A stretch of DNA of 33,733 nt from Chloroflexota bacterium (GTDB taxonomy: Bacteria > Chloroflexota > Chloroflexia > Chloroflexales > Roseiflexaceae): contig JAGWYG010000030.1 of the NCBI GenBank assembly GCA_018969485.1, forward strand, positions 1 to 33,733, read 5' to 3'. The notes below the pieces were generated by a model. It was not told the origin of the DNA. It saw only the letters and a list, made by a program, of their open reading frames with translations, and searched no databases. Both the position numbers and the translations under genes were made by a program. Positions 1-33,733 of the stretch are shown here, piece by piece (position 1 is the stretch's first letter; every line of letters begins with the position of its first letter).

Positions 1-90
1 GCGCGCACCACCGCCACCGCGCGCACCACCGCCACCGCGCGCACCACCGCCACCGCGGCGCCCACCGCCACCGCGGCGCCCACCGCCACC
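1..90 (+). repeat. 18-bp coding tandem repeat, five units
   Basis: Five contiguous 18-base units: three identical copies (1-54) followed by two variant copies (55-90) that differ by a few bases. Each encodes six residues (ARTTAT or AAPTAT). The array begins at the window edge, so the true copy number is unknown. Being a multiple of three, it can change length without breaking the frame. Confidence 0.9.
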
Positions 91-660
91 GCGCGTGCTA
101 CGGCACAGCCGTCGTCCAGCATCATCAGCGAGACCGGCGACATCCTGACAGGTGGAACGCTCAGTGCTTCCTGGCCCACAGGTCAGGGGCGTGGCTGGAG
201 CGTACGCCTCGTCGATACGAGCTATCGCATCACTGCCGATCCTGGCGCAGGCATGATCTGGGGATATCGCACGCTCGATCGCGCAGATGTCACAATTGGC
301 GTCGATGTCAGCGTCGATCGTGCTGCCAGCGTCGGGTTATTGTTGCGTTACACAGACAGCTCAAACTACGTTTCGTTCATGATCGATCCGACCACAGGTG
401 CGTATCGCGTCATTGAGCGACGTGGTGGTACCGCGACGACCATCGTTGAAGGAACCAGCGCGGCTGTGCGGGGAAGCATGGTGCGCATGATCGCACAGAT
501 CAGTGATGATACCTTGCGGATTGCCGCAGGGGAAGCGACGCTCGGTAGCTATGCGCTCGACAGCGCCTCAGACAGCACCCGATTCGGTATGGTCGTCATG
601 GCTGATGAGGCAACAGCAACAGCACAGTTTCGTGGATTGCAGATTCGAGAGATCAAGTGA
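1..660 (+). CDS. C-terminal part of a large protein: Ala/Thr/Pro repeat linker plus concanavalin-like domain (5' end outside window)
   Basis: The frame is open from base 1 to the TGA at 658-660, so the start lies upstream of the window. The first 30 residues are five six-residue repeats (three ARTTAT, two AAPTAT), typical of an extracytoplasmic linker. The remaining roughly 180 residues look like a beta-sandwich of the LamG/3-keto-disaccharide-hydrolase (DUF1080) type: a GLLLRY strand, then SNYVSFMIDP, then a closing strand ending in LQIREI. In Chloroflexota such domains often end serine/threonine kinases or other surface proteins, so binding of sugar or cell-wall material is possible, but the missing N-terminus would decide. 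The stop overlaps the GTG start of the next gene by three bases (GTGA), which suggests co-translation. An internal ATG at 253 would cut the sandwich and is not a likely start. Confidence 0.75.
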   Translation, partial: ARTTATARTTATARTTATAAPTATAAPTATARATAQPSSSIISETGDILTGGTLSASWPTGQGRGWSVRLVDTSYRITADPGAGMIWGYRTLDRADVTIGVDVSVDRAASVGLLLRYTDSSNYVSFMIDPTTGAYRVIERRGGTATTIVEGTSAAVRGSMVRMIAQISDDTLRIAAGEATLGSYALDSASDSTRFGMVVMADEATATAQFRGLQIREIK

Positions 661-1805
661 AGCAGCGTACACCATTGACACATCATTCGTTTCGTCCACA
701 TGTACGCATATTGATCATAATATTCGTAGCTTATCTCATCAATGGGTGTGCTCAACCACCAACAAGTCCTGACTATCCGCTGCCATTGATTACTGCATCT
801 GACGAGCAACTCCTCGCCAATGGCCAGCCTTTCGAAGTGCGTGGAGTAAACTATGTGCGATCCAGCGGTGTTGACCAGAATATTTGCTGGACACTGCAAT
901 TTGGTGCGGATGCACGCTGTCCATGGGATCTTCCTGCTATCACTGCTGATTTCGACAAACTTCGAGCGCTTGGCGTCAACACGATCAGGGTATTTTTGAA
1001 TTTCTATGTCTTTGGTGGATCAGTCCCAGTGATCAGTGACACTGGCAAGAGTATCGCGTTACTCCATCTGGAAGACTTGATTCGCGAAGCCAACCAGCGA
1101 GGGATATATGTCATTCCTGTATTGCTGATCGAATATCCACAGGATCAATTTGCGTCTATTCACTATGAACGGGCGTTTGACGTGCATGTACGTCCAATCG
1201 TGCGTAACTTTGCCGGCAATAATGGCATTCTCGCCTGGGATCTCTTCAACGAGCCCGACATCGGCAGCCCGGTCGACATTCGCTGCTGGGACTGGGACAA
1301 TGCCGATCATCCCGGATGCTTTCCACTCGCCGAAGAGCGGCAGCAATTCATCGCGGCCCTATCCGCCGAGGTCGCCACACTCGACCCTGGCCGGCTCCGG
1401 ACCACCGGGCTGGCCTTTGCCAAGAGTCATTTCGAGCCCATCGAGGCAGCGGCGCGGATCGCCGACATGGTCGACTTCTTCACCTTTCACTACTACGATG
1501 ATGGCCCGTACCACAGTGGGCGATACAAAGCGCACTGGTATTACGGCAAGGGCTTTCCCGACGACCTGCGACGTTCGATCGAAGAGATCCAGGCGCTCGG
1601 ACTCAAGCGGCCGATCGTCGTCACCGAGCTCGGGTTTCCGACCGTGCCACTCGATCCGGAGGCATCGCGCGACACTGCCATGCTGAACCGGGACCTGCGC
1701 GCCGCACGCGATCTGCTGCGCGAGGTCGGTGCCGGCGGCATGGTGCTGTGGTCATTCCAGGATTCATTCACGACGCTGCTCGACGATCTGTACCCACCAC
1801 GCTGA
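657..1805 (+). CDS. Lipoprotein glycoside hydrolase, GH5/cellulase-like clan A
   Basis: 382 residues from GTG 657. The N-terminus has basic residues, a hydrophobic stretch (about 17-28) and a lipobox ending at Cys31, so it should be a lipid-anchored extracellular enzyme. The body is a (beta/alpha)8 glycosidase of the GH5 mannanase/cellulase kind: WDLFNEP places the acid/base Glu at 199, HYY at 278-280 fits the strand-6/7 region, and VVTELGF places the nucleophile Glu at 324. A WSFQD motif near the end matches the last strand. The substrate cannot be told; beta-mannan or beta-glucan are family options. Base composition changes inside the gene: hand-counted 60-base rows give 42-47% GC at 661-780, 961-1020 and 1081-1140, but 75% at 1681-1740. 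It overlaps the preceding gene and is followed by mobA after 3 bases. Confidence 0.85.
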   Translation: MKQRTPLTHHSFRPHVRILIIIFVAYLINGCAQPPTSPDYPLPLITASDEQLLANGQPFEVRGVNYVRSSGVDQNICWTLQFGADARCPWDLPAITADFDKLRALGVNTIRVFLNFYVFGGSVPVISDTGKSIALLHLEDLIREANQRGIYVIPVLLIEYPQDQFASIHYERAFDVHVRPIVRNFAGNNGILAWDLFNEPDIGSPVDIRCWDWDNADHPGCFPLAEERQQFIAALSAEVATLDPGRLRTTGLAFAKSHFEPIEAAARIADMVDFFTFHYYDDGPYHSGRYKAHWYYGKGFPDDLRRSIEEIQALGLKRPIVVTELGFPTVPLDPEASRDTAMLNRDLRAARDLLREVGAGGMVLWSFQDSFTTLLDDLYPPR

Positions 1806-1808
1806 GCG

Positions 1809-2453
1809 ATGCCAGCACCAGCGACCAGCTGCATCATCGTCGCCGGCGGCCAGAGCCGGCGCATGGGGCATGACAAGCGCCAGATGCGGTTGTGGGGCGC
1901 GTCAGGCCCCACCTTGCTGGAGCACGTCGTCCTGCTGGCGCGCTCGATGTGCGCCGACTGCGTGGTCGTCCTGCCCGACCCGGAGCGCTGGCGCCACCTG
2001 AGCGCCCGGCTGGTCGCCGACGAATACCCCGGCGCCGGACCGCTGGCAGCGCTGATCACCGGCCTGGAGCACGTGGCGCAGCCATACGCCCTCGCCCTGG
2101 CCGGCGACCTGCCCACCATCGAGCCACGGCTCATCGCGGCGCTGCGGGCCTGGCCGCGCCCCTATCAGGCGCTGGTGCCGATCCACGACCAACCGCCGGG
2201 GCGTCCCGAGCCGCTGCTGGCGCTGTATCACCGGGACTGCGCCACGATCCTGCGGCCGCACGTCAAAGCCGGGCTGCGCACGCTCCATCGCGCCCTGCAC
2301 GTGCTCGACCACCAGTTCGTGCCGCCGGCATTCTGGCGCCAGCACGATCCCACCGGTCGCTCATTCCTCAATCTGAACACTCCGGCAGATGTCCATCAGA
2401 TCACTGCGTCACCACATCGCCGCACAGCCGGAACAGCCCTACCACCAGCATGA
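1809..2453 (+). CDS. mobA: Molybdenum cofactor guanylyltransferase (MobA-like nucleotidyltransferase)
   Basis: 214 residues. It transfers GMP from GTP to molybdopterin to make the guanine dinucleotide cofactor used by DMSO-reductase-type enzymes; cytosolic. The N-terminus carries the nucleotidyltransferase signature IIVAGGQSRRMGHDK (residues 8-22), with the glycine-rich loop and the conserved Lys. A metal-binding Asp lies in LALAGDLP, and a PLAAL segment follows the ADEYPGAG loop as in MobA. Length is close to the usual 190-210. There is no clear ribosome site, and the start lies 3 bases after the GH5 stop, so translation is probably coupled. A MobA/MocA-family protein with another nucleotide preference cannot be excluded. 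No molybdoenzyme gene is visible nearby. Confidence 0.85.
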   Translation: MPAPATSCIIVAGGQSRRMGHDKRQMRLWGASGPTLLEHVVLLARSMCADCVVVLPDPERWRHLSARLVADEYPGAGPLAALITGLEHVAQPYALALAGDLPTIEPRLIAALRAWPRPYQALVPIHDQPPGRPEPLLALYHRDCATILRPHVKAGLRTLHRALHVLDHQFVPPAFWRQHDPTGRSFLNLNTPADVHQITASPHRRTAGTALPPA

Positions 2454-2460
2454 GATACGG

Positions 2461-2466
2461 TATAAT
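2461..2466 (+). promoter_or_regulatory. Candidate -10 element for lutABC
   Basis: A perfect TATAAT lies 8 bases after the mobA stop. No good -35 is visible at 16-18 bases upstream. Transcription would start near 2473, leaving a leader of about 35 bases before the GTG at 2508. This also argues against the earlier in-frame GTG at 2475, which would sit almost on the transcription start. Confidence 0.5.
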
Positions 2467-2507
2467 GATGGCGGGTGACCGTCCCGCACGAGGAACAGGA
2501 GCCGCCG

Positions 2508-3260
2508 GTGTCGACCTCTGCCGCCCGTCATGCCACGCTGTTCGTCAGCTGCATCGTCGACCAGATCTACCCCGAGATCGGCCTCGCCACGGCCGAACTG
2601 CTCGAGCGTCAGGGCGTGCGGGTCGTCGTCCCCGACGGCCTCACCTGCTGTGGGCAGATGGCATTCAACGCCGGATTCCGCGCCGAGGCCGCGCAGGTCG
2701 CCGCGCGCACGCTGGAACAGCTGCGCGATGGCGGTGACATCATCGTCCCATCGGGATCATGTGGGGCGATGATTCGACACCTGTACCACGAGCTCTTCGC
2801 CGGCACCCCCCAGGCGGCGCTCGCCGAGCATGTCATGCGCAACACCTACGAGGTGACCGAATACCTGGTCGATGTGCTGGGCGTCAGCGATGTCGGCGCA
2901 CGGTACGCCGGCAAGATCGCCTACCACGACGCCTGTCACGGGCTGCGGTTCATCGGCCTCGGCCGGCAGGCGCGTACGCTCCTCAGCCACGTTGCCGACG
3001 CCGAGATCGTGCCACTCGCCGGATGTGAGCAGTGCTGCGGCTTCGGTGGCCTGTTCGCCATCAAGCAGCGCGCCATCTCCGAGGCGATGCTCGCCGACAA
3101 GCTCGCCGACATCGCCAGCACCACCTGCGATCTGCTGGTCACCGGCGATGCCAGCTGCATGACCCAGATCGCCGGTGGTCTGAGCCGCCGCGGCTCGGCT
3201 GTCCGCGCGCGACACATTGTCGAAGTCCTCGCCAACAGCGTCGACGCCAGGAGGGGATGA
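2508..3260 (+). CDS. lutA: L-lactate utilization protein LutA (Fe-S oxidoreductase subunit)
   Basis: 250 residues from GTG 2508. One of three parts of the LutABC complex that oxidizes L-lactate to pyruvate. Two cysteine-rich CCG modules are visible: the first ends in LTCCGQM, the second has DACHGLR and then GCEQCCGFGG, the ligand set for iron-sulfur clusters in the LutA/GlpC/HdrB family. The length fits the family (about 240). The start is set by AGGAG at 2497-2501, six bases before GTG 2508; an earlier GTG at 2475 has no such site. The stop overlaps the lutB start by one base (TGATG). With lutB and lutC following at once, the assignment is strong. Confidence 0.92.
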   Translation: MSTSAARHATLFVSCIVDQIYPEIGLATAELLERQGVRVVVPDGLTCCGQMAFNAGFRAEAAQVAARTLEQLRDGGDIIVPSGSCGAMIRHLYHELFAGTPQAALAEHVMRNTYEVTEYLVDVLGVSDVGARYAGKIAYHDACHGLRFIGLGRQARTLLSHVADAEIVPLAGCEQCCGFGGLFAIKQRAISEAMLADKLADIASTTCDLLVTGDASCMTQIAGGLSRRGSAVRARHIVEVLANSVDARRG

Positions 3261-4687
3261 TGGCCACCCAGTCAATCGCATTCCACGATCGGGTCGATCG
3301 TGCGCTCGATAACCGCTCGCTACAGACGGCGCTAGGCCGCGCGACCGACCGGTTCGTCACGAACCGGGCCAATGCGCTGGCGCTCGTCGATGACTTCGAC
3401 GACCTGCGTGCGCGTGGCCGCGCCATCCGGGCCAGCGCCCTGGCGCAGCTCGACGACGTCCTCGTGCGTCTGAGCGAACGCATCGAGGCGCGGGGCGGCC
3501 AGGTCTTCTGGGCCGCCGACGGCAATGCAGCGCGGCGGTACATCGTCGATCTGGCGCGCACCCGCGCCGTGCGCACGATCGTCAAGTCCAAGTCGATGGC
3601 ATCGGAAGAGATCCACCTGAACGATGCGCTCGAGGCAGCCGCGTTCACTGTGGTCGAGACCGACCTCGGTGAATACATCATCCAGCTCGCCGGCGAGACG
3701 CCGTCGCACATCATCGCGCCGTGCATTCACAAGACGCGCGAAGAGATCAGCACCTTGTTCCAGGACCATCTCGGCATGCCGGCGACCGATGACATTCCGA
3801 CGATGACGCGGACGGCGCGGGGCGCGCTGCGGCAGCAATTTCTGCAGGCCGACATGGGGATCAGCGGGGTGAACTTCGGCGTCGCGGACGCCGGCGCGGT
3901 GGTCGTCGTGGAAAACGAGGGCAACGCCCGGCTCACCACGACGGCGCCACGCATCCATGTGGCCGTGATGGGGATCGAGCGCGTGTGCGAGCGCCTCGAG
4001 GACCTCGGGGTGCTGCTGCAGCTGCTGGCGAGATCGGCGACCGGGCAGAAGCTATCGGTGTATACCTCGATTCTCAGCGGCCCGCGCCGCGCCGATGAGC
4101 CCGACGGTCCCGACGAGTTCCATCTGATCCTGCTCGACAATGGCCGCTCGCAGATCATCGGCGGCGACTATGCCGAGGCGCTGCTGTGCATCCGGTGCGG
4201 CGCCTGTCTCAACGCGTGTCCGGTCTACCAGTCGATCGGCGGCCACGCATACGGCGGCGTCTACTCGGGGCCGATCGGCGCCATCCTCACGCCGCTCCTC
4301 CAGCCCGAGCTACGCGATGTCCATAAGCTCCCGCAGGCATCGAGCCTCTGCGGCGCCTGTCAATCGGCCTGCCCGGTGAAGATCGCGATCCCCGACATGC
4401 TGCTGCGCCTGCGTGCCGATGCCGTCGCGGCCGGGCGCACCGACGCCATCGAACGCATCGCGATGGCGGGCTGGAGCCAGGCGATGCGCAGCCCCACGCT
4501 CTACCGCGTCGGCGGCAAGCTCGCCAGCCTGGGGACGCGGCTGCTCGCCCGCGAGGGGCGCATCGGCTGGCTGCCGCCACCGCTCGATCAGTGGACGCAC
4601 CAGCGCGATTTTCCGCCGTTCGCGCCGCGCTCGTTCACCGAGCTATGGGCCGAGCGGCAGCGCCGCGCCGCAGGAGACGGCCGATGA
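3260..4687 (+). CDS. lutB: L-lactate utilization protein LutB (ferredoxin-like LUD subunit)
   Basis: 475 residues, the usual LutB length. An N-terminal LUD domain (about 60-290) is followed by a two-cluster ferredoxin segment: CIRCGACLNACPVY, then CGACQSACPVKIAIP, eight cysteines for two 4Fe-4S clusters. It probably passes electrons from lactate oxidation to the quinone pool. The AGGAGG at 3249-3254 lies five bases before ATG 3260 but only two before ATG 3257, so 3260 is preferred; it overlaps the lutA stop by one base. The longer upstream frame beginning near 3032 is only read-through inside lutA. The end overlaps lutC by four bases (ATGA). Confidence 0.93.
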   Translation: MATQSIAFHDRVDRALDNRSLQTALGRATDRFVTNRANALALVDDFDDLRARGRAIRASALAQLDDVLVRLSERIEARGGQVFWAADGNAARRYIVDLARTRAVRTIVKSKSMASEEIHLNDALEAAAFTVVETDLGEYIIQLAGETPSHIIAPCIHKTREEISTLFQDHLGMPATDDIPTMTRTARGALRQQFLQADMGISGVNFGVADAGAVVVVENEGNARLTTTAPRIHVAVMGIERVCERLEDLGVLLQLLARSATGQKLSVYTSILSGPRRADEPDGPDEFHLILLDNGRSQIIGGDYAEALLCIRCGACLNACPVYQSIGGHAYGGVYSGPIGAILTPLLQPELRDVHKLPQASSLCGACQSACPVKIAIPDMLLRLRADAVAAGRTDAIERIAMAGWSQAMRSPTLYRVGGKLASLGTRLLAREGRIGWLPPPLDQWTHQRDFPPFAPRSFTELWAERQRRAAGDGR

Positions 4688-5391
4688 GCGACGCACGTGA
4701 GGCGATGCTCGGTCGCATCCGCCAGGGCCTCGCCAGGAACCGGGAGTTCCTGGCGCACGAGGCGCTCGCCGCGCCGCATGCTCCGCCACCGTTCGTGCAT
4801 CCAGAGCACGATGCTGATCTGGCGGACCTCTTCGCGACGGAGTTGCGCAAACTCGCGGCGCACGCGCACCTGTGCGCCGATCATGACGCGGCGCGGGCGA
4901 CGCTGCGCGACATCCTGGGCGCCGCCGGGGTGCATCTGGCGCTCACCTGGGCGCTGCCGGCGCTGGCATTCCCCGGCCTCGATGACGATCTCGCCGCCAT
5001 CGGCGTCGAACGTCGCGACGTGGCCATCGCCCCGACCGCCGCCGAGCGTGCGGCGGAACTGCGCGCGCTCGAACCGGCGGCCGCCTGCATCTCGGGCGTC
5101 GACGCCCTGATCGCCGAGAGCGCGACGATCGTCGTGCTGGGCGGCGCCGGCCGGCCGCGGCTCGCATCGCTGCTCGCGCCGCTGTACATCGCCATCGCCC
5201 GACGCGATCAGGTCGTCCGGGGGCTCGGCCAGGCGATCGCACAGCTGCAGCAGCGCGCCGCGCCGGATCTCTTCGCCGAGCGCAGCAGCCTCACCTTCAT
5301 CACCGGCCCGAGTCGCACCGCCGACATCGAGATGACGCTGGCGCTCGGCGTGCATGGCCCGCGCGATGTTCATGTGATCATCTACGGCTGA
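4684..5391 (+). CDS. lutC: L-lactate utilization protein LutC (LUD domain)
   Basis: 235 residues, a single LUD domain, third subunit of the lactate-oxidizing complex. It starts with an ATGA overlap on the lutB stop. Family features are an N-terminal helical region with GRIRQGL, a central GVDALIAESATIVV strand-turn, and the C-terminal glycine-containing motif ITGPSRTADIE followed by GVHGP, all normal for LutC. The operon contains no lactate permease and no LutR-type regulator; the MFS carrier at 10580 is separate. Expression likely depends on the TATAAT-type signal before lutA. Confidence 0.92.
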   Translation: MSDAREAMLGRIRQGLARNREFLAHEALAAPHAPPPFVHPEHDADLADLFATELRKLAAHAHLCADHDAARATLRDILGAAGVHLALTWALPALAFPGLDDDLAAIGVERRDVAIAPTAAERAAELRALEPAAACISGVDALIAESATIVVLGGAGRPRLASLLAPLYIAIARRDQVVRGLGQAIAQLQQRAAPDLFAERSSLTFITGPSRTADIEMTLALGVHGPRDVHVIIYG

Positions 5392-5474
5392 TCGCCGCAG
5401 GCCGGCCGGTGCGCCGCCGACGCGATGGTGGCGCATCGACAACCGGGTGTGGCGGGAAGATCGGCATCCATGGC

Positions 5475-5504
5475 TTGACCGTCGGCGACGTCACGTGCTA
5501 CAGT
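5475..5504 (+). promoter_or_regulatory. Sigma70-type promoter for the ctaB fusion gene
   Basis: TTGACC at 5475-5480, an 18-base spacer and TACAGT at 5499-5504, with TG at 5496-5497 giving an extended -10. The start of transcription would be near 5511. This rules out start codons upstream of that point for the following gene. Confidence 0.6.
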
Positions 5505-5567
5505 CGGGTCACTGCCCCACAGGCCGGGGTGGCACGTGATCGTTCGCTCAGTCCCGAGGTACATCAG

Positions 5568-7121
5568 GTGTTCCACGATCACTCACAGCGAATTCCGCGT
5601 CTCTTCGTGCTCGCCAGCATCCTGGTCGCGCTGGTCTTCGGCGGCGCGACCTGGGCACTGAGCCATGCCAGTGGGTTAGGGATCGGTGCAGTCGCACTCG
5701 CCAGCCTCGGCATCGCACTCATCTCGTTGACTCGCGCGCGCCTGCCGGAGACCGCCCGCGTCGGTGCGCGCGCTGCCAGCGCGCGCCGCAGGCACGTCAT
5801 CGCTGCTGGCGTCGCCGCCGCCATGCTCTACGGAGCCATCATCGCCGGCATCCAATCCGTCGCCACCGGAGGTGTGTGGGCGTGCCGGTCCTGGCCGTGG
5901 TGCGCGCCCGCCGACGGAGCGGCGACCATCACTGTGCTGCACCGGGGCGCGGCGGCGATCGCCACGCTGATCGTCGCGATCAGCGCGTGGCAACTGTGGC
6001 GTACCCGCCAGGATCGCCTGCTGCGCATCAGTGCCGGCAGCGCCCTCGGATTGATCATGGTCGGGCATCTCCTCGGCGCAGGCATGGCATCTGGCCTGAC
6101 CAGCACCGCATGGCGCGTCGGGCACCTTGCCGTCGGCATCGCTGGCTGGGGCGCGCTGGTCGTCTTCGCCACCGTGCTGACGCGCGCACCCTATCACCGG
6201 CAGCGCGCCGACGCCGACGAGCGCGGCGCCAGCGACCGCGTGCTGCTCAGCGGCCGGCCGTCGCTCCTGAAGGACTACGTCAGCCTCACCAAGCCAGGGG
6301 TGATCTCGCTGCTGATCTTCACTACGATCACCAGCATGTACATCACACCCGCCGGCGTACCCGATCTCGGCCTGGTGCTCTGGACGGCGCTGGGCGGCTG
6401 GCTGATGGCCGCAGGCTCGCACGCGCTCAACTGCTACTTCGACCGCGATGTCGACGTCCAGATGGGGCGCACCAGCCGCCGGCCGATCCCCAGCGGGCGC
6501 ATTCCGGCATGGCATGCTGCCGTCCTCGGCGTCGTGCTCGGCGTCATCGCCAGCGCCGTGCTGCTCAGGTTCGTCAACTGGGTCGCCGCAGCGCTGGCGC
6601 TGGCCGGGCTGCTCTACTACGTGGTGATCTATACGATCGGGCTGAAACGCCATTCGACACAGAACATCGTCATCGGCGGCGGCGCCGGCGCATTCCCGCC
6701 ACTGGTCGGCTGGGCTGCGGTCACCGGCGATGTCGCGCCGGCCGCGCTGCTGCTCTGGGTCATCATTTTCTACTGGACGCCGCCACACTTCTGGGCGCTG
6801 GCGCTGATCCGGCAGGTCGACTATGCCCGAGCCGGCATTCCGATGCTGCCGGTCATCGTCGGCGACGCCGAGACGAAGCGCCAGATCGTGCTCTATTCGA
6901 TCATGATGGTCGCCCTCACGCTGCTGCCGATCGCCTTCGGCATGCTCGGCGTGAGCTATACCATCGCCGCCGCGGCGCTGGGCGCGATCTTCATCGGCTA
7001 TGCCGTGCGCCTGCGGCATGCGACTGCTCCCCAGGCGCCTTGGGGGTTGTACAAGTATTCGCTGCTCTATCTGGCGTTGCTGTTCGCCGCGATGGTCGTC
7101 GACCGGGTGGCCTTCGCCTGA
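5568..7121 (+). CDS. ctaB: Fused half heme A synthase (CtaA-like) and protoheme IX farnesyltransferase (CtaB)
   Basis: 517 residues from GTG 5568, preceded by GAGGT at 5556-5560; the frame is open further upstream, but the promoter at 5475-5504 makes starts before about 5511 unlikely (GTG 5529 is the alternative). Residues 11-205 hold about six membrane helices. The third ends in a Cys pair, C106 and C112, in ACRSWPWC, which matches the CPDWPLC-type loop of heme A synthase, followed by H125 (LHRG) and H186 (VGHL), as in one four-helix half of CtaA. Residues about 232-517 are a full UbiA prenyltransferase with NCYFDRDVD (N288, D292, D296), KRHSTQN and YWTPPHFWAL, all hallmarks of heme O synthase. 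It farnesylates heme B in the membrane for terminal oxidases. Whether the half-CtaA makes heme A is unknown. Confidence 0.9.
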   Translation: MFHDHSQRIPRLFVLASILVALVFGGATWALSHASGLGIGAVALASLGIALISLTRARLPETARVGARAASARRRHVIAAGVAAAMLYGAIIAGIQSVATGGVWACRSWPWCAPADGAATITVLHRGAAAIATLIVAISAWQLWRTRQDRLLRISAGSALGLIMVGHLLGAGMASGLTSTAWRVGHLAVGIAGWGALVVFATVLTRAPYHRQRADADERGASDRVLLSGRPSLLKDYVSLTKPGVISLLIFTTITSMYITPAGVPDLGLVLWTALGGWLMAAGSHALNCYFDRDVDVQMGRTSRRPIPSGRIPAWHAAVLGVVLGVIASAVLLRFVNWVAAALALAGLLYYVVIYTIGLKRHSTQNIVIGGGAGAFPPLVGWAAVTGDVAPAALLLWVIIFYWTPPHFWALALIRQVDYARAGIPMLPVIVGDAETKRQIVLYSIMMVALTLLPIAFGMLGVSYTIAAAALGAIFIGYAVRLRHATAPQAPWGLYKYSLLYLALLFAAMVVDRVAFA

Positions 7122-7478
7122 TCAGTGGTCGCCGGGCCGTCGAGGGTGCCGCGATGGGTGGCCAGGCGATCCATGGCGTGCCCGCAGGGTGGCGCCGGAT
7201 CGCCACGCACGTCGCGCCTGCGTGGCGATCGCGCGGCGCGCTGGCTTCACCCAGGCTGCTGGCCTGCCCGGCATGGCCCGGCCGGCTGCGTACCGCTCGC
7301 ACTCCTCGCCGAGCAGGTCGGCGTCGCACCGCTTGAGCGTTGCGGCCGTCGCGTGCGCGGTGCCGCCGGCGTAACGCCGTCCGGGTGCCGGGCGCTGGGC
7401 CTGGCCGGGGAGGCCGGCGTGGCGCCGTGCGACACCATCGGGCCGCCCGATCAGGCGCTGCGCGTCGGAGCGTGGCAT
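7122..7478 (-). CDS. Doubtful small Arg/Ala-rich protein
   Basis: 118 residues from ATG 7478, ending one base beyond the convergent ctaB stop. No family recognised. It is rich in Arg, Ala, Gly and Pro with a few Cys. In its favour: a count over the frame gives about 80% G/C in third positions, and a weak AGG lies four bases before the ATG. Against it: amino acid composition typical of chance frames in GC-rich DNA, and no detectable motif. It would follow the equally doubtful frame at 7510-7788 on the same strand. Confidence 0.25.
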   Translation of the reverse strand: MPRSDAQRLIGRPDGVARRHAGLPGQAQRPAPGRRYAGGTAHATAATLKRCDADLLGEECERYAAGRAMPGRPAAWVKPARRAIATQARRAWRSGATLRARHGSPGHPSRHPRRPGDH

Positions 7479-7509
7479 TCGCCTGCCACTGTGTTGCCAC
7501 CCTGCCGCA

Positions 7510-7788
7510 TCACCGCCCGCGATGATGCTGGGCTGCGCGTCGCTTGCGTGGGCGCTTCGGCTCGTCCGGTTCGGGCTGATGCGGCGTGACGACGGGTGGC
7601 GGATCGTGCCGCTGCCGTTCGTGTGCGGCGATGCGCGCCAGGGCCGCGGCGCGCTGCTCCAGCGTCGCGACCTGCGCGGCGAGGACAGCACGCTCAGCGC
7701 GGAGGTGGGCGGGCGCATCGCGCCGCGTCGTGCCGACGAGGACGTCAGACCGCTCGGGGAAGCGTGAACACCTACTCGCATCACGCAT
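7510..7788 (-). CDS. Doubtful small protein with coiled coil and basic tail
   Basis: 92 residues from ATG 7788. The middle (LRAERAVLAAQVATLEQR) has heptad spacing of Leu/Val/Ala and charged residues expected of a coiled coil, followed by a Pro/Glu-rich segment and a very basic tail (KRPRKRR). Third-position G/C is about 79% over the last 72 codons. No family is recognised and no good ribosome site is seen, so the start is uncertain. It could be a remnant of a larger gene. Confidence 0.3.
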   Translation of the reverse strand: MRDASRCSRFPERSDVLVGTTRRDAPAHLRAERAVLAAQVATLEQRAAALARIAAHERQRHDPPPVVTPHQPEPDEPKRPRKRRAAQHHRGR

Positions 7789-8139
7789 GAGAAGCGAGAG
7801 ACCAGGTTGCAGCCGCATGCCCGCATTGGCAGGGCCACGCAGTCTGCCAACGGGATCAAGCGGCGCGGCAAGCCGGCCCGGCAGGCCAGAGCCTTGCACG
7901 TCATGACGATCCGGCGTGCATGCGGATCATCATGCCGCACGCGTTTCGATGGGGCAGGGGTGCATGAGCCGCGCTGATGGTGCTGGTCCGGCAGCACACG
8001 ACTGGCGTCGGCCGCGCGCAGAAGGGCTGGCGCAACAGTGCCTGGGCAGGCAGGCGCTGCATCCCACAACATCACTCACGTCCAGACAAGTCGGCGGCAC
8101 GCAGTGCAGGCGATGGCGCGCCGGTGGCCATCGGTCAGT
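7789..8139. other. Gene-free stretch
   Basis: No convincing frame, RNA gene or promoter was seen. Long frames here are Arg/Pro/Ser-rich and have no motif. It separates the doubtful reverse frames from the P-loop gene. Confidence 0.5.
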
Positions 8140-8730
8140 TCAAGACGCCTCGCAGGCAGCACGTAGTCGCCACACCTCCCGACCAATATGCTGCACCACG
8201 GCCGAAACAGTCCGTTCGAACTGCCGCGATGTCTCAACATAGGGCAGGTCGCGCTGGTGGCATGCTGTATGTATCGCCTGGCTCACCGCCTTCAGGTATT
8301 CAAGCTGTTGCACAACCAGGGCATCCTCCCAATGCGTCATCCAATCATCTGGTTGGCCGCCGAACTGGCGGACGTGCTGGAGTTTCTCGGTCATGTCAGC
8401 ATTCGCGAAACCGACGAAGCAGGCATGCACCTGATTTGGAAACGCCAGCACGAGTTCATGTGCATGATGCGGTTGAAGTGATACACCTTCAAGGAGATAA
8501 TGAACATTTGTACGCAGTATCATCGTCGCAATTGACCTCACGACCGGCCAGATGCGCTCGCCGACTGTCGCATCGTCAGTATCGAGATCGTGCTGTAGTT
8601 CAGGCCAGACCTCGGCCATACCATTGCTGAGATAGTCAAGCGAGAAAAAGGGCATCTGATATGCTGTCATGACCCGACGCGCAATGAGAGACTTCCCAGA
8701 ACGCGCCGCCCCACCCAACAGATACAGCAT
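8140..8730 (-). CDS. P-loop nucleotide-binding protein, kinase-like, unknown substrate
   Basis: 196 residues from ATG 8730, chosen because GAGG lies eight bases before it and the protein then opens directly with the Walker A loop GGAARSGKS (residues 6-14). A following FFSLDYLSNG resembles the substrate or metal Asp region of small nucleotide and sugar kinases; the rest is helical with many aromatic and His residues. It may phosphorylate a small molecule, like 2-phosphoglycerate kinase or zeta-toxin-like P-loop proteins, but no specific family is secure. Base use differs from the surroundings: hand-counted rows give 40% (8461-8520), 52% (8641-8700) and 53% (8401-8460) GC. It stands alone in a gene-poor region, which suggests acquisition by transfer. 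Confidence 0.8.
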   Translation of the reverse strand: MLYLLGGAARSGKSLIARRVMTAYQMPFFSLDYLSNGMAEVWPELQHDLDTDDATVGERIWPVVRSIATMILRTNVHYLLEGVSLQPHHAHELVLAFPNQVHACFVGFANADMTEKLQHVRQFGGQPDDWMTHWEDALVVQQLEYLKAVSQAIHTACHQRDLPYVETSRQFERTVSAVVQHIGREVWRLRAACEAS

Positions 8731-8906
8731 GGAACGCACCTCGAACAGTGAGCGCTGCCAGCCGCACGCCGCCGTGGCCCGATTCCAGCGGTCACGCGCC
8801 GGGCTGCGCCGGAGCACGACATCCGCGACGGCTGCCGGCAGGATACCGCGACTGCGGCCTGCGGCCGACCTGGTCACCACCGGCACGACCCGCGAGCGAG
8901 GTGCCC

Positions 8907-9175
8907 ATGCCCGTGGCGCGCGGCGACGCCGAGATTGCGCGCACCGGCACGCCGGCAGGGCAGCGGGCGCCGGAGATCATCCCCTTCCTGGTCGATCGCC
9001 TGCAGGCGATCATCGTGCCGGGCGGCTCCAGCCAGCGCCGTGGCGCTCTACGCCGCCATGCTCCGCGTACTCGGCCCGGCTCCTGATGGGCAATGCGTTC
9101 ATCATTCCGGGTGAGAGCGCGGCGATCAGGCACGGTGCCGAGGCAGGCATCAGCGCACGTTGGTACCGGCGATAG
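8907..9175 (+). pseudogene. Possible decayed gene with two frame changes
   Basis: Three neighbouring stretches each read like ordinary protein, but in successive frames: 8907 to about 9035 (EIIPFLVDRLQAIIVPGG), about 9031-9085 (AVALYAAMLRVLGPAPDG) and about 9086-9175 (MGNAFIIPGESAAIRHG, ending at a TAG). Joined, they would give about 85 residues. No family was recognised. Either a gene has taken two frameshifts or the frames are chance; sequencing error is a third option. Confidence 0.25.
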
Positions 9176-9249
9176 CCATCACCCACGAGGCATGTGCGGC
9201 GACGCCAGCATGCCTGGATCCGGCCGGGCACGCCCACACAGCCGCAGCC

Positions 9250-9271
9250 GGCCGCTGGGGCACGAGCGGCC
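9250..9271. terminator. GC-rich hairpin in gene-free stretch
   Basis: A seven-base perfect stem (GGCCGCT / AGCGGCC) with an eight-base loop. No T-run follows on either strand. It lies in the otherwise empty stretch 9176-9439 and its role is unclear; a terminator is one option. Confidence 0.2.
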
Positions 9272-9439
9272 TTGCCACGGCGCTGGAGGCCCAGGCGGCG
9301 AGCACCTGCCCCACGACAGCCTCGGTTGCCTGATGTCGCGACGATGCCCGGCACGCGTAAGGCCAGGTCAGCGATACCGGGCGTGATGCCACCGGCCTGG
9401 CCATCACACGCACCGCCCCGACCGGCGGCATGTGCGCAG

Positions 9440-9448
9440 TGGTAGAAT
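9440..9448 (+). promoter_or_regulatory. Extended -10 promoter for hom
   Basis: TGGTAGAAT at 9440-9448 is an extended -10 element; the -35 region is weak. Transcription would begin near 9455 with a leader of about 33 bases before the homoserine dehydrogenase start. Confidence 0.5.
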
Positions 9449-9487
9449 GCACTGATTGACCGACCATGAGCGATCGGGTGAGCGGAG

Positions 9488-10534
9488 ATGCAGACAATAC
9501 GTATGCTGCTGTGTGGTGTCGGCAACGTGGGCCGGCACCTGATCGCGATCATCGCCGCCAGGGACGCGCTGCTGCGCGAGCGCTACGGCCTCGACCTGCG
9601 AGTCGTCGGTGCGGTCGACTCGTCCGGTGGCGCCAGCGATCCGGCCGGGCTGAACCTTCAGCACCTGCTCGACGTGAAGCGCGCGGGCGCCGGCGTCGCA
9701 GCCCTGGCCGGCGGGCTGCCGGGCCAGAGCGGCCCGATGCTGGCCGCGACGCTCGACTACGACCTGCTGCTCGAGGCGACTCCGGTGAACCTGCGCCACG
9801 GCGACCCGGGCCTGCGCATCGTCCGTACCGCGCTCGGCCGCGGCATCGACAGCGTGCTGGCGAACAAGGCGCCGCTGGCGCTGGCGTTCGCCGAACTGGC
9901 CCGGCTCGGCTCGATCGACGCACGCCGTGATGGCGGGCCGCTCCTGCGCTTCAGCGCGTGCGTCGGCGGCGCGCTGCCGACCATCAACCTTGGCATACGG
10001 GATCTGGCCGGTGCGACGATCGAACGCGTCGAGGCAGTCGTGAATGGCACGACCCAGGGCATCCTGCGCGCGATGGAGTCTGGCGTGCCGTACGATGCGG
10101 CGCTGGCGCAGATGCAACGTGCCGGACTGGCCGAGACCGACCCCGCACTCGACGTCGACGGCTGGGACGCGGCGAACAAACTGGTGATCATCGCCAATGC
10201 GGTGCTGCGCCAGCCTGCGACGCTGGCCGATCTGACGATCGAGGGCATTCGGGCGATCACCCCGGAGCACCTGCGTGCCGCACGCGCCCGTGGCGAGCGC
10301 ATCGTGCTGCTCGGCCTGGCCGATCGCGCAGGTGCGCGGTACCGCCTGAGCGTCGCGCCCACAGCGCTGGCCGACGACCATCCGCTGGCACGCATGGGCG
10401 CCGATGAGATGGGGGTAGTGTATACCAGCGACATCAGCGGCCGCCAGTTTGCGACCAGCCGCGAACACGATCCACAGCCGACGGCGGCAGCGATGCTGCG
10501 TGATGTCATCGAGATCGCCCGCCAGCCGCGCTGA
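9488..10534 (+). CDS. hom: Homoserine dehydrogenase, short form without ACT domain
   Basis: 348 residues. It reduces aspartate semialdehyde to homoserine with NAD(P)H, the branch point to threonine and methionine. The nucleotide-binding loop GVGNVG is near the N-terminus; NKAPLA, the catalytic-domain block IERVEAVVNGTTQGIL and the signature ETDPALDVDGWDAANKL are all present, including the conserved Glu, Asp and Lys. The protein ends without an ACT domain, so feedback control by threonine through that domain is absent. GGTGAG at 9477-9482 lies five bases before ATG 9488; a later ATG at 9503 lacks a site. No thrB or thrC lies in the window. Confidence 0.92.
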   Translation: MQTIRMLLCGVGNVGRHLIAIIAARDALLRERYGLDLRVVGAVDSSGGASDPAGLNLQHLLDVKRAGAGVAALAGGLPGQSGPMLAATLDYDLLLEATPVNLRHGDPGLRIVRTALGRGIDSVLANKAPLALAFAELARLGSIDARRDGGPLLRFSACVGGALPTINLGIRDLAGATIERVEAVVNGTTQGILRAMESGVPYDAALAQMQRAGLAETDPALDVDGWDAANKLVIIANAVLRQPATLADLTIEGIRAITPEHLRAARARGERIVLLGLADRAGARYRLSVAPTALADDHPLARMGADEMGVVYTSDISGRQFATSREHDPQPTAAAMLRDVIEIARQPR

Positions 10535-10579
10535 TTGCCAGCGCGATCACTGATCCACCCGAGTCACCTGGGAGCCGTC

Positions 10580-11827
10580 ATGTCGCGCAACCGCTGGCAT
10601 CCCGCCTGGACGATCGTCGCCATCACCGCAGCGATCCTGCTGCTCTCATCGGGCGTGCGCTCAGCGCCCGGCGTGTTGATCCTGCCATTCGAACACGAGT
10701 TCGGCTGGGGTCGCAGCAGCATCTCGCTGGCCATCTCGCTCGGACTGGTGCTGTTCGGCCTGACGGGCCCGATCGCCGGCGCGCTGATCGACCGCCACGG
10801 CCCACGCCGCATCATGCTCGGCGGCGTCGCGCTGATCGCGGTGAGCAGCGGGCTCGGCGCGCTGATCGCGGTGCCCTGGCACCTGTATCTGACCTGGGGT
10901 GCGCTGAGCGGCATCGGCACCGGCATCATCGGCAGCGTCCTCGGCGCCACCGTCGCCAATCGCTGGTTCGTCGCACAACGCGGCCTGGTCCTGGGAATCT
11001 TCGGCGCTGCGACCTCGGCCGGCCAGTTGGTATTCATCCCGCTGCTGATGGCGCTGGTCACCGATGCTGGCTGGCGCACCAGCGTCTGGCTGCTCGCGGT
11101 GCTCGCCGGACTGGCGATGCTGCCTGCGTGGTGGCTGATGCGCGATGCGCCAGCCGACGTGGGCCTGCTCCCGTACGGTGCGACTGCGGCGCTGCCACCT
11201 GCCACGCGGTCGCACGGCGGCGTGATGCACCGCGCGATCCGCACGCCGGCGTTCTGGCTGCTCTCCGCGACATTCTTCGTCTGCGGCGCGACGTCCAACG
11301 GTCTGATCGGCACGCATCTGATCCCCCACGCGATCGAGCACGGCATCGGCCAGAGCACTGCCGCCGGAGCGCTGGCGCTGATGGGGGCGATGAACTTTGT
11401 CGGCACGATCGCCTCGGGCTGGCTCACCGACCGCTATTCGCCACGCCGGCTGCTGGCGGTGTACTACGGCGTGCGCGGCCTCTCGCTGCTCGGGCTGCCG
11501 TGGGTCACCGATCCGGCGGGCCTCATGCTGTTCGCGATCCTGTTCGGCCTGGACTATATCGCCACCGTGCCACCGACGTCGGCGCTGGTCGCCGACATTT
11601 TCGGCCGCGAGCATGTGGGCCGTGTGTTCGGCTGGGTGTTCTGCGCCCATCAGATCGGCGCGGCGCTGGCTGCATGGGCGGGCGGTGCCGCCCGCGAGCG
11701 CATCGGCGACTATGCAGCCGCATTCATCGTGGCCGGTGTGATGGCGATCACTGCAGCGGTACTGGCCAGCCGCATCAGCCGGGCGCCTGCCGTCGCCCGC
11801 GCCCCTGATCCGGCCCGATCGGCCTGA
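10580..11827 (+). CDS. Major facilitator superfamily transporter, monocarboxylate/oxalate-formate type
   Basis: 415 residues from ATG 10580, preceded by GGGAG at 10570-10574; an in-frame TTG at 10535 lacks such a site. About twelve hydrophobic segments in two halves. The loop between helices 2 and 3 carries DRHGPRR, and the second half repeats it as TDRYSPRR, the duplicated MFS motif. Overall layout and the short central loop resemble the monocarboxylate (MCT) or OxlT-type branch, so an organic-acid substrate is possible but unproven. It begins 45 bases after hom and may share its transcript. It is too far from lutABC to be called a lactate permease on position alone. Confidence 0.85.
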   Translation: MSRNRWHPAWTIVAITAAILLLSSGVRSAPGVLILPFEHEFGWGRSSISLAISLGLVLFGLTGPIAGALIDRHGPRRIMLGGVALIAVSSGLGALIAVPWHLYLTWGALSGIGTGIIGSVLGATVANRWFVAQRGLVLGIFGAATSAGQLVFIPLLMALVTDAGWRTSVWLLAVLAGLAMLPAWWLMRDAPADVGLLPYGATAALPPATRSHGGVMHRAIRTPAFWLLSATFFVCGATSNGLIGTHLIPHAIEHGIGQSTAAGALALMGAMNFVGTIASGWLTDRYSPRRLLAVYYGVRGLSLLGLPWVTDPAGLMLFAILFGLDYIATVPPTSALVADIFGREHVGRVFGWVFCAHQIGAALAAWAGGAARERIGDYAAAFIVAGVMAITAAVLASRISRAPAVARAPDPARSA

Positions 11828-11847
11828 CGCCGGCGCAGCCGGACGTC
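11826..11847 (+). terminator. Hairpin at the end of the MFS gene
   Basis: A nine-base-pair stem with one bulged A and a GCA loop (GACGCCGGC / GCCGG-A-CGTC) overlaps the MFS stop. There is no T-run, as is common in GC-rich genomes. It lies in the 75-base gap to the convergent thyX-like gene. Confidence 0.35.
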
Positions 11848-11902
11848 GATGGGCGGCCCGACCGCCGGGGCGGCGCTGGATGCAGCGCGCCCGACCGCCG
11901 GA

Positions 11903-13507
11903 TCAGTCGGCCTGGCGGCGCACCCGTGCGTCGATGCGCTGCTCGGCCGCCAGTCGCTCGAGATCGTACTGCGCCAGATCGACGAACTGCATGCCATGCG
12001 CGAGCGTCGGATGGACGGCAGCGATCTGGTGGTACATCGCCTGCGCCACTCGGCGATACCCGGGATGCCCCTGGCGCCCGCTGCGCAGCTCAATGAGGTG
12101 GTAGGCTTCGCGGAGGTTCAGGCCAAAGCTCCAGCGCACGCGATACGCCAGCGGCACGGCATACTGTGCCACCACCGGCAGATCTGCGGCGATCGCCTCG
12201 TACGTCGCCGCAGCACGGTCGAGCGCCGAGCGGTACTCGTCGGCGACACCGGCCTCGACCAGATCGTCCGGCACCGCATACCCATGCGACACACCATACA
12301 CCTGCTGCTGCTGGGTCAGCATGCGGTGGCGTTGCAGATCGCGATACGCCCCGATGTCGGCCACAATGTCGAACAGGTAGTGGGTCGCCTCGAACGCCCG
12401 ACCCGGCTTGTGGAAGCGTGACTCCCGTGTGCCGACATACTCGCGGAGCACCGCCACGCGGGTGGCGGCGTCCAGTTCGCGCACCGCAGCGCAGACCTCC
12501 GCATACGACGCCTGCGCGTGCGGATAGAGGATGGCGGCGATGACGCGTTCCTCGGCATCATCATCCCACTGCACCAGGTGCACCGAATCGGCGGATGCTG
12601 GCGCGGGCGCAATCTGCCGGGCGATGATCCGCCCCGCAGCCCGGGTCGTCGCCAGATAGGCCGCATGCGCCGCGCCGCGCGGCGTCGCCGCGCGCTTGAT
12701 GAACGACGGGATGAGATGGTCGAGCTCGGCATGCATCGCACCGCCCAGCGCGCGCACCTCGGCGAACGGCGACGACGCCGCCCTGGTGAGCAGGTATTCA
12801 AACGCCCGGCCGTTGCCGTACAGTCCGACGTTCGTCAGCGTCGCCATCGGCAGCAAGCCACGCAGCAGGTCGAGCGCCCGCGCCCGCGTCGCGCTCAGGT
12901 ACGCCCGCTCGCTCGTCGCACCATCGCGGGGCGTTTGCCGGCGGACCCACTGCGACACCGGCTCGATGAGATGCGCATAGGTCGCGAACAGCGCGTCGAG
13001 TGTTGCCTCATACGTCGCCGCATGCCGCGACGCCATCACGTCGGCATCGCGATAGTAGCGGTAGCGTCCACCGATGGGCTGCGCAAACGAGACATACCGC
13101 GTCGATTTCTCGAGTGGTGCGATGCCGATCCGACTGGCCTCGATCGCCTTGGCGGCGATATTGCTGATCGATTCGCACGCCAGATGCGCCCCACCGAGCT
13201 CGGCGACCGAGTCATCGCCATATCCGATGAGGACGCGCTCATAGAAGGCCTCTGCACGGCGCCGCGCGGCCTCATCGGCCGAACTGGTGGCCGTCGGCGT
13301 GAATCCGGCCCCCTCGCCACCGAGAAACTCTTCGAGCAGGATGCGCCGCAGGCTCTTCTCGCTGCGACTGTAGCGCGAGAACAGCGCCCCCTTCACTACC
13401 TCGGGCAGACCCTGCAAGCCGAACACCGGGCGATCCACGTTGGTGACATACGGCCGCAGCCGCTCCTGCTCCGCCGCGCCGAGTGGCTCGTCCCACACGC
13501 TGCTCAT
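11903..13507 (-). CDS. Double-length ThyX-like protein (FAD-dependent thymidylate synthase family, two domains)
   Basis: 534 residues from ATG 13507 (GGAGG four bases upstream), about twice a normal ThyX. ThyX makes dTMP from dUMP using methylene-tetrahydrofolate and reduced FAD, with a signature RHRxxSxxxxSxRY. The N-terminal half keeps the later part (EKSTRY, about 133-138) but has EASRIG where RHR should be. The C-terminal half keeps RHR (393-395) but has TQQQQVYG instead of the serine and SxR part. Both halves retain the later LP...N-R and the LR...R region. So it is a tandem duplication with split motif conservation; it may be an active enzyme with composite sites or a diverged paralog. 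ThyX-like family is secure, activity is not. Its start overlaps the previous gene's stop by four bases. Confidence 0.82.
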   Translation of the reverse strand: MSSVWDEPLGAAEQERLRPYVTNVDRPVFGLQGLPEVVKGALFSRYSRSEKSLRRILLEEFLGGEGAGFTPTATSSADEAARRRAEAFYERVLIGYGDDSVAELGGAHLACESISNIAAKAIEASRIGIAPLEKSTRYVSFAQPIGGRYRYYRDADVMASRHAATYEATLDALFATYAHLIEPVSQWVRRQTPRDGATSERAYLSATRARALDLLRGLLPMATLTNVGLYGNGRAFEYLLTRAASSPFAEVRALGGAMHAELDHLIPSFIKRAATPRGAAHAAYLATTRAAGRIIARQIAPAPASADSVHLVQWDDDAEERVIAAILYPHAQASYAEVCAAVRELDAATRVAVLREYVGTRESRFHKPGRAFEATHYLFDIVADIGAYRDLQRHRMLTQQQQVYGVSHGYAVPDDLVEAGVADEYRSALDRAAATYEAIAADLPVVAQYAVPLAYRVRWSFGLNLREAYHLIELRSGRQGHPGYRRVAQAMYHQIAAVHPTLAHGMQFVDLAQYDLERLAAEQRIDARVRRQAD

Positions 13508-14400
13508 CGCGCCTCCGCCGCAGCGCGCAGCGCATCGCGGATCACGCGCCAACCAATCACATGGATGCCCTGGGCCGCGACATGGTGCCGCAGGCCAACG
13601 TCACTGAATGCTTCGTGGTCGGCCACGCGACAGCGCCAGTCGGGCGCGATGGCGCGTAGCTCGGGAGTGTCGACGGCCGGGTGCAGGATGAGATAGCTCA
13701 GCCCCGGGCGCAGGCCGTCGAACAATCGACGGGCCATGCCGACCCGATCCCGGGGATCATCGAGCGGCATCATCGCCAGATGATCGATCAGCGGCAGCCC
13801 CCGCGCCTCGCATGTCGCAAGGGCCTCGAGCAGGGGAGCCACGAGCGGCTCGGGGATGCCCCGATGCAGCAGGCTCGCAGCGTCGAAGCGCGGCACAAAC
13901 GCCGGCACCCGGGCGCGCTCGGCAGCAGCCAGATACCCGGCGAGCAGTGCGGGATGAAACACCGCGCCCATGTGCGAATCGATGTGCGTCACATCGATCC
14001 CCGCCGCCTGTGCGCGGGCGATCTGCGCCTCAATCTCGCCGGCCACCGCCGCCGGATCGGCGCCAGCGACCGCCTCGCTGGTGCGATGGAGATAGCCCTC
14101 ATCGTCGAACAGCCCGCTCGCGCGGTCGACCGTCGAGATCGGCGCCCACCGCGGCGTCTGCCATTCGCAGGTCAGCGTCACGTGCACCCCCACATCGATG
14201 GTGGGCGCCTCGCGGCAGTGGCGGGCTGCGGCCGGAAACCAGCCGCACGGCACCATCGCCGCCGCAGACGACACGAGGCCGGCATCGAACAGATCGGCCA
14301 CGGCCGGGATCGTCGCGTGGCACATTCCCATATCATCAGCATGGACGATGACGACGCGATCGCTGGCGCTGAATCCCAGCCGCTGCAGGAACTGATTCAT
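13504..14400 (-). CDS. ChbG/YdjC-like carbohydrate deacetylase
   Basis: 298 residues from ATG 14400, with GGGGAGG five bases upstream. The fold is the YdjC/ChbG branch of NodB-like deacetylases, which remove acetyl groups from N-acetylated sugars such as chitobiose. The metal site is visible: HADDMG near residue 20 supplies the Asp pair, THIDSHMG supplies His ligands, and LILHPA the last His. No signal peptide, so it acts in the cytoplasm. It sits between pdxH (25-base gap) and the ThyX-like gene (4-base overlap), so it is co-transcribed with cofactor genes rather than sugar genes, and the true substrate is open. Confidence 0.87.
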   Translation of the reverse strand: MNQFLQRLGFSASDRVVIVHADDMGMCHATIPAVADLFDAGLVSSAAAMVPCGWFPAAARHCREAPTIDVGVHVTLTCEWQTPRWAPISTVDRASGLFDDEGYLHRTSEAVAGADPAAVAGEIEAQIARAQAAGIDVTHIDSHMGAVFHPALLAGYLAAAERARVPAFVPRFDAASLLHRGIPEPLVAPLLEALATCEARGLPLIDHLAMMPLDDPRDRVGMARRLFDGLRPGLSYLILHPAVDTPELRAIAPDWRCRVADHEAFSDVGLRHHVAAQGIHVIGWRVIRDALRAAAEAR

Positions 14401-14425
14401 GCTGGCCTCCCCTCTGACACGACCA

Positions 14426-15061
14426 TCACGGTGCACGGCGCTCGAGCGACCAGCCAGTCGCCTGCCGCTGATAGACCAGCCGGTCATGCAGGCGGCTGAC
14501 GCGCCCCTGCCAGAACTCGACCGCCGTGGGAACGACGCGGTAGCCGCCCCAGTGCGGCGGCCGCGGGATGGCGCCGTCGGCGAAGCGCGCCGTGATGTCG
14601 GCGACCCGCGCCTCGAGTTCGGCACGGCCAGCCAGCACGGTGCTCTGTGCCGATGCCCAGGCGCCGATGCGCGCACCCGCTGGCCGCGAGGCAAAGTATG
14701 CGTCGCTCTCGGCATCGCTCACCGCTTCGGTGGTGCCGACGATCCGCACCTGCCGCTCCAGATCGGTCCAGTAGAACACCAGCGCCGCCCGTGGGTTGGC
14801 AGCGAGCTCCTGCCCCTTCTGGCTCTGGCGATTGGTGTAGAACACGAACCCGGCCGCATCAAACGACTTGAGCAGCACGATGCGCGCCGCGGGCTGGCCG
14901 TCGGCAACGGTCGCCAGCGTCATGGCATTCGGCTCGCGGATGCCGGCGGCGATCGCCTGGCTGAACCAGCGATCGAACTGCTCGATCGGGTCGGCGACGA
15001 CGTCAGACTCCAGCAGGCCAGCGTTGGTGTATTCTTTCCGCAGGGACGCAATGTCTGACAT
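14426..15061 (-). CDS. pdxH: Pyridoxamine 5'-phosphate oxidase
   Basis: 211 residues from ATG 15061; GGAG lies eight bases upstream, whereas the ATG at 15085 has no site. PdxH oxidizes pyridoxamine or pyridoxine 5'-phosphate to pyridoxal 5'-phosphate with FMN and oxygen. Family blocks are all present: the N-terminal [10 protein letters not shown], then DPIEQFDRW, the FMN-binding [18 protein letters not shown], and the C-terminal [14 protein letters not shown] with the substrate-binding Arg and His. It is the first gene of the reverse-strand operon with the deacetylase and the ThyX-like gene. Confidence 0.95.
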
Positions 15062-15094
15062 GTCGAATGCTCCAGAAAAGGCCATATTTTACCC

Positions 15095-15100
15095 ATTATA
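15095..15100 (-). promoter_or_regulatory. Candidate -10 element for the pdxH operon
   Basis: A perfect TATAAT on the reverse strand, 34 bases before the pdxH start, in a local AT-rich patch. The -35 region is poor. It lies directly next to the repeat block that begins at 15122. Confidence 0.5.
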
Positions 15101-15121
15101 CACCCGACTGCCCACGGCCAG

Positions 15122-15220
15122 CGCGTTCGGGGGAGGTTGTTGGAATGACGCGGCGCGCGCGGCCAGTTGTGGCGCCTGGACGTGCGCTTGCCGCAGCAGA
15201 CGGCCGCATCCTATCCTGCA
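15122..15220. repeat. Intergenic repeat A, copy 1
   Basis: About 99 bases, closely matched by copy 2 at 15373-15472 in the same orientation. The first ~36 and last ~48 bases are almost identical; a short central part has diverged. It forms the left edge of the block A-B-B'-A' between pdxH and the oxidoreductase. Confidence 0.88.
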
Positions 15221-15234
15221 TACACCCCCCGCAA

Positions 15235-15290
15235 TGGGGATCATCCTGGGCACCCGCAAGGGGTGCTACGGGGATTGCCCGCACGGTGGG
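15235..15290. repeat. Intergenic repeat B, copy 1, with hairpin
   Basis: 56 bases, repeated at 15311-15366 in direct orientation with a single mismatch. It contains a short hairpin: GCACCC, a five-base loop, GGGTGC. The mismatch between copies lies in the loop, so the stem is preserved. Confidence 0.9.
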
Positions 15291-15310
15291 TCGGCTCTTG
15301 CGGTCGCCCG

Positions 15311-15366
15311 TGGGGATCATCCTGGGCACCCGCAGGGGGTGCTACGGGGATTGCCCGCACGGTGGG
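15311..15366. repeat. Intergenic repeat B', copy 2, with hairpin
   Basis: Second direct copy of the 56-base unit, 20 bases after the first. The same six-base stem is kept. Six bases separate its end from repeat A'. Confidence 0.9.
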
Positions 15367-15372
15367 GCGACC

Positions 15373-15472
15373 CGCGTTCGGGGGAGGTTGTTGGAATGAC
15401 GCGGCGCACGTGGCCATCCCGCAGCGCCTGGACGTGCGCTTGCCGCAGCAGACGGCCGTATCCTATCCTGCA
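15373..15472. repeat. Intergenic repeat A', copy 2
   Basis: About 100 bases, direct copy of 15122-15220. It ends 40 bases before the start of the next gene, so it lies within the likely leader or promoter region of that gene. Confidence 0.88.
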
Positions 15473-15512
15473 ATCAACAGCCTCTCGAAAGCACTGCCAG
15501 AGGAGCCACCCG

Positions 15513-16601
15513 ATGACACCACGTCCGATCCGCATCGGCGTACTCGGCGCCGGCCCAATCGCCCAGGCAGCTCATCTGGACGCGATCCGGAAGGCCTGCA
15601 ACGCCGAGCTGTACGCGCTCTGCGACGCCGCCGCCGATCTGCTCGAGCGCGTCGCGGCGATCCATCGCCCCACAACCTGCTACACATCGTTCGATGCACT
15701 GCTCGCCGATCCAATGGTCGACGCGGTCGTCATCGCAACTGCCGACGCGTTTCACGTCCCGCTCGCGCGCCGTGCGCTGGCAGCCGGCAAGCACGTGCTG
15801 GTCGAAAAGCCATTGGGGATGACCATCGAAGAGTGCGAGGCGTTGCAGTCCTGGCTCGGCGACCGCCGACTGGTCGTGCAGGTCGGTCATAACCGGCGGT
15901 TCGATCCGGGATTCAGCGAAGCACAGCGATTCGTGCGCCACGAGCTTGGCGCCGTGCTCGCGGTGAAGGCCTGGTACCACGACTCCGCATTTCGCTACAC
16001 GATGACCGATAATCTGCAGCCATCGCTCGTGACCAGCGAGGATCGCCTGCAACCACCACAGCCGCCCAAGGCCGACCGACCGCGCTACCTGTTGCGCACG
16101 CACGGCAGCCATCTTGTCGATACCGTCCGGTTTCTCGCCGGCGACATCGTGCGCGTGCACGCGCGGCTGCGCGTCGGCGGCGGCAGCCACTGCTGGTTCA
16201 TCGCCGTCGAGTTCGCCGATGGCGCGCCCGGCCACCTCGACCTCATCATTCCCGTCCAAGGCGACTTCGAGGAGGGATTTCAGATCTTTGGCGACCGGGG
16301 CAGCGTCGTCGGGCGCTTGCCACTGGTGTGGCATCACCGCGCCAGTCACGTCGAATGCTTTCGCGCCGCCGATCGGACGTATCACCGGCTGCTCGGCGAG
16401 GACGGCCATACCTGGCGGCGGCAGATCGAAGGATTCGCTGCGACGATCGGCGCTGGGGCGGCACAGCATGGCGCAACCCTCCACGACGGCATCGCCACCA
16501 TGCGCGTGCTCGTCGCGATCGCCGAGTCGGCAGCACGCGGCTGCGCCGTCGATCCGGCACAGATGCACGGCAGCCTGGAGGCAATTCCGCTCCCCGGCTG
16601 A
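15513..16601 (+). CDS. Gfo/Idh/MocA-family oxidoreductase
   Basis: 362 residues from ATG 15513; AGGAG at 15501-15505 lies seven bases upstream. The frame is open further upstream through the repeat block, but that part is not coding. The N-terminal Rossmann loop is GVLGAGPIAQAAH (9-21) and the NAD(P)-family EKP motif is at 98-100 (HVLVEKPLG). The C-terminal half is the mixed sheet domain of the family, with RTHGSHLVDTVRFLAGD carrying the catalytic-region His. Members oxidize or reduce sugars, inositols and related compounds; the substrate cannot be read from sequence. It stands alone, with no sugar transport genes next to it. Confidence 0.88.
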   Translation: MTPRPIRIGVLGAGPIAQAAHLDAIRKACNAELYALCDAAADLLERVAAIHRPTTCYTSFDALLADPMVDAVVIATADAFHVPLARRALAAGKHVLVEKPLGMTIEECEALQSWLGDRRLVVQVGHNRRFDPGFSEAQRFVRHELGAVLAVKAWYHDSAFRYTMTDNLQPSLVTSEDRLQPPQPPKADRPRYLLRTHGSHLVDTVRFLAGDIVRVHARLRVGGGSHCWFIAVEFADGAPGHLDLIIPVQGDFEEGFQIFGDRGSVVGRLPLVWHHRASHVECFRAADRTYHRLLGEDGHTWRRQIEGFAATIGAGAAQHGATLHDGIATMRVLVAIAESAARGCAVDPAQMHGSLEAIPLPG

Positions 16602-16622
16602 TCTCGTCGTCGATGATCCGCG

Positions 16623-16639
16623 GGGCGGCGCGGCCGCCC
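16623..16639. terminator. Hairpin between convergent genes
   Basis: A perfect seven-base stem (GGGCGGC / GCCGCCC) with a three-base loop in the 47-base gap between two convergent genes. Being symmetric, it could end transcription from both sides. No T-run is present. Confidence 0.45.
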
Positions 16640-16648
16640 GTGGCGCCA

Positions 16649-17440
16649 TCAGCGCGTCCCGGCGATCACCACCTCGCTGATCGCCGCGAAGTCGCGCCCG
16701 CCATGCGCAGTGCTATCCTGGATCGTCAGCCACACATTGCGCGTGGTGACCGGCGGATTGATCGTGATCATCTGGACCTCCGGTGCATCGCGCAGCGGCA
16801 CATCAAGATACTGAGTCTCGCTGAACGTAATCCGTACGCGAGTCACGCGCCGATTCTCGAGGAAGCGGTTGGCCCCGTCAGTCGGATCGATCTTGGTATA
16901 CCCGGTGACGATATACAGGTTGCGCACCGTCACGTCGGCATCGAAGGCAAAAGCCAGCCACTGCCCGATGCCGTCACCCGGAACGCGCCAGGCGGTATCG
17001 ACCTGCCCATCGACCAGCATCGCCGGAGCAAACGATACCGGCGCGCCGGAGGCATCCTGGCCATCCGGTGCGCTGGCGCTGGCCCCGACCGAATCGGGCA
17101 CCAGGGTGCCGACGTCCGTCGGCGTTTCCTGGGATCCCGGCGCGGTCGTCGGCACTGCGGTGACGCGCGGCGATCGCGTCAGCGTGGGTCGGGGCGCTGA
17201 TGTCGGCACCGGAGCGCTGGTCGATGTCGGCACGCCAGACGGCGGCATCGGTGACGGTGCCGTGCGGGAATCGCCGGACGCAGCCACCGTTGGGGCGACC
17301 GGTTCGGCCGTGTCGGGGGGGCCGGCAGACAGCAGCGCCGAACCGAACGCGCCAATGCCGCAGCAACTCAGCACGGCAGTCAGCGTCAGTGCGGCGAGGA
17401 TCATACGTTCGCGGCGTTCGGATCCGGCTGGCAGGCTCAT
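16649..17440 (-). CDS. Membrane-anchored protein with Pro/Thr/Ser linker and C-terminal discoidin-like domain
   Basis: 263 residues from ATG 17440, which has a run of six G four bases upstream; longer starts add only a basic tail. One hydrophobic segment (about 14-40) acts as signal anchor, followed by a Pro/Thr/Ser/Ala-rich linker to about residue 115. The last ~140 residues resemble the galactose-binding, NADase-type glycan-binding (F5/8 type C-like) fold: LVDGQVDTAWRV, then GQWLAFAF, NLYIVTGYTK, and a closing FAAISEVVI strand. A role in binding sugars outside the cell is likely but inferred. Such proteins are often tails of kinases or zinc-ribbon proteins; this one has only an anchor. Confidence 0.72.
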   Translation of the reverse strand: MSLPAGSERRERMILAALTLTAVLSCCGIGAFGSALLSAGPPDTAEPVAPTVAASGDSRTAPSPMPPSGVPTSTSAPVPTSAPRPTLTRSPRVTAVPTTAPGSQETPTDVGTLVPDSVGASASAPDGQDASGAPVSFAPAMLVDGQVDTAWRVPGDGIGQWLAFAFDADVTVRNLYIVTGYTKIDPTDGANRFLENRRVTRVRITFSETQYLDVPLRDAPEVQMITINPPVTTRNVWLTIQDSTAHGGRDFAAISEVVIAGTR

Positions 17441-17549
17441 GATGCCCCCCACTCGCATGGCGCGTCGGGCCACGTGCTACGATTGATCGCGCGGTCGTCC
17501 TGGTACGGCGTCGATGCTGGCAGCGCGGACGCGGCCGTGCATGCAGGAT

Positions 17550-17963
17550 TCAGGGCACGCCCGCAGCCAGGTGCAGCACCCGCGCCCAGTCGTCGTGGCT
17601 CAGCGGCACCACCGAGAGCCGTGCCTGGCGCACCAGCGGATGCATGGCGAACTGCGCATCGGCCTTGAGCACCGCGAGCGCGACCGGCTGCGCCAGCCGA
17701 CACAGCGGCCGCACATCGAACACCAGCGCGCGCGTGGTGGGCCGATGCGGATCCGGATAGGCGGCGCTGGTGACTTCGGCGATGCCCACCGCGCAGCGCG
17801 CCGTCCCAGTGTGATAGATCAGCGCATGATCGCCTGGCTGGATCTCGCGAATGGATCGCAAGGCCGCCGCATTGCTCACACCGTCCCACACCGTCGCTCC
17901 ATCATGCTCCAGGTGTTCGTACGCATAGCGCGTCGGCTCGGTCTTGAGCAGCCAGTACTGCAC
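17550..17963 (-). CDS. EVE-domain protein (YTH/PUA-like)
   Basis: 137 residues from GTG 17963; AAAGGA lies six bases upstream, while the ATG at 18026 has none. It is a single EVE domain: it opens QYWLLKTEP, continues with TVWDGVSNAAALRSIREIQPGD, and has the conserved YHTG turn. EVE domains share the fold of YTH and PUA readers and bind modified bases in DNA or RNA, sometimes alongside restriction systems, but no such genes are near. It lies downstream of the FHA gene on the same strand (80-base gap). Confidence 0.88.
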   Translation of the reverse strand: MQYWLLKTEPTRYAYEHLEHDGATVWDGVSNAAALRSIREIQPGDHALIYHTGTARCAVGIAEVTSAAYPDPHRPTTRALVFDVRPLCRLAQPVALAVLKADAQFAMHPLVRQARLSVVPLSHDDWARVLHLAAGVP

Positions 17964-18043
17964 ACCATGTCCTTTCAGTTCGCCGCGCGACGCACGATGT
18001 GGCGCCGTCTGCCCGGCGGCGTTCACACGTCATCAACTCTCAC

Positions 18044-19006
18044 TCAGCGCGCATCCAGCGCCGGCGGCGCGATGCGCAGCCGGGTCTGGCCGACGCGCAA
18101 CGTCACGCCGGTGCGGACCATCACGTCGCTGGTCGGCACGCGCCGCTGCGCGCCGTTGGGTTCGAGGATCCAGGTACCGTTCTTGCTCATGTCGCGCAGC
18201 AGCAGGCGATCGCCGACGCACATCACGGCGAAATGGTCACTGGAGATGAGATCATCGCCCTGCAGCACCGCCCGACGCTCGAAGCGCTGGGCATGGAGCC
18301 GTCGGCCGACGAGCGTTTCGCCTTCGTAGAGCGGAATGCTGTGACGCACAGCGCCGAGACCATCGAGGACTTCGAGCTGTGCGCTGGGCGGGGTGAGCTC
18401 GAAGAGCAGCGTCGCACCATCGTGCCACAACCACGCTCCCAGCCCAGCGCTGAACACCCGGTGCAGCTCGGCGTGGGCCTTCGGCGTCCCGCGACTGTCG
18501 AGCATGCTCAGCATGCCCGGAAGTTCGTCGAAGCCGAACACCTTGAGATGATTGCGGTTATACACGACATCAAGGCCGACGTTCGAATCGCTGTCAAGCT
18601 GAGGATCAAAGATGACTGCGCCGAATACGCGCTCCGGCTGCAGATCGACGCCGGCAAGGCGCGGCACGATGCGTTCGCGCATGACGGAGAGGCGATCAAG
18701 CGGCGAGAGGCCATCGTCGTCGAGCGTAGTGTTGTCGGCACGCACGACCCAACGCCCGTCGGCAAGAATATCGATCGGGCCGACCGCCGGCAGCACCATG
18801 GCGACGATGATCGCCTGCGCGCCGATGTACAGGTCGATTCCGGCTTCACCACGCGCCGATCCCGGTGTGAGGTTGAGAAGTGCGACGACGGGCTCGGCGA
18901 CGCGCGCCTGATGGACTGCGGCGACAAACCCCAGCGCGCGCTCGCGCGCCCGCGTACGGCTCGCAGGACTGTCGGGGATGGTGCCGATGTACACACACGG
19001 TGCCAC
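18044..19006 (-). CDS. FHA-domain protein with N-terminal NERD-like region
   Basis: 320 residues from GTG 19006. The C-terminal ~85 residues are an FHA phosphothreonine-binding domain: LVGRRL, then SSDHF and KNGTW, the conserved Gly-Arg, Ser/His and Asn-Gly residues. The N-terminal ~120 residues resemble the NERD nuclease-like fold (GIDLYIGAQAIIVAMV), but the E-x-K part of the catalytic site is not seen, so cleavage is unlikely. The ATG at 19063 is rejected because a good promoter (-10 at 19059-19064) overlaps it; GTG 19006 has GAGGG nine bases upstream. It is presumably a partner of Ser/Thr kinases, none of which lies in the window. Confidence 0.78.
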   Translation of the reverse strand: MAPCVYIGTIPDSPASRTRARERALGFVAAVHQARVAEPVVALLNLTPGSARGEAGIDLYIGAQAIIVAMVLPAVGPIDILADGRWVVRADNTTLDDDGLSPLDRLSVMRERIVPRLAGVDLQPERVFGAVIFDPQLDSDSNVGLDVVYNRNHLKVFGFDELPGMLSMLDSRGTPKAHAELHRVFSAGLGAWLWHDGATLLFELTPPSAQLEVLDGLGAVRHSIPLYEGETLVGRRLHAQRFERRAVLQGDDLISSDHFAVMCVGDRLLLRDMSKNGTWILEPNGAQRRVPTSDVMVRTGVTLRVGQTRLRIAPPALDAR

Positions 19007-19058
19007 GATTGCAGGCCCTCGCGCGTCGTGGCGCAGTTCTCCGGCTTCATTGTGCCGG

Positions 19059-19087
19059 ATCATAGAACATATTTGACGCCGGTGCAA
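19059..19087 (-). promoter_or_regulatory. Sigma70-type promoter for the FHA gene
   Basis: Reverse strand: TTGCAC at 19087-19082, a 17-base spacer and TATGAT at 19064-19059. Transcription would start near 19052, inside the longer possible reading frame, which forces translation to begin further down. Confidence 0.6.
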
Positions 19088-19218
19088 CCGGGAGCCGGCC
19101 ACCCGCAGGCGCGCCGCGCCGGGCGCACCAGATGCCCGAACGTGCGGGTGCCCACCATGCCATGCAGACGGTCGGTACCCCGGCGAATGCAGGCCGCCGG
19201 ATGCGGCGCCGGCGCTGC

Positions 19219-19247
19219 ATGACATGCCCGGCACGATCAGGTATCAT
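19219..19247 (+). promoter_or_regulatory. Sigma70-type promoter for the YfcE-type gene
   Basis: ATGACA at 19219-19224, a 17-base spacer, and TATCAT at 19242-19247. The start of transcription would be near 19254, giving a leader of about 49 bases. It is divergent from the FHA promoter. Confidence 0.55.
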
Positions 19248-19302
19248 CAGCGCGTACGGGGCATCAATCGATGCCTCGCATGCAGCCCTGCGGAGCGTCC
19301 CG

Positions 19303-19785
19303 ATGATCGTCGGCGTCATCAGTGACACACACGGCACGCTGGCGCGCGGCGCGCTGGCAGCGCTGGCAACGGCAGAGTTGATCCTGCACGCCGGTGATAT
19401 CGGCGGCGGCATGATCCTGGAACAACTCGCCACCATCGCGCCAGTCCTGGCAGTACGGGGCAACAGCGATGCGGGGACGCCGCTGGCGCGACACCATCCG
19501 GCGACGCGCTGGATCGAGCGGAGCGGCGTTCGCATCGTGCTGACCCACATCCTCGGCCGCCCGGCCGACGCCGCGGCGGGACTGCCGACTGAGCCAGCGC
19601 AGCGCCCGGATATCGTCATCTTCGGCCACACCCATCGGGTCTGCGTCGAGCACATCGCCGGCGTACTGTTCCTCAACCCCGGTGCAGCCGGCCGACCGCG
19701 GTTCGGTGGCGGGCTGTCGGTGGCGCTGGTCCAGATCGGCCATCAATCACCCGCTGTCACAATCGTGCCGCTGCCTTCGGCCTGA
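19303..19785 (+). CDS. YfcE/MJ0936-type metallophosphodiesterase
   Basis: 160 residues from ATG 19303; GGAG at 19292-19295 is seven bases upstream. A small calcineurin-like phosphoesterase: SDTHG at 7-11, AGDIGG, VRGNSD and GHTH give all the two-metal ligands. Family members hydrolyse phosphodiesters such as bis-p-nitrophenyl phosphate or cyclic nucleotides in vitro; the cellular substrate is usually unknown. Its length is normal for the family. The 3' end overlaps the convergent ada gene by 43 bases. Confidence 0.9.
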   Translation: MIVGVISDTHGTLARGALAALATAELILHAGDIGGGMILEQLATIAPVLAVRGNSDAGTPLARHHPATRWIERSGVRIVLTHILGRPADAAAGLPTEPAQRPDIVIFGHTHRVCVEHIAGVLFLNPGAAGRPRFGGGLSVALVQIGHQSPAVTIVPLPSA

Positions 19786-20900
19786 GCGGGTGCGTGGCGC
19801 AGCGCTGGCATGGCGGCGTCAGCGTCGGCGGCCGCGCGCTCGCGTGCCGCCGCCTCACGGTCCAGCAGGTCGCGTTTGCGCTCGACCCCCCAGCGATACC
19901 CGCTCAGCGAGCCATCCTCGCGCACCACCCGGTGACACGGAACGACGATGGCCAGCGGGTTGGCGGCACAGGCGGCGGCGACAGCCCGCGCCGCGCCGGG
20001 TTGACCGATCTCGTCGGCGACGGTGCGATAGCTGCGCGTGCTGCCGAGCGGGATCTGCTGCAGGCTGCGCCAGACGCGCTGCTGAAACGCCGTGCCCTGG
20101 ATGTCCAGCGGCAAGCTGAGGCTGGCAGCCGGGCGGTCGATCTGCACGACGATCTGCGCCAGCCAGTCATGCAGCGCGGGGTCCTGGGCGAGGTGCGCCT
20201 GCGCGAATCGGACGCTCAACCGCTGCAGCAGCCCCGCAACGTCGTCGCCGAGCTCGATGGCACAGATGCCACGCGCTGTGGCGGCGACCGCGACGAAGCC
20301 GAGGGCACAGGCTGTGATCCCGTAGCGGATGTCCTCGCCGGGGGCGCCACGCCGCCGTTGCGCCGGGGCCAGCCCGGTGGCATTGCCGGAATCGTACAGC
20401 CGGTTGTTCGAGGAGAATCCGGCATTGAGCGCGGCGTCGGTGACGCGTGCACCGCGCGAGAGGTGCTGGTCGAGCCGCTTCATACGCCATCGATGGATGT
20501 ACTGCTGCGGCGTGATGCCCACGGTGTCGCGGAAGATACGATGAAACCGCGAGCGGCTCAGGCCCGCCACGGCCGCGAGCGCGGCGATCGGCGGTGCCTC
20601 GCTGGCGCCGTCGAGCAGCGCGAGCGCCCGGGCGATGGCGGCCTGATGCTCGCCGGCAAGGTTTGCCGCGCTGCTGCAGCGCTTGCAAGCGCGAAAGCCG
20701 GCACGCTCGGCGGTCAGAGCATCGGCGAAGCAGCGGACATTGGTGCGCCGCGGCTGGCGCGCCGCACAGCCTGGCCGGCAATAGACGCCCGTCGTGATGA
20801 CTCCGTAGACAAATGGCGGTGTGGCAGCGGCGTCGCGGGTGGTGATTGCCACCCAGCGCTCATCATCAGCCGCAGGTGGCTGTCCGGCATCGTCGCTCAT
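19743..20900 (-). CDS. ada: Ada: methylphosphotriester/O6-methylguanine-DNA methyltransferase and AraC-type activator
   Basis: 385 residues from ATG 20900. It repairs alkylated DNA and, once methylated, activates the adaptive response. N-terminal Ada zinc domain: VYCRPGC holds the acceptor Cys and, with RCF and CKRC, the zinc ligands. An AraC-type helix-turn-helix follows (SRSRFHRIFRDTVGITPQQY). The C-terminal methyltransferase has VVPCHRVVREDG with the active Cys, and GYRWGVERK. All three parts look intact. GGAG lies eleven bases before the ATG, a weak site; the frame is open much further upstream, but that part has no matching domain and mixed third positions. Overlaps the YfcE-type gene tail to tail. 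Confidence 0.93.
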   Translation of the reverse strand: MSDDAGQPPAADDERWVAITTRDAAATPPFVYGVITTGVYCRPGCAARQPRRTNVRCFADALTAERAGFRACKRCSSAANLAGEHQAAIARALALLDGASEAPPIAALAAVAGLSRSRFHRIFRDTVGITPQQYIHRWRMKRLDQHLSRGARVTDAALNAGFSSNNRLYDSGNATGLAPAQRRRGAPGEDIRYGITACALGFVAVAATARGICAIELGDDVAGLLQRLSVRFAQAHLAQDPALHDWLAQIVVQIDRPAASLSLPLDIQGTAFQQRVWRSLQQIPLGSTRSYRTVADEIGQPGAARAVAAACAANPLAIVVPCHRVVREDGSLSGYRWGVERKRDLLDREAAARERAAADADAAMPALRHAPAQAEGSGTIVTAGD

Positions 20901-21374
20901 GTATTCGGTCGCTCCATCAATCCGGCGCATGCGGTGCGCCCCAGCCGCCATCACGGGCCACGTCGCGACGAGCGGGGCGCCGTCGGTCCAACGTGCCGTG
21001 GTGACCGGCAGCCGCGCTGCGCCCGTGATCGATACTCTACCATCGAACGCACGCGTGGGCTCCCGAAATCGTGGCATGACATTCGCCCGCTGATGGGAAC
21101 TGCGGTGAGGGCACCACCGCGATCCGCGACGGGATGGCTGCGGGCAGCATCGTGGGCCGCCATCATGCCCAATGGCGCCAGCACCGACGGCTGGCACGCC
21201 CGTCGGGCGCCGATGGCGGTGGTCCGGCGCAGCAGCGCGGCCGATCCCGCCGTGCACCTCACCCGCCAGCGGCGCACGACCGAATGCGGGGCGTCAGAGA
21301 TGCCAGTTGGCGAGAACCTGCGCCGCGTGCGGTGCGTAGTGGTGGATGTGATGATCATTCACGGAGGAGTCAGC
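20901..21374. other. Divergent spacer between ada and the DsbA-like gene
   Basis: 474 bases with no convincing gene. Open frames run through on both strands but have no motifs. It should hold the promoters of the two divergent genes; no clear sigma70 pair was found. Confidence 0.5.
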
Positions 21375-22010
21375 ATGAGCAGCCCGACCGAGATCACCGT
21401 CTTCATCGATGTGCTCTGTCCCTTCGCCTATCGCGCCAGCCAGTGGCTGGATCGGCTGCAGCAGCAGCGCCCCGGCGCCCTGGCCATCCACTGGCGCCTG
21501 TTCTCGCTCGAACAGGTCAATACCCCTGCCGACAGCGACTGGCAGATCTGGCAGCAGGCAGCCGACTACCCGGGGCGGCCGGGGAGCAATCCGCGCTACC
21601 GTGCGCTGCCAGCATTCTGGGCGCTGGCGGCGGCACAGCGCCAGGGTTCGGCGGCATTCGATGCCGTGCGCCGTGCGTTGTTCGACGCACGCCATGGCGA
21701 TGGCCTCGATCTGGTCGATCTGGCCGGCATTCGTGCGGTGGTGAGCGGGTGCAGCCTCGACATGGCGCGCTACGACGCCGACATCGCCGACCGTGCGGTG
21801 CTCGACCAGTTGCGGGTGGATCACGAGGCCGCCGTGGCGCACTATCGCGCCTTCGGGGTGCCGACGATCTGCTTCGACGACCAGCACGCGATCTACCTCA
21901 AACTGGCACTGGTGCCGCCCGACGACGATGCCTGGCCATTCTTCGAGGAATTGCGGCGCTCAATCACCGGGCGTCCCTGGCTGTCCGAGATCAAACGGCC
22001 GAACGCCTGA
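21375..22010 (+). CDS. DsbA-family (FrnE/HCCA-isomerase-like) thioredoxin-fold protein
   Basis: 211 residues from ATG 21375, with GGAGGAG five bases upstream. The thioredoxin-like start VFIDVLCPFAYRAS places a single Cys where oxidases have CxxC (here CPFA), and a cis-Pro loop follows near GVPTICFD. The helical insertion is typical of the FrnE and 2-hydroxychromene-2-carboxylate isomerase branch. With one Cys, disulfide exchange is unlikely; glutathione- or other thiol-dependent isomerase activity is possible. No signal peptide is present. It begins a forward series with the hydrolase and the two F420-type oxidoreductases. Confidence 0.82.
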   Translation: MSSPTEITVFIDVLCPFAYRASQWLDRLQQQRPGALAIHWRLFSLEQVNTPADSDWQIWQQAADYPGRPGSNPRYRALPAFWALAAAQRQGSAAFDAVRRALFDARHGDGLDLVDLAGIRAVVSGCSLDMARYDADIADRAVLDQLRVDHEAAVAHYRAFGVPTICFDDQHAIYLKLALVPPDDDAWPFFEELRRSITGRPWLSEIKRPNA

Positions 22011-22091
22011 TGCACCGCCACTGATCCGGGGCAGGCTGCGGCAGCCGCGCGCCGGCATCCACAACGCGCCGGAGGGCGCCGGGAGATGACG

Positions 22092-23006
22092 ATGGATCCA
22101 CTGACGCCGGTCGATGCGCCGGTCACACACCACTACGCAGCCGTCAATGGCATGCGGATGCATTACGTCCAGGCTGGCTCCGGTGGCGATGTTGTCGTAT
22201 GTCTCCACGGATTCCCCGAGTACTGGTGGTCGTGGCGCCATCAGCTCGCCGCATTGCAGAGCCGTGCGACGGTCATCGCACCAGACCTGCGCGGCTACGG
22301 CGCAAGTGGCAGCCCGCGCCACGGCTACCAGCCCGATGGGCTGGTGCAGGATGTGGTCGGCCTGATCGATGCGCTCGGCGCCGATCGCGTGACGCTCGTC
22401 GGGCACGATTGGGGGGGTGTGCTGGCGTGGTGGACGGCGATCACGCATCCGTGGCGCGTGGCGCGGCTCGCGGTGCTGGCGGCGCCGCATCCGGCGCGGT
22501 TTCCGCCATTCGGCCGCGTCAGCTGGAGCCAGTGGCGGCGCTCGTGGTACATCGGCCTGTTCCAGCTGCCGTGGCTGGCCGAACGGGCGCTGCGCGCCAA
22601 TCACTGGGCCGCCATCACGCACAGCCTGGCGCCGCTCCGCCGGACGCCCGGAGGGGCTGGGCCACGCGACCTCGAGCGCATCGTGCAGGAGATCGCCCGG
22701 CCCGGTGCGCTCGGCGCCGCCCTGGCCTACTATCGCGCCGCCGTGCAGGTCGGTCCGCGCGGGATGTTTCGGGGTACCGGCCTGCGCGTCAGCGCGCCGA
22801 CGCTGGTGCTGTGGGGCGCCGACGATCCGTACCTGGGCGTCGAGCTCACTGATGGGCTGGAGCCATTCGTCGACGAGCTCACTGTCGAAGTGATTCCGGG
22901 ATGCTCGCACTGGATCCAGCAGGACGCTCCCGGGCTTGTGAACGCGCGCCTCACAGCACTGCTCGACGGCTCACTGCCCTCATCCGCCGCACCAACGCGT
23001 GCGTAG
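22092..23006 (+). CDS. Alpha/beta hydrolase, epoxide hydrolase-like
   Basis: 304 residues from ATG 22092; GGGAG at 22081-22085 is six bases upstream, whereas ATG 22086 would leave no spacing. The oxyanion motif is HGFPEYWWSWRHQ, the nucleophile elbow GHDWGG (Asp nucleophile), the acid probably in WGADDPYLG, and the base His in GCSHWIQQDAP. HGFPEYW and an Asp nucleophile are typical of epoxide hydrolases and fluoroacetate or haloalkane dehalogenases. The cap domain (WSQWRRSWYIGLFQLPWLAE) fits epoxide hydrolases best. Cytosolic; substrate unknown. It is 37 bases before the next gene, probably co-transcribed. Confidence 0.88.
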   Translation: MDPLTPVDAPVTHHYAAVNGMRMHYVQAGSGGDVVVCLHGFPEYWWSWRHQLAALQSRATVIAPDLRGYGASGSPRHGYQPDGLVQDVVGLIDALGADRVTLVGHDWGGVLAWWTAITHPWRVARLAVLAAPHPARFPPFGRVSWSQWRRSWYIGLFQLPWLAERALRANHWAAITHSLAPLRRTPGGAGPRDLERIVQEIARPGALGAALAYYRAAVQVGPRGMFRGTGLRVSAPTLVLWGADDPYLGVELTDGLEPFVDELTVEVIPGCSHWIQQDAPGLVNARLTALLDGSLPSSAAPTRA

Positions 23007-23043
23007 GCATCGATACACGCAGCCGCCAGCGAGAGGAGTTTTC

Positions 23044-23424
23044 ATGAACGACGCAGCATTCAGCACACTCGTGGGCCACCAGTACATGAACCTCACCACC
23101 TTCCGCCGCGATGGGCGGGCAGTGGTGACGCCGGTGTGGTTTGCCGACATCGGCGGCGCACTAGTCGTGATGACTGGCGCCGAGGCCGGCAAGGTCAAGC
23201 GCATCCGTGCCAACAGTCACGTGCTGCTGGCGCCGAGCGACCGTGCCGGCAAACCGCTGGGCGCCGAATTCACCGCGCGCGCCCGTGTGCTCAGTCCATC
23301 GGAGCAGGCGTCCGCCGATGCGGCGCTGACCCGCAAGTATGGCATGATGAAGCGCATGTTCGACCTGATGGGGCGGCTGCGTGGCACCAGCAGCCGCGCC
23401 TATCTCGCCATCGAACCAGCCTGA
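23044..23424 (+). CDS. PPOX-class F420-type oxidoreductase
   Basis: 126 residues from ATG 23044, with GAGGAG five bases upstream. Split-barrel flavin-binding fold: YMNLTTFRRDGRAVVTPVWFADIGGALVV, then KVKRIRANSHVLLAPSDRAG, which is the pattern of the F420-dependent TIGR03666-like PPOX group. Length is typical (120-140). The family reduces small substrates with F420H2, or binds FMN or heme; the pairing with a luciferase-like F420-type gene 44 bases downstream favours F420. Confidence 0.85.
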   Translation: MNDAAFSTLVGHQYMNLTTFRRDGRAVVTPVWFADIGGALVVMTGAEAGKVKRIRANSHVLLAPSDRAGKPLGAEFTARARVLSPSEQASADAALTRKYGMMKRMFDLMGRLRGTSSRAYLAIEPA

Positions 23425-23468
23425 GCGACGTGCGCCACCCGTGCATCCACCACAGTGAGGAGCCATCT

Positions 23469-24416
23469 GTGCTCGATATCGCCATCATGATCGAAGGCCA
23501 GCAGGGCCTGACATGGGATCGCTGGCGCCGCCTCGCCACCGCCGTCGAGGCGCTCGGCTTCAGCGGGCTCTACCGCTCCGATCACTTCACTGATCCCACG
23601 CCGCCCGAGCGCGATTCGCTCGAGCTCGTGGTATCGCTGGCCTGGCTGGCCGATCGCACCGAACGGATCCAGTTCGGTCCGTGCGTCGCACCGGTCTCGT
23701 TTCGCGACCCAATCATGTTCACGCGGCAGGCGCTGCAACTGGCCGAATTGAGCGGCGGGCGCATGGTGCTGGGGCTGGGCGCCGGCTGGCAGGAACGTGA
23801 GCACCGGATGTTCGGCTATCCGTTGGGAGACGTCGCCACGCGTATGGCACGCTTCGGCGAGGCGCTCGCGGTGGCGAACGCGCTGGCGCGTGGCACTGGG
23901 CCAGCGCAGTTTGCCGGCGAGTTCTACCACCTCGAAGACGCCGTGCTGCTGCCACGATCGCCCGATGTGACCCTGCCGATCATGATCGGCGGCAACGGCC
24001 TGCGGCGCACGCTCGGCCTCGCCGCGCGCTACGCCGATATCTGGAATGGGGTGTGGCTGACGGCCGCGCAGTTCGCCGAGCGCTCGACTGCGCTCGATGG
24101 CATGCTCGCGGCGGCTGGCCGGCCGGCGGATGCGGTCCGGCGCACGCTGATGACCGGCATCTACTTCGGCGTCGATCGGGCTGATCTGGCGCGGCGCCTG
24201 GCGTGGCGCAGTGCCGATGCCGCCCCGCTCGACGAACAGGTCGCCGCCCTGCGCGCCGCCGGACAGGTGATCGTCGGCAGTCCGGCGGACTGCCGCGAGC
24301 AACTTGCCGGGATGGCAGCGGCGGGCGTCCAGGAGATCTATCTGCAATGGCTCGACCTCGACGACATCCGCGGTCTCGAGGATCTGGCCCGCCAGGTGCT
24401 CGGTCGCGTCGGCTGA
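23469..24416 (+). CDS. LLM-class (luciferase-like) F420-type oxidoreductase
   Basis: 315 residues from GTG 23469, with GAGGAG six bases upstream; the frame is open earlier but only inside the PPOX gene. A (beta/alpha)8 luciferase-like fold: IMIEGQQGLTWDRW at the start, GLYRSDHF, the strand RIQFGPCVAPVSFRDP, LGLGAGWQEREHRMFGYP, and MIGGNGLRRTL. These match F420-dependent LLM enzymes rather than FMN luciferases. The reaction and substrate are unknown. It ends the forward series; a strong hairpin follows at 24428. Confidence 0.87.
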   Translation: MLDIAIMIEGQQGLTWDRWRRLATAVEALGFSGLYRSDHFTDPTPPERDSLELVVSLAWLADRTERIQFGPCVAPVSFRDPIMFTRQALQLAELSGGRMVLGLGAGWQEREHRMFGYPLGDVATRMARFGEALAVANALARGTGPAQFAGEFYHLEDAVLLPRSPDVTLPIMIGGNGLRRTLGLAARYADIWNGVWLTAAQFAERSTALDGMLAAAGRPADAVRRTLMTGIYFGVDRADLARRLAWRSADAAPLDEQVAALRAAGQVIVGSPADCREQLAGMAAAGVQEIYLQWLDLDDIRGLEDLARQVLGRVG

Positions 24417-24427
24417 GCACAGCGCGA

Positions 24428-24454
24428 CGGAGCGCCGGCAGGCCTGGCGCTCCG
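24428..24454. terminator. Nine-base perfect hairpin between convergent genes
   Basis: CGGAGCGCC, a nine-base loop and GGCGCTCCG form a perfect stem in the 73-base gap between the LLM gene and the convergent response regulator. Its 3' arm belongs to a 16-base stretch (24443-24458) repeated exactly at 24498-24513, which is the end of the regulator gene. Confidence 0.6.
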
Positions 24455-24489
24455 GCTCATCGGGATGTGCCACCACCGATGCCGCAGCG

Positions 24490-25209
24490 TCAGGAGACCT
24501 GGCGCTCCGGCTCGCCGAGCCGCGCCGGATCCTCGAACGCATAGCCGATGCCGCGTACGGTGCGAATGTAGGTCGGACTGGCGGGATCGACCTCGAGCTT
24601 CTCGCGGAGCCAGCGGATGTGGACGTCGATCGTGCGGTTCGAGCCGAAGAATGACGCGCCCCAGACGTGCTCGAGCAGCATGTCGCGCGACAGCGCGACG
24701 CCGGGATGCGTCATCATGAACGCCAGCAGATCGAACTCCTTCACCGAGAGCTCCAGTTCGCGCTCATCGAGCCAGACCCGCCGTGCGCCACGATCCAGCC
24801 GGATGCCGCCGATGCGCGACACCGACGCCGTCGTCGCGTTGCGCGTCCGTTCGCTCCAGCGCACGATCGAGCGCGCCCGCGCCAGTAGCTCGACCATGCT
24901 GAATGGCTTGACCACGTAGTCGATCGCGCCAAGCTCGAGGCCCGCCACACGCTGCGCCTCGTCGCGTACTGCCGTCAGGAAGACGACCGGCGCCCGGTTC
25001 TCGCGGGCGACCATGCGGCAGATCGAGAACCCGTCGAGTCCCGGCAGCATCACGTCGAGAATGATCAGGTCGGGGTTGAGGGCACGACATGCTGCCAGGC
25101 CGCTCAGCCCATCGCTGGCCGTCTCGACGGCGAAACCGGCCTGCTCGAAGTTGTAGCGCAGCACGTCGCGCAATACGTCATCGTCTTCTACCAGGAGTAC
25201 CATCGCCAT
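24490..25209 (-). CDS. OmpR/PhoB-family response regulator
   Basis: 239 residues from ATG 25209 (GGGTGA four bases upstream; ATG 25203 is the alternative). The receiver domain has the acidic pair after VLLVEDDD, the phospho-acceptor D52 in LIILDVMLPG, the Thr in FLTAVRDE, and the Lys in YVVKPFS. The winged-helix output domain has LSVKEFDLLAFMMTHPG, the recognition helix near SNRTIDVHIRWLREKLE and the closing wing YIRTVRGIGYAF. No sensor kinase gene adjoins it, so its partner lies elsewhere. Candidate targets include its own promoter, where an imperfect palindrome lies. Confidence 0.92.
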   Translation of the reverse strand: MAMVLLVEDDDVLRDVLRYNFEQAGFAVETASDGLSGLAACRALNPDLIILDVMLPGLDGFSICRMVARENRAPVVFLTAVRDEAQRVAGLELGAIDYVVKPFSMVELLARARSIVRWSERTRNATTASVSRIGGIRLDRGARRVWLDERELELSVKEFDLLAFMMTHPGVALSRDMLLEHVWGASFFGSNRTIDVHIRWLREKLEVDPASPTYIRTVRGIGYAFEDPARLGEPERQVS

Positions 25210-25239
25210 CGCGTCACCCGGCCCCGTTTCGTCACGCCT

Positions 25240-25255
25240 ACGTTGTACATAACGT
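25240..25255. promoter_or_regulatory. Imperfect palindrome upstream of the response regulator
   Basis: A 16-base element beginning ACGTT and ending AACGT, with six of eight half-site positions symmetric. It begins 30 bases upstream of the regulator start in an AT-richer patch. Binding site for the regulator itself or another factor is inferred. Confidence 0.3.
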
Positions 25256-25894
25256 AACAGCATCACGTGAACCAGCGGTGATGATTGTGTTAAATCTTCG
25301 CAGCCAACGACCATCCTGGTCGAGCGTGGTTGTGCGTGCGCAGCGGGTGCCGGGTCGGTGTGGGCTGGCCGCCCCGGTGCGCAATCGTGGCGACATGCCT
25401 GGTGGCTCGCCGGCTGGCGATCGCAGTCGCGCACGGTGCAGGCGAGCGTCGCGCCAGCACGTTCGGTGCCACCGGGGTGCACGGGCCTGACGGGCGAGCG
25501 CCGGCGCGATCAGGCCCGTGGCGCACGACGAGCGGCATCGCGCCACGGCCCGCCGCGCGGGCTGCAGCCAGTCTGCTGGCGCCGCATCGACGAGCAGACG
25601 GTGCCCGGTGGCAGGCATGTGCGGCCAACGCGCACGGTTCACGCCCGGCAGCCCTCCACACCAATCAGCGGAGTACCGCATTGCCAGCACGGTCGCCGTC
25701 GCGGCAGCATGCCACGCCGGCTCGCGCCCGTACCACCGCCGGCGCAATGGCGCAGCCCGCCGCCACCCGCGGCGCGCGTCCCGGTGGTACCGGCCGCCGA
25801 TCGCCCGTGCGGGATCGATGCTGCGACGCCGGCGCGTGGCCGATCCTGAGCCACATGCCGCCAGCCGGATGCCGACCGCGTCCGACTGGCGGCA
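25256..25894. other. Gene-free stretch between regulator and ribH
   Basis: No convincing gene. Frames on both strands are Arg/Ala/Pro-rich. The only protein-like spot is a short reverse-strand segment near 25642-25700 with CWQCGTPLI, resembling one half of a zinc finger, with no matching second Cys pair in the same frame. Confidence 0.5.
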
Positions 25895-26362
25895 TCACGC
25901 ATCGATCGCGCGCAGCAGATTGGCCATCTCGATGGCAGCCACCGCTGCATCGAAGCCCTTGTTTCCCGCCTTGGTGCCGGCGCGCTCCAGCGCCTGCTCG
26001 ATGTTCTCGGTCGTGACCACGCCGAAGATGCACGGCACGCCGGTGCTCAGGCCCACCTGCGCCACCCCACTCGTCGCCGCGCCGGCGACATGATCGTAGT
26101 GGCTGGTCGCGCCGCGGATCACCACCCCCAGCGCGACGACCGCATCATAGCGCCGGGTGGCCGCCATGCGCTGGCACACCAGCGGCAGTTCGAACGAGCC
26201 CGGCACCCACGCCACATCGATCGCATCGGCGGCGACGCCGTGGCGCCGCAACGCATCCAGCGCACCATCCAGCAGGCGCCGGGTGACCAGGTCATTCCAG
26301 CGGCTCACGACGATCGCCACGCGCAGGCCGCTGCCGATCAGGGCTCCTTCAAACGACGCCAT
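25895..26362 (-). CDS. ribH: 6,7-dimethyl-8-ribityllumazine synthase
   Basis: 155 residues from ATG 26362, with GGAGGA five bases upstream. It condenses ribitylaminouracil with dihydroxybutanone phosphate to form the lumazine. Family blocks are intact: [42 protein letters not shown] with the catalytic His, and [17 protein letters not shown]. The GNKG and [11 protein letters not shown] end is typical. Last gene of the rib operon; it overlaps ribBA by 14 bases. Confidence 0.96.
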
Positions 26363-27560
26363 GCAGTTCCTCCAGCAGGTGGCCGAGCTTGTGGCGCTTG
26401 GCGGCCAGGTAGCCAAGATTGTGTGGGGTAGGGTTGGCATGCAACGGAACGCGCTCGGTGACCATGATGCCGTCCTCGGTCAGCGCGGCGAGCTTGTCGG
26501 GGTTATTGGTGAGCAGCCGGATACGCTCGACGCCGAGGTCGGCGAGGATACGCGCGGCGATGGTGTAGTCGCGCGCGTCGACGGGCAGCCCGAGCCGCTC
26601 GTTCGCCTCGACGGTGTCCAGGCCCTGCTCCTGCAGCGCATACGCGCGCAGCTTGTTGTGCAGGCCGATGCCGCGGCCCTCCTGGCGCAGGTAGATCACG
26701 GCGCCACGGCCCTCGTGCGCGATCTGCGCCAGTGACAGCTCAAGCTGATCGCGGCAATCGCACCGCAGGCTGCCAAAGGCATCGCCGGTGAGGCACTCGG
26801 AGTGGAGCCGCACCAGCGGCGGCATGCCATGCAGCAGATCGCCCATCACCAGCACCATCGCCTCGGCACCGTCGGGCGCGCTGTGGTACGTCATCGCCTG
26901 AAACATGCCATGGCGCGTCGGCAGGCCCGCGGCGCCGGTACGCACGACGCGGTGCTCATGGCGCCGCCGGTACGCCGCCAGCTGTGCCACGCTGATGATC
27001 AGCAGGCTGTGACGTGCGGCGAACGCCTCGAGATCCGGCCGGCGCGCCATCGTGCCATCATCATTCATGATTTCGCAGATCACCCCCGCCGGCGTCAGCC
27101 CGGCCAGCCGCGCCAGATCGACCGACGCCTCGGTCTGGCCGCGGCGCTGGAGCACCCCGCCGGGCACCGCCCGCAGCGGGAAGACGTGCCCCGGCCGCGC
27201 CAGATCGGCGGGGCGGCTGGCGGGATCCACCGCGACTCGGATGGTGTGTGCCCGGTCAGCCGCCGAGATTCCAGTCGTCACGCCACTGGCCGCCTCGATC
27301 GAGACCGTGAAGTTGGTGCCGAACGACGAGGTGTTGTGTGGCACCATCGGCGCCAGATCGAGACGGTCGGCGATGGCGCTGTCGAGCGCCAGGCAGATCA
27401 GGCCACGCCCCTCGCGTGCCATGAAGGCGATGGCCTCGGGCGTGACATGCTGTGCGGCGCAGGCCAGGTCGCCCTCGTTCTCACGGTCATCGTCGTCGAC
27501 GATGATCAGCATGCGGCCGGCGGCCCACGCCGCCAGCGCGTCCTCAATGCGTGCCAGCAT
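26349..27560 (-). CDS. ribBA: RibBA: 3,4-dihydroxy-2-butanone 4-phosphate synthase / GTP cyclohydrolase II
   Basis: 403 residues from ATG 27560, GAGGAGG four bases upstream. It supplies both precursors of riboflavin. N-terminal DHBP synthase: [12 protein letters not shown] acidic loop, [13 protein letters not shown] and [11 protein letters not shown]-terminal GTP cyclohydrolase II: zinc site [17 protein letters not shown] and the [16 protein letters not shown] active-site block. Both halves look complete. Its start overlaps the ribE stop by one base (TGATG), and its end overlaps ribH. Confidence 0.96.
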
Positions 27561-28168
27561 CAGACCTCCTCGCGCCGATGCGCCCGGGTGAGGCGCTCGA
27601 CGTACTTCGCGATGATATCGACCTCGAGATTGACTGGTGTCCCGACGGGCTGCCGGCCCATGATCACCGCGTCACGGGTGTACGGGATCATTGCGATGGT
27701 GAAGCTGGCATCGTCGAGCGCGGCGACGGTCAGGCTGACGCCATCGACGGCGATGTAGCCCTTCTCGACGATGAAGGGCGACAGCGACACCGGCGGCTGA
27801 ACGGTGACACGCAGCGAATCGCCATCGGGCACGATGGCGCTGATGACGCCGACGCCATCGACATGACCCTGGACGTAGTGGCCACCCATCCGGCCACCGA
27901 AGGCCAGCGAGCGTTCGAGATTGACGGGGCTGCCCGGCGCCAGCGCGCCCAGATTGGTGCGGCGCAGCGTCTCGGGGCTCAGGCCGACGCTGAACTGCCG
28001 CGCGTCGAATGCGGTGATGGTGAGACATGTGCCGTTGATGGCGATGCTGTCGCCGAGGCGCGCGCCCTCCAGGGCAGTACGTGCTGTGATGGTCAACACC
28101 ACATTGACGGCAGGATCACCGTCGATGGCGACGATCTGGCCGATCTCCTCAACGATCCCGGTGAACAT
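27560..28168 (-). CDS. ribE: Riboflavin synthase alpha chain
   Basis: 202 residues from ATG 28168; GGAGGGG lies about four bases upstream. It dismutates two lumazine molecules into riboflavin and ribitylaminouracil. Two lumazine-binding barrels: the first begins with the diagnostic MFTGIVEE and contains NGTCLT, the second has [13 protein letters not shown] and VDGVSLTV. The name ribE follows E. coli-derived use; B. subtilis calls it ribB (older) or ribE. Its start lies inside the end of ribD (20-base overlap). Confidence 0.96.
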
Positions 28169-29330
28169 CACACCCCTCCTTGTGCCACCAGCACGCGCTC
28201 GCGGCGTGGGCAACGATCAGGACATCAGCGCCGATCCGCTCGACGTGCTGGACGTCATAGTGTCTGGCGTCTGCCATCAGCATGACTCCCGCGCCGCCGA
28301 CCGGCCCGCGCGCGGCAGTGCCGGCGACGGTCTTCGGCGCGATATAGGCGTGGACCTCATCGATCAGGCCGGCGTCGTGGAACGCACCGGCGACCTCGGC
28401 GCCACCCTCGAGCAGCACGTGGTTGGCGCCCATCCGCCCCAGATGCTGCAGCATCGCCGCCACATCGACGCGCCCGGCACCGTCACCAGGCAATGTAACC
28501 ACGGTGGCGCCCCGCGCCTGGAGCGCCGCCGCACGCTCGGCTGGCGCATCAACGGTGGCGACGATGGTGCTGCCGGGCAGCGCCGGATCGAGGACGCGCG
28601 CGTCGAGCGGCATCCGGCCACGGCTGTCGAGCACCACGCGGAGAGGATGGCGTACCGGTCGCCAGTGGCTGTCGAGGCGTGTCGTCAGCTCGGGATTGTC
28701 GCCGAGGACTGTGCCAACGCCGACGATGATGGCATCGACGCGGTCGCGGAGCTCGTGGACGCGCCGTCGCGATGCGGCGCCGCTGATCCAGCGGCTGGAG
28801 CCGGTAGCTGTGGCGATGCGGCCGTCGAGCGTCATGGCATACTTGTGAGTCACCAGCGGCCGGCCGGTGGCGACGCGACAGCGGAATGGCGCCAGCAACG
28901 CGGCGACGCTGCCGTCGACGTCATCGAGACGGTGCACGATGATCCCCGCCGCACCCAGTACTGCCGCCGCGCCGGCGCCGATCCGCGGGTCGCTGTCGCT
29001 CGCGACGTAGCTGACGCGGCGAATCCCGGCGGCGATGATCGCGTCGGTACAGGGAGGCGTGCGGCCGTGAAACGTGCATGGCTCGAGCGTGACGAAGAGC
29101 TCGGCACCATGGGCAGCAGCACCGGCGGCACGCAGCGCGACGACTTCGGCGTGTGGTCCGCCGGGTGGTTGTGTGGCGCCAGTGCCGACGACGACGCCAT
29201 CGCGCACGACGACGGCGCCGACTGGTGGATTGGGGCTGGTGCGCCCGGCAACCTCGCGGGCTGCCGCGATCGCGTGGCGCAGCGCGGTGATGCCGCTGCC
29301 GACGGCGGGACTGGACTGCATTGAGGACAC
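28149..29330 (-). CDS. ribD: RibD: diaminohydroxyphosphoribosylaminopyrimidine deaminase / reductase
   Basis: 393 residues from GTG 29330, favoured because GGGAG at 29342-29338 lies seven bases upstream; ATG 29321, three codons later, is possible. N-terminal cytidine-deaminase-like domain with zinc motif HAEVVAL and TLEPCTFHGRTPPC; C-terminal reductase domain starting near HKYAMTLDGRIATATGSSRW and with LLEGGAEVAGAF. It carries out the second and third steps toward ribitylaminouracil. First gene of the operon, 147 bases downstream of the riboswitch. Tail overlaps ribE by 20 bases. Confidence 0.95.
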   Translation of the reverse strand: MSSMQSSPAVGSGITALRHAIAAAREVAGRTSPNPPVGAVVVRDGVVVGTGATQPPGGPHAEVVALRAAGAAAHGAELFVTLEPCTFHGRTPPCTDAIIAAGIRRVSYVASDSDPRIGAGAAAVLGAAGIIVHRLDDVDGSVAALLAPFRCRVATGRPLVTHKYAMTLDGRIATATGSSRWISGAASRRRVHELRDRVDAIIVGVGTVLGDNPELTTRLDSHWRPVRHPLRVVLDSRGRMPLDARVLDPALPGSTIVATVDAPAERAAALQARGATVVTLPGDGAGRVDVAAMLQHLGRMGANHVLLEGGAEVAGAFHDAGLIDEVHAYIAPKTVAGTAARGPVGGAGVMLMADARHYDVQHVERIGADVLIVAHAASACWWHKEGCDVHRDR

Positions 29331-29477
29331 CGCAACACTCCCGTCAGTCCTTCGGGGATGATGCGTAAGGCACGACAGCATGCTTCCCGACGTCTGCCGG
29401 GCGGCATGTGACGACGCGCAGACCTGACGCACGACGCCCGCGGCGGTGCACCGGCCTGTGTCACGTTGGCTTACGCA

Positions 29478-29605
29478 GACCCTCTCCCATCCGGACTGTA
29501 CCGTCGGCTCCGGAATCGCACCGGATCCTGCCTCTCGGCTCGCGGGCTCGTGTGGCCAGCGCCACCATTACCGCCGGTCGGGAATCGCACCCCGCCCCGA
29601 AGGTC
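29478..29605 (-). promoter_or_regulatory. FMN riboswitch (RFN element)
   Basis: About 128 bases on the reverse strand. The conserved RFN blocks occur in order: TTCGGGGCGGGGTG, ATTCCCGACCGGCGGT, AGCCCGCGAGC, GCAGGATCCGGTG, ATTCCGGAGCCGACGGTACAG and finally GTCCGGATGGGAGA. The closing stem P1 pairs GACCTT (29605-29600) with AGGGTC (29483-29478). It should bind FMN and reduce rib expression. The 147-base stretch to ribD holds possible alternative pairings but no T-run, so control of translation or factor-dependent termination is more likely than a simple terminator. Confidence 0.97.
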
Positions 29606-29614
29606 GCTGCGTAC

Positions 29615-29643
29615 ACTGTACCGAGTTCGATGGGAGAAGTCAA
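29615..29643 (-). promoter_or_regulatory. Sigma70-type promoter of the rib operon
   Basis: Reverse strand: TTGACT at 29643-29638, a 17-base spacer, TACAGT at 29620-29615. The predicted transcription start, near 29608, falls a few bases before the first strand of riboswitch stem P1, as expected. Confidence 0.8.
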
Positions 29644-29874
29644 GGCGCGCGCGGCGGGATCGTGCTGGTTCGATCGTGCTGGCGCCGGGTGTGGCAGCGT
29701 TGATCGTCGTGACGCCCGCTCCGTGGCTGCCAGCGGCGCCGTCACGGAGAGCACGCCCACCGGCGGCGTACTGGAAGACATCGCCGATGGCGTGCCGGCC
29801 GCTGCAGCACGCACCGGTGCCCCGACCACGATCGGAATGCGTGCGAGGCGACGGCAAATCAGCTGTGCAAATGG

Positions 29875-29903
29875 TTGACAAGTATTGTGCAATGCGCTAT
29901 TAT
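29875..29903 (+). promoter_or_regulatory. Near-consensus sigma70 promoter for the SRPBCC gene
   Basis: TTGACA at 29875-29880, exactly 17 bases, TATTAT at 29898-29903. It is the best match to the housekeeping consensus in the window and lies in a local AT-rich patch. Transcription should start near 29910, 40 bases before the gene. Confidence 0.8.
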
Positions 29904-29949
29904 CGAGCATCGTCAGTCCGATACGCACGTATTCGGGAAGAGAGGCACG

Positions 29950-30474
29950 ATGCACACACCTGAGCGCCGCGGCTTATCGCGTGGAGTCATCCGACCGACA
30001 CATGGCGCCAGGCCGATTTCAGTGATGCGCTCCCGTCGCATCGGTGCGCCTGGGCACATCGTGTATCGACTGCTGTCGAACCCGGAGCATATCGCCAGAG
30101 CGTGGCCCGGGATCCGGCGCATGGACATTCTGAGCCATCACGCCAACCACGCGACCGTGCGGATGGTCTTCGCGCTCGCCGGATTCCCGGCGATACCGAC
30201 TGAGGGAACCGTGAACTGGGATGGCAGCGGCGAGATCCGGTTCACTGCGACACACCCTCTCGACATCACGATGCTGTTCGGCCTGATGCCTGACGGCGAC
30301 CGGACGCAACTTACCATGGCGATGACGCTCGACGTCAGCCCGCTGATGGGGGCGCTGAGTGCGTTCATTCCGCACGAGCGAATTGCTGGCGTGATTGGCC
30401 CGGAGCTCGATACCGCCCTGGCGCGTGTGGCGCATGCGATCGAGGCCGATGCCGCGACCATGCGCCTGGAGTGA
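29950..30474 (+). CDS. SRPBCC-superfamily protein
   Basis: 174 residues from ATG 29950, with AGAGG four bases upstream. After a basic N-terminus (about 25 residues) the rest looks like a START/SRPBCC helix-grip barrel: GAPGHIVYRLLSNPEHIARAWPGI is the usual opening helix pair, followed by alternating strands and a long C-terminal helix (IGPELDTALARVAHAIEA). Such proteins bind hydrophobic ligands or help assemble enzymes (CoxG-like); no partner is evident. A later ATG at 30025 would drop only the basic extension. Driven by its own strong promoter and apparently monocistronic. Confidence 0.78.
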   Translation: MHTPERRGLSRGVIRPTHGARPISVMRSRRIGAPGHIVYRLLSNPEHIARAWPGIRRMDILSHHANHATVRMVFALAGFPAIPTEGTVNWDGSGEIRFTATHPLDITMLFGLMPDGDRTQLTMAMTLDVSPLMGALSAFIPHERIAGVIGPELDTALARVAHAIEADAATMRLE

Positions 30475-30483
30475 GATCGCGGC

Positions 30484-30560
30484 GCGGGTGACGCATGTGC
30501 GACGCAGCCGCAGCTGCGCGCGATGCCGCGAGCCCGCCAGCGGGCCAGTTGCGCGAGAAA
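30484..30560. repeat. Degenerate duplicate of the 30.8-kb gene tail
   Basis: About 77 bases aligning to 30784-30862 in the same orientation. A 19-base core (GGTGACGCATGTGCGACGC) and an 18-base core containing the hairpin GCCCGC-CA-GCGGGC are identical; the rest is partly diverged. On the reverse strand it reads LAQLARWRARGIARS, close to LAQLARWRAHGMERS of the gene at 30807-31166, but without the stop. Confidence 0.75.
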
Positions 30561-30783
30561 TACGGCCGAGGCAGCGTCTTTCGGGATGGGGTTACCCGGA
30601 GCGGCATAAGACAACGCCCGCTGATGCGGCAGGCACGCGCCCAGACGTCGCGGGGCGCCCGGCCAGGGCGCGGGCGTCAGGCGCCGCAGTTGGTCAGGCT
30701 CGCCGCGTGATCCCAACACCCCCCGGCGCGTGGTAGCGTGGGCACACGCATCACGGCGACACGCGCGGCTCGGGCAGCCCGGC
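30561..30783. other. Gene-free stretch between the two repeat copies
   Basis: No clear gene. On the reverse strand one frame runs through from about 30719 into the repeat copy and reads fairly protein-like (ALSYAAPGNPIPKDAASAVF), so it may be the remains of a paralog of the small downstream gene. Confidence 0.35.
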
Positions 30784-30862
30784 GCAGGTGACGCATGTGC
30801 GACGCGTCAGCTGCTGCGCTCCATACCATGCGCCCGCCAGCGGGCCAGCTGTGCGAGGCGGC
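30784..30862. repeat. Tail repeat, copy within the small gene
   Basis: Partner of 30484-30560. It covers the last ~18 codons and stop of the reverse-strand gene at 30807 and about 20 bases beyond. The same short hairpin (GCCCGC-CA-GCGGGC) is present. Confidence 0.75.
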
Positions 30863-31166
30863 GGTACGAGTTGGTCACGTCAGTCGGGGCGCCACGGATG
30901 CGCGAACGCGCATCACACTGACGCGCGAACAGCGCGTACGCCTCAGGAGACCCGGCGCATTGGTAGACTACCGTGTACGCCGCGAGCAGATCGCGCTCGT
31001 CGTCGCCGGTGCGCCGTGGTATGATGTTCATCACCAGATGGTGATAGAGTGGTAGCAACTCTTCGGCGAGCATCGGTTCTCCGATGGACGTGTGGCCGAT
31101 CCGGTCTCGGGCGGCCGCGTACGCGCGAGAGGACTTGCCGGTGATACTGCCGGGCGACGCCCACAT
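30807..31166 (-). CDS. Small protein of unknown function
   Basis: 119 residues if ATG 31166 is used. No family recognised. The C-terminal 88 residues look like a compact helical protein (LAEELLPLYHHLVMNII, DERDLLAAYTVVYQC, SPEAYALFARQC, NSYRRLAQLARWRAHG). The start is uncertain: ATG 31073 has the best ribosome site (GGAG, five-base spacing; 88 residues), but the upstream codons to 31166 keep about 85% third-position G/C and follow a candidate promoter with TGGTACAAT at 31212-31204. Its tail is duplicated at 30484-30560. Divergent from the secreted barrel protein. Confidence 0.6.
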   Translation of the reverse strand: MWASPGSITGKSSRAYAAARDRIGHTSIGEPMLAEELLPLYHHLVMNIIPRRTGDDERDLLAAYTVVYQCAGSPEAYALFARQCDARSRIRGAPTDVTNSYRRLAQLARWRAHGMERSS

Positions 31167-31198
31167 GCGTCCGGTGGCTTGGCACGCCACCTGCGTGC

Positions 31199-31228
31199 TT
31201 GCTATTGTACCAGATATTGGCGTATTCT
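31199..31228 (+). promoter_or_regulatory. Candidate promoter for the secreted barrel protein
   Basis: TTGCTA at 31199-31204, 18-base spacer, TATTCT at 31223-31228. If used, transcription starts near 31235, which would leave the site GGGAG almost at the 5' end for ATG 31245, or favour ATG 31284. Confidence 0.35.
31204..31212 (-). promoter_or_regulatory. Candidate extended -10 for the small unknown gene
   Basis: Reverse strand TGGTACAAT; the -35 is weak. It overlaps the -35/spacer region of the opposite promoter, so the two genes may compete for polymerase. Confidence 0.4.
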
Positions 31229-31244
31229 GGCGGGGGAGATTGAG

Positions 31245-32033
31245 ATGCGGCGCAGGATGCCGACGAGATCGCAGGAATCACCCATGGTTTCGCGGCATCC
31301 ACAGTGGATCTGCCAGCTACTCCCGGTCGTGCTCCTGCTCACCGCGCTCGCGCAGCCGGCTGCCACCCGTGCGGCTGCTCCTGTCGCCGGGCAGGAGCGC
31401 GTCAGCCAGCAGGTTGGCGATGTCGCGCCGACATTCCGCATCCGGGGGACACGCCTCGGGTTGGTCGGTGGTCGTACAGCCAACGGCCACATCATCGTCG
31501 AGCGCGATCGGTTTGTCGCCCTGCCGTGCACCTGTGTCCTGTCGAGCCTGGGCGGCAATGAATACCAGGTGCGCATCACGTATGGTGGGCGCAGTGTTGT
31601 CGCACCTGTATACGATGTAGGGCCGTGGAATACGCGCGATGACTACTGGAATCCACCCGAGCGACGCTTCTTCAGCGATCTGCGTCAGGGTTGGCCACAA
31701 GATCATGCGGCGTACTACGATGGACACAACGGCGGCTATGCCGCAAAGGGACGCGTTCGATTCCCGACGGCCATCGACGTGGCTGATGGCCTGTGGTGGG
31801 ATGATCTCGGCATCGTCGGTGATCAGGCGGATCTCGAGGTGACGTATCTGTGGATGGGCCGCGATCCGCTTGAGGTGCCGCCCGAGCCGACTGCCGTGCC
31901 GCCGCCCGAGCCGACTGCCGTGCCGCCGCCCGAGGCCACTGCCGTGCCGCCCGAGCCGACTGCGCTCACCGAGACGGCGAGCCTGCGCATCACGCGGGGA
32001 CGGCCGTCATCTGCGCACACATTCGCCCGCTGA
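31245..32033 (+). CDS. Secreted protein with RlpA-like double-psi barrel domain and Pro-rich tail
   Basis: 262 residues from ATG 31245 (GGGGGAG six bases upstream); ATG 31284 would give a more usual signal peptide. A hydrophobic segment (ICQLLPVVLLLTALA) ending near AAA is a signal peptide. The middle resembles a double-psi beta-barrel of the RlpA/expansin type: ITYGGRSVVAPVYDVGPWN with the conserved Asp, then DYW, a YAAKGRVRFPTAIDVADG strand-turn and a final LEVTYLWMG. This fold acts on, or binds, peptidoglycan. The tail is a four-unit VPPEPTA-type repeat. A catalytic role is not certain, as the second key acid was not placed. Confidence 0.7.
   Translation: MRRRMPTRSQESPMVSRHPQWICQLLPVVLLLTALAQPAATRAAAPVAGQERVSQQVGDVAPTFRIRGTRLGLVGGRTANGHIIVERDRFVALPCTCVLSSLGGNEYQVRITYGGRSVVAPVYDVGPWNTRDDYWNPPERRFFSDLRQGWPQDHAAYYDGHNGGYAAKGRVRFPTAIDVADGLWWDDLGIVGDQADLEVTYLWMGRDPLEVPPEPTAVPPPEPTAVPPPEATAVPPEPTALTETASLRITRGRPSSAHTFAR
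31875..31964 (+). repeat. Coding tandem repeat VPP(P)EPTA, four units
   Basis: Four units of 21, 24, 24 and 21 bases encoding VPPEPTA, VPPPEPTA, VPPPEATA and VPPEPTA. A flexible, extended, Pro-rich tail typical of surface proteins. Confidence 0.88.
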
Positions 32034-32035
32034 GA

Positions 32036-32053
32036 CTCGCCCGATCGGGTGAG
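32036..32053 (+). terminator. Hairpin after the secreted barrel gene
   Basis: CTCGCCC, loop GATC, GGGTGAG: a seven-pair stem with one G-U, two bases after the stop. No T-run. The rest of 32054-32270 shows no gene on its own; the forward frame from 32049 mirrors the VanW gene. Confidence 0.5.
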
Positions 32054-32270
32054 AGCTCATCGTTGCGCTGAGGCGCGGTGCCAGGCAGCCGGCACAGGCG
32101 CAATCGGGGTGCTGTTCGGTCTTTTCAGCATCGCGCCCTGGCTGCATGCCGCAGCGCACAGCCACGCCTCAGCGAGCTTCGTGCGCGCCGTCGTCGATCA
32201 CAGCACGCCACGGAACGCGCGGCATCACCGCGCACCGTCAGCGGCGCCGGCCACAGCGCGCACCCTGGCG

Positions 32271-33733
32271 TCACCCCGTACCACGGACGAAGACATCCGG
32301 CCACGGCCGAAAGTGCGTCAGATAGGTCTCTGGGATGCGGTCGACGCCCTGTTCAGTGATCGTCCGATAGACCGTAACATCCATGCCCTTGCGCGCTCGA
32401 TCCGTCTGATTCACCGTTCCCGAGGGTAGTTCAGGATCATCAACGTAGATTGGCGCCGTCGGCGGCTCCACCACATTCTCGATCGACGGCGCGCTCGCCC
32501 GTACCGTACGCCCCGCCGGCATCGTGCCATACAGGCGCACCGTCAGAATCGATGCGTCCTGATCAACCTCGGTCTCCATCAAGATCCAGTGACCGGTATC
32601 GTTGCGGAAGCGCAGATCGAGGACCCCGGTGAAGATGGTCGCATCCATTCCCGGCCCATCGCCCTCCGGGAAGCTGAATGCATCATACCATCCGATATGG
32701 AACGGATGCGCATGGCGTTCGGTGATGGGAACCCCGGCCCAGAATGCACTCCGGAAGACCGTCGTCGACACCTGGCACACACCACCGCCCCACTCCAACT
32801 GGGTACGGTCGCCGATGACGGCATACCCCTGCACGAAGCCGTGAGATTCATCGACCGGGCCGAGCTGGGTATTGAATGAAAACTCCTCGTCGGGTGCGAT
32901 GAGCACGCCATCCATGCGCGCCGCCCCCGCCTGGATGTTCGTCAGCCGATATGCCGCCGAACCAGCAAAGCTCGACCGGCCGACGCCAATCAACTCGGTG
33001 ATACCCAGCGCGCTCAACCCCTGCTCAGTGATTCGGGGAATGACGGTAGCCATGGGCAACTCAATCGTATGCTCGCCGGCGCGCAGCGCCGCATCGATCG
33101 CCGCAACCGCCGCAGGCTGGTCGATGCGCTGCCCCTCGATGCCCGGAGCGACGATCTGGAGTGCTCCATCGCGAAACGCCACGCGCGGTTCACTGCTCGG
33201 CGAATCGACCAACTGCGCCAATTTCGTCACAGCACGCGCCAGTCGTTCCGGGTCCGGCACCGCCGACAGTTCACCATGCTCGGCGCGCAGTGCAATCAAC
33301 TCCGCGACGCGCTCGCGCTCCCAGGTGAACTGGCGCCCGGCATGCGACACCACAAACGGTTCCGTCAGCATCGCAGACGCCGCCGCAACCGCCGGTGCGA
33401 TCGCCAGATCATTCGTCGTCGGGTCGATCCGGCGGGTGCGCATCTCGATCGTCTGCGGCTCGAGCGTCCTGATCGCTTCAGCGAGCAGTGCCAGAGTCTC
33501 ATCGACCAGCGCCTGACGCCCCGATTCGGCCGGAACCGCAATCGCACGGCCAGCCGCAAGACTGAGCGCCGCGTCGCGCGGTACACGGTCGTAGGTCGCC
33601 GCAATCCCGTCGAGCGCGGCCTGGGCCCGCACAGCATCGAGCGTGACGCGCGGAGCGAAATCGACGCCGCCCCGCTGATAGAGCTGCGCGATCTGGAGCA
33701 TGCGATCGACGATCGTGCCACTGCGGCCGTAAC
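32271..33733 (-). CDS. VanW-family protein with C-terminal G5 domain (N-terminus outside window)
   Basis: At least 487 residues; the frame is still open at the right edge (YGRSGTIVDR precedes the first internal Met), so the start lies beyond 33733. Order: two PG-binding-4-like (YoaR-type) repeats, then the VanW domain (LTNIQAGAARMDGVLI, EFSFNTQLG, WGGGVCQVSTTVFR, HIGWYDA), then a G5-like end (PSGTVNQTDRARKGMDVTVYR). These are cell-surface proteins that bind or modify peptidoglycan. The family got its name from vancomycin-resistance clusters, but most members, like this one, are not in such clusters. Convergent with the secreted barrel gene. Confidence 0.9.
   Translation of the reverse strand, partial: YGRSGTIVDRMLQIAQLYQRGGVDFAPRVTLDAVRAQAALDGIAATYDRVPRDAALSLAAGRAIAVPAESGRQALVDETLALLAEAIRTLEPQTIEMRTRRIDPTTNDLAIAPAVAAASAMLTEPFVVSHAGRQFTWERERVAELIALRAEHGELSAVPDPERLARAVTKLAQLVDSPSSEPRVAFRDGALQIVAPGIEGQRIDQPAAVAAIDAALRAGEHTIELPMATVIPRITEQGLSALGITELIGVGRSSFAGSAAYRLTNIQAGAARMDGVLIAPDEEFSFNTQLGPVDESHGFVQGYAVIGDRTQLEWGGGVCQVSTTVFRSAFWAGVPITERHAHPFHIGWYDAFSFPEGDGPGMDATIFTGVLDLRFRNDTGHWILMETEVDQDASILTVRLYGTMPAGRTVRASAPSIENVVEPPTAPIYVDDPELPSGTVNQTDRARKGMDVTVYRTITEQGVDRIPETYLTHFRPWPDVFVRGTG

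Follow-up and report, generated by a model that had tools for sequence, protein, structure and literature searches.

A double-length ThyX with complementary halves as the probable flavin-dependent thymidylate synthase of a Chloroflexota bacterium

Introduction

ThyX is an essential enzyme of DNA-precursor synthesis and an antibiotic target, and its active site is common to three subunits. In the published description of that site (PMC6514825), subunit A contributes the RHR motif and Arg199 (R174 in the numbering used here), subunit B brings Ser71 (T55) and Arg190 (R165) to FAD, and subunit C supplies Ser105, Arg107 and the lid residue Tyr108 (S88, R90 and Y91). Here we analyse a 33,733-nucleotide stretch of a Chloroflexota genome (the window), in which one reading frame encodes two ThyX-like domains that each carry a different part of the motif. 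The question is whether a working thymidylate synthase can be built from two such halves. A first-pass annotation of the sequence had proposed that a fused dimer could rebuild one hybrid site from two broken ones, or that the protein is a divergent paralogue that carries out some other flavin reaction. Residue numbers follow Thermotoga maritima ThyX, set from the 1kq4 sequence, except where residues of the 534-aa protein itself are named.

Results and Discussion

The gene and the fold of its halves

The gene lies at 11903-13507, where the first-pass annotation had placed it, and is encoded on the minus strand (Table 1). Its ATG is at 13507 and its stop codon at 11903-11905, giving 534 codons. 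The start codon and the stop codon of an upstream YdjC-like gene share an ATGA, GGAGG precedes the start, and the remaining neighbours encode a pyridoxamine phosphate oxidase, an MFS transporter and a homoserine dehydrogenase. Elsewhere in the window, at 15122-15472, three interleaved pairs of direct repeats, near-identical (95-98%) and 44-59 nt long, lie upstream of the pdxH-like gene and before the next oxidoreductase gene.

Table 1. Coordinates of the tandem ThyX gene, its halves and the active-site residues assigned to each half.
Feature	Coordinates	Strand	Evidence
Tandem (two-domain) ThyX gene, 534 aa	11903..13507	minus	ORF and translation, Pfam Thy1 twice
N-terminal ThyX-like half, residues 1-300; proposed B and C roles (dUMP loop, second FAD contacts)	12608..13507	minus	AF2 model
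C-terminal ThyX-like half, residues 304-514; RHR half, proposed to hold FAD (A role)	11966..12598	minus	structure match
E133-K-S135-T-R137-Y138, E86/S88/R90/Y91 loop kept in N-half	13094..13111	minus	invariant in 38 close homologues
E123-A-S-R126, N-half counterpart of RHR, degenerate, third Arg alone kept	13130..13141	minus
S100, T55 equivalent (FAD contact, B role), N-half	13208..13210	minus
R216, R147 equivalent, N-half	12860..12862	minus
R393-H394-R395, intact RHR, C-half	12323..12331	minus
R475, R174 equivalent, C-half	12083..12085	minus
R370 at T55 position of C-half, part of degenerate site	12398..12400	minus	Arg in 78/81 C-halves

The Thy1 profile of Pfam matches the protein in two stretches with 126.7 bits against a cut-off of 24.8, and only Thy1 matches were returned; in the search of the genome both halves individually exceeded the cut-off. 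The ThyX equivalog model TIGR02170 of NCBIfam scores the protein at 52.7, below its cut-off of 87.9. An AlphaFold model of the full-length protein has a pLDDT of 82 and a pTM of 0.82, and its C-half aligns with T. maritima ThyX (1o26) over 193 residues (Z 16.5, rmsd 2.6). Modelled alone from 41 homologues (AF2), the N-half reaches a pLDDT of 89.8; the closest solved structure is M. tuberculosis ThyX (3gwc, Z 12.2), and the top 47 rows all belong to the ThyX family before the score falls to Z 4.1. The best chain unrelated to ThyX gives Z 4.4 for the C-half and Z 4.1 for the N-half; each half also has a structural match to PolB (4p5a/4p5b). By sequence and predicted fold, both halves are thus ThyX domains.

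Division of the active-site residues

The motif letters read in the first-pass annotation are exact: EASRIG...EKSTRY in the N-half and QRHRMLTQQQQVYG in the C-half, where Q392-R-H-R395 is followed by M-L-T-Q-Q-Q-Q-V-Y-G. We compared 81 non-identical tandem proteins, 19-84% identical to the 534-aa protein. T/S55 is present in all 81 N-halves and no C-half, as is R147, which in T. maritima ThyX contacts dUMP from the other chain. S88 and R90 are likewise found in 81/81 N-halves, S88 recurring in a single C-half by alignment count. Conversely, R78 occurs in every C-half and no N-half, and H79 in every C-half and 3 of the 81 N-halves. R174 is Arg in all C-halves; in nearly all N-halves a K or R stands beside a one-residue gap, leaving the register unsure, so its loss from the N-half is not clean. 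With the halves pooled, T/S55, R78, H79, S88, R90, R147 and R174 are each supplied by one half in 81/81 proteins. The complementary split noted at first is therefore real and wider than described, since it also takes in T55 and R147, which were absent from the original list, and, less cleanly, R174. The claim that the N-half lacks RHR holds for R78; however, the third Arg is kept (R126), the equivalent R80 being Arg in 67 of the 81 N-halves. R165, the FAD contact from subunit B, is an exception to clean segregation: 70/81 N-halves and 67/81 C-halves have Arg there. In the clade to which the 534-aa protein belongs, H53 is replaced by Asp in the N-half and is missing from the C-half, and position 75 carries Asp instead of Gln or Glu.

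Alignment-free patterns gave the same division. The pattern [EQS]xSxR[YF] was found in 81/81 N-halves and no C-half, and RH[RN] in 81/81 C-halves, while no N-half has RH[RN] at the motif position; RHR together with a downstream S-x-R within one domain was seen in neither half of any of the 81 proteins. By these patterns the apparent R90 in some C-halves is an effect of alignment register, while an apparent R174 in some N-halves stays ambiguous. An earlier set of single-domain controls had been chosen by the RHR..SxRY pattern and was circular for those residues; we therefore used 30 loci chosen by Pfam score. By pattern, 28 of these have both RHR and SxRY in a single chain; on reading, so does a 29th, L080, which a length filter had removed. 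Against a relative of 84% identity (L029), dN/dS is 0.14 (0.17 for the N-half, 0.10 for the C-half). Taken with the fixation of the split in 81/81 distinct homologues, this argues that the split motif is neither chance nor sequencing error.

Thymidylate synthesis in the host and its relatives

A second thyX, or a thyA, elsewhere in the genome had been named in the first-pass annotation as a finding that, together with a failure to complement, would count against the hybrid site. The host genome (4.0 Mb, 95.6% complete) yielded neither a second ThyX nor a ThyA (PF00303), and no DHFR; it has one thymidine kinase gene, so that thymidine salvage is possible. In a set of 47 near-complete genomes from the order, tandem ThyX is present in 37, a single ThyX in 4 and a ThyA-type gene in 6; ThyX together with a ThyA-type gene, or neither, was found in 0/47. 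The Fisher p of 1e-7 for this exclusion is too optimistic, because the 47 genomes share ancestry. One of the 37 (G023) has the N-half alone, in a short open frame. Across the Chloroflexota sample, about 100 genomes carry tandem ThyX, and 4 of these have any ThyA-family match, all of them weak and from one family. This phyletic pattern, together with the lack of an alternative synthase, suggests that tandem ThyX most likely serves as the thymidylate synthase of these bacteria.

Several relatives depart from the common arrangement. Relatives in two genera (g12 and g20; L023-L028) have ThyA and no ThyX, ThyA apparently having taken the place of tandem ThyX; the best NCBIfam match of one of these (L023) is the methanogen-type TIGR03283, below its cut-off. 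In family f2 of the same order, the single-domain ThyX proteins (L003-L005, L008) have KHI or KHV for RHR and a long insert before NEASGRY; in L008, NEA and SGRY are separated by an intein that contains an HNH domain (Pfam). Genome G316 holds both a tandem ThyX (L138) and a canonical single one (L120).

Origin and spread

In a tree built without the motif columns, the N-halves form one clade (98/93) and the C-halves another (70/39), which points to an ancient split, lasting since the duplication. We therefore favour a single ancient duplication and fusion, probably followed by wide transfer. Two very diverged tandem proteins of about 600 aa (L136 and L137, family f5; 19-20% identical) were missed by the phylum profile search. 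Their N-half carries HHHP and their C-half QRHR, the same split possibly reached through a separate fusion. For these two the tree prefers a single origin over an independent fusion, though a topology with their N- and C-halves as sisters is not rejected (AU p 0.16).

Tandem ThyX also occurs on records labelled as plasmids of Miltoncostaea, Euzebya, Parabacteroides, Bacillus and Paenibacillus. In phage Tunturi_5 it adjoins dUTPase and dCMP deaminase genes. The IMG/VR data contain 64 tandem loci, many on contigs >150 kb, which reduce to 56 distinct ORFs. Each of these ORFs shows SxR in its N-half and RH[RN] in its C-half, and the Tyr lid is lost in two (L164 and L185). The neighbours of the 64 loci gave three matches to dUTPase and none to dCMP deaminase, so phage gene context gives weak support. 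A record labelled Parabacteroides distasonis plasmid (NZ_OY725790.1) carries a tandem ThyX, which is unusual for Bacteroidota; the gene lies four genes before dihydrofolate reductase.

A hybrid active site and its alternatives

Because the residues kept in each half match the published subunit roles (PMC6514825), we assign role A to the C-half and roles B and C to the N-half. Residues lost and residues kept agree with these roles in all the tandem homologues checked, which lends support to the idea of a hybrid site made from two broken halves. We consider it likely, on sequence grounds, that the double-length ThyX is a fused pseudo-dimer with complementary halves and acts as the flavin-dependent thymidylate synthase of its host. 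An ancestral thyX would have duplicated in tandem and fused, after which the halves specialised: the C-half would retain the FAD-holding RHR and R174, and the N-half the dUMP loop S88-x-R90-Y91 with R147 and the second FAD contact, T/S55. Two fused chains would then form a pseudo-D2 assembly resembling the ThyX homotetramer, each C-half meeting N-halves at two interfaces and the second C-half at the remaining one. Such an (N-C)2 dimer would hold two complete FAD/dUMP sites and two degenerate, dead ones. The segregation of T55, a B-role residue, to the N-half is predicted by the D2 geometry and would be unexpected if just one interface were mixed. The chemistry would be that of an ordinary ThyX, the methylene of CH2-H4folate passing via FAD N5 to dUMP.

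Which halves meet in a site is less settled than the split itself. The halves of one chain might not pair with each other, the hybrid sites arising solely between separate polypeptides, within dimers or larger assemblies. With a site shared by three subunits (PMC6514825), a second chain must in any event supply one contact or more, and we regard this arrangement as possible, if clearly not the leading one; however, the pTM of the full-length model suggests a settled orientation of half to half, and the core claim would be unchanged. The degenerate sites might themselves have been conserved as a second pocket, binding another ligand that regulates dTMP synthesis. Candidate residues for such a pocket are the Arg at position 55 of the C-half (78/81) and the Arg at position 80 of the N-half (67/81). 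We think this rather unlikely, but if it were so, tandem ThyX would be an allosteric pseudo-heteromeric enzyme.

The protein could instead belong to the ThyX family yet catalyse a different flavin or nucleotide reaction, as PolB does, with dTMP obtained through thymidine salvage. Its score below the TIGR02170 cut-off, the thymidine kinase gene and the structural match of PolB to both halves are in keeping with this. However, among relatives tandem ThyX swaps one for one with single ThyX or ThyA, each dUMP-contacting residue of ThyX is kept once, the lack of DHFR is a frequent companion of ThyX in gene sets, and thymidine auxotrophy is improbable across so many free-living genomes. The diverged paralogue with another reaction, which the first-pass annotation had left as its alternative, would deprive about 100 Chloroflexota genomes of a thymidylate synthase, and we judge it improbable. 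Least probable of all is that the C-half alone is catalytic, with its missing dUMP contacts replaced locally by TQxxQ and the N-half a structural or regulatory relic. The fold of the C-half is indeed nearer to canonical ThyX (Z 16.5 vs 12.2) and TQxxQ is conserved in close homologues, but the stretch after the RHR of the C-half varies widely between clades, and SxR and R147 are invariant in the N-half, unlike a relic.

Comparison with known systems

Reading the hybrid site as proposed, tandem ThyX would be a natural separation-of-function experiment, showing for most active-site residues which subunit must supply them, and would clearly illustrate complementary loss within a shared active site after a fusion. 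As it is apparently the sole thymidylate synthase in the roughly 100 sampled Chloroflexota genomes and many large phages also carry it, how it functions is relevant to annotation, and the current equivalog model misses it.

The accessible text of Valas and Bourne 2009 (PMC3224940) reports that Chloroflexi except Dehalococcoides have only a domain-duplicated ThyX, found also in a few other species, and calls it uncharacterised. Ours is the same protein group: there are two Thy1 domains per chain, and no other thymidylate synthase was found in the host genome. That accessible text makes no mention of residues per half or of a hybrid site, and no description of the residue split was found in the literature searched, which took in a minority of subscription papers. 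What is new is the proposed mechanism, a split site, and not the existence of the duplication. The PDB includes entries whose titles name H53D, R174K, R90A and S88A.

PolB of Streptomyces cacaoi (4p5a, 4p5b) has the ThyX fold and a reaction related to that of ThyX. Unlike the tandem form, PolB has a single domain, and its entry describes a UMP/dUMP methylase and not a cellular thymidylate synthase; the neighbouring genes of the tandem ThyX showed no antibiotic gene cluster of the PolB type. The tandem proteins of Tunturi_5 and of the Bacillus, Miltoncostaea and Parabacteroides plasmids share both the two-domain layout and the residue split. These phage and plasmid copies are 22-42% identical to the 534-aa protein and are annotated as FAD-dependent thymidylate synthase, the name used by RefSeq, or as thymidylate synthase.

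Canonical ThyX (TM0449, 1o26; 3gwc; PF02511, TIGR02170) has the same fold as both tandem halves, and the FAD/dUMP residue set tested is complete in the tandem form once the halves are pooled. Both can be the sole thymidylate synthase of a genome. Where canonical ThyX has one domain per chain and scores above the TIGR02170 cut-off, the tandem protein falls below it and has two domains per chain, neither with a complete motif; and whereas canonical ThyX has four sites, the tandem form is predicted to have two live sites per four domains.
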